From Candidatus Omnitrophota bacterium (GTDB lineage: Bacteria > Hinthialibacterota > Hinthialibacteria > Hinthialibacterales > JAKPRU01), in assembly GCA_029570205.1 (NCBI GenBank), contig JAKQSI010000096.1, forward strand, positions 70,244 to 134,243: DNA of 64,000 nt, given 5' to 3'. Position 1 is the stretch's first letter, and each line of letters begins with the position of its first letter. A program made the translations under genes and the position numbers. The notes under the pieces were generated by a model. That model searched no databases, was not told where the DNA came from, and worked only from the letters and a program-made list of their open reading frames with translations. Positions 1-64,000 of this stretch are shown piece by piece.

Positions 1-1
1 C

Positions 2-634
2 TGGGCGGAAGGCGAAATGAGGGAAACGGTCGTTTTTGGCGTGAATGTCCTGCTGCGGCGCAGAATATCCACCGCGTTGGGATCGAACACCCTGACCATC
101 GAAGATACGGTGACTAATGAGGGATTCGAGTCCACTCCCCACATGCTGCTGTATCATATCAATCTGGGATTTCCAGTGGTGTCGCCGAACAGCTGCCTGC
201 TCTCACCGGCGAAACAAGTGCAGCCGAGGGACGAAGAGGCTGCCGACGGTTTCGAGCGATATAACCGGTTTGACGATCCGCAGAGCGGGTACAAGGAAAA
301 GGTATATTTCCACGAAATGCCCTCGGACCGAAAAGGGATGGTTACCGTCGCGGTTGTGAATAAAGGATTTCAAAATCGGCGTGGATTGGGGGTCATGGTT
401 CGATATCGGCAGAAGGAATTGCCTCGGTTCATCCAGTGGAAAAACATGGGGACCACGACTTATGTATGTGGTCTGGAACCGGCGAACGCACTGGTGATGG
501 GCCGCGCTCATGAGAGAAAGCATGGCAAGTTGCAGACACTTGCCGCGGGAGAAACCCGGCAATACCTGGTGGAGATTGGGGTGTTGCCGGATAAAGCGGC
601 CATCGCAGAGATTGAACGTGCTATCGGGGGGTAG
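2..634 (+). CDS. DUF4432 / aldose 1-epimerase-like protein (5' end outside window)
   Basis: The frame is open from base 2 with no stop, so the gene begins before the window and only about 210 C-terminal residues are seen. The visible part has a hexose-mutarotase type beta-sandwich look. The stretch 'LGSNTLTIEDTVTNEGF' followed by 'PHMLLYHINLGFP' is characteristic of DUF4432 proteins, which are relatives of aldose 1-epimerase. The histidine in LLYHINLG is the position usually implicated in sugar binding in the superfamily. Members probably bind or epimerise a sugar, but the substrate is unknown. A hairpin repeat follows the stop directly. Family assignment is by recognition of sequence pattern; the enzymatic role is inferred. 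Confidence 0.8.
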   Translation, partial: WAEGEMRETVVFGVNVLLRRRISTALGSNTLTIEDTVTNEGFESTPHMLLYHINLGFPVVSPNSCLLSPAKQVQPRDEEAADGFERYNRFDDPQSGYKEKVYFHEMPSDRKGMVTVAVVNKGFQNRRGLGVMVRYRQKELPRFIQWKNMGTTTYVCGLEPANALVMGRAHERKHGKLQTLAAGETRQYLVEIGVLPDKAAIAEIERAIGG

Positions 635-638
635 AGGT

Positions 639-657
639 CACAGGCTGGAAGCCTGTG
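639..657. repeat. Short hairpin repeat, family R3, copy 1
   Basis: CACAGGC at 639-645 and GCCTGTG at 651-657 form a perfect 7-bp stem with a 5-nt loop, directly after the DUF4432 gene. The same stem with a different loop recurs at 15740-15758, also just after a stop codon. There is no T-run, so it is more likely a dispersed palindromic repeat (or a Rho-type or mRNA-stabilising hairpin) than an intrinsic terminator. Confidence 0.6.
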
Positions 658-669
658 CCACCCAATTCT

Positions 670-740
670 CTCTCTCGCTGGGAGAGGGGTGGGGGGAAGG
701 AGATCCCGGGTGGCGCCGGCATCTTGCCGGTGATTCCACC
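670..740 (+). repeat. Dispersed repeat, family R1, copy 1
   Basis: A CTCTC..GGGAGAGGGG hairpin is followed by a G-rich stretch and then a core at 706-732 beginning CCGGGTGGCGC. The core itself contains the small palindrome CCGGCATCTTGCCGG. A near-identical core lies in reverse orientation at 39299-39325, again next to a GGGAGAGGGTGGG motif. This identifies an intergenic repeat family rather than chance palindromes. Confidence 0.7.
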
Positions 741-747
741 ACAGAAA

Positions 748-1551
748 TCATCCTGCGGCGGAAATGAAAGGGAACTCCGACAGAGAAGCCTGTTTTTCTT
801 TCAGGGTCTCCAGACGCTGATGGAACTTGTCCAGGTAAGGACTCTTGCGCGGCTGTGAGGACAGGATCCGTATGGCTTCCTCGCACGCCTCCCGCGCCTG
901 GTCGAAATGCCGGCTTTGCTCCAGGGATTCGCAGAGAAAATCATATCCCTCCCCCACTTTGCCGGGGAATATGATGTCGAAGAAATACACCGTGCTGGGG
1001 CGGTCCAGTACCCTGTCGAAAAAGTCCTGGGAGAAATAGATCGTGCGGATAACCACTTCGTTGGTGCGATAGAGGGGAAGGATTCTTTCGAAAAGGGGGA
1101 TCAGGCGATCCATCAATTTTCGAGCGCGGCGGATTTGCACGGGCAAATCGCGACGAGCCGCGGCCAAAACCTGACGATCCAGTTGGCGCAGTCCGCGCAA
1201 GTGATTGCTGTCGTTGATCTCATCCTCGGAGGCATAGAACTCCAGCAGGCGGGCATTCCCGCGAGCTTTGTCCAGTTCATGCCATAATTCGCCCAGAAAC
1301 TTGTCGAACAGCCGCTGGTGTTTGCAGCTGATATCGCCACGCTCTGTTACACGGTACAGAATGTGAGAGAGGTCTTTCAAAACACGCAGGTGTTTTTCCA
1401 GGATTCGATCGATATAACTGTGCGATGGAACCTGAGTTCGTTCCGAAATTTCGAAAAGGCTCTCTAAGACTCTTCTCAGTTGATAAATTCCTTTGATGAA
1501 CCGGACGCGAAGGTTATTGCGCCAATTCAGCTGGGGATCGTGCTCGTACAC
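748..1551 (-). CDS. Hypothetical helical protein paired with GT9
   Basis: This 267-residue product is rich in Leu, Arg and Glu and is predicted almost wholly alpha-helical. No signal peptide, membrane segment or known motif is seen. I chose the GTG at 1551-1549 because AGGAAG lies 6 nt upstream and because it starts 10 nt after the GT9 stop. Longer in-frame versions would run through the GT9 3' end with a poor-looking N-terminus. The position immediately downstream of the glycosyltransferase on the same strand implies one transcript and perhaps a shared envelope-glycan role, but that is inference. I do not recognise the family. Confidence 0.6.
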   Translation of the reverse strand: MYEHDPQLNWRNNLRVRFIKGIYQLRRVLESLFEISERTQVPSHSYIDRILEKHLRVLKDLSHILYRVTERGDISCKHQRLFDKFLGELWHELDKARGNARLLEFYASEDEINDSNHLRGLRQLDRQVLAAARRDLPVQIRRARKLMDRLIPLFERILPLYRTNEVVIRTIYFSQDFFDRVLDRPSTVYFFDIIFPGKVGEGYDFLCESLEQSRHFDQAREACEEAIRILSSQPRKSPYLDKFHQRLETLKEKQASLSEFPFISAAG

Positions 1552-1561
1552 AGGTTTCTTC

Positions 1562-2698
1562 CTACCGGCCCGCCAGGGCGAATTGCTCCCGAACGGCATT
1601 CCAAACCCGGTCCGCTGAGAGGGACTGCATACAATCCGGCTTCCGGTCGCAGTCGGGCAAATAACACCCCAAGCAGTCCACAGCCCCCTGCAAAATGGTT
1701 CCTTGACCGTACAACTCCAGCTCTGCCGAGGAAGTCGGCCCAACAGGGACAACTACACGCTTACCTAATCCCAGGGCAAAATGCAAGCCGAGGGTGTCTC
1801 CGGTGACCACGACATCGCACAGATTCATAATGGCCGCAAATTCGGCGAGTGAGTTGTCTCCGCCGGTGTCGATCACAGGTGTTGTGATGTGTTTCAGGAG
1901 ATATTCCGCACGGTCCATATCCTCCGGGCCGTACAGCAGAAACACAGTTGCGTCGAGTTCCAAGTGTGCCCGTTCCGCGATTGACTGAAATCCTTCCACG
2001 GTCCACGCTTTCTTTTTCCACCGTCCTCCTGAACCGATATTCAATCCAAGAACAGGTTTGGTGAAATCAACTTTCCACTCTTCTTTTGCGTGCCGATTTA
2101 CCTTTTCCGTACATTCCGGTGGAATGGGAACCTGGATTTTTCCGACGGGACCATCAAGATGGAGAATCTCCAGCATGAGGTCCTGGTAAGTTTTCGTGTT
2201 GGCCCGCTTGAGATCATCCCACAGGCTCATCTGCACATAGGGAATCCCGGCTGGATCGAACGATCTGACCGCTCCCTCCGGGGTGCGACCGAACCCGCGT
2301 TTCTCCTTTGCCTGAACCAGCTCCGAAACAGCCGTGCTTTCCGGGTCCAGGTCCAGACCGCAGACCAGATCGAATCCCTCCACGGCCAAAATTGCGAGGG
2401 TTCCGGGAGTAAGGGCCAGCACGCGGTCAATCGGCTCGATATTCTCCAGCAGGGGAACGGCGGAAGGCGCCGTGATCCAGGTGATATGCGCATCCGATTC
2501 GGCACGACGGAGCGGTTCCAGCAAAGCCGTTGTCCGCAGCACATCACCGGCGGCGCCCAGTTTTACGATCAGAATGCGCCGGGAGATTTTCGCTTCATAA
2601 GGGCAGTTTGCGCAGACAACCCCCTCGCGTTTATGCGGGCGGCAGGGGCGATCCCCGATATACCAGCGGCAGTCCGTATGCATGATTCGGTCTTTCAT
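1562..2698 (-). CDS. Glycosyltransferase family 9 (heptosyltransferase-like) with N-terminal cysteine cluster
   Basis: GT9 enzymes transfer heptose or related sugars from nucleotide donors to LPS-type acceptors at the cytoplasmic face of the inner membrane. The first Rossmann half begins RRILIVKLGAAGDVLRTTAL. The donor-binding half has the typical GLNIGSGGRWKKKAW and VVVTGDTLGLHFALGLGKRVV motifs, ending in the GPTSSAEL segment. An unusual 40-residue N-terminal extension carries Cys10, Cys19, Cys29 and Cys32 (spacing C-x8-C-x9-C-x2-C). A CLGC-x4-C motif also sits near the C-terminus. Together these suggest a Zn or Fe-S site. Met6 is an alternative start that would keep all the cysteines. An unknown gene follows 10 nt downstream. 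Confidence 0.85.
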   Translation of the reverse strand: MKDRIMHTDCRWYIGDRPCRPHKREGVVCANCPYEAKISRRILIVKLGAAGDVLRTTALLEPLRRAESDAHITWITAPSAVPLLENIEPIDRVLALTPGTLAILAVEGFDLVCGLDLDPESTAVSELVQAKEKRGFGRTPEGAVRSFDPAGIPYVQMSLWDDLKRANTKTYQDLMLEILHLDGPVGKIQVPIPPECTEKVNRHAKEEWKVDFTKPVLGLNIGSGGRWKKKAWTVEGFQSIAERAHLELDATVFLLYGPEDMDRAEYLLKHITTPVIDTGGDNSLAEFAAIMNLCDVVVTGDTLGLHFALGLGKRVVVPVGPTSSAELELYGQGTILQGAVDCLGCYLPDCDRKPDCMQSLSADRVWNAVREQFALAGR

Positions 2699-2906
2699 GC
2701 GGACGATTGTGGCGCAACAGGGCCGCGTTGTCGATGGTCAGGCGGAGTGGACGATGTAAACAGACAGAAATCGCAGGCAGGCCGGCGGTGATCCACAAAA
2801 ACACCCGGGATGTTGTATTTCTCCGTAAGAAATATCGCGCGCTTCGCGGTTTGTGCGGATTTGAGTATTCCCGCCAAAATTCAACAAGGGTTTCCGGGTC
2901 CCATGG

Positions 2907-2927
2907 CCTCTCTTTGCTGGAGAGAGG
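2907..2927. repeat. Hairpin in the divergent intergenic region (R1-like)
   Basis: CCTCTCT and AGAGAGG form a 7-bp stem with a 7-nt loop inside the 274-bp region between the divergent GT9 and cyclo-ligase genes. Its CTCTC/GAGAG composition resembles the hairpin half of repeat family R1. No convincing promoter was found in this interval. Confidence 0.35.
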
Positions 2928-2972
2928 AATGGTGAGAGTTTTTAAATCCTGGGAAAGATACTTTTTGCGTAC

Positions 2973-4037
2973 ATGGAAACGACCTTTATGCCGGAAAAGC
3001 AGGCGATTCGCGATCGGATTCGTGAACAAAGGCGGAATCTGGCTCCGTCTGTGCTTGCCTATAAGAGCCGGTGTATCACTCGGCAGGCGCTCGAACTGAT
3101 CCGCCGGACAGGCGCCCAGAACATCGCGGCCTTTGCAAGCCTCCCAGGGGAACCGGACACGACGGAACTGATCCATGAAATCCTTCAGATGAATTGCACC
3201 CTCTGCCTTGCACGCGTGGAGGGCAAGAATCTCACGTTCTACACGGTTTCCGATCCCGAAAAGCAACTTCGGGCGGTCCCGCCATACAACATCAGGGAAC
3301 CCATTCCAGATCGTTGCCAAGTCGCGAATCTTCAGTCCATGGATTTAATTTTCACTCCTGGTCTGGCGTTCGATATCGAGGGGAACCGGCTGGGACAAGG
3401 GGCAGGATTTTATGATCGGTTCTTCTTGTCATTTCCCGCGCCCCTTCCGATGCGGGTCGGGCTGGGCTTTGAATTTCAGATGCACCGCACGATCCCGCAT
3501 CGGGAATCCGATGTGGCGATTGATGGGGTCATCACGGAGGAGCGGTTCTTTCGTCCCCGTCATAGCGCCATCATCACCCATTCGCCCGACGAGACGCGTC
3601 GACTGGGAGAGCAGCTGGCAAATCGGCTGGCTCCGAATACCATCCTGGGATTACGGGGACCGCTGGGCTGCGGAAAGACTGTTCTTGTCCAGGGATTGGC
3701 AAGAGGATTCGGCGTTGCGGAAAACATCGTGAGTCAGACTTTCACCCTGGCGAAGGAATATCGAACCTCAAAAGGCGCGCTTTGGCATGTGGACCTATAC
3801 CGTTTGACCAACGAATCGGAGATTGACATGGGATTCTGGTCGGAGATTCTCGAAGGGCCGGGAGTCAAAGCGATTGAGTGGAGCGAACGGTTGGGAGATC
3901 GTCTGCCGCTGGATGCCATCATTGCAGAAGCCGCCGTTACAGGCGAGAATCGCCGTACATGGTCATTGGCGACTTTCCTGAACAGCCAGCGGGATCTGCA
4001 CGATTTTTTGCGTGGTTTCGGACACATCGAAAGTTGA
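2973..4037 (+). CDS. Fusion: 5-formyltetrahydrofolate cyclo-ligase + TsaE ATPase
   Basis: Residues about 1-193 form a 5-formyl-THF cyclo-ligase (EC 6.3.3.2). It has the N-terminal KQAIRDRIREQRR segment, SLPGEPDT, and the nucleotide-binding signature GQGAGFYDR at 141-149. Residues about 197-354 form TsaE, the ATPase of bacterial tRNA t6A synthesis. It has P-loop GPLGCGKT at 229-236, then SQTFTLAKEY, HVDLYR at 272-277 and IEWSERL at 301-307. Both halves look complete, so this is a genuine gene fusion rather than a frameshift artefact. tsaB follows 12 nt downstream, confirming the t6A context. The start may be ATG 2973 or ATG 2988; neither has a strong ribosome-binding site. Confidence 0.9.
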   Translation: METTFMPEKQAIRDRIREQRRNLAPSVLAYKSRCITRQALELIRRTGAQNIAAFASLPGEPDTTELIHEILQMNCTLCLARVEGKNLTFYTVSDPEKQLRAVPPYNIREPIPDRCQVANLQSMDLIFTPGLAFDIEGNRLGQGAGFYDRFFLSFPAPLPMRVGLGFEFQMHRTIPHRESDVAIDGVITEERFFRPRHSAIITHSPDETRRLGEQLANRLAPNTILGLRGPLGCGKTVLVQGLARGFGVAENIVSQTFTLAKEYRTSKGALWHVDLYRLTNESEIDMGFWSEILEGPGVKAIEWSERLGDRLPLDAIIAEAAVTGENRRTWSLATFLNSQRDLHDFLRGFGHIES

Positions 4038-4049
4038 AGGAGACATGGG

Positions 4050-4757
4050 GTGCTCGTTCTGGGTGTTGACACGTCAACGAAATTTGTTGCCGCCGGATTG
4101 TGGGGTGATGAGGGATTCCTTGGAGAGATCTGCGGGGCCGGGCATCTTCTCAACAGCGAACGTCTTCTTCCACTGATAATGACTTTGTTGGAATCATCGG
4201 GGCGGCACTTGGAAGATCTGACCGGGATTGGCGCAGTGGTCGGGCCGGGCGCATTTACCGGCCTGCGAGTCGGGATCGGGACAGTGCAGGGATTGGCCGA
4301 AAGCAGGCGCCTGCCGGTGGTGGGGTTGTGTTCCCTGGAGGTTCTGGCGTTCGGGTGCGGCGCTGCAGGACAGACGGTTTGCCCGTTGATTTATGCGCGA
4401 AAGGGGTATGTTTATGCGGCGTTGTATGAAGCAAACGCGCAGGGATTACGGGAGTTGCAGTCTCCCGCAACGTGTCAGCCGGAAGAAATCGTTCCCTGGA
4501 TCACAAAGCCGGTCTTGTTTGTCGGAAGCGGTTTTGGGGGGCATCGGGAGTTCTATCGCGAGGTCCTCAAGGAGAGAGTTCTGGAACCGCCTGAATCTGT
4601 TTTGCATCCTTCCCTGGGTCGAAGCGCCGCCTATCTCGCTTATCGGGCGCTGTTGGAGGGAAAAGGGCACGATCCCGCTCTTCTTCTACCGGAATATCTT
4701 GGTGCATCCACAGCGGAGATCAACTGGAAGAAACGGCACAGGGAACCGACTTCTTGA
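4050..4757 (+). CDS. tsaB: tRNA t6A biosynthesis protein TsaB
   Basis: TsaB is the ASKHA-fold partner that dimerises with TsaD to make N6-threonylcarbamoyladenosine at position 37 of ANN-decoding tRNAs. The start GTG 4050 follows AAGGAGA with a 6-nt spacer. The N-terminus LVLGVDTSTKFVAAGLW is the canonical ATPase-like strand, and GPGAFTGLRVGIGTVQGLA is the TsaB signature. The 235-residue length is normal. It lies 12 nt after the TsaE-containing fusion, so TsaB and TsaE are probably co-translated. The stop abuts the stop of the convergent FapA gene with no intervening base, leaving no room for a terminator. Confidence 0.93.
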   Translation: MLVLGVDTSTKFVAAGLWGDEGFLGEICGAGHLLNSERLLPLIMTLLESSGRHLEDLTGIGAVVGPGAFTGLRVGIGTVQGLAESRRLPVVGLCSLEVLAFGCGAAGQTVCPLIYARKGYVYAALYEANAQGLRELQSPATCQPEEIVPWITKPVLFVGSGFGGHREFYREVLKERVLEPPESVLHPSLGRSAAYLAYRALLEGKGHDPALLLPEYLGASTAEINWKKRHREPTS

Positions 4758-6239
4758 CTACTCAAGATCGTCATGATGAATTCGCTCCAGAAGGCGAGGT
4801 CCCCGACATTCTTCATCGAGGGGTTGGATTTCAATGTGGTCGTCTTGCAGAACGAATTCGCAAGTGGAAACCGGTTCATCGACCCGGTAAATAAATCGGC
4901 CCATTCGAATTTCGGTTCCCGGCCATACGGTCCCGACACACCGCACCGCATGGCCTGTGCGGATCAAGCCACGGATCTTGGTCTCCAGTTCCACCACCTG
5001 GCGACGAATGAGTTCCGCCTGCCCGCGCATTCCCCATTCTGTCCGAACAGCCGTCATCAGCATCATCTCCTTGTCGGGAGGAAGAGAGCCTTGATTGGCT
5101 TTCAGTTCTTTCAAGGTAAGCGAAAGGGACCGGGCTTTTCGGAGTTGGCTGTCTTTGTCACTGAGATCAACCTTTAATTCTGCGAGATATTCGTTGAGAC
5201 GATTCAGTTCCTCGCCCACAATGAGGATGGTGCCCACCTCGTTTTTCGAGCCGATTTCGTCCGCCCAGATTTCATGTTCCGCACGGGTTGTTCCTCCAAG
5301 AATCCGACCGTTTTCACCAAAGAGGTGGATGGACTGACCGGCTGCCAAATCCGATTGAACAGCGGCTCCTGCCAGGAAAATTGTATGACCGGCCTGGATT
5401 TCACTGTAATGAACAGATCGAGCGAGAACACACCCCCTTGCTTCGATTCTTCCACGTTTGGCTCCCTCCATGCTTCCTCCGATAACTACACATCCATCGG
5501 AAAAAATTGAGGCGGCCTCCACAGATTCGCCGACAATCACATCGCCTTTTGCTCGGATGACCGTATCGGAGCGTACTGTCCCCAGGATGGCCACGGTTCC
5601 GTCCGCAACGAAATCGTTTCCATTTGGAACAACATCGCCGTTGTGCAATTTGACTCCTACAACCCGATAGACATCGCCATCATAGGAAACCACTCCATCC
5701 CGCTCGGCGAGCAGTTCCCGTTTGTCTTGGGAAAGCATGGTTCCTGCTCCGGGAAACAACTCTTCCTGGCAGGGAGATTTCCAGGGGATAGGTTTTCCCA
5801 GGACATCCTTTCCGTCTTCGCCATCGGTTCCGAGGATTTCGCGGGCGATAGGGTTATCTCGTGTGATAGTGAGAGCGCGAACAAATTCATGCACAAACCG
5901 GCTGGAATCCCGGCATTTCAGCAGGGACTTATAGATATCCTGATAGACATAGAGATGCTTGATTTTTCTCGGCTTACCTTCGATGATCGGGGTTCCTTGG
6001 GCGATGACGACTGCTTCATCGAAGCGGTTGTCCCGAAAGATCGCGTGAACGGCCGTTGGGAGGATTCCATGTGTGATACCGTGACGATTGAGAAACTGAA
6101 GCAGACGTTCCACATTCCAGCGGTCGGCGAATTTGTGCCGGATCCATACCGTGGCTGAGAGGGCGTCTTTTGAGACGCTGAGTGTAATTCCACCTTCTTT
6201 CAGTGAGCCACCGGCCTCCAGCGTGGACTGTTCGGTCAT
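4758..6239 (-). CDS. fapA: DUF342 / FapA family protein
   Basis: The 493-residue protein has the DUF342 (FapA) architecture. A variable N-terminal region (about 1-160) is followed by a right-handed beta-helix-like repeat region (about 190-340) rich in Gly and Val. It contains segments such as GTVRSDTVIRAKGDVIVGESVEAA and the typical GCVVIGGSMEGA. A charged helical hairpin (about 355-430) and a C-terminal beta segment follow. FapA-like proteins are widespread in flagellated bacteria and have been linked to polar flagellum and motility regulation; the molecular role is not settled. It is convergent with tsaB and separate from the flagellar block at 52-64 kb. Confidence 0.85.
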   Translation of the reverse strand: MTEQSTLEAGGSLKEGGITLSVSKDALSATVWIRHKFADRWNVERLLQFLNRHGITHGILPTAVHAIFRDNRFDEAVVIAQGTPIIEGKPRKIKHLYVYQDIYKSLLKCRDSSRFVHEFVRALTITRDNPIAREILGTDGEDGKDVLGKPIPWKSPCQEELFPGAGTMLSQDKRELLAERDGVVSYDGDVYRVVGVKLHNGDVVPNGNDFVADGTVAILGTVRSDTVIRAKGDVIVGESVEAASIFSDGCVVIGGSMEGAKRGRIEARGCVLARSVHYSEIQAGHTIFLAGAAVQSDLAAGQSIHLFGENGRILGGTTRAEHEIWADEIGSKNEVGTILIVGEELNRLNEYLAELKVDLSDKDSQLRKARSLSLTLKELKANQGSLPPDKEMMLMTAVRTEWGMRGQAELIRRQVVELETKIRGLIRTGHAVRCVGTVWPGTEIRMGRFIYRVDEPVSTCEFVLQDDHIEIQPLDEECRGPRLLERIHHDDLE

Positions 6240-6453
6240 GCAGACAGAGCCTCCTGTAATCCGCGATTCTTCTTGGAATGAATGCGATTTTCACTTATAG
6301 GGTCAAATAAATAAAGTGTCCATTGAAGGGTCCCGCATCTTGAAAAACCGAATTGTCTTCTGTATCGTTGTACAAATGTGAGTTCGCGCAAAATTCCGGG
6401 TGAATCACAGCGCATGGTGCGCAAAAACACCCGTGACTTGCATGGAGGAAAAG

Positions 6454-6765
6454 ATGCGGACAATTCGGTGGCTTCTCATTCTGGCATGTTCTCTTTGCCT
6501 GGTGGCGGGTTGCGCCACATGGAAGAAAAAGCAGGCTTCTGTGGTGGACGACAAGGCGATTTGCACTGAGATCGAACAGCGGCTCCTTGCCGAAACGGGT
6601 CCAGCTGGCCCGTTTTCTCTCGACGTTGATTCGTATCGGGGGACGGTAACTCTGGATGGTGTGGCCGGTTCTGAGGACCAGAAGGCCGCTATCTTGAACG
6701 TCGTAAAGGGTGTCGAAGGGGTTGTGGAAGTCCACGACTATATCGAGATGTCCACAACACCCTGA
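6454..6765 (+). CDS. BON-domain lipoprotein
   Basis: The 103-residue product starts with MRTIRWLLILACSLCLVAGC, a classic lipoprotein signal with lipobox LVAGC, so Cys20 should be acylated. I chose ATG 6454 because GGAGGA ends 4 nt upstream; ATG 6442 lies inside that Shine-Dalgarno. After a lysine-rich linker comes a single BON domain (about residues 32-100): DKAICTEIEQRL, then a strand-rich GTVTLDGVAGSEDQKAAI segment and VVEVHDYIEM. BON domains bind phospholipid or stabilise outer-membrane and osmotic-stress proteins (OsmY/DolP family). A periplasmic, membrane-anchored location is expected. Confidence 0.85.
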   Translation: MRTIRWLLILACSLCLVAGCATWKKKQASVVDDKAICTEIEQRLLAETGPAGPFSLDVDSYRGTVTLDGVAGSEDQKAAILNVVKGVEGVVEVHDYIEMSTTP

Positions 6766-6860
6766 GGAATTCCACCGCGCGACTTTCATGCTGACGATTG
6801 TCGGGAGAGCGCCGACTTCTGATCGCCGAGCGGGCCTGAGTCATTCTCTCGAGCCGTGCC

Positions 6861-7295
6861 ATGAATGTCGATTCAATTGTTGATTGGATCAACGAGACTC
6901 TCCCGGAGATCCTGAAGTTATTTTTTTTGATTGCGATCCTGGCGGGCATTTTCGTCGGGACGTTTTTGTTTATCCGGTGGCTGCACAGGCAGGATAGGCG
7001 GGAGAGAATGACTCCGGCACAGCGGAAAGCGGAAGCGGATGCAGTCCAGAAACTTCTGCGCGCCCAACATCTGCTGATGGAAAGCGACCAGAATGTTGCG
7101 GAGGCGCAGAAACTGCGCGATCAGGTTGTTATAGAAGACCTGCCCAAATACAAAATTCGTATTCTGGGCAAGGATCCCAAAAGCCTTCTTACGGATATCG
7201 ACAACCGCATTCGGGGGGCCAAAATCCGCCTGAGCCGAGCCGTTGCGAAAGAGTCCGATCAAATGGCCGATTCTGAGGACGAGGACCTGTTATGA
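6861..7295 (+). CDS. Small single-pass membrane protein with charged cytoplasmic helix
   Basis: This 144-residue protein has one strong membrane segment at about residues 15-40 (ILKLFFLIAILAGIFVGTFL). A basic stop-transfer RWLHRQDRRER follows, then a long charged helix with an acidic C-terminus (EDEDLL). No enzymatic motif is visible and I do not recognise a family. It lies 95 nt after the BON lipoprotein on the same strand and converges with elbB 34 nt away. The pairing with the lipoprotein may mean a shared envelope role, which is inference. Confidence 0.6.
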   Translation: MNVDSIVDWINETLPEILKLFFLIAILAGIFVGTFLFIRWLHRQDRRERMTPAQRKAEADAVQKLLRAQHLLMESDQNVAEAQKLRDQVVIEDLPKYKIRILGKDPKSLLTDIDNRIRGAKIRLSRAVAKESDQMADSEDEDLL

Positions 7296-7329
7296 GCAAA
7301 GCAGCGGACCGGCTGGACAAAGAAGAATG

Positions 7330-7992
7330 TCACGTTTTCACCAGCCCCAGTACCTTCTGAACCAGATCCTCAATTCCCTTTGCCACATCCTTGATTGACG
7401 GGCCGAGCATATAGGCGGGCGTGGTTACAAGATTCCTTTGCGAATCCACGACAGCCTTATCCACCGGGCATTCCCGGTGAACAGCGCCCATGGATTCCAG
7501 GGCGTTGGCTGTTTGCCGGTCGGTCCCGATGGTGATAGTGGGGTTCTTTGCGCCCAGGACCGCCGCGAGAACGGCCGGAGCGATACAGATTGCACCGATG
7601 GGTTTGTGGACCTCCGCCATTTCGGAGACCAGTCGGCGAACCTCCGGCTGGACGCGGCATCCGGGGCCATCCACCGCAAATGTGCAGAGATTCTTTGCCG
7701 CGCCGAATCCGCCGGGGATAATCAGCGCATCCAGATCCCCGACTTTCACTTTGGCAACATCCAGGATGTTCCCACGCGCGATCCGCGCAGATTCCACCAG
7801 GACATTTCGGGATTGTCCTTTCATCTCCTCATTTGTGAAATGATTGACCACGTGCATTTGATCCATGTTGGGAGCCATGCAGACAATCTCGGCCCCGGCC
7901 CGGTCCAGGGCCAGGAGTGTCAATACGGCCTCATGTATCTCCGACCCGTCAAAAACGCCGCATCCGGATAGTAGTACGCCAACTCGAACCAT
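7330..7992 (-). CDS. elbB: ElbB-type DJ-1/PfpI superfamily protein
   Basis: The start ATG 7992-7990 follows AGGAGG with a 6-nt spacer, giving 220 residues, the usual ElbB length. It opens VRVGVLLSGCGVFDGSEIHEA, the ElbB signature containing the conserved acidic residue. The PGGFGAAKNLCTFA loop and the nucleophile elbow GAICIAP, with its reactive cysteine, follow. ElbB has weak glyoxalase activity and has been connected genetically to isoprenoid synthesis; its physiological role is uncertain. It is monocistronic in appearance, divergent from larA across a 363-bp gap that holds two repeat copies. Confidence 0.88.
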   Translation of the reverse strand: MVRVGVLLSGCGVFDGSEIHEAVLTLLALDRAGAEIVCMAPNMDQMHVVNHFTNEEMKGQSRNVLVESARIARGNILDVAKVKVGDLDALIIPGGFGAAKNLCTFAVDGPGCRVQPEVRRLVSEMAEVHKPIGAICIAPAVLAAVLGAKNPTITIGTDRQTANALESMGAVHRECPVDKAVVDSQRNLVTTPAYMLGPSIKDVAKGIEDLVQKVLGLVKT

Positions 7993-8123
7993 GGTTATCC
8001 TCCTGCTCTGTTGTCTTTTGTTCAACTTACTCATGTTCTTCGCCCCATTCCAGATGAGGGCCATCGGCAGGCAGGGACACCTGCTCTACTGAAGTGGTGG
8101 GACAGACCTCTGTACCCCCTATG

Positions 8124-8276
8124 CTTCCCCCCGAAGATCGGGGGGAATACAAGGGGGGTTGAGTTCAGGATAGGAGAGATTCCAGAGGTGTCGCAGCTGT
8201 TTTTCGTGTTAATCGCCGTCTGGCCTTGCTGAGCCGTCAACCCCCACCTGACCTTCCCCGATCTTCGGGGGAGGAA
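8124..8276. repeat. Inverted pair of repeat family R2 between elbB and larA
   Basis: The 363-bp gap between elbB and larA holds two inverted copies of one repeat. Copy A is 8124-8163 (+) and contains a perfect 10-bp stem, 8125-8134 with 8138-8147, closing on loop AGA. Copy B is 8238-8276 (-) and is its reverse complement with small differences, including the CCCCGA/TCGGGG stem and the distal GGGGGTTG tract. Related copies occur at 48307-48343 and, shortened, at 41384-41405. About 75 bp lie between the copies. The arrangement resembles a REP/BIME doublet or a small MITE. Confidence 0.7.
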
Positions 8277-8355
8277 TTGGGCCTGTCCTCCCGGCCTGGC
8301 TTTTCGCTATACTGAATGTTCAGATTATCCGGATATTGGACAAGGAGTCTCAGCG

Positions 8356-9666
8356 ATGGCGCAAGTTTATCTCTCATACGGGACCGGCAAGGTTGGGGTG
8401 GAGGTGCCGGATGCCAATTTATTGCAGGTGGTTCACATGAAACCGGTCCCTCCTCTGGATGATCCTCGGTCGGCTGTGGAGCAGAGCTTGGGGAATCCCA
8501 TCGGGTGTCCGCCGTTGGCGGAATTGGCGCATGGGCGAGAATCGGCGTGCATTGTCATCTCCGATATCACCCGGCCGGTTCCCAATGCAATGATTCTTCC
8601 GCCCATTTTACGCACGATCGAGCAGGCCGGCATCCCCAGGAAGAAAATCACCATTCTGATCGCGACCGGCATTCATCGCCCGAACCTGGGTGAGGAGCTG
8701 AAGACCCTGGTGGGACAGGAAATCGCCGCGAATTACCGGATTGTCAATCATTATTCGGAGCGTTTTGAGGATCACGAATCCCTGGGGGAAGTGGACGGAA
8801 TCCCGGTCTATATCAACAAGACTTACCTGGAGGCGGACCTGAAGATACTCACCGGGCTGGTGGAATTGCACCTGATGGCGGGGTATTCCGGGGGCCGGAA
8901 ATCGATTCTGCCCGGGATTGCCTCGCTGGAAACCATGAAGCACATGCACGGATACCGGATGATCCAGGAGGAAGGCACGGCAAACGGGCATCTGGACGAT
9001 AATCCGTTCCATCATGCGGCGGTGAAAGTGGCCCGCATGGCGGGAGTGGATTTCATCCTGAATGTCACACTGGATGAGTCCAGGAATGTGACCGGTGTGT
9101 TTGGAGGCGAGCTGGAGGCGGCTCATCGGAAAGCGGTGGAACTCGTGGCCGCTTCCGCCCTTGTGGAAGTGCCGGAGGCAGCGGATATCATCCTGACCTG
9201 TGGCGGGGGAGCGCCCCTGGATACGACGCTGTATCAGACACTGAAAGCCGTGGCCGGATGTCTCGGCGCGATCAAGGAAGGCGGCACGATGATTATTGCA
9301 GCCCGCAATGCGGACGGTCCGGGCAGCCCGGAGTTCACCGAATTGCTGCGCAGATTGAAGAGCTACCGGCACTATTACGAGCTGGTACGCGGTCCGGATT
9401 ACATTCAGAAAGACCAGTGGATGATCCAGGAACTCTGCAACGGGCTTCACCGCTGTGAGATACTCTATTATACGGAGGGCCTTACCGCCGAGGATGTGCG
9501 GGATTTCCTGATGGAACCGATCCCGTCCCTGCAGGCCGGTCTGGAGATGGCCCTCAAGAAACACGGTCCGAACGCCAGGGTGCTGGCGATCCCCGAAGGG
9601 CCTTATGTGGTTCCCTATTTGAGAGAGCCGATCCGGAATCTCTATTCCTGGGATACAACGGTATGA
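8356..9666 (+). CDS. larA: LarA family nickel-pincer lactate racemase / 2-hydroxyacid epimerase
   Basis: LarA enzymes interconvert enantiomers of lactate or related 2-hydroxyacids using a nickel-pincer nucleotide covalently bound to lysine. The 436-residue protein has SDITRP at 69-74, ATGIHRP with His107, and HLMAGYSGGRKS with His172 and the likely cofactor lysine Lys182. His198 lies in MHGY. These match the positions of the known catalytic and Ni-binding residues. AAGGAG sits 8 nt before the ATG. No larB, larC or larE cofactor genes are nearby, so cofactor synthesis must be encoded elsewhere. The exact substrate cannot be read from sequence; many LarA homologues are not lactate-specific. Confidence 0.92.
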   Translation: MAQVYLSYGTGKVGVEVPDANLLQVVHMKPVPPLDDPRSAVEQSLGNPIGCPPLAELAHGRESACIVISDITRPVPNAMILPPILRTIEQAGIPRKKITILIATGIHRPNLGEELKTLVGQEIAANYRIVNHYSERFEDHESLGEVDGIPVYINKTYLEADLKILTGLVELHLMAGYSGGRKSILPGIASLETMKHMHGYRMIQEEGTANGHLDDNPFHHAAVKVARMAGVDFILNVTLDESRNVTGVFGGELEAAHRKAVELVAASALVEVPEAADIILTCGGGAPLDTTLYQTLKAVAGCLGAIKEGGTMIIAARNADGPGSPEFTELLRRLKSYRHYYELVRGPDYIQKDQWMIQELCNGLHRCEILYYTEGLTAEDVRDFLMEPIPSLQAGLEMALKKHGPNARVLAIPEGPYVVPYLREPIRNLYSWDTTV

Positions 9667-9763
9667 CTTGCGAAAGTCCACCCGACTATTGACTTTGCAG
9701 CGACCGGGGATAAATATATCTATGGAGAGGTTAGGGATAATTTTCAATTTCAGGACGGTTGTT

Positions 9764-10351
9764 ATGAAACACAGGAAGACATCTTTGGGATTCACATTGA
9801 TCGAACTTCTGATTGTGGTGGCGATTATCGGGATTCTGGCGGCGATTGCGGTTCCTAACTTTATGAACGCACGAATTCGTGCGAATATCGCCCGGGTCCG
9901 GGCGGATCAGAAAAGCATCTCCACGGCATTGGAACTGTACCACATGGACAACAATTGCTATCTGATCACTATGTCGGGCGCGTCCGAATTCTTTCATTTG
10001 ACGACCCCGACGCCTTATTTGAGCTCCGTGCCGGTAGATGTATTTCTTCCATGGAAAGGCGCCCGGGGAACGGCCTCCCGGAACGGGGACGACCGGTTTG
10101 CAACGTTTGATTACACAGGTAATGACTGGTTTACCAAGGACGCGAAGATCCACCCTCATGCGTTTATCATGGAGAGCGTCGGACCGGATCAGATCCACAT
10201 CCCGGAGCTTCACGGCGAGTGGGCGGCCTATAAGGCAAATCCCCCGGATTCGGTGTTCAACAAGTTCCTTTACAATCCGAGTAACGGTCTCAAGAGCTAC
10301 GGGTCCATTGTCCGGGGCGGAGGACAGGGAAGAACGTTTGCCGAGGATTAA
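9764..10351 (+). CDS. Type II secretion / type IV pilus-like pseudopilin (GspG-like)
   Basis: The product begins MKHRKTSLGFTLIELL, a textbook prepilin leader: cleavage after Gly9 and methylation of Phe10, with Glu at +5 of the mature protein. A hydrophobic helix (VVAIIGILAAIAVPNF) precedes the ARIRANIARVRADQKSI helix. The C-terminal 120 residues are a globular, Gly/Pro-rich head with no cysteine pair visible. The length of 195 residues fits this class of solitary pseudopilins, which are numerous in PVC-like genomes and assumed to use a shared prepilin peptidase. No secretion genes flank it, so its machine is unknown. Confidence 0.85.
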   Translation: MKHRKTSLGFTLIELLIVVAIIGILAAIAVPNFMNARIRANIARVRADQKSISTALELYHMDNNCYLITMSGASEFFHLTTPTPYLSSVPVDVFLPWKGARGTASRNGDDRFATFDYTGNDWFTKDAKIHPHAFIMESVGPDQIHIPELHGEWAAYKANPPDSVFNKFLYNPSNGLKSYGSIVRGGGQGRTFAED

Positions 10352-10376
10352 CCGAAAGACTTCCTGGTGAGCGCTC

Positions 10377-10398
10377 CAGTCTCCTCCGCAGGAGACTG
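10377..10398. terminator. Possible hairpin terminator after the pseudopilin gene
   Basis: CAGTCTCCT (10377-10385) and AGGAGACTG (10390-10398) form a perfect 9-bp stem with the tetraloop CCGC, 26 nt after the pseudopilin stop. It lacks a following T-tract, so its role as an intrinsic terminator is doubtful. It lies between convergent genes. Confidence 0.4.
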
Positions 10399-10493
10399 AT
10401 GAGGATCTCGTGTTTGCCCGATTGATGGCATTCACCGAGTCGGTTCGGCGCTTCGTGCGAATCCCGGCGGAATAAGTCGGGCCGATGAATTGT

Positions 10494-12152
10494 TTACGGC
10501 TCCGTAAGCCGCTTTAGAAACTGAACGAGATCGGCCTGATCGATCCGGTTTCGTTCATCCTTAACAAGATTCTCTCTCTCGTTCAGTCCGGTTGCGGTTC
10601 TCCACCATCGTGTAGAGAAGTAATACAGATCCTGACGGTTTTTCCATCCGTCGCCGTTCAAATCGCCTTCGGGGATATGCACACCGGTTACGGTAATTGT
10701 GTATGGAACGAACGACTCTGTCGAATTGACTACGGCGATGAAATATCGCCCGGTTTGGAGGGGCGGGTTATCCGAGGGGGAATAGACGGCCTGTCCTGAT
10801 TCCCTTGCAGACAGAATCAAATCGTAGTTGTTGAAATCGGCCGGAGCCTCCCGACGGAGATAGAGGGACAATGACTTTGTCGGATCGTTCTCCATTTGAA
10901 TTCGAATATAATCATCTTTCCCGGATACGGTAAATAAAAACTGGTATGTTCCCATTGTCCAGTACCCCTTGAGACCCTTAATTGCGCCGGTTTCCGGATA
11001 CCCGGAGGCCAGAATCTGTACCTTGCTTTCGAGCGAGGGGTCCGGATTGATGTTTGCCAGAATGTCGATATTCTTAAGAGTTTTCCCGGCTGTTACAACA
11101 ACCGGAGTCGCATCCCGTCGCGGATCGATCTTCTCATCATACATTTCGGAGGTACCGCTGTAATACTCGGCGAAAGCGACCTGTGTAAACGACAAACCGG
11201 ATGTGGTTTCCGAATACGGGCCGACTTGTGAACTGCCGTTGAATGCCGGATGGATCGGCTCGATCCAGATCAGGTACTGTCCGGGCGGCAACCCGGCCAG
11301 GCGATAACTTCCATTGCGCAGCTTCAGGTAATCCGAAACGCAGGTTGTCGCAACGGCCAGCGGATCGTCTACTTTCCGGGCCGCGACGTTCACACCCCGA
11401 AACGCTATCCCGTTCGAATAGAGTACCCGCCCCTGAATCTCGCCGTAGCGTGTCGAAAATGACGACTCCGGATAGGCCATGGATACCGACACCCGGTCGT
11501 CATTCGCAAGTAGGGGTCGCTCCGTCTCGTCATCGGTAGTTGTCGGAAACATGACGGGAATGTACTGATCGTCCGGTCCGTAGCCGTCATAGGCAAGATG
11601 ACGGAACAGTTGACAGTGGTCCAGACCGATAAAATGCCCGATTTCATGCACAGCCGTATTGAGATACGCCTGTTCCGTATAACCGGTACCTCCAAGCAGC
11701 GTTCCGTTGAAAACCACCCAGGCACAGGCGATCAGGCCGTTCGAGGCGGCGGAAACCTTTGTCAATCCGAGTACGGATGTGGAGGCTCCCTGACCGAGAA
11801 GAAGATTCAGAATGCCACCATCATTGTCGAAAAGAATGGGATTCTGCCCGTTTGCCTGGGCCGTATTCAGCGCCGTTGAGACATTTTGAGCCGTGACATC
11901 AGAATTGAACATGCCGGATTGCTGAAAGCGGATCGAGGAGGTCTCGACGTTCTGCCAGGTTTGAAATGCGTTTGTGACAAGTTGTCGGGCCTGGGAGGCG
12001 GTCAGACTGCCGAGAGATCCCGGGTCGAACGTATAACGGACTGTGGTATTTCCCCAGTACATGGGTTTCCCGGCGGCGGCCAGCATTTGCCCTGCGCCCC
12101 AAGCCGGCGGGATCAATATCAACATAACCAGACAAACAGCAAGTATTCTCAC
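10494..12152 (-). CDS. Secreted matrixin-like zinc metalloprotease with dockerin-like tail
   Basis: I start the gene at GTG 12152, which overlaps the upstream TGA as GTGA. The N-terminus is then a clean signal peptide (basic RIL.., hydrophobic core, cut near PAWGA). The mature protein has an M10-like catalytic region with HEIGHFIGLDH at about 169-179, the three-histidine metzincin zinc motif, and a candidate Met-turn VMFPT about 20 residues later. A carboxypeptidase-regulatory-like beta domain (about 240-325) and a PPC-like beta sandwich (about 375-490) follow. The tail GDLNGDG..NRQDLYYFSTRWW resembles a single dockerin/EF-hand calcium repeat. It is likely an exported protease; the substrate is unknown. 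Confidence 0.82.
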   Translation of the reverse strand: MRILAVCLVMLILIPPAWGAGQMLAAAGKPMYWGNTTVRYTFDPGSLGSLTASQARQLVTNAFQTWQNVETSSIRFQQSGMFNSDVTAQNVSTALNTAQANGQNPILFDNDGGILNLLLGQGASTSVLGLTKVSAASNGLIACAWVVFNGTLLGGTGYTEQAYLNTAVHEIGHFIGLDHCQLFRHLAYDGYGPDDQYIPVMFPTTTDDETERPLLANDDRVSVSMAYPESSFSTRYGEIQGRVLYSNGIAFRGVNVAARKVDDPLAVATTCVSDYLKLRNGSYRLAGLPPGQYLIWIEPIHPAFNGSSQVGPYSETTSGLSFTQVAFAEYYSGTSEMYDEKIDPRRDATPVVVTAGKTLKNIDILANINPDPSLESKVQILASGYPETGAIKGLKGYWTMGTYQFLFTVSGKDDYIRIQMENDPTKSLSLYLRREAPADFNNYDLILSARESGQAVYSPSDNPPLQTGRYFIAVVNSTESFVPYTITVTGVHIPEGDLNGDGWKNRQDLYYFSTRWWRTATGLNERENLVKDERNRIDQADLVQFLKRLTEP

Positions 12153-12646
12153 CGAACTTTGAACCAGGGATGAATTGGAGGAATCAGACAAGACCGTTCC
12201 GTTTCCTCAATACGTTGAAACTCCACAGAGGCGATTTTTATTTCAGGGGGCGCTCCGCCGAAGAACAGGAATCCGGTGAACGCAGAAGCTTGACGATATT
12301 CGACGACCTTCTTGCCGCTGATGCGGGTGAAGGCATCGGCGAGTTGATCCACGACCTGCTGGGTGACGGGGTCCTGGGTCTGGTACGCGAGAATGGCGTA
12401 CTTTCGTTCGTCCTGCCAGCGCACGGCGGTCTGCCAGGGGTCCATCCACATTACCGCAGGCCGCCCGATTGTTGCGCGGCCCATCGCGACCAGTTCACGG
12501 GCGACATACAGGGCGTACGGCGAAGCGCGATGCGACGCACCGCGTGAGGCCCTGCCGCTGGTGGTCATATCGGTCGGGAGAAGAGCCGCCTGTGGACATC
12601 GCAGGCAACCCCATCCCAGATGTTTCGGCGTTGCGCGCGGACTCAT
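12149..12646 (-). CDS. Hypothetical protein translationally coupled to the matrixin
   Basis: The protein is up to 165 residues. Its stop TGA (12151-12149) overlaps the GTG start of the protease gene, the strongest reason to believe it is real. The C-terminal 110 residues look protein-like (VVDQLADAFTRISGKKVVEY..., GGAPPEIKIASVEF), whereas the first 40 are Arg/Ser/Pro-rich and suspicious. The true start may therefore lie internally, for example Met27, or the 5' end may be damaged. No signal peptide or known domain is seen. It could be a protease inhibitor or chaperone for the matrixin, but nothing beyond the coupling supports that. Confidence 0.5.
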   Translation of the reverse strand: MSPRATPKHLGWGCLRCPQAALLPTDMTTSGRASRGASHRASPYALYVARELVAMGRATIGRPAVMWMDPWQTAVRWQDERKYAILAYQTQDPVTQQVVDQLADAFTRISGKKVVEYRQASAFTGFLFFGGAPPEIKIASVEFQRIEETERSCLIPPIHPWFKVR

Positions 12647-13171
12647 TCGATTGGGGATTGCGGATTGTGAATTTCGGATTGGAGTGTCCGGGAAGAATCC
12701 GAATCCTTTTCCTGCTTAGTGTGACAAAAGACTCGGCGTTGAGGAAGTGGGTTGATTACCACGGCTGGTGGGGCTTATCTCTTTGGAGGTCTCACTCCCA
12801 TGCTTCCAGATACGCAAAAATGTCACCCCCTCTCGCTCTCAGGCCGGAAAATCCTCTCCTTCCGGATTCTTTTTTGCCCTCCAATTCCCTCGCGATTCTG
12901 CGCTCCCGTCGGTCCTCCTCCCGATACCCTTCCCGCAAAGCACGTCCACACACTTTCCAGCCCATATTTCGGAATCGCTGCCGTCCGATAATCTTCATTC
13001 CGTCCTTGACAGGTCTCAGGTATAATTCTTCAGTGAAGGATAAAAAAGGAATTGGAGATATCCCTGAATCCTTTTTCTACTGTGCCGGAGTGCATCGACC
13101 TCCCTTTCATCAGGACCGGCAAGGTCCGATGTACTGATAGAATCATCACGGGTCCGAGAAAGAGTGATGAA
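12647..13171. other. Intergenic region before the orphan DNA methyltransferase
   Basis: About 525 bp have no convincing gene. A TATAAT at 13021-13026 has TTGACA at 13006-13011, but the spacer is only 9 nt. If this is a promoter, it relies on the -10 box. An in-frame TTG at 13052 would extend the methyltransferase by 40 residues but has a poorly spaced Shine-Dalgarno. Confidence 0.4.
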
Positions 13172-14206
13172 ATGGATGCCGCAAAGAATGCTTTAGTATC
13201 TTCCAAGCGCCGCTTGAATAGTCGTGCCGGTTCGAATGCACAGCAGATACCTCTTTTTCCGCCGGAGTCAAAGTGCATATCGGACAGATACTCCAACTCC
13301 GCTCATATTGTGTTTGCCCAGGGAGACTCCCTGGAGCTGTTAAAATCTTGCCCGGATGGTTTCGCCACGCTGATAATAACATCCCCTCCCTACAATATCG
13401 GGAAAGAATATGAATCACAGGTGAAACTTGAGAAGTATATTCAGACATTCCGTCCCATTCTCGAACAACTTGTTCGGGTTCTTTCGTGCCGGGGTTCCTT
13501 GTGCTGGCAAGTCGGGAATTATGTTCAAGACAGTGAGGTATTCCCGCTTGATATCTTTTTTTATCCGCTATTTAAGCAACTTGGATTACAACTCCGAAAT
13601 CGAATTATATGGACCTTCAACCACGGGTTGCATTGCTCCGTCAGATTTTCGGGTCGTTATGAGACACTATTGTGGTTTACAAAAACCTCTGATTACACAT
13701 TTAATCTGGATTCCGTTCGGGTTCCGTCCAAGTATCCGGGTAAGACTTATTTCCGACCGGGACCGAAGTATGGTCTTCCATCAGGAAACCCACTGGGTAA
13801 GAACCCAAGTGATGTTTGGAATCTCACGATTCAGGAGTGGGAAACCGGCCTTTGGTCCATACCGAATGTCAAAGCGAATCATCCGGAGAAAACGATTCAT
13901 CCCTGCCAGTTTCCGATCGAACTTGTCGAACGTTGTGTTCTTGCAATGACAGATGAAGAGGATTGGGTACTTGATCCGTTCAGCGGGGTCGGTTCCGCGA
14001 TGCTGGCGGCTGTGATGCACAATCGGCGTGCCATGGGATGTGAACGTGAGCCATCTTACATGGATGAAGCCAAGCGCAGGATGGAACTTCTTTTTTCAGG
14101 CGATCTGCCGTATCGGCCACTGGGAAAACCGATTTATGAACCTACGGGAAGAGAGAAAGTTTCTCAAATCCCGGATTTGTGGCAACAGGAAAAGGAAAAC
14201 AAATGA
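13172..14206 (+). CDS. Beta-class DNA (N4-cytosine or N6-adenine) methyltransferase
   Basis: The enzyme transfers a methyl group from S-adenosylmethionine to an exocyclic amino group of DNA. The catalytic motif TSPPYN (about 70-75, from ATG 13172) precedes the SAM-binding motif DPFSGVGS (about 268-275). This permuted order defines the beta class, and SPPY favours N4-cytosine slightly. The segment between is the target-recognition region. The TGA overlaps the ATG of a short reading frame that resembles the beginning of a BglII-like restriction endonuclease, so this was a restriction-modification operon whose nuclease has been lost. The DNA is visibly more AT-rich than neighbouring genes, which fits horizontal acquisition. 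Recognition sequence unknown. Confidence 0.85.
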   Translation: MDAAKNALVSSKRRLNSRAGSNAQQIPLFPPESKCISDRYSNSAHIVFAQGDSLELLKSCPDGFATLIITSPPYNIGKEYESQVKLEKYIQTFRPILEQLVRVLSCRGSLCWQVGNYVQDSEVFPLDIFFYPLFKQLGLQLRNRIIWTFNHGLHCSVRFSGRYETLLWFTKTSDYTFNLDSVRVPSKYPGKTYFRPGPKYGLPSGNPLGKNPSDVWNLTIQEWETGLWSIPNVKANHPEKTIHPCQFPIELVERCVLAMTDEEDWVLDPFSGVGSAMLAAVMHNRRAMGCEREPSYMDEAKRRMELLFSGDLPYRPLGKPIYEPTGREKVSQIPDLWQQEKENK

Positions 14207-14370
14207 TTATCGCCGCGATGTATTCATTCAATAACGGTGAACAAATCGTAAAAGAACAATATCCGATAGTTATACAGGAAATCAGGTGCGCCCGTTTCAA
14301 AAGACCGTTTCCATTACGGTGCATGTGGTACATCGTATCGTTGATGAGGAAGGTTCTCGCTTGTGACTGA
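14203..14370 (+). pseudogene. Stump of a BglII-like restriction endonuclease
   Basis: ATG 14203 overlaps the methyltransferase stop (ATGA). The first 27 residues (MIIAAMYSFNNGEQIVKEQY..., ending IQEI) resemble the N-terminus of BglII/BstYI-type endonucleases (pattern I-A-x-Y-S-x-x-N-G). After about position 14283 the similarity stops, and the frame ends at 14370 inside the following regulator gene. In another frame, 14241-14366 is open and ends in a TGA overlapping the regulator's GTG. This could be the tail of a former gene upstream of the regulator. The remnant cannot encode a nuclease. Family assignment from so short a segment is tentative. Confidence 0.45.
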
Positions 14371-15730
14371 GCCATCACGCATTCTGATTGTGGATGATGA
14401 ACCGGAAACGATTCACCTGCTCAAGACTCTCCTCGAACCCCTTGAGGTAGAGGCGGATGAGGCATACAGCGGTGAGGAGGCGCTTCCGATGATTCATCCC
14501 GCCAAGTACAACCTGCTGATCACCGATCTGCGAATGGGCGATATGGACGGCATTGCACTGATGCGGGAAGCTCTTCGGATCGATCCGAATCTGATTGTGA
14601 TCATGATGACGGGCCATGCGACAATTGCGGCAGCGGTCGAGGCCATGCGAGAGGGCGCGTACCATTTTCTCACCAAGCCGTTCAATGCCCGTGAGGTACT
14701 GGTTTTTGTCGAGAAGGGACTGAAACAAAGCCGGCTCCTGACCGAAAACTACGAAATGCGGAGGCAGCTGCAGGAAGCTCAGGGGCTGGATCAAATCATC
14801 GGCAAAAGCAAGACCATGGAGAATCTGTTCGCGCTGATCCGCCGGGTAGCCGACAGCGAAAGTACCGTGCTGATCCAAGGCGAGAGCGGAGTGGGAAAAG
14901 AACTTGTTGCGCAGGCCATCCACACGCTTTCCTCGCGATCCCACGAGCGGCTTGTAAAGGTCAACTGTCATGCCCTGGCATCCAATATCCTTGAAAGCGA
15001 GTTGTTCGGTCATACACGGGGAGCGTTTACCGGCGCGACCCAGGATCGACGGGGTCTTTTCGCCAATGCGCACCGGGGGACGATTTTTCTGGATGAGATC
15101 GGCAGCGTTTCGCAGGAACTTCAGGCGAAATTGCTTCGAACTCTCGAAACCGGCGAGATCCGGCCTGTTGGAGGGGATGACACCTACCATATCGATGTCA
15201 GGGTTCTCGCAGCAACCAATCAGAATCTGATGAAAGAGATTGAATCCGGGAACTTTCGGGAGGATCTCTATTACCGCTTAAATGTAATTACGCTTACCGT
15301 ACCGCCTTTGCGCGATCACAAAGAGGACATTCCGATCCTGGTCCGGCACTTCTTAGAGACTCTTTGCGGAGGAAAAATGTTGCCTAAGTGTGAGCCGGGA
15401 TTTCTGGAAACCCTGATGGCATACTCCTGGCCGGGGAATGTGCGACAGCTGCGCAGCGCCATCGAGCGAGCCTACCTGCTTCGGGAACAGAATCTTCTTC
15501 AGCGCAAAAGCCTTCCGCCCGAGATCCTCGCGCCGGAACGAATGGCGCCGGATCTGTCGGCGGGCGAAATTCTGCCCTTGTCGCTGGAGGAAGGCGAGCG
15601 TCGGCAAATCGAGAAGGCGTTGCTGATTACCAAAGGTCATTTATCCCATGCGGCCGAATTGTTGGGTATCTCGCGCCGGACCCTCTACAGCAAAATCCGA
15701 AAATACAATATCGATTACAAGACCCTGTAG
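14363..15730 (+). CDS. NtrC-family sigma-54-dependent response regulator
   Basis: The 455-residue protein has a receiver domain (1-120) with phospho-acceptor Asp55 and Lys105. A central AAA+ domain has Walker A GESGVGKE at 173-180, the sigma-54 contact loop GAFTGA at 220-225 and Walker B IFLDEI at 241-246. A C-terminal Fis-type helix-turn-helix (HAAELLGISRRTLYSKIRKY) completes it. It should activate RpoN-dependent promoters after phosphorylation. The GTG start overlaps an upstream TGA (GTGA). No histidine kinase is adjacent, although a short open tail just upstream may be what remains of one. It is distinct from the flagellar regulator at 54328. Confidence 0.92.
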   Translation: MTEPSRILIVDDEPETIHLLKTLLEPLEVEADEAYSGEEALPMIHPAKYNLLITDLRMGDMDGIALMREALRIDPNLIVIMMTGHATIAAAVEAMREGAYHFLTKPFNAREVLVFVEKGLKQSRLLTENYEMRRQLQEAQGLDQIIGKSKTMENLFALIRRVADSESTVLIQGESGVGKELVAQAIHTLSSRSHERLVKVNCHALASNILESELFGHTRGAFTGATQDRRGLFANAHRGTIFLDEIGSVSQELQAKLLRTLETGEIRPVGGDDTYHIDVRVLAATNQNLMKEIESGNFREDLYYRLNVITLTVPPLRDHKEDIPILVRHFLETLCGGKMLPKCEPGFLETLMAYSWPGNVRQLRSAIERAYLLREQNLLQRKSLPPEILAPERMAPDLSAGEILPLSLEEGERRQIEKALLITKGHLSHAAELLGISRRTLYSKIRKYNIDYKTL

Positions 15731-15739
15731 TTTCCCCAT

Positions 15740-15758
15740 CACAGGCCGGCCGCCTGTG
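15740..15758. repeat. Short hairpin repeat, family R3, copy 2
   Basis: CACAGGC (15740-15746) and GCCTGTG (15752-15758) repeat the stem seen at 639-657 with a different 5-nt loop. It lies in the 51-bp gap between the convergent regulator and DUF5107 genes, where it could act as a bidirectional hairpin. Confidence 0.55.
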
Positions 15759-15781
15759 CCGTCCGGATTATTCCCTCTCGA

Positions 15782-18766
15782 CTATTTCATCTCGGCTAAT
15801 TCTTTTGCCGCTTTTTCGCTGCTTTCCTTATGATCAGGGGATTCCGGCTCCGCTACGGCTGCCTGAAAAGCCTTCTTTGCTTCATCCAAGCGCCCCAAGG
15901 CTTTCAGCGCCATTCCTCTCCAGTAATGGGAATTGGCTTCTCGGATGTGCGGCCCGCGTTCCACAGCCAGATTTTTAGGGAAAGTCAGAGATTTGTCGAA
16001 ATGTTCCAGCGCGCCTTTTGGATCACCGCCTTGCAGTAGTTTTTTCCCCTGTTCCAGATGGGCCTTCACAAACAATTCATGACTGGTGAACTGGTTCTCC
16101 CAGTTCTGGAAGACCGTGGTTTCCAAAAACCGAATCGCCTCGGGATACATGCCCTGCTTCAGGTAAAGACGCGCCAGCATTTCCGTGGAGTCTCGCCGAG
16201 GATAGGGTAATCGATATCCCTTTTCCAGGAGGGCAATGGCTTCCCTTGCTTTGCCCTCGGCTTCAAACAGTTCGGCCAGGTCACGGTACAGGATCGGGTC
16301 TTCGGGATCGCATTGCAGCGCTTGTTCGTAGTACTCGATGGCTTTCTTGCGGTCGCCGTCGATCTTATTCGCCGCGAGGCCCAGGTTACGAAATGCCACA
16401 CTGGACGGCGGGGAAATCTCTACCGATCTCTCCCAATACTTTCGACCCTCCTCTAATTGTCCTTTGGCGAACAACAGGTTCCCCAAATACAGCGCCGCGC
16501 GGCTATCCTGGGGATCGGCATCCAGCACGGCGCGAAGGATCGGGATGGTCTCCAGCCGATGCGGGAACACATAGGTCGGCGAACACTCCTGCGCGGATTT
16601 CCAGTAGTTCCTTGCCTGCTCGGATTGTCCTCTCTTGTATGCAAGCCAACCGGCGTAATACCAGGCAATGGGATGACCCTCACCGGAAGCGCGTTTCTCC
16701 AGATAAAGATCCTGGAGAAGTTCCGCCGCCGGTTCATACCGACGTAGATTGATCCAGAACGCGGCCATTTCCAGTACATTCTGCGGCTCATCGCGAACAA
16801 CTTGTCTCAACTTTTCCACCGCGCGTTTTCGGTCTCTATCGGAATTCGCCGACAAGTAACCGATACTGTGCGCGGCCAGGTCCAGCGGATTATCATTCAA
16901 GACGATCTCCGCTGTTGCGGCCGCGTCTTCTCTCTCACCAAGCAGGAACAACGCGGCGGCGAGTACATCTCGGCTGACCAGATCGCGATCATTTCGCTGT
17001 AGCGCCTCCAGCGAAAGAGAGACGGCATCACCCAACCGGCCGGATCGAACCGCCAAGCGAGCCAACACACTGTAGCCGAGCGCGGCGGATTCGGGGAACC
17101 GAACCGCTTTCCAGGCCGACTCTTCGGCTTGATCGTCGAATCCGCTTCGCAGCCGACCCACCGAAAGCCAATACCACCCCATTCCCCAATCCGGATTTCG
17201 TTCCACGGCCTGAGCCGCATATTTACACGCGGTTTCGTATTTTCCCGATTCCAGGTCCAACACGGCTAATGAACACAGCGCCGGGCCGAACGCGGGATCT
17301 TTTTCCAGCGCCTTCCGATATTGTTTCCGCGCCTGCGCAGGCTGAGACTGCTTGTCTAATACCTGCCCGTCAAGCCAGAGATCATAAGCCGTCTTTTTCT
17401 CTTCCGGGATCGGTGTCGGCAGCGCGGGCGGCCTGCGAACAGGGAGCGGTAACGGGTGCGCAAAAGAAGCCCTCTCACGACCGTTCCTGTCGATTAAGGT
17501 GATGCGCCAGGGACCTTTACTGCTGTTGGTCGGGTGATGGATCACCGTCGGTTCTTTGGGCGTGGGATCGACAGCGTACAATGCGCTGTTTCCGACTGCG
17601 GAGACGGTCAGCGATCCTTTTCCCGTGCAGGAGGTAGTCAAAAAGCGGATGAGCAGCTCTCCGGTCTCCTCGGTTACATGAAACGCGGCCTCCCGATCGG
17701 CATAGTTGAATCCTTCCAGATCGTGTACCGGATACCACCGCTCTGTCCATTCGAGGACTTGGTGCGGTTGGAGAAATCCGAAATCGGCTTGGGTCCGCAA
17801 CGGGCCGGTTTGCACCTCGTTATACGGACCGTCGTCATCCGTGAGAAGGCTCTGGCGCAGTTTGGAATCCTCAGATTGCCCCCAAGTCCAGGCTTTCTTG
17901 CCGGGCAACAGGTAATGATCGGCGGTAGCAACAACTCCGCGATGCAGTAAATGATCGTAAGACCCGAAAAAATCCTGGTCGCATTCATAAGCGAAAATCG
18001 CACTCGGTCCCGGGTGGTTTTTTGCATAAGATAAATCGACACCCCGTTCGTCAATCGGCCATGTGTAGAAACTCGTTCCGGCATGATCTGTGCCGAGTGT
18101 CATGGGGTAGATGAATTGAAAGCCGTCGGTATTGGGCATGGCCGTATTGTTCCAGAAATAGTATGGGTGGACCTCATCCTGAGCGTTAAACAATCGAATT
18201 CGTTCATCGAGCGCCGCCGTTCCCGGCCGAAGTGTCAGCACAACCGTCCAGTGCGTTCGGAAAATACGTTCCACATGGCCGACAACAATGGACGCGCTCC
18301 CGTCCGCATTGTTTAAGAGGCAACTTTCGATGGGTTCCACACAGGTCGCGGCATGGCCCATGGGCCCGGTGTTCCATTCCACGCCGCCGGATATCCATGC
18401 GCCGCGCATGGCGAGCAGGTTGGGTTTGATAACATGATTCACATAATACATCGGTTTATCGATGCTCTTGTTGATTATCTCATAGACATGCCCGCCCAGT
18501 TCCGGCAGTACGCAAACACGCAAGTACTCATTCTCCATAAAGAGGGCGCGATATGTGCGGTCCGTTTTGGTGTCGCCGAGTTGATCCTGTAGCGTGTAAG
18601 GATAAATATTGTTTCCCTCGACGGCGGGAAACACCGGGTCGATGCTCCCCGGGTGCCAGGCATAGGTCGGGATCGTAATCCGGTCTTCCCAGACCTTTAC
18701 TGTTTCGGAAGTAGCGGGAAGGGAAAGGGTGGCGAGGAAAGCGAAGAGGAGAAGACGAACGCGCAT
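15782..18766 (-). CDS. Secreted DUF5107 domain protein with C-terminal TPR array
   Basis: Start ATG 18766 has GGAGG 5 nt upstream and yields a good signal peptide (MRVRLLLFAFLATLSLPATS, about 20 residues). Residues about 25-430 match DUF5107, a beta-sandwich, mutarotase-like domain: ENEYLRVCVLPELGGHVYEI, ISGGVEWNTGPMGH, DHLLHRGVVATADHYLLPG. From about 460 to the end are at least a dozen TPR-like helical pairs. The 994-residue length is typical of DUF5107-TPR proteins, which are common in Bacteroidota and PVC-type genomes and presumed to act on carbohydrate. Catalytic activity is unproven. An unknown three-gene operon lies 56 nt upstream on the same strand. Confidence 0.85.
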   Translation of the reverse strand: MRVRLLLFAFLATLSLPATSETVKVWEDRITIPTYAWHPGSIDPVFPAVEGNNIYPYTLQDQLGDTKTDRTYRALFMENEYLRVCVLPELGGHVYEIINKSIDKPMYYVNHVIKPNLLAMRGAWISGGVEWNTGPMGHAATCVEPIESCLLNNADGSASIVVGHVERIFRTHWTVVLTLRPGTAALDERIRLFNAQDEVHPYYFWNNTAMPNTDGFQFIYPMTLGTDHAGTSFYTWPIDERGVDLSYAKNHPGPSAIFAYECDQDFFGSYDHLLHRGVVATADHYLLPGKKAWTWGQSEDSKLRQSLLTDDDGPYNEVQTGPLRTQADFGFLQPHQVLEWTERWYPVHDLEGFNYADREAAFHVTEETGELLIRFLTTSCTGKGSLTVSAVGNSALYAVDPTPKEPTVIHHPTNSSKGPWRITLIDRNGRERASFAHPLPLPVRRPPALPTPIPEEKKTAYDLWLDGQVLDKQSQPAQARKQYRKALEKDPAFGPALCSLAVLDLESGKYETACKYAAQAVERNPDWGMGWYWLSVGRLRSGFDDQAEESAWKAVRFPESAALGYSVLARLAVRSGRLGDAVSLSLEALQRNDRDLVSRDVLAAALFLLGEREDAAATAEIVLNDNPLDLAAHSIGYLSANSDRDRKRAVEKLRQVVRDEPQNVLEMAAFWINLRRYEPAAELLQDLYLEKRASGEGHPIAWYYAGWLAYKRGQSEQARNYWKSAQECSPTYVFPHRLETIPILRAVLDADPQDSRAALYLGNLLFAKGQLEEGRKYWERSVEISPPSSVAFRNLGLAANKIDGDRKKAIEYYEQALQCDPEDPILYRDLAELFEAEGKAREAIALLEKGYRLPYPRRDSTEMLARLYLKQGMYPEAIRFLETTVFQNWENQFTSHELFVKAHLEQGKKLLQGGDPKGALEHFDKSLTFPKNLAVERGPHIREANSHYWRGMALKALGRLDEAKKAFQAAVAEPESPDHKESSEKAAKELAEMK

Positions 18767-18822
18767 AATAGCCTCCAAGACAGGTTGATATGGGTGTTTG
18801 CATGAGAAATCGCGGTCAAGAG

Positions 18823-19458
18823 TCACTGGTTATTGACAAGATTCCATTCTTCTTCCGTGAAATACAGATGATCGGGAGCGCCAAACCGACCAAAGCAATA
18901 GGCCAATCGCTCCTGCAAGGCTTTTAATGCCTCATCGGAGAGACGCAACCGTAGACATCGTGCGGCAAGAGCATGCAGGTTAATGGGCGGAAAAGACTGA
19001 ACATCAAGAAGGTCGGCGACCGATTCAACCATTGAGAATTCGTTGTCAACATACTTGGGAAGGTAAAAAAGGGAGGGATAGCGACCCGGATTGATCAGTG
19101 GCTTGATGCTCTTAACCCGTTTCTCAACGGAACTTGTCGAAAAATGTTTCATTCGTTGTTCGCATGGAACGACTCTCACAATTAGAATGGGTCTTTCTCT
19201 GCCGGGCTCTCCGGTCAAGTCGCAAGACTGGTTTAAAACCAGTCCTACGGACATTTCCAGATTCGCGAGTATTTTCGCTTGTGAAGAGATTTCTCTAAAG
19301 CCGGTCAGATCCTTCTTCTGTGGGGATAGTGCTCCTTCAATTAGGATTTGAGATTCGGAGATTGAGAATCGGAGGAACGGAATGGGCCAGAGAATATCCC
19401 CCTGTTTCAAGCAAGGCGAGTCTTCAGTCCCCTCACTTGGAGAAGAATAGAAGTCCAT
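18823..19458 (-). CDS. Unknown operon gene C (contains NQSCDLTG motif)
   Basis: This 211-residue protein starts immediately after the stop of gene B, with no intervening base. It is probably cytoplasmic, with no signal or membrane segment. An N-terminal CLKQGDILWPIPFLRF strand region is followed by GLVLNQSCDLTG and PILIVRVVP, then a mostly helical C-terminal half (LLDVQSFPPINLHALAARCLRLRLS...). The pattern 'QGDI...vLsQsCDL...PILvarV' recurs in small uncharacterised proteins I associate with mobile or defence-rich regions, but I cannot name a family. Base composition is AT-richer than flanking housekeeping genes. Function unknown. Confidence 0.72.
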   Translation of the reverse strand: MDFYSSPSEGTEDSPCLKQGDILWPIPFLRFSISESQILIEGALSPQKKDLTGFREISSQAKILANLEMSVGLVLNQSCDLTGEPGRERPILIVRVVPCEQRMKHFSTSSVEKRVKSIKPLINPGRYPSLFYLPKYVDNEFSMVESVADLLDVQSFPPINLHALAARCLRLRLSDEALKALQERLAYCFGRFGAPDHLYFTEEEWNLVNNQ

Positions 19459-19998
19459 TTATAGATCACTCTCTTGCTCAAGATCATATTGATATTTGAA
19501 TAGATCCCGATTATGCGGTGCTTCCGCGAATACGTGGCTCCAGTCAATATTTGGTGGAACCTCTACATGCGAAAGGGAATCCATTGACCGATAATCCAGT
19601 TCCAACTCATCAAATTCCTCATCATCTCCCAAATCGTATTGCGGAGTCACCACAGGGAATTGCTCCTTGACAGTGGGTTCAGCTGGGCAAGAGAGAAAGG
19701 ACACGACAAACGAAAATAGGCGCGACTCGGGATTCGATTCGTCTTGCCATCCTATGGATACGGGAGTGTAAGTGTTTTTCCGGGATATTGTATCTAGTGG
19801 GACATTGGTAATCCGGAAAGGATTTCGCGGATTATCTAAAACTGTACGGATATCCTGTGAAGAAAAATCACGATATCGGGCGCTCGTCCAATGAGATGGT
19901 TCTTCAGTACCTCTTGCACACAAGCGGTCTGATACAAGAAACCGGGATATCTTGGGCACGGCATCTTGCCCATATTCATACCAGAGACTCGTTGTCAT
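19459..19998 (-). CDS. Unknown operon gene B
   Basis: Start ATG 19998 overlaps gene A's stop as ATGA and has AAAGGAGA about 8 nt upstream. The longer in-frame version would run through gene A's 3' end. The 179-residue product is acidic toward the C-terminus (DLGDDEEFDELELDYRSMD) and has a beta-rich middle with LFSFVVSFLSCPAEP. No recognisable domain, signal or membrane segment is present. Gene C's ATG directly follows its TAG, so A, B and C are almost certainly made together in fixed ratio. I do not recognise homologues from memory. Confidence 0.72.
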   Translation of the reverse strand: MTTSLWYEYGQDAVPKISRFLVSDRLCARGTEEPSHWTSARYRDFSSQDIRTVLDNPRNPFRITNVPLDTISRKNTYTPVSIGWQDESNPESRLFSFVVSFLSCPAEPTVKEQFPVVTPQYDLGDDEEFDELELDYRSMDSLSHVEVPPNIDWSHVFAEAPHNRDLFKYQYDLEQESDL

Positions 19999-20675
19999 TC
20001 CAATGTCTCCTTTAAGAGCGACTCGTCTACGAATCGACGATAGGATTCCACAAGGTCTTTCCATTTCGCAATAACGGCAATTGTCCGTTCGAGTCTGACT
20101 CCCGGATCCGAGCCAGATACCTCATGATGGAAATTCGCGGCAAAAATCAAGATGTGCCCCTGGTCTCCATCAGATGTGGAACGAATCATCGGTTCGATCG
20201 TCAGATTCAGAAGATCTTCTCCCATCCGGTATACGAAACGGATTCCTATTTCTGCTGGGCACTCATTGAATTGGGTCCAAGGTCCAGGCAAGATCAATCT
20301 CTCGGTCCGGAATCCTGCTTTTTCATCGTCTGAAATTGGAATGTCTCCCTTTGGATTGATGCCAACCGCGCGATATTCCACGTGCGGGAGAGTCTTTACA
20401 TAATCGCGTGCAATATCCGCCACAACGATATCAGCCAGTTGTTTATCAGCAAGCGTCTGCGAGAAACTGACCTTACCTAATTCCGCGATTATGTTCACTC
20501 CATTTTCGAAAGAGACGTGCGCGAATGGCCCTACACATATTGGATCTTCCGCCAGTTTCCAATCTTGTCCCACAATCCCGTTGTATTTCAGGAAATCGGG
20601 ATTCAATATCGTGGGATTGTGGTTTCTCGCAGCCACCACAACTGCCAATTCTCGTATTGTCAGGGTCTGCTTCAT
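19995..20675 (-). CDS. Unknown operon gene A (NPTILNPDFL-type protein)
   Basis: The first gene of the operon encodes 226 residues from ATG 20675; GTG 20690 would add five residues. It begins TIRELAVVVAARNHNPTILN and continues with PDFLKYNGIV, a pattern I recall from uncharacterised proteins scattered in cyanobacteria and proteobacteria. A probable beta-rich middle (HVSFENGVNIIAELGKVSF) is followed by RFVYRMGEDLLNLTIEPMI and a C-terminal helical stretch (IAVIAKWKDLVESYRRFVDESLL). It looks soluble. No catalytic motif is evident. The 160-bp upstream region, shared with no other start, should hold the operon promoter, but no clear -35/-10 is visible. Confidence 0.72.
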   Translation of the reverse strand: MKQTLTIRELAVVVAARNHNPTILNPDFLKYNGIVGQDWKLAEDPICVGPFAHVSFENGVNIIAELGKVSFSQTLADKQLADIVVADIARDYVKTLPHVEYRAVGINPKGDIPISDDEKAGFRTERLILPGPWTQFNECPAEIGIRFVYRMGEDLLNLTIEPMIRSTSDGDQGHILIFAANFHHEVSGSDPGVRLERTIAVIAKWKDLVESYRRFVDESLLKETLE

Positions 20676-20835
20676 GATGTTAAGAACCACGAAGAGGGAT
20701 TATTCCTTTCGTATTGTCAACCGAAAACCGTGCACTTACAGCCTGTGCATATAAACGGAATACGAACGCAAACAAAACGATTTTAATTCCCTTCGCCCAA
20801 AAGTAAACCGCCGTTCACTGAAATTGCCCGGTCAA

Positions 20836-21591
20836 TCATCCCTCAATCCCAATCCCCCTCAAATACTCCAGGCTCTCGCGGATGGAGTCTTTCGGCGCTT
20901 TGTTGGTTTTGTCCTGTTCCACCACAATCCATTCCGTACCGGCACGGAAAGCGGCATCCCGCACGGAGAGAAGATCCACCTCGCCCCGGCCCAGTTCTGT
21001 AAACCGGCCCGGCGAACCATCCTTGAAATGGCAGTACAGGGCACGGTTCCGGTATCGGTCGATATACTCCGCCGGATCCTCTCCACCGATGTAGACCCAA
21101 TACACATCGACACACAGTCCCACCAAATCCGAATCGCAGAGTTCCATCATGCGATGAATGCCTTTGACGCCATTCCAAACCCGGAACTCATAGTCGTGAT
21201 TGTGATAGCAGAACCGAATTCCTGCATCCCGGCATTGCCGCCCGACTTGATTGAACACCTCGGCGCTGCGTTCGTAGCCTTCCAGGGAATGGAGGTCGCT
21301 CACCCCGGAACAGAGAAAATACCGCGCTCCCACCGCCTTCAGGTATTGCAGGTGTAAATGCACCTTTCCCTGCTGGGTCAGTTCCTCATAACCGACATGA
21401 ATCGCGCTGACCTGCAGGTCTGTCTCCGCAAGGATCTTTTTGAATCGCGATTCGCCGTGTGTCTCAAAGAAGTTGCAGGTTTCTATCGCGGTGTACCCTG
21501 CCTGAGAGACCTCCTTCAGCACGCCTTCGAGATCGTTTTGCACGCGATCTCCAAAAATGATCAGGTTCAATCCGATATTCGGTTTATTCAT
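20836..21591 (-). CDS. Sugar phosphate isomerase/epimerase (xylose isomerase-like TIM barrel)
   Basis: The 251-residue protein is an AP-endonuclease-2-type TIM barrel. The strand GYTAIETCNFF, then YHNHDYEF (metal-binding His) and GLCVDVYWVYIGGEDP (Asp/His region), with YCHFKDG and WIVVEQDKT near the end, are the metal-ligand positions of IolE/inosose-isomerase-like families. AAGGAGA lies upstream of the ATG. Such enzymes isomerise or epimerise sugars or inositols in the cytoplasm. The substrate cannot be deduced here. It stands alone, divergent from the PurS-like gene. Confidence 0.85.
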   Translation of the reverse strand: MNKPNIGLNLIIFGDRVQNDLEGVLKEVSQAGYTAIETCNFFETHGESRFKKILAETDLQVSAIHVGYEELTQQGKVHLHLQYLKAVGARYFLCSGVSDLHSLEGYERSAEVFNQVGRQCRDAGIRFCYHNHDYEFRVWNGVKGIHRMMELCDSDLVGLCVDVYWVYIGGEDPAEYIDRYRNRALYCHFKDGSPGRFTELGRGEVDLLSVRDAAFRAGTEWIVVEQDKTNKAPKDSIRESLEYLRGIGIEG

Positions 21592-21743
21592 GTGTCCGTT
21601 CTCCTTTTTTCCGGTCGGCTGGTCAAAGTGTAGGAGGTGTGTCGCCGCAGCACAAGGAGCATTTGCCCAGGGTTTATCCCCGCAAAGGGACGTGGCATAA
21701 TGTCTTGTCTTTTTTAACGATTCCGGCGCAGAGAGGGTTTCTC

Positions 21744-22289
21744 ATGTCTGGAACGACAGTCACGGCGCTTGTTTCTCTGAAGATTTTTGACAATGTGGCG
21801 GCGACAGCGTTGTATGCCCTGAAAGACCGGCTGGGGTATCATCAAATCCGTTCCCTGGAACGCAGCGATTATTGGCGATTGTCTCTGCCTGATCTGGACG
21901 AACAGACCGCCGTGGAGACCATCGAACAGATTGTGTCCAGGACCGCTCTGTTTGCAAATCCGAATAAGCACCGATGGGAGATTGCCGCCGATGCCGATCC
22001 GACCAAAATGGTGCATAAATCCGCCGGAGAAACCGCGGCAGCCATTCTGGTGGAGGACGAAGAGGATGCCCGCACGGCAGGGGTGCGGGAGGCCCTGTTG
22101 ACCGGCGGAAGCTGCGGCAGCGGGATTGAGGTTTCGCACGGCACTTTATGGGTGCTGAGGTTGGGGGATTTGCCTCTTGCGGAGGCCAGGTCTCTGGCCG
22201 AGGAAGTGGCCGTAACCAAAGCACGACGCCGAGGACTGTTCTCCAACCCCCACTACCAGCGGGCCACGGTGATGGTTTCCGGGAATTAA
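21744..22289 (+). CDS. Tandem PurS-like protein
   Basis: Start ATG 21744 is preceded by AGAGGG; an earlier in-frame start would add an unlikely basic leader. The 181-residue product seems to contain two related beta-alpha-beta-beta-alpha-beta units (about 5-78 and 115-180). Each ends in a helix followed by an asparagine-proline turn (LFANPNKH and LFSNPHYQ). This topology and the turn recall PurS, the small subunit of formylglycinamidine synthase, whose helix also ends before 'aNP'. No purine genes are nearby, so it may be a PurS-fold protein of other function. The assignment is structural inference from pattern only. Confidence 0.5.
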   Translation: MSGTTVTALVSLKIFDNVAATALYALKDRLGYHQIRSLERSDYWRLSLPDLDEQTAVETIEQIVSRTALFANPNKHRWEIAADADPTKMVHKSAGETAAAILVEDEEDARTAGVREALLTGGSCGSGIEVSHGTLWVLRLGDLPLAEARSLAEEVAVTKARRRGLFSNPHYQRATVMVSGN

Positions 22290-22299
22290 CCTTCCGCTT

Positions 22300-23655
22300 T
22301 CATTTCCCGATACAAAATTGCGTGAAGATCCGGTCGATGATATCCGGCGAGATAACTGTCCCACGCAGGCATCCCAGAGAGGCAAGGGCAGAGCGGATCT
22401 CTTCCGCTGCAATCTCCGGTTGTCCGTGGGACACCGCTTCCATCACGGATATCAAAGCCTCTCGAATCCGGCGCAATTGCTCTTCCTGGTACGCGGAAAG
22501 CAAAATCTCCGGCTCATCGGATGTGTCCGGAAGAAGCCGGGCGGTCAGTTCGTCCAGTTTCTCCCACAAGGCATCCATTCCGAGGCCGGTCAATGCGGAG
22601 ATGGGAATCCCCTCTCTTTCCGGCGGTTCGGAAACCAGATCCATTTTATTCAGAATAACCAGAACCGGCTGTTTGAAGGAGTTACAAATTTGTTGCTCCT
22701 CGGCAGTGACTGGCTCGGTGGCTTCGGTGACAAGAAGAATCGCATCGGATTCTTCTATTGCCTCGCGTGTGCGTTCGATCCCCAGGGCTTCCACTTCCTC
22801 CGGTTGTTTCCGCAATCCGGCGGTGTCGATAAAGGTTACCGGTACGCCCTGGATTTCGACGGTGGCCTCGATGGTGTCGCGTGTGGTTCCCGGATGGGGA
22901 CTGACAATGGCTCTGTCCCGACCCACAAGACGATTAAAGAGGCAGGATTTCCCCACATTCGGCCTGCCGATCAGGACATATCGAAATCCCCCGGTCAGGA
23001 GCCGACGCCGAAACGCGGTCGATTCGATCTCCCGGATTTCCTGCAAAGTGGCTTGAATTTCACGGATTTCTAACGAATCCTCCTCTTCGGAAATGTCATC
23101 GGGAAACTCGATGGATGCCTCGATCCTGACAGCCATTTGGATCAGGTTTTCTTCAATGAACAGAAGTTTTTGCTGAAGGATTCCACGATAGGAAGAGAAA
23201 GCGGCGCGCCGGAATCGTTCGGTACTCGCTTCAATCAGGTCGCCAATAGCCTGTGCCTGGATGAGATCCAACTTGCCGTTTCGAACAGCGCGGAATGTGA
23301 ATTCGCCCGGTCCGGCCGGACGTGCCCCCAAACGGTGGAGTGCGCCAAGAACGGCGCGCACAATCGCCAAGCCTCCATGACAGCTGATCTCGATGACATC
23401 CTCGCCGGTGTAGGATTCCGGCGCGGGAAAGAAGGTGATCAGCACCTCGTCGAGGATGTCTCCGTCGAGGACAAGGGGCGCCAGCGTCACGCGGCGCGGT
23501 TTCGGCGGGGCTTTCATCAAAGGAGGAGAGAGAGCCTGTATGAGCGACAGTGAAGCAGGACCGCTGATGCGCAGCACAGCAATGGCTCCCCGGCCTGGCG
23601 GTGTCGAAAGCGCGGCAATGGTATCTTCCCGGAAGTAATCAAATGTGGCGGTCAT
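22300..23655 (-). CDS. mnmE: tRNA modification GTPase MnmE
   Basis: With MnmG, MnmE installs the cmnm5/nm5 group on U34 of tRNAs reading NNA/NNG codons. The N-terminal tetrahydrofolate-binding domain (DTIAALSTPPGRGAIAVLRISG) is intact. The G domain has GRPNVGKS at 230-237, PGTTRD (switch I), DTAG at 277-280 and NKMD at 336-339. The C-terminus is the invariant FCIGK with the catalytic cysteine. The 451-residue length is normal. It ends 10 nt from the convergent PurS-like gene. No mnmG is adjacent. Confidence 0.96.
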   Translation of the reverse strand: MTATFDYFREDTIAALSTPPGRGAIAVLRISGPASLSLIQALSPPLMKAPPKPRRVTLAPLVLDGDILDEVLITFFPAPESYTGEDVIEISCHGGLAIVRAVLGALHRLGARPAGPGEFTFRAVRNGKLDLIQAQAIGDLIEASTERFRRAAFSSYRGILQQKLLFIEENLIQMAVRIEASIEFPDDISEEEDSLEIREIQATLQEIREIESTAFRRRLLTGGFRYVLIGRPNVGKSCLFNRLVGRDRAIVSPHPGTTRDTIEATVEIQGVPVTFIDTAGLRKQPEEVEALGIERTREAIEESDAILLVTEATEPVTAEEQQICNSFKQPVLVILNKMDLVSEPPEREGIPISALTGLGMDALWEKLDELTARLLPDTSDEPEILLSAYQEEQLRRIREALISVMEAVSHGQPEIAAEEIRSALASLGCLRGTVISPDIIDRIFTQFCIGK

Positions 23656-23709
23656 ATCGGACGAACGATAGAGGAATTTGTCGGGGCGTCACTCACGGAT
23701 TGAAAAGCC

Positions 23710-24864
23710 TCACTTTGACTGGCTCTCGCGGTGTTGCACTATGACCATACGACTGGAGAACTTCGTGGCAATGGGCGGAAACTTCGGTTTTCGAAGCTTC
23801 TGTCTGGTCATCATGCTGCGAACCTGATCCTCAATACTGTCTTCGTAACCGCTGTCCTTCAGCACCTCATCGTTGATATAGGCTATCACGTCATCTACAT
23901 TCTCAATCTGCGTGGCGATCAGTTTGGTTTCCTTTTCAATGGCGGAGAGTTCCGAGGACCCTTTCTCGATTTTCTTTTCCGTTTTGTCGATTTTTTCGAC
24001 ACGATTTTCGTATTCATCCATGTCCACGGTTACTCCGCGTGCCTTAAGGTTATCTTCCTGCTCTTTGGCGGACTTCAGATCGTGGAGTTCCTGCTTCAAA
24101 TGCCGGATTTCATTTTCCAGGGAGTCTTCACGTTGCGCCGAGAGATATTTCTGGACACTCAGCACCCGCTTCTTGGTTTTCTGCAATTCCATCCGATAGT
24201 AATAGCTCGTATAGATATCCGGCTCAAGCGCGCGACTCATAATAACATATTGACGTTTCTTTGCGGCGAGTTCCTGCGCGAGATTGGCCGCTTCCGCAGT
24301 CTTGCCCTGGCGTTGCAGGTTCATCATTCTGCCCAGTTTGGATTCGTATTCCTCGAAGATGGGTTCCCGTTTCCTTTTGGCCTCGATGGTTTTCTCAATT
24401 TCCCGCATGGCGCTGGTGAGTTGTTCCACCTCTTGAAATCGGCGCTGCAAGGTCGGTTCGATGCGCCGGATTTCGTCTTCGGAGATGGCCTGTTCCTCTT
24501 TATATCGGCCCAGAGTGGATGCGGATATCGCGAGCAGAACCGACAGTTCATCGGAGAGGGATTTGAATTCTCCCCGCATGGCGCGCTTGATTTCCTTTTT
24601 GACGGCATTCTGACGTTTGTCGGTATCGTCGGAAATCTGCAAATACAAACTGGCTTCATCCTGGGTGATCCAATTCACCTTCCCGTTGAGGACAAATCGG
24701 ACCAGTTTATTCGGATCGACACCTTTCCTGTCGGCTTCGAGCGGACGGGTTCTCTCCCAATAGTCATCAAATCGGTCCAGGGTGAGGTATTTCCGGTCCT
24801 CACCGCCGAAAATACTGTCGAAGGAGGCTTTTGGCGCGCTGTAGTCTTCCTGGTCTGCTGACAT
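23710..24864 (-). CDS. Coiled-coil protein, paralogue of the 48382-49461 product
   Basis: Start ATG 24864 has AAGGAAAG 4 nt upstream. The 384-residue protein is soluble and mostly helical, with long heptad-type stretches (about 130-200 and 225-340). An N-terminal region contains LVRFVLNGKVNWITQDEA. The central block REPIFEEYESKLGRM (166-180), the SRALEP motif (210-215) and SYYYRMELQKTKKRVL align collinearly with the product at 48382-49461. The two are thus full-length paralogues. I know no named family. It lies between mnmE and mutS2 and could be co-transcribed with mnmE. A scaffold or regulator role is possible but unsupported. Confidence 0.75.
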   Translation of the reverse strand: MSADQEDYSAPKASFDSIFGGEDRKYLTLDRFDDYWERTRPLEADRKGVDPNKLVRFVLNGKVNWITQDEASLYLQISDDTDKRQNAVKKEIKRAMRGEFKSLSDELSVLLAISASTLGRYKEEQAISEDEIRRIEPTLQRRFQEVEQLTSAMREIEKTIEAKRKREPIFEEYESKLGRMMNLQRQGKTAEAANLAQELAAKKRQYVIMSRALEPDIYTSYYYRMELQKTKKRVLSVQKYLSAQREDSLENEIRHLKQELHDLKSAKEQEDNLKARGVTVDMDEYENRVEKIDKTEKKIEKGSSELSAIEKETKLIATQIENVDDVIAYINDEVLKDSGYEDSIEDQVRSMMTRQKLRKPKFPPIATKFSSRMVIVQHRESQSK

Positions 24865-25090
24865 ACTTTCCTTGTCCTGGTGAATGAACTGCGATTTCCG
24901 ATAGCCCGCTTCCACGGAGTGGTTACTCGGTGTAGGGTAACCGCACTCCGCCGTACGGATAGGCTCCGCCGCTGTGTCCTGATCTGAAAAGATACGAACC
25001 GGGGACCCGGCAGATTTCACCGATCCTTCGTTATTATTTTATGTCGAATTCATCGCAAAGTCGATAGCGCAAGAAAAGAATCTTTTTGAA

Positions 25091-27529
25091 ATGAACAATC
25101 ATACCCTGGCCGTCCTGGAATATGAGAAAGTGATCGCGCTGTTGCGATCTTTGGCGTTCTCCGATTTGGGCCGTCAGCGGGTAGATGACCTGCGCCCGCG
25201 CACGGACCTGACTCAAATCCGTCATGAATTAGGTGAAACATCGGAGATGCGCCGCCTGTGGGAAGCGAAACAGGACCCGCCGCTGGATGGACTGCACGAC
25301 CTTTCGGGGGTAATAAAAAAGAGCCGGATCGGAGGAGCAATGCTGGAACCTCCGGAATTCCTGCAAATCAAGGACTGTGTTATTGCCGCCCGCCGGATTC
25401 AATCTTCCCTGCGTGAGATTCAAGTCAAGGCACCCCATATTCAGCATTACGGGCAGCGCCTGATCCCGCGCGAGGATATTGAGGAGGCCATTGACCGCGT
25501 CCTGGATGAAATGGGCGAGGTCCGCGACAGCGCCTCACCGGAGCTCCGAAGAATCCGGCGTTCTCTCCGGGAATTGCGGCAGGAAATCGTCAAGAAACTT
25601 GAAATCCTTCTGCGCACCGATTTCAAACCTTATGTCATGGAAAACTACTACACGCAGCGCGAGGGGCGCTATGTGCTGCCGGTGGAGGCCAAGTTCCAGA
25701 ACCGCGTGGCGGGCATCATTCATGATCGGTCAGCGACCGGAACCACGGTCTATATCGAGCCGCTTGTTCTCATCCAGGAAGGCAATCGCCTGAAAGACCT
25801 GGAGAAACAGCAGGAGCTGGAGGTCCGTCGAATCCTTCGGGAACTGACTAACCTGGTCGGCAAAGCTGCACTGGACCTGGAGAATAACCAGGAGATTTTC
25901 GCGGACCTGGATTTTCTTGCGGCGAAAGCCCGTTTCAGCATCCGGTTCGATATGACAGAGCCGGAATTTGTGGAGAACGGCCCATTTGAGCTGCTGGGAG
26001 CGAAACACCCTCTGCTTATGAAACACCTCGGTGCGGAACGGGTCGTCCCACAGGACATCCGGCTGGATCGGGATATCCGAATTCTGGTGATTACCGGCCC
26101 GAACACCGGCGGCAAGACCGTCGTCCTGAAAACCGTGGGATTGCTGATTCTGATGGCTCAGTCCGGTCTGCATATCCCGGTGCAATTTGGAACACGGCTT
26201 CCGCTGTATGGCTACATCGGAGCGGACATCGGCGATGAACAAAGCCTTGAACAAAGTCTTTCGACCTTTTCTTCGCATATCTCACAGATTCGAAAGATCC
26301 TGGAGGAAGCGGGGTCGGGGAGCCTGGTTCTGCTGGATGAACTCGGATCGGGTACGGACCCTGTGGAAGGCGGCGCGCTGGCGACAGCCATCCTGGAGTC
26401 GCTTCATCGGAAAGGCGTGATGGCGTGTATTACCACGCATTTGAATGACCTCAAGGTCTATGCGCATAACACGAACGGCGTGACTAACGGGGCCATGGAG
26501 TTCGACTCGGATACATTGGAGCCGACGTTTCGATTTACCCTCGGCCTTCCGGGACGGAGTAATGCCATTCAGATCGCCCAGCGCCTTGGGCTTTCGAGCG
26601 AGATTATTCAGTCGGCCCGTAACTATGTCGGGGAGTCCGGCGCGGAAGCGGAGGATCTGCTGTTCCGCCTGGGAGAAGAGCTGAAGCTGGCTCAGCAGCA
26701 TCGCCGGGATGCCGAAGAGGCATTGCTCAAAGCGCGGGATGTCGAACGGGAAAGCGAGGAGATCCTCCGCCGCGCCAATACGGAGGCAGGTCGGATTCTG
26801 AAGCGATCCGAACAAAAAGCGCAAGGCTTGCTGACCGAGATGGAACGGCGACTAAAAGCGCTCGATCGCCAGGAACAGGAGTTCCGGCAGGAATGGAAAC
26901 GTCGCCTGGCGGAATTGGAACAAAAAGCGTTCTCCAACACTCCACCCGAAACTCTTCTTCAACAACTCCGTCAGGAGCTGCGTGTTGCGCGAAGCCAAAT
27001 GGAGGATGTCTCCGCCGCCGCCCGCGAAAGGCTGGGAGAATCGCAGGAAAAACCGGTCGATCCCCGGGACATCCAGGAAGGACTGGAAGCGCGAATTCAG
27101 GGAATGACCGGCTGGGGAAAGGTTCTTAAACTTGTGAATCGGGGACGGGATGTCGAGCTTTCCATCAGCGAAATGACGCTGCGGGTTCCTGTGGAACGCA
27201 TTGTGGAACTGCGGAAATCTGTCTGGGATTACTTTCCGCCTCAAGCCACTCTGGATTACGTTCCCAAGGAAGAGTCCGTTACCCAGGTAGATATACACGG
27301 CCTTACGGTAGATGAAGCGCTGCCTGTAGTCGATCGCGCCCTGAATGATGCTGTCCTGTCACAATCGCCTTCCGTTACCATTGTCCACGGTCATGGTACA
27401 GGAACGCTTCGCCGCGCTGTCCGGGGATATCTGGCAACGCACCCGCTTGTAAGAAGCTTTCGGAACGGTAGAGATTACGAGGGCGGCGCGGGGGTGACGG
27501 TTGTGGCGTTTCGGGATACGGAGGAGTGA
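25091..27529 (+). CDS. mutS2: Endonuclease MutS2
   Basis: The 812-residue protein lacks the MutS mismatch-recognition domain and has the MutS2 layout. An N-terminal core/lever region is followed by an ATPase with Walker A GPNTGGKT from residue 336 and Walker B (LVLLDELGSGTDP). A long coiled coil (about 520-650), a KOW-like GWGKVLKLVNRGRDVEL segment and a C-terminal Smr nuclease domain (about 733-810, with VDIHGLTVDEA and VHGHGTGTLRRAV) complete it. MutS2 limits recombination or rescues collided ribosomes, depending on species. It is divergent from the coiled-coil gene across 226 bp. Confidence 0.95.
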   Translation: MNNHTLAVLEYEKVIALLRSLAFSDLGRQRVDDLRPRTDLTQIRHELGETSEMRRLWEAKQDPPLDGLHDLSGVIKKSRIGGAMLEPPEFLQIKDCVIAARRIQSSLREIQVKAPHIQHYGQRLIPREDIEEAIDRVLDEMGEVRDSASPELRRIRRSLRELRQEIVKKLEILLRTDFKPYVMENYYTQREGRYVLPVEAKFQNRVAGIIHDRSATGTTVYIEPLVLIQEGNRLKDLEKQQELEVRRILRELTNLVGKAALDLENNQEIFADLDFLAAKARFSIRFDMTEPEFVENGPFELLGAKHPLLMKHLGAERVVPQDIRLDRDIRILVITGPNTGGKTVVLKTVGLLILMAQSGLHIPVQFGTRLPLYGYIGADIGDEQSLEQSLSTFSSHISQIRKILEEAGSGSLVLLDELGSGTDPVEGGALATAILESLHRKGVMACITTHLNDLKVYAHNTNGVTNGAMEFDSDTLEPTFRFTLGLPGRSNAIQIAQRLGLSSEIIQSARNYVGESGAEAEDLLFRLGEELKLAQQHRRDAEEALLKARDVERESEEILRRANTEAGRILKRSEQKAQGLLTEMERRLKALDRQEQEFRQEWKRRLAELEQKAFSNTPPETLLQQLRQELRVARSQMEDVSAAARERLGESQEKPVDPRDIQEGLEARIQGMTGWGKVLKLVNRGRDVELSISEMTLRVPVERIVELRKSVWDYFPPQATLDYVPKEESVTQVDIHGLTVDEALPVVDRALNDAVLSQSPSVTIVHGHGTGTLRRAVRGYLATHPLVRSFRNGRDYEGGAGVTVVAFRDTEE

Positions 27530-27559
27530 GAGGCAGACGAAACAGCCCCGCCTCCTCTC

Positions 27560-29623
27560 CTATTCAAACTCCTCATAGATCCTCCCGCTTCGATACGCCT
27601 CCCAGGTGTTCTCAAACCAGTACTCCTCTTCGGGAATCGGGCGGACAGGCGTGACCGACGTGACAAAGCGCCCCGCGTCCTCATCCCAGGCAACCTCCAA
27701 TACCTCTCCCCGCAACTCCTCGTTTTCCGGCAGAAAGTTCCACTCATCGCCCAGCATTGGGTGTGGCTTGATTCCTCTCTTTTCATCCGTAATCAAGTGC
27801 GACCCTCGGCTGCCGCCCCCCCGCGCGATCATTGCATCCATCGCGGTCAAGTACGCTTCCGAGGTGAGCGCCATCTCGTAGATCTGCCAGGCTTTCAGGA
27901 AGTCTTTCTTTTCGTGCAGCCTTAATCCTTCCTGGGCAATTCGTTTCCGCAGCTGTGTCGCATCCGATACGGCTTGTCTTACACCATCCGGTCGCCGAAT
28001 TTGCGAGCCGTGCTCGGTCATCCGATGTCGGATTTCCCGTTTCGCCTCCTGTAAACCGAGAGTAGCCGATTCTCCCTGATGCAGCCATCGCTCAACTCGG
28101 TCGAAAGTCGCCTGAATCCGGTCTTTAGCCGAATCGCAGAATTGCCGCTCGTCCGGCAGATCCGCAAAACAGTAAAACACGATGTACTCCGCCGCCCGCA
28201 GAGCGCCCACCTGCCCGCTGTTCAGCGCAGAACCGCCCGGACGTTTTACCCCGTGGGTCCCGGCGAGCTCCCCGATGATAAACAGATTCTGGATGGTCGA
28301 TTCCCACCACGGGCCGACTTTGAATCCGCCGTTATTGTGCTGCGAGCAGACACAGACTTCCAGCGGCTCTTTGAATAGATCTCTTCCGCGCTCGGTGTAC
28401 AAGTCGATACTGAGCGGATTCATTTTCAGTAGACGCCGGATCGGGGTATCCTGTAATGCCCCGGAATTCACAAGGTAATTGCGCGCCTCCGGTTCCAGAT
28501 CATCCGGCGAAAATTCCCGTAGTCCCGATCCGGCTCGCGGATTCTCCCGAAAATCCATGAACACACGGCGACCTTTGTAAAACACTTCATTATACACAAG
28601 GATGTCTACTACCGAGGAACGATAACCCGTCAATTTATCGGGGTCGAACGGCCATTGGTATCCTTTGAGAAAAATGTTCGTTGCCATCGAACGCATGGAT
28701 GGAAAGTATGGATTCAAAAACTCTTGCGGGTCGGTTCCATCGGGCCGGGTACTAAAATAGCGCGGAATTACCTGTTGATATGTACCCGATACGTTCCATC
28801 TCGGATCGACAGAAGCCAGTCCGAATTGCGATTCCGTCAAATTCTGCGCAACCGCCCCGGCTTCAAACAGACAACCGTGACTTCCCATCTGCCCCGGAGG
28901 GTAGACAGAGATTTCATACATGTCTCCGGGGCCGCCGGTGGCCACAACCAGATTTTGGCAATGAATGACTACAAGACCGTGGTGCGGTTCGTCTCTTCGG
29001 GAACGGTCAACAAACACCGCTCCGATTACTTTTTTCTCCGGCCCCAATCGATCTGTGAGAACGGAAATTAGTTCGAAATGCTGGAAAATCTTGATGCCGT
29101 AACGTTGGATCTCAACCAGCGCTTTCTGGTACATAAATCGTGAGGTCCACGGTCCGGCGGAGGTGGCGCGCCGGCGGGGATCGTGATCGGTTTTGTAGCC
29201 GACAAAACTCCCGTACGCGGTATGAGGAAACGGGACACCATTCTCGACCAGATGGTAGAAACACCGTGTGGAGTTCTCTCCTTCAATCAGGGCCAGGTCG
29301 CCGTGCATACATCCCCCGGCAGACAGGGTTTTCGCGAAATCCAGCGGGCAGTCCGCCGTCCCGCCGACGGCATTCAGGCGGTAGTATGTCTGCTTGTCGG
29401 AGCCGGAATTATTGGAGGTTCCGCCGCCCAGGAAATTCGTGGCAATGGCGACATGATCGCGCGGATTAGCCGTTCCACGTTCCTCCAGAAATCGGAACAT
29501 ATACTCTGCACAGCTCAGCCCGGCCGCGCCGCTCCCGACAATCAATGTATTGATAGGGTAAAGGGGGATCGCCGTCCGATCTTTCAGATAAACATATCGC
29601 TCTTTCACCGTTCTTCCTCTCAT
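27560..29623 (-). CDS. FAD-dependent oxidoreductase (fumarate reductase/succinate dehydrogenase-like flavoprotein)
   Basis: I start at ATG 29623, 4 nt after the SDR stop; an earlier start would overlap the SDR gene. The 687-residue product has a Rossmann dinucleotide motif (LIVGSGAAGLSCAEY) near residue 30. The flavin segments GGGTSNNSGSD, VVATGGPGDMY and GELAGTHGVKRPGGSALNS are of the SdhA/AspB/adenylylsulfate-reductase type. A helical C-terminal domain follows. It is likely a cytoplasmic oxidoreductase acting with the adjacent SDR in one pathway. No iron-sulfur or membrane-anchor partner is encoded next to it, so it is probably not a respiratory complex. Substrate unknown. Confidence 0.85.
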   Translation of the reverse strand: MRGRTVKERYVYLKDRTAIPLYPINTLIVGSGAAGLSCAEYMFRFLEERGTANPRDHVAIATNFLGGGTSNNSGSDKQTYYRLNAVGGTADCPLDFAKTLSAGGCMHGDLALIEGENSTRCFYHLVENGVPFPHTAYGSFVGYKTDHDPRRRATSAGPWTSRFMYQKALVEIQRYGIKIFQHFELISVLTDRLGPEKKVIGAVFVDRSRRDEPHHGLVVIHCQNLVVATGGPGDMYEISVYPPGQMGSHGCLFEAGAVAQNLTESQFGLASVDPRWNVSGTYQQVIPRYFSTRPDGTDPQEFLNPYFPSMRSMATNIFLKGYQWPFDPDKLTGYRSSVVDILVYNEVFYKGRRVFMDFRENPRAGSGLREFSPDDLEPEARNYLVNSGALQDTPIRRLLKMNPLSIDLYTERGRDLFKEPLEVCVCSQHNNGGFKVGPWWESTIQNLFIIGELAGTHGVKRPGGSALNSGQVGALRAAEYIVFYCFADLPDERQFCDSAKDRIQATFDRVERWLHQGESATLGLQEAKREIRHRMTEHGSQIRRPDGVRQAVSDATQLRKRIAQEGLRLHEKKDFLKAWQIYEMALTSEAYLTAMDAMIARGGGSRGSHLITDEKRGIKPHPMLGDEWNFLPENEELRGEVLEVAWDEDAGRFVTSVTPVRPIPEEEYWFENTWEAYRSGRIYEEFE

Positions 29624-29627
29624 TTGC

Positions 29628-30425
29628 TCAGAGTCTGGGAATCTGAAAACCTCCGCTGACCTCAATCACCTCCCCCGTGCTGTAAGCGAGATCCCCGTTG
29701 ACGATCGCGCCGACTACTTTCGCCACATCCTCCGGCTGTCCCCATCTTCGCTGCAGCAGAATCCCCTCCTCGATCAGTTTGTCGTATCGTTCCTTTACCA
29801 CCGCCGTCATATCCGTCCGAATAATTCCCGGGCGAATCTCGTAGACAGTGATTCCCTCCTCGGCCAGGCGGTGCGCAAACAGTCGGCTCACCATCGAGAG
29901 TCCGGCTTTCGAGATACAATATTCCGGTCGTGAGGGGGAAGACACATAGGCGGAAATGGATGTAATGAAAACAATGATTGGGGGAAAGGGGGTCGATTCC
30001 TTTACCTGTTTGACCATTTGCTTGGCGACAAGCTGCGTCAGAAAAAACGGTCCCCGTAAATTGACATTCATCACCAGGTCATAACTCTGTTCCGTCGATT
30101 CAAGAATATCGAGCCGCCTCGGACAGGGAATCCCGGCATTGTTCACCAGGATATCAATGCGCTCAAATGTGTTGAGTGTCTCGTCCAGAATGCGCCTGCG
30201 GTCGTCTGTGTCGGAGATGTCCCCGTGAATGAACAGCCCGGTTCGACCGATTTCCTGGATGCGCTCCAGGACCTCGCAAGCCCCGGTTGAACGATCTTCC
30301 GGGTTATCGACGATGTCGTTCACGACAACATCGAAGCCGCGTCGGGCGAGTTCCAGGGCAATACCTCTGCCGATACCTCTTCCTGCGCCGGTTACCAGCG
30401 CCGTTCCTTTACTCTGTTCCGCCAT
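29628..30425 (-). CDS. Short-chain dehydrogenase/reductase (3-ketoacyl-ACP reductase-like)
   Basis: The 265-residue classical SDR has TGAGRGIG (NAD(P)-binding), NNAG, the catalytic Ser in FITSISAY and YCISK (Tyr/Lys pair). It ends in a GEVIEVSGGFQIPRL tail typical of FabG-like enzymes. It catalyses NAD(P)-dependent oxidoreduction of an alcohol/ketone pair. The flavoprotein follows 4 nt downstream, indicating a two-gene operon. Annotated homologues are often called 3-ketoacyl-ACP reductase, but with a non-FAS neighbour the real substrate is more probably a sugar or other small molecule. Confidence 0.88.
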   Translation of the reverse strand: MAEQSKGTALVTGAGRGIGRGIALELARRGFDVVVNDIVDNPEDRSTGACEVLERIQEIGRTGLFIHGDISDTDDRRRILDETLNTFERIDILVNNAGIPCPRRLDILESTEQSYDLVMNVNLRGPFFLTQLVAKQMVKQVKESTPFPPIIVFITSISAYVSSPSRPEYCISKAGLSMVSRLFAHRLAEEGITVYEIRPGIIRTDMTAVVKERYDKLIEEGILLQRRWGQPEDVAKVVGAIVNGDLAYSTGEVIEVSGGFQIPRL

Positions 30426-30595
30426 AACCGTAACTCCTGCTCTCTCTCGGGTTTTTCAGATTCCGCCGTATACGGTGACGTGGGAAGGGGGGTTGTGTCA
30501 AGAACACAAACCCCATCCGGTCTTGGGGTCCTTGGCATCGTTCGGTCTTTGGTTGATACTGTGAGCGTCAACAAATCGAGAGGAGTGCAAGCCCC

Positions 30596-32848
30596 ATGCG
30601 AACTCAATTTGTCATCGCCCTGTCGGTTGTCCTTATTCTCTTCACATCCGCGTATGCGACAAGTTCGAAATCCTCGTTCACCGTCAATCAGGATATGGTG
30701 ATCGTGCAGGCGCGGGATGCCATCCCTGCCGAACAACATGCGGCGGAGGAACTTCAGCAGTATATCGAAAAAAGCACAGGGCTGCGCCTGCCCATCGTTG
30801 AGACAGCCCAGGACCGTCCGGCCATTTTCGTGGGACCCGGACCGGAGACATCTCGCATCGCCCCGGACTTGGCAGCGGAAAACCTCGGGAAGGAGGAATT
30901 CTTTCTTGAAACCCGTGACGGAAACCTGTTTATTCTCGGCGGGCAGCCTCGCGGAACCCTGTATGGTGTTTATGAGTTTCTGGAGGATGTGATCGGCTGT
31001 CGGTGGTACACGAGGGACGTGGAGAAGGTCCCGAAACACAGGAAACTCACGATCCCCCGACTGCATCGCCGCGACAAACCGGATTTCGAATACCGCGAAC
31101 CGTTTTTTACCGAGGCATTCGACAGGCTCTGGGCATCGCGAAACCGAGTCAACAGCTCCCACGCCGACCTGGATGAGTCGGTCGGCGACAAGATCCATAT
31201 AACAGGGTTCGTGCATACTTTCTACAGCCTTGTTCCTCCGGAAAAATACTTCGACCAACACCCGGAATACTTCTCCGAAATCAACGGCAAGCGCACGGCC
31301 GAGTATAGCCAGCTGTGCCTGACAAATCCGGATGTTCTTCGGATCGTGATCGAGGCCGTTTTTAAGCGAATCGAAGAAAATCCGAAATCAACGATTTTCT
31401 CCGTGTCGCAGAACGACTGGTATGGGGCCTGCCAATGCGCACAGTGCCGCGCCATTGAGGAGGCGGAAGGAAGCCCTTCCGGGACTTTAATCGCATTCTG
31501 CAATAAAGTAGCCGAGGCGGTAGCAGAGCGTTACCCGGATAAATACATCGATACCATCGCCTACAATTACACCCAGAACGCGCCGAAGACCATCCGCCCC
31601 CATCCGAACCTGATTGTGCGCCTGTGTCACATGGCTCCTTCCTGTGACAGCCACGCACTCGCTTCCTGCCCCAAAAATGCTACTTATGTAGAGGACCTCC
31701 GCGCCTGGTCTGCTATCAGTAATAAAGTCTATGTATGGCATTATGTAACGAATTTCTCCCACTACCTGATGCCGTTCCCGAATTTCAATGCCATTCGGGA
31801 AGATATCCCCTTTTACCGTCGGGAAGGTGTAGACGGCCTGTTCTGCCAGGGGAACTCCTCACCGGGCGGCGGCGGGGAAATGGCAGAGCTTCGCTCATAC
31901 ATTCTGGCGAAACAGCTGTGGGATGTCGATACGGATGTCGATGCGACAATCGATGATTTTCTACAGGGAGTCTACGGAAGATCATGGAAACCGATCCGCC
32001 GCTATTTCGATTGTTTACATGACTATGTCAAAACGAACGATATTCACTTTGACCTGTACAGCCCACCCGAAATCGGGCATCTGCCGCCGGAGATCCGGCA
32101 GAAAGGCCGCATTGCGCTGGATGAGGCGCTTCGAACAGCCGAAAACGATGCCGTCCGGGCGCGGGTAGAGAAAGTCCGGATGTGGCTGGATTATGCGGAT
32201 ATTTACTTCCAGCGGCGGCAACTGGAGCTGACCGGCGAAGACATTCTCGATCCGACATTAGTGGAGCGGTTTATTCGTGTAGCGAAAGCGAACGGCGTTA
32301 CAAATATCAGCGAGGCAAATCCGATAGAGCCGTTCTATCAATCTCTCCAAATGCGCGGGTCGTACATCACAAACTGGTGGATTATCGGACCATTTCCAAA
32401 AGAAGAGGACGCCCTTTCCGACGGCGGATTCGGGCAACGGCAACCGGTTTCGTTCGACGGCGTGTATAACGGGCTGAACGATCAACCGGTACGTTGGATA
32501 AAAGTAACCGGCCCGACCGCCTATCTCGATTTTACTCGGTTTATCGAACCGTATGACATTGTCGGCGCGGCGTATGCATTTACATTCATTGACTCGGATT
32601 GTGAGCGGGACATCTCGATCGCGGTGGGCAGTAATGACGGAACGCAAGTCTGGGTAAATGGCGAACAGGTGTACAAGGATGCCGGAAATCACAAGGCGAT
32701 CCCGGATCAGGACATTGTGCCGATTCATCTGCGCGCCGGACGGAATACCCTTCTGTGCCGGGTCCATCAGCTGGGAGCCGGGTGGGGACTGTATGTCCGG
32801 CTGCTGACTCAGGAAATGGATGTGAAAGCATCGGTAGAGATGCGATAG
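30596..32848 (+). CDS. Secreted DUF4838 domain protein (alpha-glucuronidase-like glycosidase superfamily)
   Basis: The 750-residue protein starts with a signal peptide (MRTQFVIALSVVLILFTSAYA). Residues about 28-130 are a GH20b-like alpha/beta domain (AEELQQYIEKSTG, GTLYGVYEFLED). The DUF4838 barrel follows, with SVSQNDWYGACQCAQC, a cysteine triad typical of the family, and ITGFVHTFYSLVPPEKYF. The last about 150 residues form a beta sandwich with a WWIIGPF opening and VGSNDGTQVWVNGEQVYKD, a PA14/carbohydrate-binding-like pattern. DUF4838 proteins are presumed exported glycoside hydrolases in polysaccharide-degrading bacteria; activity is not established. GAGGAG lies upstream of the ATG. Confidence 0.88.
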   Translation: MRTQFVIALSVVLILFTSAYATSSKSSFTVNQDMVIVQARDAIPAEQHAAEELQQYIEKSTGLRLPIVETAQDRPAIFVGPGPETSRIAPDLAAENLGKEEFFLETRDGNLFILGGQPRGTLYGVYEFLEDVIGCRWYTRDVEKVPKHRKLTIPRLHRRDKPDFEYREPFFTEAFDRLWASRNRVNSSHADLDESVGDKIHITGFVHTFYSLVPPEKYFDQHPEYFSEINGKRTAEYSQLCLTNPDVLRIVIEAVFKRIEENPKSTIFSVSQNDWYGACQCAQCRAIEEAEGSPSGTLIAFCNKVAEAVAERYPDKYIDTIAYNYTQNAPKTIRPHPNLIVRLCHMAPSCDSHALASCPKNATYVEDLRAWSAISNKVYVWHYVTNFSHYLMPFPNFNAIREDIPFYRREGVDGLFCQGNSSPGGGGEMAELRSYILAKQLWDVDTDVDATIDDFLQGVYGRSWKPIRRYFDCLHDYVKTNDIHFDLYSPPEIGHLPPEIRQKGRIALDEALRTAENDAVRARVEKVRMWLDYADIYFQRRQLELTGEDILDPTLVERFIRVAKANGVTNISEANPIEPFYQSLQMRGSYITNWWIIGPFPKEEDALSDGGFGQRQPVSFDGVYNGLNDQPVRWIKVTGPTAYLDFTRFIEPYDIVGAAYAFTFIDSDCERDISIAVGSNDGTQVWVNGEQVYKDAGNHKAIPDQDIVPIHLRAGRNTLLCRVHQLGAGWGLYVRLLTQEMDVKASVEMR

Positions 32849-32877
32849 GGCGAAGGCGAATCGACATGTATGTCCCG

Positions 32878-32907
32878 ATGACATCTCTGTCCGAGAAGTG
32901 GTATAAT
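32878..32907 (+). promoter_or_regulatory. Candidate sigma-70-type promoter before the decayed methyltransferase
   Basis: ATGACA at 32878-32883 and TATAAT at 32902-32907 are separated by 18 nt, about 150 bp before the D12 methyltransferase start. The -10 box is perfect, the -35 has one mismatch. No terminator separates it from the DUF4838 gene just upstream. Confidence 0.4.
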
Positions 32908-33060
32908 TCCGGGCAGGGGAAAAGATAGTGTTCTTTCGGCGATAATGGCGCGGGGAAATAGGTGACCTGGAGCAGGAGCGGACATTCAAGGCAATATGGG
33001 GCAATGGCCTAAACTCCAGGCAGGATAGAGGACATTACGTTCTAAAAAGGACTGGCGTTG

Positions 33061-33981
33061 ATGAAAAGCGGCAAAAACGTTTCACCCATCTTTCTGGATG
33101 AAGATTTTTCTTCAGAAGGGGCAAAGGGTGTTCACATTCCGCGCCGTCGGAGCCGTCGGATCGTGTTCGGCTGGTATGGTGGGAAGTTTTCCCACCTGGA
33201 TTGGCTTCTTCCTCTCCTTCCCCCATGCCACCATTACTGTGAACCGTTCAGCGGTTCAGCGGCAGTGTTATTGAATCGCAATCCGTCTCCGGTAGAAACC
33301 TACAATGATATTGATGGCGAGGTGGTCAATTTCTTCCGTGTATTGCGTGATTGACATGAAGAATTGATACGTTCCATTTCGCTGACGCCATTTTCCAGGG
33401 AGGAATACTACACCGCAATTTACGGCGAAACGGAGGGAATATGCGAAGTGGAACGCGCAAGGCGTTTTTTTGTTAAGGCTCGCCAAACCCGCACCGCTCT
33501 TGCTCAAACGGCGTCTCTTGGTCGTTGGGCAAATTGTAGGAATACAAGCCGTGGTGGTATGTCGGGAGTTGTCTCTCGCTGGCTCGGCGGTATAGATGCG
33601 CTTGAAGAAATTGCACAGCGACTCATTCGAGTACAGATCGAGAACCGTCCGGCAGTCGACGTGATCCGGCTGTATGACGATCCTCAAACTCTTTTCTACT
33701 GTGATCCGCCTTACCTCCATGCGACAAGGGGCGACTCGAATGCTTACGGTTTTGAGATGGATGAAACGGAACATCGCAATCTCGCAGAGGTCTTGAGTGA
33801 ATGCCGAAGCAAAGTTGCTGTGTCCGGCTATGACCATCCCTTAATGGAGAAGCTGTTTCCGCCAAAGCGATGGCTCAAAACACCGGGAGCCGATAGGACC
33901 ATACATTCCACGAAAGGCATTCGCCGGGAAATTCTATGGACGAATTACAGTCCACGGAGTGAACGGAGTCTATTCGATTGA
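33061..33981 (+). pseudogene. D12-class DNA adenine N6-methyltransferase interrupted by an in-frame TGA
   Basis: Read through the TGA at 33352-33354, the frame gives a complete 306-residue D12 (Dam-like) methyltransferase. It has the SAM-binding WYGGKFSHLDWLLPLLP, HYCEPFSGSAAVLLNR, YNDIDGEVVNFFRVLRD, then after the stop HEELIRSISLTPFSREEYY, the catalytic FYCDPPY and the terminal EILWTNY. Family members usually carry Arg at the stop position ('LRDRxEEL'), so a single CGA to TGA change explains it. Other genes in the window use TGA as a normal stop, which argues against a recoded genome. The final TGA overlaps the next gene's ATG. Confidence 0.8.
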
Positions 33982-34560
33982 TGACGCAACACACTCCCGA
34001 TGATATTCTGCGAGATATATACGAACAAGCCACAGAAAGCCTCGGCAGGTCGCTTATCTCGAATCCCGATAGCGGCGTATCAAGCAGCGGGAAGCCGCCT
34101 GGCAGAACGCTTGTTGCCGCTCACTTCGCACAATGCGGCGGATCTTCAAACCGGCTCAAGGGGCGATATCGAAATCTGCCTTGTCGGAGATGACGCGGTT
34201 GTGACCGTCTACAAGATGAAAATGAAAAGAGTTACGATAGACGATATCGACTGTGCCATAGCGAAGATCGCCAAAGCAGCAAATCAGATCAACAATTTTC
34301 TTTTCATCACCACAGATAGTATTGATTTCGATGTTTCGGAATATGCGAAGAGGTGTTACGAAGAAACGGAAGGAACTGAGATAGCCATTCTCGATTGCAT
34401 CGGATTCCTTCGGCATTTTCTTCATTTCTTCCACCGAATAAGAATGGCCTACCTGAATGCCTACCAGAGTCTTGTCCTCAACGAGCCCGACTCGGCAGTA
34501 AGTCAGACCTTGAAAGAGGCGTTCTTGGTTCTGCGTCAAACCGCAGAAAGTGGTGAATAA
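33981..34560 (+). pseudogene. SacI-family restriction endonuclease remnant (internal deletion and frameshift)
   Basis: ATG 33981 overlaps the methyltransferase stop (TGATG). The first frame gives MTQHTPDDILRDIYEQATES, a plausible N-terminus. Around 34045-34060 coding switches to the +1 frame, which continues AAYQAAGSRLAERLLPL, HNAADLQTGSRGDIEICLV, VYKMKMKRVTIDDID and FITTDSIDFDVSEYAK, then AILDCIGFLRHFLHFFHRI. This resembles the C-terminal half of SacI-family type II endonucleases, including the likely catalytic D...E/K..K core. The usual middle section of roughly 180-200 residues is missing. The gene is therefore a deletion remnant and should be inactive. Confidence 0.65.
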
Positions 34561-34694
34561 TGAACGAGGTCGCGAGATCGGATAGGCAGGCTATCTCAGC
34601 GACGGGCTTGCTCTCAACGCCGGGTCCGAGCAGGACCTGCCACATCAGATTCAGCCGGGACGGAAATTCCTTCATCCCGGAGATCTCGCACCAC

Positions 34695-37600
34695 TTACCT
34701 TTCCCTGTATGGTACTTTGATATGGATGATCGTCCCCGCGCCAATATGGGACTGAACCTCGAATGTCCCCCGGAGAAGGGAAACCCGTTCCTCCATGCTC
34801 CGGAGGCCCATCCGCCTCTCGGCCGGGGCAGCGTTCATCCGCTGCTGCACATCGAAGCCCTTGCCGTTATCCTCGATCTGAAGAGAAATAGTTGAGCCGG
34901 AGGCCGTCAAACGAATGGTAACGCGCGTTGCCTCGGCATGATTCTTTACATTGTTTAACGCTTCCTGGACCAGGCGGTAGAGATTGATTTCGGTATCGAA
35001 GTCCAGCGTGATGTTCTCCATTCCTGTACAGGAGAAATCGACACCGATGCCGGTTTTTTCCGAGAACTCTTCGCAGTAGTTGAGCACCGTCTTGGAGAGT
35101 CCCAGCTGATCCAGGCCGGCAGGACGAAGATTGTAGCACAGGTCCCGAACCGTCAGGATTGCATTCTGAAGGACATTACACAAATCCTGGATTTGTTTCG
35201 AATGCCGGGAGTCCGTAGTCGAGATTTGCTCGTCCAGCATTTGGATTCCGATCCGCACGGTGGTCAGGTCCTGGGCGATGTTATCGTGAAGGTCACGAGA
35301 AATTCTCCGCCGTTCGTCTTCCTGTATTTTAATCAATTCCTGGGTCAGTGCACGAATGGATTCCTCGCTTCGTTTTCGTTCGGTGATATCGAGAGCAAGA
35401 AGCGCCAATCGTGTAACCTCGGCTTTTTCGTCCAGTACCGGGTACAGATGGTTGTCGAAAAACCTCCCGTCCCGTTCATCCTGGAATTGAACGGGTTCCC
35501 TGGTCCGGACGGCGCGCCGGATTTGTTCCATCCGGCTTTTTGCCGATTCTGTGGGTAGATAATCGGTAATGTTTGTACCGATCAAATCACGGAGATCGGC
35601 TCGGAATCGGCCGGCGAGGCCCTGGTTCCCCTGGAGAATATTCCCGTGGATATCCAGCAGGCAGGCTACTTCCGGAAAAGCGTTCAACATGACTCTCAGG
35701 GTCTCCTCGCTTTCCTGCAACGCTTCCCGGGAGCGTTTCTGTTCGGTAATGTCCTGGGCTATTTCTACAACACCGATAATGATTCCCAAGTCGTCCCGCA
35801 CCGGATACCCCCGATGCAGCCAAATGGCATCGTCCTCTTTTGTTCGTTCCACTTGACACGGCTTTCCCGTCCGAAGGACATCGACCACCGGGCAGCCGGT
35901 ACACGGTTCTGAAGCATTCTCCCACAGTTCATAGCAATGTCTTCCGATCATCTCGTTCCGTTGAAGCCCCAATATCTCCCAAGCGGTTCTGTTTGCAAGG
36001 ACAATGCGCAAATCCGTATCGACAAAGGTAATGATATCCTGCGCGGCATCCAGCACAGCGGCCTTCTCCCGCTCGGATCGTTTCAATTCGATATTCGACT
36101 TGACCAGTTCGTTTGTGCGCTCCTCTACACGGCGTTCCAATTCGTCATTGGCTCTTTTCAGCGCTTCTTCCGCGAGTTTGCGGGCCGTAATATCGGTAAC
36201 GACACCGGATGAACCGATAAACTGCCCCTTTTCGTCGATGTGGGGACGGCTGGAAGCCCGGATCCAGAGATACTCCCCGGACTTTGTACGAAATCGGTAC
36301 TCACCCGTAACCGTCCGGCCGCAAAGGATATCCTGGAGCGCGATTTTTGCACGTTCCAGATCCTCCGGGGGAAAGAACGGATCGATCGGGCGGCCGACTA
36401 ATTCATCGGGATCATAGCCCATCATCCTCTTGACGGCCGGACTCACGTACGTGATATTCCCCCGTGTATCCACCGTGTAGATGATATCGTTCAGCGACTC
36501 CACTAAATCTCGATATTTCTTTTCGGAAGCTTCCAGGGAACAGTGCTTCTGGTACAGAAAAACCACGGCGACGGAGGCAAACAGGAGGGAAATTGCTACC
36601 GGAAGGTAGAATGCCGGTGTACGCCAAATCGGCGGGAGAATCTCAAATCGAGCTTGGGCAGGAGTCGGATCGATATTTCGATCGTTGTCCGCTGCCCGCA
36701 CCTCGAACCGGTATTCTCCCGGACTCCGCGAAGGCGTAACCGCCGTTGTGGCACGATCAAACGGAGACCATGGAATTTCATTTCCGTTTTCTTCCGATAA
36801 AGGAACAACTCGCCAGGAATAAACCAGGTCCTCCGCCAATGTCAGATTCCATTTATCCTTCGCCGAGAAAACAAATACTCCTTCATCGCCGGCGGGAATG
36901 GTCCGTGGGGATTCCCGGATCACCGTATCCGGCGGATCATCCGTCGGGCGATAACAGGCTATCCCCACATTCTGCAACGCCACCCAGATCGTCCCTTTTG
37001 GGGATTCGCAAATCCCATGGATGCTCTGCCCTTCCAGACCATCCTCGTGCGTGTAGTTCACCCAGCGCCCATCGCGACAGGAGGACAGATTGGTTGCTCT
37101 TCCCGCCGCCCAGATCGTTCCATCGCTTGCCGGAAAGATGCGCTCCACCAGGTCGCTGTGCATCCCTTCTCTGGTTGTGTATCGCTGAAGGCTCTCGCCG
37201 TCCCAACAGAACAATCCACCGCCGGTGGTCCCAAACCATATACATCCGTCCGCTTCACAGGCAATCGCGGAAATGCGATGCTGGACCTTCAGATCCTCCC
37301 CCTGTATCGATAAGAGAACCTTATCTTCTTTCCAACGCTCCACGTGGTTCTGGAACTCCACCCACACGCTGCCGTCCGGTCCCTCCGCCATGCTTCGCGC
37401 CGCCTCTATCGGGACGCTTAATCCTTTTGGGCGAAGTTCCCATTGGTCCCCAACATACTCATAGGCTCCTTTCTGGGTAGCGAGATACAGCCGACCGCTT
37501 TTTGTTTGGAGCAATTGGTTGACACCTTGGATTTCTTCGGGAATGGGTATGGAGCGGAGGACTGTTTGTCGATCCAGAGAAAACTCAACAATGCGGTCCT

Positions 37601-38906
37601 GGAACAGCACATAAATCCGGCCATTGCAGGGACGTGTGATCCCAGATCCCCTTTTGTTGTCCGGGTGAAGCGACGCAATCGGTTGCCAAGCGCTGCCGTT
37701 CCACTGCGCCAGACGGCCATGGTCATCCGTGGTCAGTGGCGGCATATCCGGATCGCTGCAAACCGTCAGCCCCGGCAGGGACACGCCATCCACAGTACGG
37801 CGCTGGATTACCCAGGAGGTCGGGGCAATTCGGTATGCTCCAGCCTCCGTCCCGATCCACACCGCCCCATCCGGAAAACAAGAAACCGCTTCCACGCGCG
37901 GGTTCGGGACCTTGTCATTCAGAGAGGGATTTCTCCACATCCCATCCCGCCGTACCCAAATCCCTTGTCGTGTCCCGACAAATAACTCTCCATCCGGTGT
38001 CTCGTCCACACAGACAGAACTCCCTCCCAGCTCGGGTTCCGTGGTCCACTTCTCTCCATCGTATCGATACAGCGTGGCATCACCCGCCAGCCATACGGAA
38101 CCATCCCGGCTCTCCAGGATGGAATAGTTCTTTCCACCCACTTCCTCTGCCCGCCACCGGTGTTCCCAATAAGAGCCGGTATATACGAGAATCCCGGATT
38201 TATTAACACCTGCCCATACCTCTCCGTTCGACATTTCGACAAGATCGCGAACGCTGTTCCCTTCTGTCAGCGTCGGGTCCAGAACCACAGCCCAATCACC
38301 ATTCGGCATAGTTATCTCCCCGGATGTGTCCCGATCGGGTGACGAAGCGCGAGGAGAGAATTGCAGGACTTCTCCACCTCCCGTTCCAAACCAGAATGTT
38401 CCGTTGCTGCGTCGGAGAATACAATAAATGGAGGCCGTTGCGTGGTTCGGAATGGCGGTGGGAATGTGTTGCCAACGGCCTTGCCCGTCCTGTCTCGGCA
38501 GATAAGCAATTCCGGCCATGGTCCCGGCCCAGATTCCCCGTTCGCCATCGGGCATCAGCGTCCGCACATAGTTGTGAGGCAATCCTTCTGTTTGCCGGAA
38601 GGTCCTCCAATTGGTTCCGTCGTATCGTGAGATCCCGCCTCCCCAAGTCGCAAACCATACGGATTCGTCGTTCGTCCGGATAATATCCCGTACAATTTCC
38701 GCCCCCAGACCGTCGGAGACACCGAATCCCCTTATATTCGGCGCTTTTGCCGAACCCAGTATCGGCTGCATTGCATACAGCATCAGCAATCCGCAAAACA
38801 CGTAAATGAGGCGCCGATATCCGACAAGTATTCCGGCGCTTGTCCGGCCTGGAAGCCGGTTTTCCGCATGGATCTGCTTGGCGCTGAATGCCGACTGCCG
38901 CATCAT
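34695..38906 (-). CDS. Giant propeller sensor histidine kinase (Reg_prop - Y_Y_Y - PAS x3 - HisKA_3 - HATPase)
   Basis: Start ATG 38906 is preceded by GGAG and gives about 1403 residues. A membrane anchor (about 31-53) leads to a periplasmic double-propeller region with repeated 'G.vW.gt..G...' units (for example DESVWFATWGGGISRYDG and CIWFGTTGGGLFCWDG). A Y_Y_Y-like beta domain and a second membrane helix (about 767-790) follow. Three PAS domains and a short coiled coil lead to a HisKA_3 box RRISRDLHDNIAQDL with His1207 and a HATPase domain. The HPK7 (NarX/NreB) type H-box implies a LuxR-type response regulator partner, which is not in the window. It likely senses an extracellular nutrient. 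Confidence 0.88.
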   Translation of the reverse strand: MMRQSAFSAKQIHAENRLPGRTSAGILVGYRRLIYVFCGLLMLYAMQPILGSAKAPNIRGFGVSDGLGAEIVRDIIRTNDESVWFATWGGGISRYDGTNWRTFRQTEGLPHNYVRTLMPDGERGIWAGTMAGIAYLPRQDGQGRWQHIPTAIPNHATASIYCILRRSNGTFWFGTGGGEVLQFSPRASSPDRDTSGEITMPNGDWAVVLDPTLTEGNSVRDLVEMSNGEVWAGVNKSGILVYTGSYWEHRWRAEEVGGKNYSILESRDGSVWLAGDATLYRYDGEKWTTEPELGGSSVCVDETPDGELFVGTRQGIWVRRDGMWRNPSLNDKVPNPRVEAVSCFPDGAVWIGTEAGAYRIAPTSWVIQRRTVDGVSLPGLTVCSDPDMPPLTTDDHGRLAQWNGSAWQPIASLHPDNKRGSGITRPCNGRIYVLFQDRIVEFSLDRQTVLRSIPIPEEIQGVNQLLQTKSGRLYLATQKGAYEYVGDQWELRPKGLSVPIEAARSMAEGPDGSVWVEFQNHVERWKEDKVLLSIQGEDLKVQHRISAIACEADGCIWFGTTGGGLFCWDGESLQRYTTREGMHSDLVERIFPASDGTIWAAGRATNLSSCRDGRWVNYTHEDGLEGQSIHGICESPKGTIWVALQNVGIACYRPTDDPPDTVIRESPRTIPAGDEGVFVFSAKDKWNLTLAEDLVYSWRVVPLSEENGNEIPWSPFDRATTAVTPSRSPGEYRFEVRAADNDRNIDPTPAQARFEILPPIWRTPAFYLPVAISLLFASVAVVFLYQKHCSLEASEKKYRDLVESLNDIIYTVDTRGNITYVSPAVKRMMGYDPDELVGRPIDPFFPPEDLERAKIALQDILCGRTVTGEYRFRTKSGEYLWIRASSRPHIDEKGQFIGSSGVVTDITARKLAEEALKRANDELERRVEERTNELVKSNIELKRSEREKAAVLDAAQDIITFVDTDLRIVLANRTAWEILGLQRNEMIGRHCYELWENASEPCTGCPVVDVLRTGKPCQVERTKEDDAIWLHRGYPVRDDLGIIIGVVEIAQDITEQKRSREALQESEETLRVMLNAFPEVACLLDIHGNILQGNQGLAGRFRADLRDLIGTNITDYLPTESAKSRMEQIRRAVRTREPVQFQDERDGRFFDNHLYPVLDEKAEVTRLALLALDITERKRSEESIRALTQELIKIQEDERRRISRDLHDNIAQDLTTVRIGIQMLDEQISTTDSRHSKQIQDLCNVLQNAILTVRDLCYNLRPAGLDQLGLSKTVLNYCEEFSEKTGIGVDFSCTGMENITLDFDTEINLYRLVQEALNNVKNHAEATRVTIRLTASGSTISLQIEDNGKGFDVQQRMNAAPAERRMGLRSMEERVSLLRGTFEVQSHIGAGTIIHIKVPYRER

Positions 38907-39224
38907 GGATGTCCGCTCCGGGTTTCGTCCGTATGCGTCGACAAAGACGCTTTTTTTTGCAATCCCACACCGGAGTTCCCGGAAATTAGCACATCTTCTA
39001 TTCCGGCGCAAGCAGCAAATGGCTAGTGATTTCAATTACTTAGGACAGATTCAATAAGGCAGATTGCGTCTCTGAATCTCTCCTTGCGACCGCACAGATC
39101 GTTCGAAAGAGCCGTACCGACAAGGCAACGGTGGTGCGGATTCCCAATGTGATGACTCGTTTTCTAACCTCCCTGTAAATAAAGATTTATACCATTTCCA
39201 TGCTCCGGGAAAGGGCTTGTTTTC

Positions 39225-39253
39225 TTGACGGTTTGGGATTTGTAGCTCAGAAT
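39225..39253 (+). promoter_or_regulatory. Candidate promoter for the accBC operon
   Basis: TTGACG at 39225-39230 and CAGAAT at 39248-39253 have a 17-nt spacer, about 190 bp upstream of accB. The -35 is near consensus and the -10 weaker. The R1 repeat lies between it and accB. Confidence 0.35.
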
Positions 39254-39295
39254 GAGTGTTTGCAGCATCAACTTGGTCTCATATCGTTGCGGACG

Positions 39296-39370
39296 AGCCA
39301 CCGGCAAGATGCCAGCGCCACCCGGAGTTTTTCTCGTCCCACCCTCTCCCGGAGGGGGAAGGAAAAGGTG
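39296..39370 (-). repeat. Dispersed repeat, family R1, copy 2 (inverted)
   Basis: The reverse complement of this segment matches 670-740. The core 39299-39325 differs from 706-732 at a single base, and both copies carry a GGGAGAGGGTGGG-type tract on the same side. The intervening bases differ, so the conserved units are the hairpin and the core. Confidence 0.7.
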
Positions 39371-39445
39371 GTCTCCGAGCTGTGAACTGTCCGTAAAGGC
39401 ATTTGAGTCACCCAGCAACAGATCCTTTTGAGAAAGCACGAATAG

Positions 39446-39907
39446 ATGGATCTCGATCTGATACGCCAGATAATAGCTCTCGTGGAGAAGGCGGAAATAT
39501 CCGAACTGGAGTTGGAGGAAGAGGATCTTCGGGTGGTGGTGAAGAAGTATGCTGCCCCAGTAACGATATCCTCGCTTCCTCTGCAAGGATATGCGCCACC
39601 GCCGCCTGTGCCCGTGCCGGCTGAAGCGAAATCAACCTCCGAGCCGGAGAGCAAGCCGCTCGACGATGTGAATGTCATCAGGTCACCCATGGTGGGGACG
39701 TTTTATCGTGCTCCCTCCCCGGATGCGGAACCGTTTGTGGAGGTGGGAAGCGATGTGCGGGAAGACACGGTGGTGTGCATTCTGGAAGCGATGAAAGTGA
39801 TGAACGAGTTGAAAGCAGGATATCGTGGAAAAGTGGCGGCTATACTGGTGGAAAACGGTCAACCGGTGGAATACAACCAGCCGTTATTCCATATTCGAAA
39901 GAGTTGA
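39446..39907 (+). CDS. accB: Acetyl-CoA carboxylase biotin carboxyl carrier protein
   Basis: AccB carries the biotin that AccC carboxylates in the first step of fatty-acid synthesis. The 153-residue protein has an N-terminal dimerisation-type helix region (MDLDLIRQIIALVEKA, ELELEEEDLRVVVKK), a Pro/Ala-rich flexible linker (about 37-75) and the biotinyl domain. The target motif EAMKVMN has Lys117 as attachment site, and the family 'thumb' SPMVGTFYRAPSPD is present. accC starts 42 nt downstream. Confidence 0.96.
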   Translation: MDLDLIRQIIALVEKAEISELELEEEDLRVVVKKYAAPVTISSLPLQGYAPPPPVPVPAEAKSTSEPESKPLDDVNVIRSPMVGTFYRAPSPDAEPFVEVGSDVREDTVVCILEAMKVMNELKAGYRGKVAAILVENGQPVEYNQPLFHIRKS

Positions 39908-39949
39908 CAAATCCGGCCCCCGGTATGGGTGTGCCGTCCGGGATCATCC

Positions 39950-41356
39950 ATGTTTACCAAGATTCTGATTGCCAATCGGGGCGAAATTGCCTTACGGATT
40001 ATCCGTGCCTGTCGAGAGATGGATATCCGCACGGTGGCGGTGTACTCGGAAGCGGATGGAGACAGCCTTCATGTGCAGTTTGCCGATGAGGCGGTGTGTA
40101 TCGGTGCCGCGCCGCCGCGAGAAAGTTATCTGAACGTGCCTCGGATCATCAGCGCGGCCGAGATTACGGATGCGGATGCGATTCATCCGGGATACGGTTT
40201 TTTGTCGGAGATTCCCCATTTTGCGGAGATCTGTACCTCTTGCAATATCACGTTTATCGGGCCGCCGGCGGATGTGATTGCGCGAAGCGGAGACAAGTCG
40301 AAAGCGCGGGAAATCATGAAGAAACATGGCGTACCGATCATTCCCGGCTCCGATGGAATTGTGGCCAATCCGGATGAGGCGGTGGAGTTGGCTCACCAGA
40401 TCGGATACCCGGTGATCTTGAAAGCGGCGGCGGGGGGGGGCGGGCGAGGAATGCGTGTGGCGCATACGGATATCAGTCTGAGAAAGTCGTTTGGAACGGC
40501 GCAGTCGGAGGCGGAACGCGCATTCGGAAATCCATATCTTTATTTGGAAAAATACATTCAACGTCCCCGCCATGTTGAATTTCAGATTCTGGCGGACCAT
40601 TACGGGAATATGGTTCACTTGGGGGAGCGCGAATGCTCGTTTCAGCGTCGGCATCAGAAAATGCTGGAGGAAGCGCCATCGGCCGCGGTCAGCCCGGAGT
40701 TGAGGGAGAAGATGGGGGAATCGGCTATTCAGGCGGCCAAAGCATTTGAATACCGGAATGCGGGGACCATCGAGTTTCTGTTGGACGAGAACGGGAACTA
40801 CTACTTCATTGAAATCAATACGCGGATTCAGGTGGAACATCCGGTCACGGAGGCGATTACGAGCCTTGACCTGGTGAAAGAGCAGATTGCGATTGCGGCC
40901 GGTGAGCGTTTGCAGTTCAAGCAGCAAGACATTATTGTCCGGGGCCATGCCATCGAATGCCGAATCAACGCAGAGGACCCGTCGCAGAATTTTATGCCGA
41001 GTTGCGGGAAGATTACTGCGTTGCACCTTCCGGGCGGTCCGGGGATTCGGATCGATACGCACATTTACACGGAATACGTTATTCCCCAGAACTATGATTC
41101 TATGCTGGCGAAGGTGATTGCATGGGGTCGCACCCGTGAGGAGGCGACGGCGCGGATGCGGCGGGCGCTTCACGAAATGGTGATCGAAGGGGTTTCCAGC
41201 ACGATTCCGTTTCAGGAGATTATTCTCAACAGTCGCCAATTTCGGTCGGGGAAGTTCAACACGGCCACAGTGGAGCAGTTGCTGGAAACGGCGTATCCTG
41301 ATACAGGGCGTCAGGGAGGACTGCCGCTGGTAGAAATGGGCGGAGCGGTGGTATGA
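39950..41356 (+). CDS. accC: Acetyl-CoA carboxylase biotin carboxylase subunit
   Basis: AccC uses ATP and bicarbonate to carboxylate biotin on AccB. The start ATG 39950 gives [20 protein letters not shown], the invariant N-terminus. The ATP-grasp glycine loop [13 protein letters not shown], the biotin-carboxylase signatures [15 protein letters not shown] and [15 protein letters not shown], and [16 protein letters not shown] are all present. At 468 residues it is a little longer than the typical 450 at the C-terminus. It is followed by asp23/amaP genes, an arrangement known in Firmicutes and several other phyla. accA and accD are not here. Confidence 0.96.
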
Positions 41357-41383
41357 TGGTTTAGTTGAACCTACTCCGCGTCT

Positions 41384-41405
41384 GCCCCAATCTTTGGGGG
41401 AGAGG
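41384..41405 (-). repeat. Dispersed repeat, family R2, short copy
   Basis: CCCCAATCTTTGGGGGAGAG is the reverse complement of the CTCCCCCAAAGAT start of the copy at 48307. It lies 28 nt after the accC stop and 59 nt before the next gene. Only the hairpin half of the repeat is present. Confidence 0.5.
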
Positions 41406-41463
41406 GTTTGCGACAGTTTCGCGATCTTTGACTTAACGACATGGCGATCTATGGAGGCTGAAA

Positions 41464-41880
41464 GTGAACGGATATTACATGACGGAAAACGGGCGGGTGA
41501 GTATCGCCCCAAACATTCTCAAATCCTTTGTGATAAAGGAACTGGAGGGATCCTCCTGTTTTCGGCTTTGCGCAACACGCGGCGAAGGGCTGGGAGAGTA
41601 TTTCGGCAAGCGGAGTCTCGATAACAGTATCCGGGTGTCGTTTACGGACAGCGGTCGGGCGAACATCAGCCTGAATCTTCAGGTGCTGTTTGGGACCCGC
41701 ATCCGTTTGAAGGCGCGTGAGTTACAGGGTCGGATTGCACGAGCCATCGCACTCGGCACAGGTTTGGATGTGGAAGATGTGTCGATTACTGTGGATCGGG
41801 TATATTGCGAGCCGGAAATCCTGGACAATCTTGTATCAGAGCCGACCCAGTCCAGCAACATTGATCTCGACGAAGGGTAA
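41464..41880 (+). CDS. Asp23/Gls24 family envelope stress protein
   Basis: The 138-residue protein matches the Asp23 (DUF322) fold. It opens NGRVSIAPNILKSFVIKEL, then GLGEYFGKRSLDNSIRVSF, ISLNLQVLFGTRI and a helix leading to TGLDVEDVSITVDRVY. The start is GTG 41464 with GGAGG 6 nt upstream; an internal ATG six codons later is possible. Asp23 proteins coat the inner face of the membrane through the anchor AmaP, and an AmaP-like gene follows. Linkage to accBC is a recurring arrangement in Gram-positive bacteria, so its appearance in a cell with a flagellar L/P-ring-type context is of interest. Confidence 0.8.
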   Translation: MNGYYMTENGRVSIAPNILKSFVIKELEGSSCFRLCATRGEGLGEYFGKRSLDNSIRVSFTDSGRANISLNLQVLFGTRIRLKARELQGRIARAIALGTGLDVEDVSITVDRVYCEPEILDNLVSEPTQSSNIDLDEG

Positions 41881-41965
41881 GGCAAAGCGTGTCCATCGAA
41901 CGGAATCGGGAGTGACCGTACGGAATTGACTTTATCGCCCCCGAGCGGGGGAAAGGAGGTGCCCG

Positions 41966-42577
41966 GTGACATTCTATCGCAGGTTATCCCTCATCATTGC
42001 ATTTTTGCTTCTATTGGGTGCGGCAGTGGGATTGGCGTATGTGTATTTTGCCGGGGAGCCGCTCTTGATGAACGCGGCCCGGTGGATAACAGATTGGTTG
42101 TTGAATTCGAACTTTTCGTGGGTGATTGTGTTGATCCTGGTGCTGCTTCTTGTGAATCTCGCTTTTTCGGTTCTGGCGGCGGCCTTCGAGTTCACGCCCG
42201 GATTCAGCCGTCATTTGACCATCGATGGAGAGGGCGGGCAGATCTCGGTGGCATTGGACGCTGTGGAGGAGTTCCTTCGTCGGAAAGGGTGTGAGGTAAG
42301 CGGGGTGCAGGAATTGCAGGTGAACGCGGAAGTGTGCAGCGGGTTGCTTGCTGTCTATTGCAGGCTTTCGTTGATCCTCGACCGGGACATCCCCACATTC
42401 GCCAAAGAATTTCAGGGACTCTTACGAAATGAGATTACGCGAACGCTGGGCGCTCAGGACATCAAAGAGATTCGGGTGATTATTTACAAGATGGTGACGG
42501 ACGATTCCGGGTTACGTCCTTCCTCTGCAGATGCGAAGATCAAGACGGAAGAACCGGGGGAGTTAGACCGGCGATGA
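41966..42577 (+). CDS. amaP: AmaP-like alkaline shock membrane anchor protein
   Basis: Start GTG 41966 has GGAGGT 5 nt upstream. Two membrane segments lie at about 6-30 (LSLIIAFLLLLGAAVGLAYVYF) and 50-72 (SWVIVLILVLLLVNLAFSVLA). A cytoplasmic Asp23-like domain follows, with the LTIDGEGGQISVALDAVEEFL region, then VCSGLLAVYCRLSLILDRDIPTF and IKEIRVIIYKMV. This two-helix plus Asp23-like layout is that of AmaP, which tethers Asp23 to the membrane. It follows the asp23 gene in the same orientation. The last codons and stop lie inside the first arm and loop of the terminator hairpin. Confidence 0.78.
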   Translation: MTFYRRLSLIIAFLLLLGAAVGLAYVYFAGEPLLMNAARWITDWLLNSNFSWVIVLILVLLLVNLAFSVLAAAFEFTPGFSRHLTIDGEGGQISVALDAVEEFLRRKGCEVSGVQELQVNAEVCSGLLAVYCRLSLILDRDIPTFAKEFQGLLRNEITRTLGAQDIKEIRVIIYKMVTDDSGLRPSSADAKIKTEEPGELDRR

Positions 42578-42593
42578 ATCGCCGGTCTATTTT
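42564..42593 (+). terminator. Hairpin at the amaP stop codon
   Basis: An 11-bp perfect stem (42564-42574 with 42579-42589) closes on the loop TGAA, which contains the amaP stop codon, and is followed by TATTTTC. The stem sequence TAGACCGGCGA is closely related to palindromes repeated at 42811-42836 and 42951-42975. It could be an intrinsic terminator recruited from that repeat family. Confidence 0.55.
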
Positions 42594-42597
42594 CATT

Positions 42598-42980
42598 CAG
42601 CCGTTCGGGCGCACCGACCGGAATATCCGTTGTCTCGAACGGGACATTGGATAATAGCCCGCCGTTTCAACAGGGCGCAATTCATTCCCGTTCAAATGAC
42701 TCTTCGGTCGACGCAGGCCATTCACGAATCCGTCCGGGTTCGACAATCCAAAATCGTACCCACCGTTGAAACGGTGGGCTATTGTCGTCCGTCCTTTGGA
42801 CGGATTGATGATAGCCCGACGATTTATCGCCGGGCATTTTATCACCCGGCATTTTATCCCTGCCCGCCATCATGCCCACCGTCGGGCACACCATCGTGCC
42901 CCGTTGAAACGGTGGGCTATTGTCGTCCGTCCTTTGGACTTCGGACGGCAATAGACCGACGATTTATCGCCGGGTCCCCT
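42598..42980. repeat. Cluster of palindromic repeats, family R4
   Basis: A 39-nt exact direct repeat occurs at 42763-42801 and 42901-42939. A second 19-nt exact repeat, CCGACGATTTATCGCCGGG, occurs at 42816-42834 and 42956-42974, with the same order and a near-equal period of 138-140 bp. Each unit is palindromic: CCCACCGTT/AACGGTGGG, CCGTCC-TTT-GGACGG and CCCGACGA..TCGCCGGG. The region is a partial tandem duplication of a multi-hairpin element. No protein-coding gene is credible here. Confidence 0.75.
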
Positions 42981-43188
42981 TAAAGGTAATATTTTTTTCA
43001 GAAAAAACACAAAATGGGCTTGACATGAATACGACGAATGTAGGATCATACGGCTCGTGCAAGCCAAATACCGGTGAACCGGCGTCACGGTCCCGGCAAG
43101 GATGGAGTGCTGGAGGCGATTCAGGAACACGCGGATCGCTGGGAAACACTCCTCCGGAAAATGGCCGATTCGGCCGGAGGAATGTGGT

Positions 43189-43485
43189 ATGAGCAAGGAC
43201 CGCGGACAGCAGGCTATGCCCGGGAATTTGCCCATGTTCCACAGCAATGTCGGCCGCTTGACAAACCTGCACCCATATTTGGGGCGCTCATCCCAACACC
43301 CGAAAGCAGCGGTTCAGAACAACGGGTATTACACACTGCACATCTCCGAGACGAGGTCGGCGCTTGCCAGTCGGAAATCCCCTGAACGACCCAAAAGTCA
43401 AGGAAGAGACCCTCCTCCGGTTTCCGGAACTTGCCGGAACCGCTCTGGCTCGTTCTCGGGTACCCCATTCGTTGTGTGCAGATAA
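43189..43485 (+). CDS. Doubtful small reading frame in an otherwise empty region
   Basis: The interval 42981-43555 lacks a recognisable gene. One 98-codon frame starts at ATG 43189 with GGAGGA about 7 nt upstream. Its middle (MFHSNVGRLTNLHPYLGRSS, then NNGYYTLHISETRSALASRK) looks protein-like, but the C-terminus does not. A second overlapping frame (GKDGVLEAIQEHADRWETLL, about 43095-43190) also has coding-like composition. Together they may be remnants of one or two lost genes. I see no known domain. Confidence 0.22.
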   Translation: MSKDRGQQAMPGNLPMFHSNVGRLTNLHPYLGRSSQHPKAAVQNNGYYTLHISETRSALASRKSPERPKSQGRDPPPVSGTCRNRSGSFSGTPFVVCR

Positions 43486-43555
43486 TCCGCGGGAATAAAC
43501 TTTCGGCGGAAACAATCTTTTGGTGAGTATCAAATCAACCGTAAGGAGAAAAATC

Positions 43556-44950
43556 ATGAGAAGGTTTACTCTGACTTGTTTCGTCGCTCTTTTCTTTGTT
43601 ACGCTGGTCGTGCCGGCCGCCTTTTCTGACTATGTGGAGAGGCAACTCACTTTCGGCACCGATGTGAATCACTCGCTCGACAATAACCTCAACTGGTCTC
43701 CCGACTGTCAGTGGATTGCATACGACACGAGGGCGTTCGAGGGTGGAATCAACAACACGTTGACTTTGGAGAAAGTGAATATCAACACGAGAGACATCAT
43801 CGTCATATACAAAGCGCCGAATGCTCTTCCTCTTGACAAATTCGGCCCGGGTACTGCGGCGGTGAGTTTCTTCCCATTCGAAGATAAAGTGATTGCCATT
43901 CGTGGCATCAACGGTGTACAGTATGCAGGGACAGCCCGCTTTGGCGCAATGATCAGCCCCACGGACGGCAGTGTAGGCCCGGAGGGATATATCATCGCTG
44001 ATGCCCGCGATGTAACCCCGCCCTTTACGCCCGGTGCGCTTCGCGGTGGAACACACCGCCACGAGCCTACCGGAGACGGGAAGTTTGTCGGCTTTACCTA
44101 TAATGATCAGGTCATGGCCGGTCTGAGCAAGGACCTCCGAACAATCGGGATGACCAAACTGGGTATTCCAGTCAAAGTGGATACCGCACTTGGAAATCAG
44201 AACGGCGTGGGCTTCACAGTCCTGATCGTGAAAGTTAAACCCAAGGACGAGATCACTCCGGGAAGCGATGACATCTACCAAGGTTCCGAGGATTCCTGGG
44301 TTGGTGAGCGTGGCTATAAGAAGGCGGATGGCACCTGGCAGCGCGCGCGTGCCTTTATCGGAAAAACGCTCTCAAGCGCAGGGACGGAACTCACCGAGGT
44401 CTTTATTGCTGATGTCCCCGAGGACATTACGGTCGCCGGTCCGGACGGGCCTCTGCAGGGAACCGAGACAACCTTCCCAATGCCACCGGCGGGCACGGTA
44501 CAGCGGCGATTGACCCACAGTACCACAGGCTGTGGCGGGATTATCCGCTGCAGCCTGGATGGGTCCCGGATTGCATTCACGCGGGACAACCAGATTTGGT
44601 TGGTCTCCCCCCTGGGTGGCGAGCCGACCCAAGCTACCTCGATCCCGACCGGAGCCGCCAGACCATGGTGGGATCCATCCGGAAACTACCTCTATTGTGT
44701 CTCGGATAACTCGCTCTGGATGACAAATGTGAAGGTGGGCGACCCCAACTTCGGGCAGTCCGTAAGACTGACAGACCCGAATCTCTACCCCAACAATGCA
44801 CCTGACGCCACTTGCGTCTCCCCTGACGGCAATTGGGTTGCCTTCAACCGGCAATTTGACCGTGGAGACGGTGTGAAGGTCAAGCAGATCTTTATTACAC
44901 CCGGCGCCCGCCAGTTGTCGGAAGTGGTAGACTGGAGCCAGCTCAAGTAA
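43556..44950 (+). CDS. Secreted DUF3748 / TolB-like beta-propeller protein
   Basis: Start ATG 43556 follows AAGGAG, with a signal peptide (MRRFTLTCFVALFFVTLVVPAAFS). The 464-residue protein has TolB/WD40-like propeller repeats: ERQLTFGTDVNHSLDNNLNW then SPDCQWIAYDTR, CSLDGSRIAFTRDNQIWLVS, CVSPDGNWVAFNRQ. The opening block is characteristic of DUF3748 (YidR-like) proteins. The function is unknown; a periplasmic or extracellular binding role is likely. A strong intrinsic terminator follows. Confidence 0.82.
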   Translation: MRRFTLTCFVALFFVTLVVPAAFSDYVERQLTFGTDVNHSLDNNLNWSPDCQWIAYDTRAFEGGINNTLTLEKVNINTRDIIVIYKAPNALPLDKFGPGTAAVSFFPFEDKVIAIRGINGVQYAGTARFGAMISPTDGSVGPEGYIIADARDVTPPFTPGALRGGTHRHEPTGDGKFVGFTYNDQVMAGLSKDLRTIGMTKLGIPVKVDTALGNQNGVGFTVLIVKVKPKDEITPGSDDIYQGSEDSWVGERGYKKADGTWQRARAFIGKTLSSAGTELTEVFIADVPEDITVAGPDGPLQGTETTFPMPPAGTVQRRLTHSTTGCGGIIRCSLDGSRIAFTRDNQIWLVSPLGGEPTQATSIPTGAARPWWDPSGNYLYCVSDNSLWMTNVKVGDPNFGQSVRLTDPNLYPNNAPDATCVSPDGNWVAFNRQFDRGDGVKVKQIFITPGARQLSEVVDWSQLK

Positions 44951-44981
44951 GCGTATTCGCGCAAAATCTCGCTTGTCAACG

Positions 44982-45024
44982 GGGGAGTGAGTCCCGGTAA
45001 CGGCTCACTCCCCTTTCGTTTTTT
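44982..45024 (+). terminator. Intrinsic terminator after the DUF3748 gene
   Basis: GGGGAGTGAG (44982-44991) pairs with CTCACTCCCC (45004-45013) in a perfect 10-bp stem with a 12-nt loop, followed by TTTCGTTTTTT. This is the clearest Rho-independent terminator in the window. Confidence 0.88.
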
Positions 45025-45070
45025 CCCCCTTCACATAAACGAAAGGGAACTTTCCTTATCCGACTGACGG

Positions 45071-45405
45071 TCAGTAGAAGGGAGTGGGGCGCCTGCCGAA
45101 TCCGGGAAGCAACACAAAGGGGCGGAGCAGATTCAGATTCGCATACGCGCCAGCAAAAAGAGCCTGATACGGACAACCGCTCGCCATCGACACCACGATC
45201 CTTCGCACCGTCACGCGAATCCGAGCCCCCAGTTTGAACAATTTGAGTCGAATCGTCTGGCACACTGCGCCGTACACCCGCGCCGCTTTCTGTGTCCGCG
45301 CATACTGTTTCCTCGCCTTTCCTCCACTTCCCGCAACAGCAGCCTGCCTGCATCCGACGTGATCGTTCCTCCGTCAAACGAGGCCGGCACTTCCCGCTTC
45401 TCCAA
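45071..45405 (-). mobile_element. IS1380-family transposase remnant (large internal deletion)
   Basis: The 5' part (from 45405) reads EVPASFDGGTITSDAGRLLL followed by REVEER, the conserved start of IS1380 transposases. The 3' part, in another frame and ending at 45071, reads LKLFKLGARIRVTVRRIVVS then MASGCPYQALFA, the conserved C-terminus of the same family. The roughly 300 central residues, including the DDE catalytic core, are missing and the frame is shifted near 45250-45300. The element cannot transpose itself. Terminal repeats are discussed under the palindrome at 45448. Confidence 0.75.
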
Positions 45406-45447
45406 CGGTTAAAAATCGAATAACGTTCCTGTACACTCTGTTTTCAT

Positions 45448-45514
45448 AAGGTCACCTTCCTGGCATACGATAGGTTCTTACCGCAACTCTATTTATGCCA
45501 TAAAAGGTGACCTT
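45448..45514. repeat. 67-bp imperfect palindrome upstream of the IS1380 remnant
   Basis: AAGGTCACCTT at 45448-45458 is the exact reverse complement of AAGGTGACCTT at 45504-45514. The arms extend inward through TGGCATA (45460-45466) and TATGCCA (45494-45500), giving about 20-bp arms around a loop of about 26 nt. It lies 43 bp before the transposase start. It may be the IS end, an operator or a separate hairpin repeat. No equivalent arm is seen on the other side of the transposase. Confidence 0.6.
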
Positions 45515-45548
45515 TAAAAATGGCTACCGTGAGAAATCCGGGCTAATC

Positions 45549-46334
45549 TTATGAAACGGCTTTCCCCTCTCCCGGCGCACCCTGCAAACAGAACGGCAAT
45601 TCAAGATCATTGGCCTCCAGAAGATCTTTATCGTAAAGGATTTCACGGCTGGGACCGTCGGCTACAATGCCGCCCGCGTTCAGAAGAACACATCGCTCGC
45701 AAATCTCTAACGCAAAATCGAGATCGTGCGTCGCAAGGATCTGCGTTTTCGGGAACGCGCTCAGCCAGTTCAACAATCGACGGCGATGTTTCGGATCGAT
45801 ATTCGCGCTGGGTTCGTCCAGGGCGAGAATCTCCGGGTCCAGCACCAATACCGTCGCCAGCGCAACCCGCTTCTTCTCGCCGCCGGAAAGATGATACGCA
45901 GAGGAATCCTGATGCTGTTCCAACCCGACCTGGCACAGAGACCGATACACCCGCTCTAAAACCTCCTCCTTGCTGTACCCCAGGTTCATGGGACCGAACG
46001 CAATATCTTCAAACACAGTCGGGCAGAACAACTGGTCATCCGGGTCCTGAAAAACCAGCCCGACCAGAGACCGAATCTGCGGAAGGAAACCGTTGGAAAC
46101 ATCCATCCCGCAGATTCTCACTCGGCCTGTGCCGCGCAAAACCCCGTTCAGGTGCATAAGCAGCGTGGATTTCCCCGCGCCGTTCGGCCCGATCAGCGCA
46201 ACCCGTTCGCCCGGACGGATACGCAGGTTGATATGCCGCAACGCTTCAGGGCCATGCCCATACCGAAACAAAAGATCTTCGATATCGACCGCCCATTCAT
46301 ATTTCTCCGGATTCTGCACAGGACCGGACATCAT
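45549..46334 (-). CDS. cbiO: Energy-coupling factor transporter ATP-binding protein (cobalt/nickel)
   Basis: CbiO/NikO is the ATPase of the group I ECF metal transporter. The 261-residue protein has Walker A GPNGAGKST, Q-loop GLVFQDPDDQLF, signature LSGGEKKRVALA, Walker B ILALDEPSANIDP and H-loop ATHDLDF. The PDDQLF and ADGP features are typical of ECF ATPases. It is the last gene of the cbiM-(PDGLE)-cbiQ-cbiO cluster, 92 nt after cbiQ, and sits at the inner membrane cytoplasmic face. The IS1380 remnant lies just downstream. Confidence 0.92.
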   Translation of the reverse strand: MMSGPVQNPEKYEWAVDIEDLLFRYGHGPEALRHINLRIRPGERVALIGPNGAGKSTLLMHLNGVLRGTGRVRICGMDVSNGFLPQIRSLVGLVFQDPDDQLFCPTVFEDIAFGPMNLGYSKEEVLERVYRSLCQVGLEQHQDSSAYHLSGGEKKRVALATVLVLDPEILALDEPSANIDPKHRRRLLNWLSAFPKTQILATHDLDFALEICERCVLLNAGGIVADGPSREILYDKDLLEANDLELPFCLQGAPGEGKAVS

Positions 46335-46426
46335 TCCTCACTGTCTTGCCGGGAGTTCGTATTCTGACCTGAGCAAGCCGATTCCAGCCTTCAGCCACCC
46401 GGCAGAGAAAAGATTTCTCCCCTCAT

Positions 46427-47203
46427 CTAGCGCAGCCAGGCGACAAGCCGACCTGTGATGCACACGGCGATCACGGTGACGGTCAACGCCACGTCGCTTG
46501 CCCGAAGCTCCGGTGTGTCCAACGTGCGGATCGTTCCCAGGAAACCGCGCGAACACATAGCCTGGTAGATCCGCTCGCCCCGCTCAAATGCGCGGATAAA
46601 CAACACCCCAATAATGCCGCTAAGCCCCCGCCACAAAAGAATGCGACGAGGATAGGGACATCGCGACCGCAACGCCAGCATCATACGCTCCCGTTCATCG
46701 GTCAATACAAACAGGTAGCGATACATGAATCCCAGGATGTTTACCAGTAGTCGCGGGACCCGCAGCGATTCAAGACCTCGCAGGAAGCCGACAAATGGTG
46801 TGGTCGCATTCAGCAGCACCATGGCAAGAATCGCAATCGTGCCTTTGCACAGCACATTCAAAAAAACATCCACACCCTCTCGTGTGACAGCTCCGGTCCA
46901 CGGCCCCAGTTGCCATTTCCACAGCGGTGTACCCTCTTTGAAAAACGGCACAAAAACAATCAGCGCCAGAAGAAACGGTTCCACCTTCAGCACCTTCTCC
47001 ACCAGGTGAAGGACCGGCACACGGGAAAAGAACATGGCGAGAACCAGCAGGGGAAGAACAAACAGGAAGTCCAGATATCGGCCCGGCGGTGTCGATGCCG
47101 CAAAACAAACGATAGCCAGGACCATAATGATCTTGGCCCGAGGCTCCAGACGATGAAGAGGGCTGTCCCCCCGGCTATGGTGATCCAGAAACTCGTGTTT
47201 CAT
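46427..47203 (-). CDS. cbiQ: ECF transporter transmembrane component CbiQ/NikQ
   Basis: The 258-residue protein has the CbiQ pattern. It opens DHHSRGDSPLHRLEPRAKII, then hydrophobic helices (IMVLAIVCFAASTP, FLFVLPLLVLAMFF, FLLALIVFVPFF). The coupling-helix motif MMLALRSR and a late FERGERIYQAMCSRGF, both ATPase-contacting, are present. ATG 47203 overlaps the upstream TGA (ATGA), so it is translationally coupled to the PDGLE gene. It transmits ATP hydrolysis to the substrate component CbiM. Confidence 0.92.
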   Translation of the reverse strand: MKHEFLDHHSRGDSPLHRLEPRAKIIMVLAIVCFAASTPPGRYLDFLFVLPLLVLAMFFSRVPVLHLVEKVLKVEPFLLALIVFVPFFKEGTPLWKWQLGPWTGAVTREGVDVFLNVLCKGTIAILAMVLLNATTPFVGFLRGLESLRVPRLLVNILGFMYRYLFVLTDERERMMLALRSRCPYPRRILLWRGLSGIIGVLFIRAFERGERIYQAMCSRGFLGTIRTLDTPELRASDVALTVTVIAVCITGRLVAWLR

Positions 47204-47514
47204 GTGCCGGATTGATTCGGAACGCGGTCTCGACGTGACGCCAGGAGCCTGGCCAGTCCGAATCCGCCGAAATAGAGAATCAATGTCCCGAGACCACCGG
47301 CAATTGCAGTCGAGAACGATTTGTTCTCAACACCGGGGATGGTGTAGTCCGGGAACACCTCCGGTGCAACCGATTTCTCCGCCGCTTTACCGACAAACTG
47401 ATGATCCTCCGCCACTCGCTCCAGTCCATCCGGACTGGAGGATGCAAACGGAGACAAAACAATTGCCACAAACAACGCAAGGCCAAGTCCGGTCAGAATC
47501 TCTTTCCTGGTCAT
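47200..47514 (-). CDS. PDGLE-domain accessory subunit (CbiN/NikN-like)
   Basis: The 104-residue membrane protein has an N-terminal helix (LTGLGLALFVAIVLSPFAS), the eponymous SPDGLERVAEDH motif, a periplasmic segment with VFPDYTIPG and a C-terminal helix (IAGGLGTLILYFGGFGLA). PDGLE proteins replace or are fused as CbiN/NikN accessory subunits of cobalt or nickel ECF transporters. ATGA overlaps join it to both cbiM upstream and cbiQ downstream, fixing it within the transporter. Confidence 0.9.
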   Translation of the reverse strand: MTRKEILTGLGLALFVAIVLSPFASSSPDGLERVAEDHQFVGKAAEKSVAPEVFPDYTIPGVENKSFSTAIAGGLGTLILYFGGFGLARLLASRRDRVPNQSGT

Positions 47515-48143
47515 GACGTTGCCTCCGCACGTGTGGTGATCAAATCCGGTCGGACCGCGTTCACGTATCCCAACACAACGCAGGTAATAATCGCCTCCCC
47601 GATTCCGATCACTGCATGCCAGCCCAGCATGGCCTTGATTGCCAAGCCCATCGGAACCGTGCCGGAAATTCCCAGCTCCACGGCACACATTCCCGAAGCC
47701 AGCTCCACCGAAACCCAAGCCGCCAGCGCAGCAGCGGGAATGTGCCCGATCCCCCTGCTCAGAGGCTTGTAAATCCAGAATGGGACGACTGTCCCGATGA
47801 GGGCCATGTTGAATATATTCGCTCCCAACACCAGAACCCCGCCATCCTGAAACAGAAAGCACTGGACGATCAGCACCAGTGCGATGACCAGCGCCCCCGC
47901 CCACGGGCCAAGCAGGATAGCCGCCAAGACACCGCCCAACAGATGGCCCGATGTGCCCCCGGCGACCGGGAAATTGATCATCTGCGCCGCAAAAATAAAT
48001 GCGGAGGTGATCCCCATCAATGGAATTGTGCGCTCGCCCAATGCGGCCTGGCTGCGGGATACGGACATCCAAAGCCCGGCCACCGCCGCCAAACCTGTTA
48101 CGGCACAAACCGGCACGTTGAGAAAACCGTCAGGAATGTGCAT
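47511..48143 (-). CDS. cbiM: ECF transporter substrate-binding membrane component CbiM/NikM
   Basis: CbiM binds Co2+ or Ni2+ through its N-terminus, and this protein begins MHIPDGFLNVPVC with the conserved His2. The family motifs FPVAGGTSGHLLGG and GANIFNMALIG are present among six or seven membrane helices in 210 residues. GGGAGA precedes the ATG. Cobalt and nickel cannot be distinguished from sequence alone. Nickel is attractive because LarA is encoded in the same window, and no cobalamin riboswitch is seen upstream. The 238-bp leader contains an R2 repeat. Confidence 0.93.
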   Translation of the reverse strand: MHIPDGFLNVPVCAVTGLAAVAGLWMSVSRSQAALGERTIPLMGITSAFIFAAQMINFPVAGGTSGHLLGGVLAAILLGPWAGALVIALVLIVQCFLFQDGGVLVLGANIFNMALIGTVVPFWIYKPLSRGIGHIPAAALAAWVSVELASGMCAVELGISGTVPMGLAIKAMLGWHAVIGIGEAIITCVVLGYVNAVRPDLITTRAEATS

Positions 48144-48306
48144 GTGCTGTCTCCCATCGGATGTCTTAGTCTTTCCCGATTTACCGACATACTATCTCAA
48201 TTTTCGTGGCACGGCAAGACCCTGTCTCCAAAATGCCCACCTATCGCCGCACCGCCCCGCCCCGGTTAGCCTCCCCTCTTTGACCACCGCTTTACCCGCA
48301 GTATCC

Positions 48307-48343
48307 CTCCCCCAAAGATCAGGAGAGACCAAGTGGGGGTTGA
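48307..48343 (+). repeat. Dispersed repeat, family R2, copy upstream of cbiM
   Basis: CTCCCCCAAAGATCAGGAGA followed by a GTGGGGGTTGA tail matches the inverted pair at 8124-8276 (same hairpin, same distal G-tract and TTGA end). It lies between the divergent-facing 3' end of the coiled-coil gene and the cbiM leader. Confidence 0.65.
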
Positions 48344-48381
48344 TCTGCTTCTCTCCCCCCAAACAGTTCTCAACAAACCGG

Positions 48382-49461
48382 TTATTTTTTTCCCCCTTCT
48401 TCCTTCAACCGCTCCGCGATCACCATTCTCCCCGCCTGTTTGTCGCCTTTGTCGGACGGTTCTCCGCTTTTCTTAATCTGTTCCTTGCCGGCTTGTGCGT
48501 GGGTGATCGCCGCCTTCCGAATGCTGTCGTCTTTGAAGACCTCGGTTTCGATCCATCGGCAAACCTTGTCGACTTCGCTGATGGTCTTAACCAGAACTTT
48601 GACTTCCAGGGTCAATTTCTGAAGTTCCTGCTGATATTTCAGGAATTTCTGTGCGCTTTCGGAATGATCCAGTGTGGCGAGTTGTTGTTGCAGGTCTTCC
48701 CCATTGCCCTGCAATGTGGTTTGTATCTCCTGCAAAACCTTCCGCACCACCGTGTCGCGCATTTCGGTGAGTTGCTGTTGGATTTTCAGGACCCGGCTTT
48801 TGCTTTTCTGAAGATCGAGGCGATGATAGTACGAGGCATAAGTCAGCGGTTCCAACGCCCGGCTGTGGAGAAGGTATAGTTTCTTGTCCCGTTCCAGTTC
48901 TTTAGCCAAAGCGACAGCCTGTTCCATTTGACCATCGCGCTTGAATCGAATCATCCTCGCCATCTTACTTTCGTAAGCGGCGAAAATCGGCTCGGCATTC
49001 TTCCGCTGGGTTAATTCATTCTCTACCTGGACCAGGGCGGAGATGTTTTCCTCCGCTTCATTGAAGCGTCGCCGAAGGTTCATGGTCATCGACTCGGCTT
49101 CTTTGTCGCTGATTGACTCGTCTTTGACTCGTTCCGTGAGGGACTGCACCGCGAAGAAAAACAACATCCGCAGTTCTTCTGCGACGGCACGGCCGCCGCC
49201 ATACAGCGCCTTTTCCAGGTTCCTTCTCAGCGCATCCTGGGCGGCGTCTTCTCCTTCTTTTTCCTGAAGAATCTTCGCCGCTTCGTCGGTGGTAAGTAAA
49301 AGGACTTTCCCCTCGTGGAACACACGGACAAGCCCATTCTGGGATACCTTTTTCTTCCGAACTGCCTCCCTGCTTTCCTGGTCCCAGGACTGACGCTGTT
49401 TCTCAAAAGCAGTTATATTCTCCGACTGACCAAAAATCTGACCGATATCGACGGATGCCAT
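48382..49461 (-). CDS. Coiled-coil protein, paralogue of the 23710-24864 product
   Basis: I start at ATG 49461, which gives 359 residues and an N-terminus aligned with the paralogue; AAGGGG/GGAGG lies upstream. It shares collinear blocks with the product of 23710-24864: GLVRVFHEGKVLLLTTDEA near 43-61, NAEPIFAAYESKMARM at 155-170, SRALEP at 200-205 and SYYHRLDLQKSKSRVL. The rest is long amphipathic helix. No signal peptide or membrane segment is present. It is the gene upstream of the Co/Ni transporter on the opposite side of a repeat, not obviously in its operon. Function unknown. Confidence 0.75.
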   Translation of the reverse strand: MASVDIGQIFGQSENITAFEKQRQSWDQESREAVRKKKVSQNGLVRVFHEGKVLLLTTDEAAKILQEKEGEDAAQDALRRNLEKALYGGGRAVAEELRMLFFFAVQSLTERVKDESISDKEAESMTMNLRRRFNEAEENISALVQVENELTQRKNAEPIFAAYESKMARMIRFKRDGQMEQAVALAKELERDKKLYLLHSRALEPLTYASYYHRLDLQKSKSRVLKIQQQLTEMRDTVVRKVLQEIQTTLQGNGEDLQQQLATLDHSESAQKFLKYQQELQKLTLEVKVLVKTISEVDKVCRWIETEVFKDDSIRKAAITHAQAGKEQIKKSGEPSDKGDKQAGRMVIAERLKEEGGKK

Positions 49462-49748
49462 GGCCCCTTCTACCTCCCTGAATAAGATGGGATCTCCGCA
49501 ATCGCGGAAGAAAGAAATCCCACTGGGGTTCATATTCCAGAATCCGGCACATGATTCTTCCGTAGAATGGCCCGCGCGGAAGAAATTCACGATATATTGG
49601 ACTCAATTTTCTTTTCTGTAAAGTAAGCGAGCGTAACGAGGACCGGTTGTTTTTCAATCCTTTCTCGATCATCCCGCCTGTCTATTCAATCCATCTTTCA
49701 GGGGGTAATTTACTTTCGCATCTCAGATTGTGAGTACGAGGTTTCCCG

Positions 49749-51062
49749 ATGAGTTCCAAATGTAATCGCCGTAAATTCGTTCAATTGGGGATGGCCGCCG
49801 GAGTCGCGGCTGCTGTCCAGGGTATGTCGGTCGCGTCCGCCGAGGAGAAACCGGTTCGAATCGGTGTGATCGGCGTGGGAAATCGTGGAACGCACCTGCT
49901 GAATGTCTGCCTGAAGGAACCGGGCATTGAAGTGGCGGGCATTTGTGATATCCGCCGCGATGCCATGCGACGAGGCATCGACCTGGTGGACCAGGCAGGT
50001 CAGAAACGTCCGGCGGGCTATTACTACGACCAATTCGATTACCGCCGGATGCTGACACGGGACGATATCGAGGCAGTTGTGATTGCGACACCTATGCAGT
50101 GGCACGCCGCCATGGCCGTGGATGCGCTCAAGGCCGGGAAGCATGTCCTCAGTGAAGTGTCGGCGACCATCACGCTGGAGGAATGCTGGAACCTGGTCCA
50201 TGCCGCCGAGGAGACGGACCGTATCTACATGCTTTCGGAGAATTGCTGCTATTACCGCTCCAACATGGCGGTTCTGAATATGGTGTCCCAAGGGATTTTC
50301 GGCGATTTCACTTACGCGGAATGTGGCTATGTACACGATTGCCGATACCTGGATTTTACGCCCGATGGGAAATTGACCTGGCGCGGGGAACTGGCCCGCG
50401 ATTATATCGGAAATCTCTATCCGACCCATGCAATCGGACCCGTGGCGACCTGGCTGGGAATTAACCGGGGGGACCGATTTGAATCGCTGGTTTCTTTCAC
50501 AACTCGCCAGGCAGGGCGAACCGTCAACGCCATCAAGAAATTCGGAAAGGACCATCCCGCGGCCCAGACTCCATTCTCCGTGGGTGATTCCACCACAACG
50601 CTCATCCGAACCGCAAAAGGCGCAATGATCGACCTCCGGTACGACACGGCCTCTGCTCACCCGGTACTCAACACAACCTACTACGGCTTGCAGGGAACAA
50701 CCGCCTCCTATGACGATCGTGACAATGTGCAGCGGATCTGGATCGACGGACGGTCCGAAGGGGAAAAATGGGACAGTCTCGAAACCCATTTGACAGAGTT
50801 CGAGCATCCGCTCTGGCAGCGATTGCGCGAACAGGCCGAGGGCAGCGGACACAGCGGCGGTGACTTCTTTGTGGTTCACGAATTCTTCGACACAATCCGA
50901 ACCGGACGACCATCCCCCATCGACGTGTATGACGCCGCAACCTGGAGCACCGTAATCGGTCTCTCCGCGAAATCCATCCGGGAAGGCGGCCGGCCGCAGG
51001 AATTCCCGGACTTCACGGGAGGCACTTGGGAAACCCGCAAAAGAACTCTCTTGATGGGATAA
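49749..51062 (+). CDS. TAT-exported Gfo/Idh/MocA oxidoreductase (GH109-like)
   Basis: The 437-residue protein begins with a twin-arginine signal (CNRRKFVQLGMAAGVAAAV, cleavage near ASA). A Rossmann NAD-binding motif IGVIGVGNRGTHLL follows, then VVIATPMQWHAAMAVDALKA and KHVLSEV in place of the usual EKP. The segment SENCCYYRSNMAVLNMVSQG, then GYVHDCR, and the later HEFFD resemble GH109 glycosidases, which use NAD for retro-aldol-type glycoside cleavage. It may be an exported sugar oxidoreductase or a GH109-type glycosidase. A GAGG sits 7 nt before the ATG. It is followed by a thioredoxin-like gene. Confidence 0.88.
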   Translation: MSSKCNRRKFVQLGMAAGVAAAVQGMSVASAEEKPVRIGVIGVGNRGTHLLNVCLKEPGIEVAGICDIRRDAMRRGIDLVDQAGQKRPAGYYYDQFDYRRMLTRDDIEAVVIATPMQWHAAMAVDALKAGKHVLSEVSATITLEECWNLVHAAEETDRIYMLSENCCYYRSNMAVLNMVSQGIFGDFTYAECGYVHDCRYLDFTPDGKLTWRGELARDYIGNLYPTHAIGPVATWLGINRGDRFESLVSFTTRQAGRTVNAIKKFGKDHPAAQTPFSVGDSTTTLIRTAKGAMIDLRYDTASAHPVLNTTYYGLQGTTASYDDRDNVQRIWIDGRSEGEKWDSLETHLTEFEHPLWQRLREQAEGSGHSGGDFFVVHEFFDTIRTGRPSPIDVYDAATWSTVIGLSAKSIREGGRPQEFPDFTGGTWETRKRTLLMG

Positions 51063-51119
51063 GGCGTGCGGTTATACATCCTTACTGTTCCCGCTTTCCA
51101 CTAATTCGGCATGATAACG

Positions 51120-51147
51120 TTTGGTCTGCCGGATTGACTGCTATAAT
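51120..51147 (+). promoter_or_regulatory. Weak candidate promoter before the thioredoxin-fold gene
   Basis: TTTGGT at 51120-51125 and TATAAT at 51142-51147 are 16 nt apart, ending 19 bp before the ATG at 51166. The -10 is perfect but the -35 is poor. Confidence 0.3.
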
Positions 51148-51165
51148 AATACACAGATAGCGATC

Positions 51166-52047
51166 ATGAAACACACGAAGATATACGCAATCTGGCTCGC
51201 ATTTCTTTTCATCGGTCCTGGCGCGCTGCCCGGCTCCGCCAAGAAAATCGAACAGCTGGGTATGACCTGGTACACCAAACTGGAGGAAGGGCTGGCAGTC
51301 GCCCAGAAAGAAAAGAAGCCGATTTTCGTCGACTTCTGGGACATCCATTCAACCGCGTACAAACAGCAATTCGAGGAAACCTATAAAGATACCCGCATCA
51401 TGGCGATGTTCCCGAAATTCGTTCTCGTAACGCTGAATATCCTGGTGGAGAACGAGACAGCGAACCGATTCCGTGTCCGCCAGGTTCCGGAAATCCTCTT
51501 TCTGAACCCCGAGGGGAAAGAGCTGGGCCGTCATCGCGCCAGCCAGCATGTGACTCCTGAGATGCTCCTTGAACGGATGGAAAGCGTTCTTGGCGACCTG
51601 GAGGCTTTCGAGAAGCTGAAACAGCAAATTAAAGACGAACCGACGAATTACAAGGCCATGCTCAAAATGGCCCAAACCCTGGAAAGATGGCTCCAGGAGG
51701 AGGAGGCCATCCCCCTGTATGAGAAACTCAGCCACACTGAAGAGGCAGGCCAGGAGATCCGGGACCTCGCCAATGAGGGGTTATTTCGATCCCTTCTGGC
51801 GTATGGAAACCGCTTGGGCCTGCACGGCGATACCGAGACGGCCATCGAAACTCTGCGAAAAGCGCTGGAACTGTTCCCCCAACATGAACGCACCAATGAG
51901 GTGCTGTTCATCCTTGGACAATACTTGATCGACGCCGGGAAGAAGGACGAGGCGATCAAAGTCTTTGAACAACTGAAGGCAAACTCCAAGGGAGAGGATC
52001 GGAAGAAAGCAGAGACGATACTGTCCGCTCTGAAGAAAACCCAATAA
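51166..52047 (+). CDS. Exported thioredoxin-fold/TPR protein lacking the CxxC motif
   Basis: Start ATG 51166 gives a signal peptide (MKHTKIYAIWLAFLFIGPGA). Residues about 30-145 are a thioredoxin-7-like fold (KKPIFVDFWDIHSTAYKQQF, RVRQVPEILFLNPEGKELG) with the cis-Pro in RQVPEI. The active-site position reads DIHST with no cysteine, so it cannot be a disulfide oxidoreductase. Residues about 150-290 carry TPR-like helices. Redox-dead thioredoxin-TPR proteins such as YbbN/CnoX act as chaperones or scaffolds; this one is predicted periplasmic. Its position after the TAT oxidoreductase may be coincidental. Confidence 0.8.
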   Translation: MKHTKIYAIWLAFLFIGPGALPGSAKKIEQLGMTWYTKLEEGLAVAQKEKKPIFVDFWDIHSTAYKQQFEETYKDTRIMAMFPKFVLVTLNILVENETANRFRVRQVPEILFLNPEGKELGRHRASQHVTPEMLLERMESVLGDLEAFEKLKQQIKDEPTNYKAMLKMAQTLERWLQEEEAIPLYEKLSHTEEAGQEIRDLANEGLFRSLLAYGNRLGLHGDTETAIETLRKALELFPQHERTNEVLFILGQYLIDAGKKDEAIKVFEQLKANSKGEDRKKAETILSALKKTQ

Positions 52048-52229
52048 TTCCGCGCACAGGCTGTGAAGTCTGAACCTTGATTTGCTTGATTTCGGGATTA
52101 TCCTGATTGTTCTTCATCCTGCCGATCCTTCAATCCTGCGGATCGCGGTTCAAACTTCTTCGCCCCGCACGCACTTCCAAAGTCCCATGCCATTATCGGA
52201 TCTTTTTTGCATTTCCGCGAAAAAACATC

Positions 52230-52259
52230 TTGACAGAGGTATGCCATAAGTTGTACTAT
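52230..52259 (+). promoter_or_regulatory. Candidate sigma-70 promoter for the flagellar regulatory genes
   Basis: TTGACA at 52230-52235 and TACTAT at 52254-52259 with an 18-nt spacer lie about 119 bp upstream of the FlgN-like gene, in a 330-bp gap that otherwise looks empty. It is well placed to transcribe the flgN-like, kinase and regulator genes. Confidence 0.5.
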
Positions 52260-52377
52260 TCCCATAAGATAGCGCAATTATCTTGAAATGAGTTATTAAG
52301 TTAGGGAACAGCAAACCGGCAAATATTGCCGTCCGACTGGCACTAAGTCACTAGATGTTGTGTTGTATTCATGTCGA

Positions 52378-52839
52378 ATGGACGCGAAACAGCTGAGCCA
52401 ACGTATCGAGGAGATTCTTGCTGGGGAGCTGGCGCTCTACAGGGAGATGGAACAATTCTCCCGCGAACAGATCGCGGCTTTGTCCCTGGATACCCCGGAT
52501 ATTGAAAAAGCCGCCGAGATGATCCGGGCAAAGCAGTCCATCGTGCAGAGTCTGAATGAACTCGATAAAGACTCTCGTGAAATCAAGGAAGAATGGGAAT
52601 CCGTTGCGGAGACATTGGATGAGGAGATCCGCAAACCCGTTCGGGCCGTTGCCGCCGATATTGCCGGATTGCTTGAGACTCTGATGAAGCTGGAGAAAGA
52701 AAACGAAGACTGCCTGAAACAAAACGCGGCGGATTTGAATCGAGAGTTGCTTGCAATACAGCGGGCACGGCTGGCTTCCCGGGCATACGGAAGCCGGATC
52801 GGGCCTGATGATCCTCGGTTTCTGGACCGCAAACAGTAA
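52378..52839 (+). CDS. FlgN-like flagellar export chaperone
   Basis: The 153-residue protein from ATG 52378 is all helical, acidic and coiled-coil-like: LSQRIEEILAGELALYREME, then AEMIRAKQSIVQSLNELDKD. This is the FlgN profile, a chaperone for the hook-associated proteins FlgK and FlgL. The location directly upstream of FlrBC-like regulators and basal-body genes supports it. Sequence identity in this family is low, so the assignment rests on size, helix pattern and context. No clear Shine-Dalgarno precedes the ATG. Confidence 0.6.
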   Translation: MDAKQLSQRIEEILAGELALYREMEQFSREQIAALSLDTPDIEKAAEMIRAKQSIVQSLNELDKDSREIKEEWESVAETLDEEIRKPVRAVAADIAGLLETLMKLEKENEDCLKQNAADLNRELLAIQRARLASRAYGSRIGPDDPRFLDRKQ

Positions 52840-52903
52840 GCCGGAAGATATCCGGGCACGTCACTACGGATGCACGGATCGACAGGGTGAGGGTGGATAG
52901 TTC

Positions 52904-54322
52904 ATGCGGTGGGCGCTGGGCCGTATGCCTCAGGAGGTAAAGGCCGTGGCAGCCGATCCCCAGGGTTCAGGAATGAGAAAAGATCAAGACCTGCCTGCGA
53001 TTTCCGACGCGACCCGTCCGGAAGACGTAGCGGAACTGCGGAAAGCCATCGCCGCGTTCAACCGGCACACGGAACGCTTGCAGAATGCCTATGATCTGTT
53101 GCAGCTCCGGATCGCCGAAATCAATCGCGAACTCGAACTCAAAAACCAGGCTCTCGAAGAAGCCAATCGAAACCTGCAATCCAAAATCGCGGAGGTCGAA
53201 CGTCTCCGGGCTGATCTCGACAATGTGATCGAGTCGATGGGTAGCGGCCTCCTGGCAGTCGATACGGAGGGGATTTGCTTCACGTTCAATGCCGCCTCCG
53301 AACAGGCGCTCGGAAGAAACCGCACGGAGGTACTCGGCAGACATTGTTCCGAGATCATGGGAAAAGCGGCTTCCGTGCTGGCCCCGTTGCTGCTGGATGG
53401 AGATCGTCACGATCATGTCGAGATCTGCATCCCTCATAAGTCCGGGCGGGATGTTTTCGTAAAAGGGGCCGTTTCTCCGCTGTTCGACCGGATGCATTGC
53501 CGCATCGGATCGACATTCATTTTTTCAGACCTGACCTCCCAACGCCTGCTGGAGGAACGGGCGCGACGAAACGACCGCATGACCGCCCTGGGCGAATTGG
53601 CTGCCGGTGTTGCTCACGAGATGCGCAATCCCCTGACCACGATCCGGGGATATTTGCAAATCCTTCCATCCATGAAGGACGACCTGGAATTTTTGCAGGA
53701 GTTTTCGGAGAATGTGATCCGAGAGATCGACCGCCTGGCAAATCTGACCGATGACATGCTCGACATGGCCAAACCGATCTCCAGCGTTTTGGAATGGCGC
53801 GACTTGGGGGATCTTTCGGAAGAGGTGCTTCAGTTTCTCGCAGACCGGTTCAGCCGCACCGGAATTGCTTACGAACTCCGGCGCGACCCGCAGGGCAGCC
53901 CGGTGAAAATCGACAACAGTCGGCTCAAACAAGTATTGATCAATCTTCTAATCAATGCCATTGAGGCCCTCGGCCCGGCAGGAGGAAAAGTGCAGATTAC
54001 ACTGTCACGAACCGAGGAACGACTGGCCCGTGATGAGGAAGTGCGGCCGTTCGCGGTTTGCCGTGTTCGCGATACCGGGCCGGGTATTCCGCAGAAAGAC
54101 CTCGACCGTCTGTTCGATCCGTTTTTCACAACCAAACCGCACGGGACCGGCCTGGGGCTTGCGGTCTCCAACAAAATTGTCGAAGAGCATCACGGGTTTC
54201 TCCGAGTGGAGAGCGAAGAGGGCACAGGGACGGAGTTCTCGCTGTTTTTGCCGATCGGCGAACGAGATTCGGAGCATTCGGAGGATCTGTCTGGACCTGA
54301 TAAGGTCCGGAGAAGGGAATAG
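52904..54322 (+). CDS. PAS-domain histidine kinase, NtrB/FlrB-like
   Basis: The 472-residue cytoplasmic kinase has an N-terminal coiled coil (about 40-105) and a PAS domain (about 105-215). A HisKA region has GVAHEMRNPLTTIRG with phospho-acceptor His238. The HATPase domain has NLLINAIEA (N box), DTGPGIP (G1) and GTGLGLAV (G2). It lacks membrane helices, as in FlrB/FleS. The response regulator begins 6 nt downstream, so it is the cognate partner. The gene order with flagellar genes makes it the likely flagellar checkpoint kinase. Confidence 0.88.
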   Translation: MRWALGRMPQEVKAVAADPQGSGMRKDQDLPAISDATRPEDVAELRKAIAAFNRHTERLQNAYDLLQLRIAEINRELELKNQALEEANRNLQSKIAEVERLRADLDNVIESMGSGLLAVDTEGICFTFNAASEQALGRNRTEVLGRHCSEIMGKAASVLAPLLLDGDRHDHVEICIPHKSGRDVFVKGAVSPLFDRMHCRIGSTFIFSDLTSQRLLEERARRNDRMTALGELAAGVAHEMRNPLTTIRGYLQILPSMKDDLEFLQEFSENVIREIDRLANLTDDMLDMAKPISSVLEWRDLGDLSEEVLQFLADRFSRTGIAYELRRDPQGSPVKIDNSRLKQVLINLLINAIEALGPAGGKVQITLSRTEERLARDEEVRPFAVCRVRDTGPGIPQKDLDRLFDPFFTTKPHGTGLGLAVSNKIVEEHHGFLRVESEEGTGTEFSLFLPIGERDSEHSEDLSGPDKVRRRE

Positions 54323-54327
54323 AAATC

Positions 54328-55719
54328 ATGCCGGCGTATGAGATCCTGGTTGTAGACGACGAGTTGGGAATTCGAAACCTCCTCAAGACGGTTCTGAAAG
54401 CGGAGGGCTATACCGTTCGAACAGCGGAAAACGGGCAGGAAGCAGTGGATGCGGTCCGAGAAAGCCTCCCGGACCTGATCTTATGCGACATCAAGATGCC
54501 GGTGAAAGACGGGATTGAAGCCCTGAAAGAAATCCGCGAGATTTCCGATGATGTGCTTGTGGTGATGCTGACCGCTCACGGCACAATCGACACGGCTGTC
54601 CAGGCCATGAAACTCGGCGCTCGCGATTATCTGCGGAAACCGTTCGATGTCGAGGAACTGAAAGTCAAAATCCGGCGTGAATTGGATCATGCGGATTTGC
54701 GCCGAACCACCCGTCATTACCAGGAGGAAGCCGGGCTGAAATACGGTCTGGATCGGATTGTCGGCCAGGACCCGAAGATGGCGGCAATCTATGACTTGAT
54801 TCGCACTGTCGCGCCGACACGCAGCACGGTCCTGATCCGGGGGGAGAGCGGGACCGGCAAGGAGCTGATCGCCGGGGCCATCCATTACCTCTCGCCGCGC
54901 CGCAATAAACCGTTTGTCAAGGTGAACTGCGCCGCCATCTCCGAGGACCTTCTGGAAAGTGAGTTGTTCGGGCATGAAAAGGGCGCGTTTACCGGCGCCA
55001 TCCGTTCCAATGAAGGCAAGTTTGTCATGGCGGACGGCGGCTCAATTCTGCTGGACGAAGTCAGCGAGATGAGCGCGAAACTCCAGGCAAAACTCCTGCG
55101 CGTTCTCCAAGAACGGGAAGTGGATAAGGTGGGCGGACGCGAGCCGGTGAAAGTGGATGTCCGGGTGATGGCCACCACCAACCGCAACCTGGAAGAGTAT
55201 ATCAAACGCGGCGACTTCCGGGAGGATTTGTTTTATCGACTCAACGTGGTCGCCATCGAATTTCCGCCCCTTCGGGAGCGGAAAAGCGATATCCCGATGC
55301 TCGTGAATCATTTTATCGATAAGTATAATAAGGAGATGAACAGGCGCATTACAGGAATCTCCAAGGAAGTGGAATCACTTCTCTGGAAATGCGACTGGCC
55401 GGGGAATGTCCGTCAATTGGAAAATGTGATTGAACGGGCCGTTGTGTTGGCCAGGAACGCGGTGATCGGAGTGGATGACCTTCCGCTGGAGTTGCGGGAC
55501 AGCTCGCCGGACCGTTTACTTCCGAATGGGAACGGTCCCCGTGTGGGGATGACTGTGGGCGAGATGGAGCGCGATCTGATTTTCAGGACGCTGGAGACAG
55601 TGGGAGACAATCGGACGAAGGCGGCGGACATGCTGGGTATCAGCATCCGCACGTTGCGCAATAAGTTGAACGAATACCGAGAGGCAGGATTCGATTGGCC
55701 CCGGAAGATCGTCGGCTGA
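54328..55719 (+). CDS. Sigma-54-dependent flagellar response regulator, FlrC/NtrC-like
   Basis: The 463-residue protein has a receiver domain with Asp54 and Lys104. The AAA+ domain has GESGTGKE at 172-179, GAFTGA at 219-224 and Walker B SILLDEV. A Fis-type helix-turn-helix (KAADMLGISIRTLRNKLNEY) ends it. It is the partner of the kinase 6 nt upstream. A near-perfect sigma-54 promoter stands at 59796 in front of flgB, an obvious target. It differs from the NtrC-type regulator at 14363 in sequence and context. GGAGAAGG precedes the start. Confidence 0.92.
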   Translation: MPAYEILVVDDELGIRNLLKTVLKAEGYTVRTAENGQEAVDAVRESLPDLILCDIKMPVKDGIEALKEIREISDDVLVVMLTAHGTIDTAVQAMKLGARDYLRKPFDVEELKVKIRRELDHADLRRTTRHYQEEAGLKYGLDRIVGQDPKMAAIYDLIRTVAPTRSTVLIRGESGTGKELIAGAIHYLSPRRNKPFVKVNCAAISEDLLESELFGHEKGAFTGAIRSNEGKFVMADGGSILLDEVSEMSAKLQAKLLRVLQEREVDKVGGREPVKVDVRVMATTNRNLEEYIKRGDFREDLFYRLNVVAIEFPPLRERKSDIPMLVNHFIDKYNKEMNRRITGISKEVESLLWKCDWPGNVRQLENVIERAVVLARNAVIGVDDLPLELRDSSPDRLLPNGNGPRVGMTVGEMERDLIFRTLETVGDNRTKAADMLGISIRTLRNKLNEYREAGFDWPRKIVG

Positions 55720-55749
55720 TGAATCCCCAATTCAATTGAGGTACGAATC

Positions 55750-58700
55750 ATGGTGCATGTAGCGGAGCGCACATCAGACGAACTTTCCGCCTTGGATCTG
55801 GCGCTGCGCCTGGGCATCCGGACGGAGGCAGTTCTGTCTGCGCTCGGTGATCTGGGATTGGAGACCGATGATCCCACTGTCCCTCTGGACCCCCGCATTG
55901 AAGAACAAGTTGTCGAACGGATGGTTGAGAACGGACAGATTGCTCGCCGTGCCCTGAAATCCCTCCACAAACGTCGTCGCCCCCCGGAATTGGCGGTCGA
56001 TGACCGGATTCTCAGGGAGGCGCTTGGTGCGTCCGAATCCGGGTACAGCGAAAACGCTGTGCCGGACCAGGTAGCCCACCTTTTTGAGAAAAAATCCTCG
56101 TTTCTGCAACGGCTGGGCTTTGGACGCGCACGCCCGGTGGAAGAACAGGAAATCACGAGCGTCACCGTTGAACCGGAACCGGACGTTGCCGAGCCGGAAG
56201 GAATTCTCGCGCCCCCGCCTGAAGCACAACCCACATACACGCCGCAACCGGAATCTCCTCGAGAATCTGTCCGCCAACCGGAGCCTGAACGACCCCCAAA
56301 ACCGGCTCCTGAAACCCAGCCAGAACCGGAAGAACTCTCCGAACCGGAAGAGGATCTGGACTTCGAAGATCTGGATTTGGACCTGGAAGAAGAAGAAGAA
56401 ACTGAAATTTCTGCTCAAGCCGAAAAGGCCCCGATTCTACCAGCCTCGGAATCCGCTCTGCAAGAAGAATCCGACGAGGAGATCGATCTGACAGATTTGG
56501 ATTTGGAAGGGGAGGCCGAAGAAGGAGAAGCCGATCTGGAAATCGTCAACCTTGATCTGGAAGAGGAAGAATCCCCTGCGGAGTCCACGAAAGAGGCGGA
56601 AGAAAAAACTCCCGGAGAAGCCTTGGATGCGGCCCGCGCAGAAACGGAAGAGGAGGAAGAAGAGGAGGAACACGACGGTCTTCTCAATGAAGAGGACGAA
56701 TCGGTTTTGGAGGGGCTGAAAGAATTAGATTTGGGCGACTTCGGCGTTGATGAACAAGAGGCTCCCGAGGAAGAAGCCAAGCCGGAGGTGGAAGAACCCG
56801 ATCTCGATATCGATGTGAGCCAGGAAGAACTTCCTGAAATGGAAATCAAGGAAGAAAAGACTGAAAAAGAGAAGGAGGAGGAAGAAGAGGTAGCGAAAAA
56901 CTTTTTGGAGCGACTGATCGAAAGGCTCGACCTGACTCAGACAGAGATTATTGTCGCGGCGGCGGGGGCGCTTTTGATTGCGACCACGGGGCTCGGATTG
57001 GCGGTATATTACTATTTGAATTACAGTCCCAAGAAAGCATCCGAGCTGTGGGAACAGGGCTACCGGGCCTATCAGAGCGAGGTTCTCGGCGAACAGCATT
57101 TTGGCGTCATCGTGGATTCATTTACGCGGCTTCTGGTGAATTTCCCGACGGATACCCACTTGGAAGAAGCCGCGTATCTGCTCGCGATGTCGTTTTTCAG
57201 ACGCGCGGAGGAGTTGGCGGAAACCGATCCGAGTGCCGCGAAGGCACGATATGCCGATGCCGTCGAGTACTTCGAGAAATTCCTGATTGAGCAACGCCGA
57301 ATCGGTGACCGTCTGGCAAAGTCCGAAGGGGCCGGTTATCGACGGTACATGGACACCGCCAAGGAGGAAGATGCTCATTATTACATCGCTCTTTGTTATG
57401 AAAAACAGTTAGAATACCAGCAGGCGATAGATGCCTACCAGGCCTTTCTACAGAGATACAAGAAGTCCCCACGGACCACACAAATTCTGGTGACACTGGG
57501 AAATATCTATAAACGATGGGCGGATATCGATGAAAACTCTCGGGAAGAGCGCCTCTTGACCGCCATCTCGAAATATGAGGAGGCCCTCGCGGACCCCGCA
57601 ACAAATATGGAGAGTCGCATCGCTCTCCACACCCTCATCGGTGACATTTGGCGAAAACTCTACGATCACAATCCGGACCGAGAGGTTTATATCCTGGGAA
57701 CACTTCGGGGGTATCGCAATGCGGAAAGTCTTCTCGCGCAAACCGAGGCAAAGAGCGCCGAGTATTTTAATCTGCAACGGGATCTGGCGCTGGGTCTGGC
57801 AGATACACTTCTGATTCTGGGACAAAATGCTTCCAAAGAGGCGGAAAACATCGAGGCTTCGGCGGAGGATTTGCCCCGCAGCTCGGATCTGCGCGCTTCC
57901 CAGCTGGCCGCCGCGGAAATCACCCGTGCCACCGCGGCCGTTCATCTCTCCGAGGCGATCTATTTGTACAGCCGGTTGATCGGTATGGAACCGACCGTAC
58001 CGCTGCAAGCATCCGCTTCCGGACAGATTCTATCGGTGACCGGCCACGCCGTTCTTTCCGAGGAACAACAAAATCACGTCAGAAATAACCTGGCGGAGGC
58101 TTACTTTTATATGGGGCGGTATGAGGACGCGATGAACATCGCGATTCCTCTTATCGAAACTCTCTCCAAACAGGATCCCGGCAATCCGTACCTGGCTTCT
58201 CTCTGCTATCTGGTGGGGGATGCCGCCTGGAAAGAAGGCGATTATGACCGCCGGGTTGTAGATTACTACCGCCTGGGAAGAAAGTACTGCCCGCTCTTTC
58301 CTCCCGGCTCCGGTGAACGCAGCAATGTGGCCGCGCTCCGTATGGCTAATATCTACTACCAGCGCGGTATGGAAGAAGGGAATCCCCGCGACTTGCAGAG
58401 CGCTATTGAGGAATACCTCAATATCATACGCGAATTCCCCGATACCAAATGGACTTATTTGACCCGCTACTGGCTTGCCCGCACGTATGAACGCTATGCC
58501 GAGGTGCTGGCGGACCCGAAATCGGACGTCTATGACCCCGCCAAGGCAAAAGAGTATTACCAACTGGCCTATATGCAATACGAGGTCGCCATCACAGCCC
58601 GAGTCGGCTCCGTCAACGTTGATAAAAAGAACCAGGACAAACTGAAGGACTGCTACTTCCGTCCGGGACGTTGTGCATATAAAGCGGGAAACCTGGAGAA

Positions 58701-59595
58701 AGCCAAAGACCTGTTGGGTACGGCGATTGTCTGGTCGGCGACCGGCGCCCCGGGGGATCCCCGTGCCATCCCCTGTCGGGAAATGCTGGGCGATATCTAC
58801 CTGGAGCTGGGTCATCCGGACCAGGCCATCCGTATCTACGAATACTACCTGGAGAATAAGTTTTATCAGCAGGATGAACGGGGAGACAGCCTCTCCCGTG
58901 TTTCGCTCAAGCTGGCTCGCGCGTATTTGAGACGGTTCAGTTACGGTCAGGCACGGGAACTCCTTCGGCAAGTGGTTCGGGACAATCCTGTTGTTCTCGC
59001 CCCCGGCGGCAAGGACGTCGTGGAAGGACCCGGATTGGAGGCCCAACGTCTTCTCGCACAATCGTACCGCGACGAGGCCGAGGTCTCTTTCGTCGAAACT
59101 CGAAAGGACAAACTCCGTTCGGCGAAAACCGAATACCTGACCCTGTTACAGATGAATCCCAATGAATGGGACGCGGTGCGGGCATTGGCCGAAATCAGTT
59201 TCGATCTCGCGGACCCGGAAAATCCCGACTCGTATCGTGAAGCCATCAACTTCTATCAAAAATACATCGAATCGGACATGGTGGAACTGGCGGAAGATCG
59301 CGATGTGGTCTACTACCGGTGGGCAGACTGCTACGCCCGGATCGGGGATTACGAGAATGCCGCCACCGCATTGGAGAAGATCAACGGAACAACCATTCCA
59401 AAAGAAATGTACGCGCGTTCACTGCTTCTCCTGGGCGAATGCTATCAGAAACTGGCCGCGCAGACCACCGATGAATTCCGAAAACAGTACTACACCCAGA
59501 AGGCCAGGAAGACCTATAAGGATACAATCGAAACACAAGATCCGTTCGCCGCTCAAGTAGCGAGGAATCGTATCACCCTGATGAACATCTCGTGA
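55750..59595 (+). CDS. Large membrane-anchored protein: IF2_N-like domain, acidic linker, TM helix, TPR array
   Basis: The 1281-residue product has four parts. The N-terminal region (about 10-60, LALRLGIRTEAVLSALGDLG) resembles the small IF2_N helical domain. A very long Pro/Glu-rich, acidic, presumably disordered region (about 135-385) follows. One membrane helix lies at about 399-423 (IIVAAAGALLIATTGLGLAV). About 850 residues of TPR-like repeats predicted on the periplasmic side follow (for example AHYYIALCYEKQLEYQQAID and RVSLKLARAYLRRFSYGQAR). Position between the FlrC-like regulator and the basal-body operon suggests a role in flagellar placement or assembly. No named homologue is known to me. 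Confidence 0.8.
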   Translation: MVHVAERTSDELSALDLALRLGIRTEAVLSALGDLGLETDDPTVPLDPRIEEQVVERMVENGQIARRALKSLHKRRRPPELAVDDRILREALGASESGYSENAVPDQVAHLFEKKSSFLQRLGFGRARPVEEQEITSVTVEPEPDVAEPEGILAPPPEAQPTYTPQPESPRESVRQPEPERPPKPAPETQPEPEELSEPEEDLDFEDLDLDLEEEEETEISAQAEKAPILPASESALQEESDEEIDLTDLDLEGEAEEGEADLEIVNLDLEEEESPAESTKEAEEKTPGEALDAARAETEEEEEEEEHDGLLNEEDESVLEGLKELDLGDFGVDEQEAPEEEAKPEVEEPDLDIDVSQEELPEMEIKEEKTEKEKEEEEEVAKNFLERLIERLDLTQTEIIVAAAGALLIATTGLGLAVYYYLNYSPKKASELWEQGYRAYQSEVLGEQHFGVIVDSFTRLLVNFPTDTHLEEAAYLLAMSFFRRAEELAETDPSAAKARYADAVEYFEKFLIEQRRIGDRLAKSEGAGYRRYMDTAKEEDAHYYIALCYEKQLEYQQAIDAYQAFLQRYKKSPRTTQILVTLGNIYKRWADIDENSREERLLTAISKYEEALADPATNMESRIALHTLIGDIWRKLYDHNPDREVYILGTLRGYRNAESLLAQTEAKSAEYFNLQRDLALGLADTLLILGQNASKEAENIEASAEDLPRSSDLRASQLAAAEITRATAAVHLSEAIYLYSRLIGMEPTVPLQASASGQILSVTGHAVLSEEQQNHVRNNLAEAYFYMGRYEDAMNIAIPLIETLSKQDPGNPYLASLCYLVGDAAWKEGDYDRRVVDYYRLGRKYCPLFPPGSGERSNVAALRMANIYYQRGMEEGNPRDLQSAIEEYLNIIREFPDTKWTYLTRYWLARTYERYAEVLADPKSDVYDPAKAKEYYQLAYMQYEVAITARVGSVNVDKKNQDKLKDCYFRPGRCAYKAGNLEKAKDLLGTAIVWSATGAPGDPRAIPCREMLGDIYLELGHPDQAIRIYEYYLENKFYQQDERGDSLSRVSLKLARAYLRRFSYGQARELLRQVVRDNPVVLAPGGKDVVEGPGLEAQRLLAQSYRDEAEVSFVETRKDKLRSAKTEYLTLLQMNPNEWDAVRALAEISFDLADPENPDSYREAINFYQKYIESDMVELAEDRDVVYYRWADCYARIGDYENAATALEKINGTTIPKEMYARSLLLLGECYQKLAAQTTDEFRKQYYTQKARKTYKDTIETQDPFAAQVARNRITLMNIS

Positions 59596-59596
59596 C

Positions 59597-59617
59597 AGCC
59601 GGTTTTTCCAACCGGCT
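59597..59617 (+). terminator. Hairpin after the large TPR gene
   Basis: AGCCGGTT (59597-59604) and AACCGGCT (59610-59617) form an 8-bp perfect stem one base after the stop codon. No T-run follows, so it is a weak terminator candidate that may insulate the basal-body promoter. Confidence 0.45.
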
Positions 59618-59795
59618 CGAACCATTGGAAAAGGAAAGGGTGAAGGATATCGACCAGACATCAACCGGGCAGGAGTTTCCGAGCTGCGGTAAAACTGGCT
59701 TCCCGGACTGGGTATTTCGGACAATCCTCCTGGATGGACAGTTGATAAGTTCTTTATTTTCAATTCGTTAACATCAATAGAACCTTCGGGGAATG

Positions 59796-59811
59796 TGGTA
59801 CGTGATTTGCT
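59796..59811 (+). promoter_or_regulatory. Sigma-54 (RpoN) promoter of the flgBC-fliEF operon
   Basis: TGGTACG-TGAT-TTGCT matches the RpoN consensus TGGCACG-N4-TTGCW with a single mismatch and exact GG/GC spacing. It ends 23 bp before the flgB start. Two NtrC-type activators are encoded in the window, one of them (54328) in the same flagellar block. Confidence 0.85.
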
Positions 59812-59834
59812 TGCTGGGAAATATGAGGTGCGCC

Positions 59835-60263
59835 ATGGGATTGATTTCGAGGTTGTTTGAGGTTCCGTCCACGGTGATGCTCAAAAAAGGCATCGAGGGG
59901 ACAGACGCGCGTCACCGGGCGCTGTCAAACAACATCGCCAACGTGGACACACCGAATTACGAGCGGGCGACTGTCTCATTCGAGAAGGAACTGCAACGTG
60001 CCCGGTTTGGAACCTCGTTCATCGGGAAAACAACCGATGATCGGCATTTTCGAATCGGTGGAGTCGGGGTGGTCGGGGAAGTGACACCGCGTGTCGTGAT
60101 CGACAATAACACCCGCTTTCGGGCGGATCGGAACAATATCAATATCGATGAAGAGATGGCGAATTTGGCCGAAAATACACAGAAGAACGTGGCTCTTACG
60201 GATTTGCTGAGTCGCCGATATAAGGAAATCCGGACAATCTTACAGCAGGCAAGCCAGACCTGA
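59835..60263 (+). CDS. flgB: Flagellar basal-body rod protein FlgB
   Basis: FlgB is a proximal rod component. From ATG 59835 (GAGGTG upstream) the 142-residue protein has the conserved rod-protein N-terminus DARHRALSNNIANVDTPNYE. The C-terminal NNINIDEEMANLAENTQKNV and a terminal helix complete it. The sigma-54 promoter is directly upstream. A longer in-frame start at 59793 would overlap that promoter and is rejected. flgC follows 15 nt downstream. Confidence 0.95.
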   Translation: MGLISRLFEVPSTVMLKKGIEGTDARHRALSNNIANVDTPNYERATVSFEKELQRARFGTSFIGKTTDDRHFRIGGVGVVGEVTPRVVIDNNTRFRADRNNINIDEEMANLAENTQKNVALTDLLSRRYKEIRTILQQASQT

Positions 60264-60278
60264 TCGAGGTAAAACAGG

Positions 60279-60719
60279 ATGAGCGCATTTGACATCAGCG
60301 CGAGCGGGCTTACGGCGCAACGGGTCCGAATGGACGTGATTGCGAACAACATTGCGAATGCCCAGACTCTGGTCACAAAAGAAGGAGGACCGTATCGCCG
60401 ACGGTCCGTGGTGTTTGAAGCCATGGGGCGACATTTCAATGAATCGCTGACCCAGGCCCATCGTCGGCTGTCCCGGATCATCGGCGGCGGCGTGAAAGTC
60501 AATAAGATCGTTGAAGATCAAACCCCGAACGCATTCACGAAGATTTACGATCCCAGCCACCCGTTCGCCGACAGTACCGGCGTGGTTCTTCGCCCGAATG
60601 TGAATGTGGTTCAGGAAATGGTGGATATGATTGACGCATCCCGCGCGTATGAAGCGAATGTCACCGCTTTGAACTCGTCCAAACAGATGATGACCAAAGC
60701 GTTGGAAATCGGTAAGTAA
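60279..60719 (+). CDS. flgC: Flagellar basal-body rod protein FlgC
   Basis: The 146-residue protein has the FlgC N-terminus FDISASGLTAQRVRMDVIAN followed by NIANAQTLVTKEGGPYRRR. The C-terminal VLRPNVNVVQEMVDMIDASR and NVTALNSSKQMMTKALEIGK follow the family pattern. It assembles with FlgB, FlgF and FliE in the proximal rod. GAGGTAAAACAGG precedes the ATG. Confidence 0.95.
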   Translation: MSAFDISASGLTAQRVRMDVIANNIANAQTLVTKEGGPYRRRSVVFEAMGRHFNESLTQAHRRLSRIIGGGVKVNKIVEDQTPNAFTKIYDPSHPFADSTGVVLRPNVNVVQEMVDMIDASRAYEANVTALNSSKQMMTKALEIGK

Positions 60720-60733
60720 GGTGAGGCGACATC

Positions 60734-61060
60734 ATGGTTGAATCAATCGATCCTCGAATTTTGGCGGCGCGGCTCGATCCGACACTGGGACCGCAGGGAA
60801 TCGGACAACCGGGGGCAGTCAGGGCGCCGCAATTCCCTGCGCCCGGACAACCCACGTTCGCGGAGATCATGAGCAATCTGCAGGAAACGGAAGGGGCCAT
60901 CCCCGACCCATCAAAGGCACAGACCGTTGCAGACTTGGAGAATCTCAGCGATCAGTTGGACGCTTTGCACAATAACACCATGGAGATGTATCAACGGCTT
61001 GCGGAACTCGCGGATCAGCTTACAAATGCCGAACAACCGCGAGATGGAACGGAACGATAA
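60734..61060 (+). CDS. Unknown flagellar-operon protein between flgC and fliE
   Basis: The 108-residue protein lies 14 nt after flgC and 46 nt before fliE on the same strand. A Pro/Gly-rich N-terminus (PTLGPQGIGQPG...) precedes PTFAEIMSNLQETEG and a C-terminal helix (LENLSDQLDALHNNTMEMYQ). The 'TFAEIM' segment is reminiscent of the 'SFPEML' at the same point of the real FliE downstream. It could be a FliE-like or secreted rod-associated protein. I know of no standard gene at this position. Confidence 0.7.
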   Translation: MVESIDPRILAARLDPTLGPQGIGQPGAVRAPQFPAPGQPTFAEIMSNLQETEGAIPDPSKAQTVADLENLSDQLDALHNNTMEMYQRLAELADQLTNAEQPRDGTER

Positions 61061-61106
61061 GAACAACAGGAACCCGGTCGGGCAATGAGGAAGAAGGAGT
61101 CGGTTT

Positions 61107-61430
61107 GTGGATAGTCTACTGGAATGGAAAACAGGACCGCTCGGGGTGACACCGACAGGCGGTGCGCCGGTGCAGCCCCGTATACACCGACCTGATCCGG
61201 AGGAGGACGGCCCCTCCTTCCCCGAAATGCTCCGGCAGGGTCTTGAAGAGGTGAATCGGTTGCACGGCGATTCCGCTAAACAAGTCGAAGACCTGGTTAC
61301 CGGTCAAACGGATGACTACCACCAGGTCATGATCGCTGTCGAGGAGGCCGGGATCGCGTTCGATCTGACCATGCAGGTGCGAAATCAGATATTAAGGGCG
61401 TACGATGAAGTGATGCGAATGCAGATTTAG
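61107..61430 (+). CDS. fliE: Flagellar hook-basal body complex protein FliE
   Basis: FliE joins the MS ring to the rod. The 107-residue product has the family pattern PSFPEMLRQGLEEVNRLHGD, then DDYHQVMIAVEEAGIAFDLT and the invariant end VRNQILRAYDEVMRMQI. The start is GTG 61107, with AAGGAG upstream. It sits in the usual flgB-flgC-fliE order, apart from the extra gene upstream. Confidence 0.93.
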   Translation: MDSLLEWKTGPLGVTPTGGAPVQPRIHRPDPEEDGPSFPEMLRQGLEEVNRLHGDSAKQVEDLVTGQTDDYHQVMIAVEEAGIAFDLTMQVRNQILRAYDEVMRMQI

Positions 61431-61460
61431 TGGGTAAACGGGAAGAAACCCTCACCCCAA

Positions 61461-61481
61461 CCCTCTCCCGGAGGGAGAGGG
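61461..61481. repeat. Hairpin repeat (R1 hairpin half) after fliE
   Basis: CCCTCTCCC and GGGAGAGGG form a 9-bp perfect stem with a 3-nt loop. The same CTCTCCCGGAG sequence is part of repeat R1 at 39350. It sits between fliE and the mini-FliF-like gene without a T-run, so it probably does not terminate the operon. Confidence 0.5.
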
Positions 61482-61579
61482 AACGGTTCTGAGGCTCTTG
61501 ATAGGATATTGTGATGTGGTCCTTGTGGTTGAAATTGGTACCTGCGGCATCGGGAGGAACCCGGAAAGGAGCCGTCACA

Positions 61580-61837
61580 ATGGGAAGAAGACGGTTGGAT
61601 TTACCTGTTTGGGTTCTGGCTTCGCTCGGACTGCTGGTTCTCGGCACGTTTGTCGGGATCCGATTCTTCGGTCCGGATTATGTGGCGGTCCCGTATAGCG
61701 GGGACTCGGTCAACCGCGATCAGTTGAAAGCAATGTTGCGGTCACGTGGCATCCCGTTCATTGTGACCGAGAGTGAGATCTGGGTCCCCCGGCAGGAGCT
61801 GAAGCATCTTTCACTCGATTCGGCTCCCCCGGCTTAG
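61580..61837 (+). CDS. Small membrane protein with a FliF/YscJ ring-building-like segment
   Basis: ATG 61580 has AAAGGAG about 9 nt upstream and gives 85 residues. A membrane helix (LPVWVLASLGLLVLGTFVGI, about 6-27) is followed by a short domain. Its pattern 'PYSGDSVNRDQLKAMLRSRG', IPFIVTESEIWVPRQELKHL parallels the first ring-building motif of the neighbouring FliF (PPGEEQRLNEIATSLDASGV then SIYVPRTQRDRVRLTL). It therefore looks like a single-domain FliF/YscJ relative placed just before fliF. It may modulate MS-ring assembly. I know of no named flagellar gene of this form. Confidence 0.6.
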   Translation: MGRRRLDLPVWVLASLGLLVLGTFVGIRFFGPDYVAVPYSGDSVNRDQLKAMLRSRGIPFIVTESEIWVPRQELKHLSLDSAPPA

Positions 61838-62026
61838 ATTGTTCGGACGACTCTGCGTTTTGCGAGAATCGGAGATCTCGCGAGCGCGGAGATGCAGATA
61901 AGCAGGCGTTATGAGAGGTTCGGTTTTTCACTGTCACGACCAGAGACCCGCCACGGGTTCCGTGCGCGGGAGTTCGGAGTTTTCACTATTGTTCCATTTC
62001 ACCAAGGTTCCCAGGGAGACTCAATC

Positions 62027-62209
62027 ATGGAGGAAGTACGGTATTACCGGCAGAGTCCGGCCGCCATCCGGGCCGCCCAATTCGGGCTAGACCATTCGGC
62101 TTCCCGGTCACGCAATCCCCATCCCCCGGCATTCCTTCGGAAGGACTTGGCGGGATTCGTTGTATTCCCGCGATCCGGTCTCCTTGTGAAAGGAGATCGC
62201 CATGGGTGA
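62027..62209 (+). CDS. Possible small coupled ORF before fliF (doubtful)
   Basis: The 364-bp gap between the mini-FliF gene and fliF holds one 60-codon frame. ATG 62027 has GGGAGA about 7 nt upstream and the stop lies 8 nt inside fliF, so it could be translationally coupled. The sequence (MEEVRYYRQSPAAIRAAQFG...) is basic and has no known domain. The rest of the gap (61838-62026) shows nothing recognisable. Confidence 0.28.
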   Translation: MEEVRYYRQSPAAIRAAQFGLDHSASRSRNPHPPAFLRKDLAGFVVFPRSGLLVKGDRHG

Positions 62210-63809
62210 GTTTTTCAGCCAGCTGCAGGAACAACTGTCGCGGGTGTGGGGAAACCTGAACGTCCAGCAGAAAATCCTGTTTGTTTCCGCGCCGACGGTA
62301 CTCATTCTGGCGCTGGTGATTGCGGTATACATCGCCAGCCGACCGGACTTCGTTCTCCTGGTATCGGTTCCCCCCGGCGAGGAACAGCGCCTGAATGAGA
62401 TTGCCACCAGTCTGGACGCCAGTGGTGTCAAGTACGAACTGCGGGGAGGGAACTCTATCTATGTCCCCCGCACACAGCGGGATCGCGTGCGTTTGACCCT
62501 GGCGGGAGAAGATTTGCTGGGCCCGGCAGGCGGACCGGGCCTCGAACTGTTCGATACAACCCGCCTCGGCATGACCGACCGAATCTTTGAAACACAATAC
62601 CAGCGCGCTCTGCAGAACGAGCTAGCACGGACGATTCGACAAGGCGCACGATACGACAGCGTTTCCGTGCATTTGAGCATTCCCGAAGAAGCTCTGTTCA
62701 AGGAAGACCAGGATTTCCCCTCTGCGAGCGTGAAGATAGTCGCCAGTCGTGGAATCTCACGGGAGGAGGTCATCGGGATTCAAAACCTTGTGGCGGCCGC
62801 TGTTCCCAAATTGGAGCCTTCCGCCGTTCAGGTAACCGACAAAAACAACCGGATGCTGAGCGGTGTAAGTGAAGAAGCGGACAGTGGAGCGGCAATGGTT
62901 CAAAAACAAGACCAGCTCCGCCTGATGAGAGAAAAACAACTCGCGGACAACATCGCCCCACATATTCAGAAAATCGTCGGGCCGGACGACTATGTGTTGA
63001 GTGTCCAGATGGTCCTCGATTGGACGGAAAAAACAGAGGAACAGAATAAACTTGATGCGGAAGGACAGGCGCTGATCAGCGAGAAAACTTACGAGGAAGT
63101 CTCCAATTCCGCCGCCATGGCGGGCGAACCGGGCGTGGCGGGAAATGTACAGGATACCGGAATCGGCGCCGCCGGCGGAGAGACTCTGAAAACCGAAATC
63201 GCCGAAAACATCGCCAATTACGATTACCCGGTAACCAAAACAAAAACCGTTTTCCCCACCGGGGAAGTCAAAGAAAAACATATCGGGATCATCCTGAACT
63301 ACCATCGAGACCCGAAAACCGGCGACATGGTCCCCTATGACGACGCCGTTATTGAGGACCTTCGACAGACGATCGCCTCCGTCGCCGGAATCAATCTGCA
63401 GAATCCCGAATCTCTCGATACGCTTTCCATCAAGTCCCTCCAGTTTGATACCCGCAAGGAATACGAAATTCGCAAGGAATTCTGGGTGGAACAGGGACAG
63501 AGGTTGATCCGTACCGGATTGCCGCTGATCGCCCTCGCAATCCTCGTAGGTCTCGGATACATGTTCTTCCGGAAGGCTTTTGCGCCGAAGCCCATTGAGG
63601 AAGAAGAGGTGGAAGAGATTCCCATCGAGCCGGTCACCGAATCCCGGGAACTTACACTGGCCCAATTGGGATTGGCTCAATTCGGCGATATTGCCAGCTT
63701 GCCTGCTGAAGAACAACGACGTCTGAAAATGCAGGAACATGTGATCTCCTACGCACAGGAGAAACCGGAAGAGGTTGCAGCAATCATCAAGGCCTGGCTG
63801 AGCGGCTAA
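62202..63809 (+). CDS. fliF: Flagellar MS-ring protein FliF
   Basis: FliF builds the inner-membrane MS ring and export-gate platform. The 535-residue protein has a first membrane helix (LFVSAPTVLILALVIAVYIA, about 27-46). A YscJ-type ring-building domain has SIYVPRTQRDRVRLTL and GLELFDTTRLGMTDRIFETQ, then YQRALQNELARTI. A second periplasmic region, a second membrane helix (about 445-465, LIALAILVGLGYMFF) and a cytoplasmic C-terminus ending EVAAIIKAWLSG, the FliG-binding motif, follow. AAAGGAG is 6 nt before the ATG. fliG follows. Confidence 0.96.
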   Translation: MGEFFSQLQEQLSRVWGNLNVQQKILFVSAPTVLILALVIAVYIASRPDFVLLVSVPPGEEQRLNEIATSLDASGVKYELRGGNSIYVPRTQRDRVRLTLAGEDLLGPAGGPGLELFDTTRLGMTDRIFETQYQRALQNELARTIRQGARYDSVSVHLSIPEEALFKEDQDFPSASVKIVASRGISREEVIGIQNLVAAAVPKLEPSAVQVTDKNNRMLSGVSEEADSGAAMVQKQDQLRLMREKQLADNIAPHIQKIVGPDDYVLSVQMVLDWTEKTEEQNKLDAEGQALISEKTYEEVSNSAAMAGEPGVAGNVQDTGIGAAGGETLKTEIAENIANYDYPVTKTKTVFPTGEVKEKHIGIILNYHRDPKTGDMVPYDDAVIEDLRQTIASVAGINLQNPESLDTLSIKSLQFDTRKEYEIRKEFWVEQGQRLIRTGLPLIALAILVGLGYMFFRKAFAPKPIEEEEVEEIPIEPVTESRELTLAQLGLAQFGDIASLPAEEQRRLKMQEHVISYAQEKPEEVAAIIKAWLSG

Positions 63810-63865
63810 TCGATATGGAGTTTGTGTTGGACTGATTCCGCTGGTACGGAGAGGAAATCGCGATC

Positions 63866-64000
63866 ATGGTCCGCGCCACACAAGAGAAAGCGAAAATAAC
63901 CGGTCGCAAGAAGGCGGCGATTCTCATGGTGACCCTGGGGCCGGAGGTGGCCGCCGATGTCTACCGGAACCTGACCGATGAGGAAATCGAGCAGATCACG
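63866..64000 (+). CDS. fliG: Flagellar motor switch protein FliG (3' end outside window)
   Basis: The first 45 codons are seen, beginning at ATG 63866 with GAGAGGAAAT upstream. ITGRKKAAILMVTLGPEVAA then YRNLTDEEIEQIT is the FliG N-terminal domain that binds the FliF tail. Its place right after fliF is canonical. The remainder of the gene lies beyond the window. Confidence 0.92.
   Translation, partial: MVRATQEKAKITGRKKAAILMVTLGPEVAADVYRNLTDEEIEQIT

Follow-up and report, generated by a model that had tools for sequence, protein, structure and literature searches.

A conserved three-gene cassette with a predicted MazF/CcdB-fold product as a probable tripartite toxin-antitoxin-like module

In TAC modules, a SecB-like chaperone keeps the antitoxin stable (PMC5105189), and in the CmdTAC system a phage capsid protein draws the chaperone away, by which the toxin is freed (PMC11618068). 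The NetFlax network study of toxin-antitoxin systems covered, by its authors' own statement, two-gene systems only (PMC10440598). Here, we describe three genes, A, B and C, found within a stretch of 64,000 nucleotides (the window). They form a real, conserved and hitherto undescribed cassette that recurs across Bacteria and Archaea, and this cassette is probably a tripartite toxin-antitoxin-like module that resembles TAC but uses a partner other than SecB. The family to which gene A leads, TIGR04255 ('sporadTIGR04255'), is tracked by NCBI as 'sporadically distributed' only, and no mention of it was found in the open-access literature searched.

The first-pass annotation had reported three tightly coupled reading frames whose DNA is richer in AT than the surroundings, and both statements proved correct (Table 1). 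All three genes are read from the minus strand, the ATG of B overlaps the TGA of A as ATGA, and C starts at the base right after the stop codon of B, leaving zero spacing. The GC content is 0.45-0.48 over positions 18750-20750 compared to 0.52-0.59 in the flanks. A simple scan for perfect inverted repeats of at least 6 bases returned none in the region upstream of A, and the window contains no tRNA. Scanned as single sequences, A, B and C gave no match in NCBIfam or PADLOC and no meaningful match in Pfam; for C, no Pfam model matched at E-values up to 10, hence not PF02452 either. The sole single-sequence PHROG match of C was weak (phrog_4575, E 8.5e-4), and a phrog_4575 match in another genome (G117), located inside a PAS/histidine kinase gene, was rejected as a chance hit. 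The earlier verdict that the three proteins have no recognizable domain is valid for such single-sequence scans, but not beyond them, as C has a predicted MazF/CcdB fold and A may be a remote relative of TIGR04255.

Table 1. Positions of the three genes and of the presumed promoter region within the window.
Feature	Position	Strand	Description
Gene A	20675..19995	minus	ORF, 226 aa, ATG start; putative remote TIGR04255 relative, proposed chaperone/sensor or co-regulator
Gene B	19998..19459	minus	ORF, 179 aa; middle gene, proposed antitoxin/adaptor
Gene C	19458..18823	minus	ORF, 211 aa; proposed toxin with a predicted MazF/Kid/CcdB fold, bearing QGD and QSCDL
Intergenic region upstream of A	20676..20835	none	presumed site of the operon promoter

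A second species of the same genus (G002) carries the end of A and the whole of B and C, and after C comes the TPR gene also present in the window. Pairwise dN/dS values against this species were 0.12 for C, 0.38 for B and 0.23 for A, the latter calculated for the 3' part; in G002, A is cut by the end of the contig. Purifying selection acts on all three. In G001, considered as an empty site, the orthologue of the TPR protein matches from residue 69 only, and no close orthologue of the upstream gene is present. Within the same order, G007 has an A that is 35% identical to that of the window, the ATGA junction, a dissimilar B and, behind it, a C in which QGD and SQSCDL are present. The A-B-C order was also found on a Methylocystis plasmid, where a gene annotated as TIGR04255 is followed by one of 70 aa and a C relative, close to a recombinase and an 'abortive infection family protein', and on a viral contig (TIGR04255, a 101-aa gene and C). 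Viral scans with A found nothing, and tblastn with C against phage and plasmid records gave no match.

A profile scan of GTDB contigs yielded 140 relatives of C, the best 80 loci of which span numerous phyla of both Bacteria and Archaea. Of the 80, at least 46 have A immediately upstream, nearly always with B in between. The distances of A and C covary across 38 loci (Mantel r 0.76, with a maximum of 0.40 in 2000 permutations), which supports the undescribed three-gene system that the first-pass annotation had suspected. C is sporadic: it was found in 11 of 386 genomes at 12 places, with TIGR04255 directly upstream at six of them and an A of the window type at three more. C is interrupted by stops or frameshifts in L030, L040, L077, L087 and L090, and A is split in L026.

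The NQSCDLTG segment of C contains Q-x-C-D-L, the hallmark motif of a large family. Window C was recognized with an E-value of 2.1e-8 by a family model that included neither the window nor its sister species, and judged by its residues, it belongs to the divergent members of this family. It keeps QGD, Q77, C79-D80-L81, R191, G193 and P195 and lacks the C-terminal P-Y-x-E-H...Q...R residues, which almost all relatives have kept. The invariance of QxCDL among the relatives arises partly by construction, because the scan pattern contained it; the conservation of QGD and R-x-G-x-P is not by construction.

Single-sequence searches of the PDB with A and C returned no related solved structure. The AlphaFold2 model of C, based on 69 sequences, reached a pLDDT of 79.9 and a pTM of 0.74. 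Its top Foldseek match was MazF-mt9 (6a6x; E 0.038, prob 0.97), and all 50 PDB entries listed by VIA-align were MazF, Kid or CcdB structures with Z-scores of 7.9-10.7, the best being MazF-mt3 (Z 10.7, 108/109 residues). In a profile-profile comparison with 30 MazF proteins, C was colinear from QGD to the C-terminal helix, in the order GD...(VLV)...(IvcP)...C-terminal helix, with a weak score. Taken together, C is predicted to adopt the MazF/CcdB toxin fold. However, the R-P motif before the VLV strand was present in 27 of the 30 MazF proteins and in none of the 69 C sequences, and a motif of the P-x-T-S type was carried by 24 of the former and 1 of the latter. These motifs surround the catalytic Arg and Thr/Ser of MazF, with positions taken from the MazF literature. 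As they are missing, C may be assigned the toxin fold, but not the label of a MazF mRNA interferase.

The A proteins of most relatives match TIGR04255, and those of L016, L013 and Methylocystis lie above its curated cut-off with 75-142 bits, whereas window A stays under this cut-off and gave no match. A profile-profile comparison (hhalign) of window A, G007 and cyanobacterial plasmid genes with TIGR04255 resulted in an E-value of 1.7e-4 and a probability of 50% over 156 colinear columns, and the position upstream of B and C is likewise shared. By this comparison, window A would be a remote relative of TIGR04255. It is up to 38% identical to genes on cyanobacterial plasmids, which can stand alone without B or C. 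On three such plasmids (L004:4001-8669, L006:4001-8678 and L008:3935-8624), a lone window-type A lies just upstream of giant genes with CARDB/Ig domains, two of which exceed 30 kb. A Picosynechococcus plasmid (L007:684-7142) carries a window-type A and two small genes between the genes for type I restriction R and S subunits; the two genes downstream of this A are not B and C.

Profile searches with the A5 and A4 alignments gave no related solved structure. A model of A was made for the relative in L017 in place of window A and reached a pLDDT of 92.9. The best PDB match by Foldseek was an archaeal TATA-binding protein (TBP; E 1.6e-4, prob 1.00), at a TM-score of only 0.29-0.37, and VIA-align yielded guanidino kinases (Z 8.7), with TBP outside its top 50. 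A guanidino kinase/McsB fold was rejected, since a Z of 8.7 at 8% identity is about the level of unrelated models and no conserved set of arginines was present. The A model has no clear structural relative, both matches being unconvincing. SecB was absent among the listed Foldseek and VIA-align matches of the model, an absence that does not exclude a likeness to SecB.

TIGR04255 occurs in 47 of the 386 genomes (about 12%) at 53 places, of which 47 lie away from C, often beside another toxin. For the first-pass annotation, homologues that are not co-located in other genomes would speak against the proposed system, and this applies in part: the trio is conserved at more than half of the 80 best C loci, but most TIGR04255 genes and the solitary cyanobacterial A genes are found elsewhere. 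In 30 sampled TIGR04255 loci, the third gene was of HEPN type in ten, PIN in three, C in three, the 'SHDCDL' family in two, DUF7689 in two and one further family in three. Loci of the HEPN type carry a dedicated middle gene between TIGR04255 and HEPN. About half of the genomes carry HEPN genes, a few each, and ten of 30 at the third position is therefore beyond chance. When four of the HEPN-type proteins were scanned in Pfam, one exceeded the PF05168 cut-off (3.7e-8), another two narrowly missed it and the fourth scored weakly; the remaining ones were found with a model built from these. The claim that the function is not deducible was hence too pessimistic, given the predicted toxin fold of C and the TIGR04255 genes adjoining HEPN and PIN toxins.

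In the ten HEPN loci (L114, L116, L117, L118, L124, L126, L132, L133, L134 and L137), a three-gene operon recurs, in which TIGR04255 is followed by a middle gene of 150-185 aa and a HEPN-type protein of ~120 aa, the latter occupying the place of C. In L129, L136 and L142, TIGR04255 is followed by PIN (VapC-type; PF01850, E 7.7e-15, 4.7e-9 and 3.1e-11, respectively). A 'VVISHDCDL' family of 234-281 aa lies after TIGR04255 and an HTH-bearing middle gene in L121:2926-3771 and L140:2983-3687; it resembles a remote relative of C and is missed by the C model. DUF7689 (E about 1e-38) takes the third position after TIGR04255 in L119:2615-3079 and L122:2560-3135, which may offer a clue to what DUF7689 does.

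The middle gene differs along its length. Against G002, the first 120 residues of window B have a dN/dS of 0.47 and the last 60 residues one of 0.21. Among the relatives, a very variable head is combined with a short shared C-terminal tail, xMPPxxxx...VxIxSIxKAxP (hydrophobic-x-MPP-basic...V-x-I-x-x-I-x-K-A-x-P). A model of this tail matched 52 of about 79 ORFs upstream of C (E <=0.001) and almost no other ORF. B of G007 was matched at E 0.001; the model did not recognize window B (E 4.7), which is for this reason assigned by its position. In L074, which is without A, the head of B is a RelB antitoxin domain (PF18506, E 2.1e-9), and in L062 and L085 A and the B tail are fused into one protein. 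Second B-like genes with the same tail lie upstream of a 219-aa protein, TIR-like by eye (L056:6012-7005), and upstream of a Schlafen AlbA_2 protein (L063:7071-8776). The tail may serve as a portable adaptor.

The first-pass annotation had associated the NQSCDLTG segment with small proteins of mobile or defense-rich regions and named enrichment near defense genes or prophages as support. Many neighbors match defense genes: 124 neighboring ORFs matched 120 PADLOC families, among them Gabija GajB (2.6e-189), HmaC, pAgo, a type III restriction enzyme and AriA, versus 71 families for 124 control ORFs, which matched mostly generic helicases and desulfurases. This enrichment is suggestive only, since the families are non-independent and the control was unmatched by taxon. 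Judged from the neighbors, a defense of the module against phages is plausible.

A family of A that is common to different toxins, a toxin-specific middle gene that is an antitoxin in one case, and a third gene with a toxin fold make a tripartite toxin-antitoxin module the best reading of the locus. It draws on the operon, its conservation and selection, the predicted fold of C, its replacement by HEPN or PIN beside A, the A-B fusions, the one antitoxin domain in B, the HTH domains in the middle genes of L121 and L140 and the sporadic occurrence of C and TIGR04255. From these we infer toxicity, neutralization, the exact role of A and the trigger as follows. C would be a toxin of the MazF/CcdB fold that lacks the MazF catalytic motifs, and as these are missing, its target may be RNA, cut in another way, or a protein, as for CcdB. 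B would serve as antitoxin or adaptor of C, with its variable head coupling to A and its short C-terminal part, the conserved tail of the relatives, holding C. The TIGR04255-type A would be the shared third component and most likely stabilize or fold B or sense the trigger, like SecB-like chaperones. A loss of A or B would free C and stop growth, for example upon phage infection. As window C is without the near-invariant C-terminal residues and window B without a recognizable tail, the copy in the window may work differently. In its widest form, the proposal is that TIGR04255 proteins act as a common third component, chaperone or sensor, in a new class of tripartite toxin-antitoxin systems, probably directed against phages, whose toxins can be exchanged (HEPN, PIN and a new family of the MazF fold that lacks the active-site motifs), with the window carrying a divergent member; this we put forward tentatively, at a little short of an even chance.

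The main rival to the chaperone or sensor role of A is a DNA-binding role. The module would remain toxin-antitoxin-like, and A would act as a DNA-binding or dimerizing co-repressor instead of the head with which B would itself bind DNA in some loci without A. The two fusions put A where the DNA-binding domain of an antitoxin sits, the head of B can be RelB-like where A is missing, and TBP was the top Foldseek match, if only at a low TM-score. However, in L121 and L140 the middle gene beside A bears an HTH itself, VIA-align prefers guanidino kinases to TBP, and the simple scan upstream of window A found no inverted repeat, so that we regard a co-repressor as unlikely.

The missing MazF motifs, the strong purifying selection on C, the synteny in two species of the genus and the lack of a tRNA in the window would also fit a domesticated, non-toxic MazF-fold protein within a housekeeping unit of the genus that has a regulatory or RNA-binding task. 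The sporadic occurrence of C, its disruption in several loci, the pairing of the same A family with PIN and HEPN genes and the defense-type neighbors at many loci speak against such a unit, and it appears quite improbable. That lineage-specific genes have clustered by chance, or that the trio is a remnant in decay, to which the low GC content and the divergence of window B and C might point, deserves hardly any credence in view of the conservation of the trio across phyla and the purifying selection on all three genes.

The predicted fold of C resembles the MazF/PemK/Kid and CcdB superfamily (PF02452 and relatives) over the whole domain, with Z-scores up to 10.7. C differs from it by the missing PF02452 match, the absent R-P and P-x-T-S motifs and its own conserved motifs QGD, QxCDL and R-x-G-x-P, as well as by its place in a three-gene operon whose middle gene is unlike MazE. 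The MazF/CcdB toxin fold would thereby gain a new branch with different conserved residues. TIGR04255, a family without known function to which A of most relatives belongs and which window A misses by the cut-off, would receive a testable role.

With TAC, the cassette shares the three-gene operon, one family of third component across different toxins and an antitoxin-like middle gene with a variable region. However, the third component is of the TIGR04255 type, with SecB not among the listed matches, and the gene order of third component, antitoxin and toxin is unlike that of TAC. The toxin modules named for TAC are HigBA, HicAB and MqsRA, whereas HEPN, PIN and the MazF-fold C are found here, and chaperone addiction of the TAC antitoxin is conferred by a C-terminal ChAD, whereas the variable part of B is N-terminal. 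The Panacea/NetFlax network (PMC8832971, PMC10440598) likewise combines one component with many toxin families, but A is a separate third protein and, save for the rare A-B fusions, not an antitoxin domain; network searches confined to two-gene modules would miss three-gene modules such as A-B-C. The comparison suggests that, in the chaperone or sensor position of TAC-type systems, a different kind of protein has taken over and has been joined to several toxin families in both Bacteria and Archaea.
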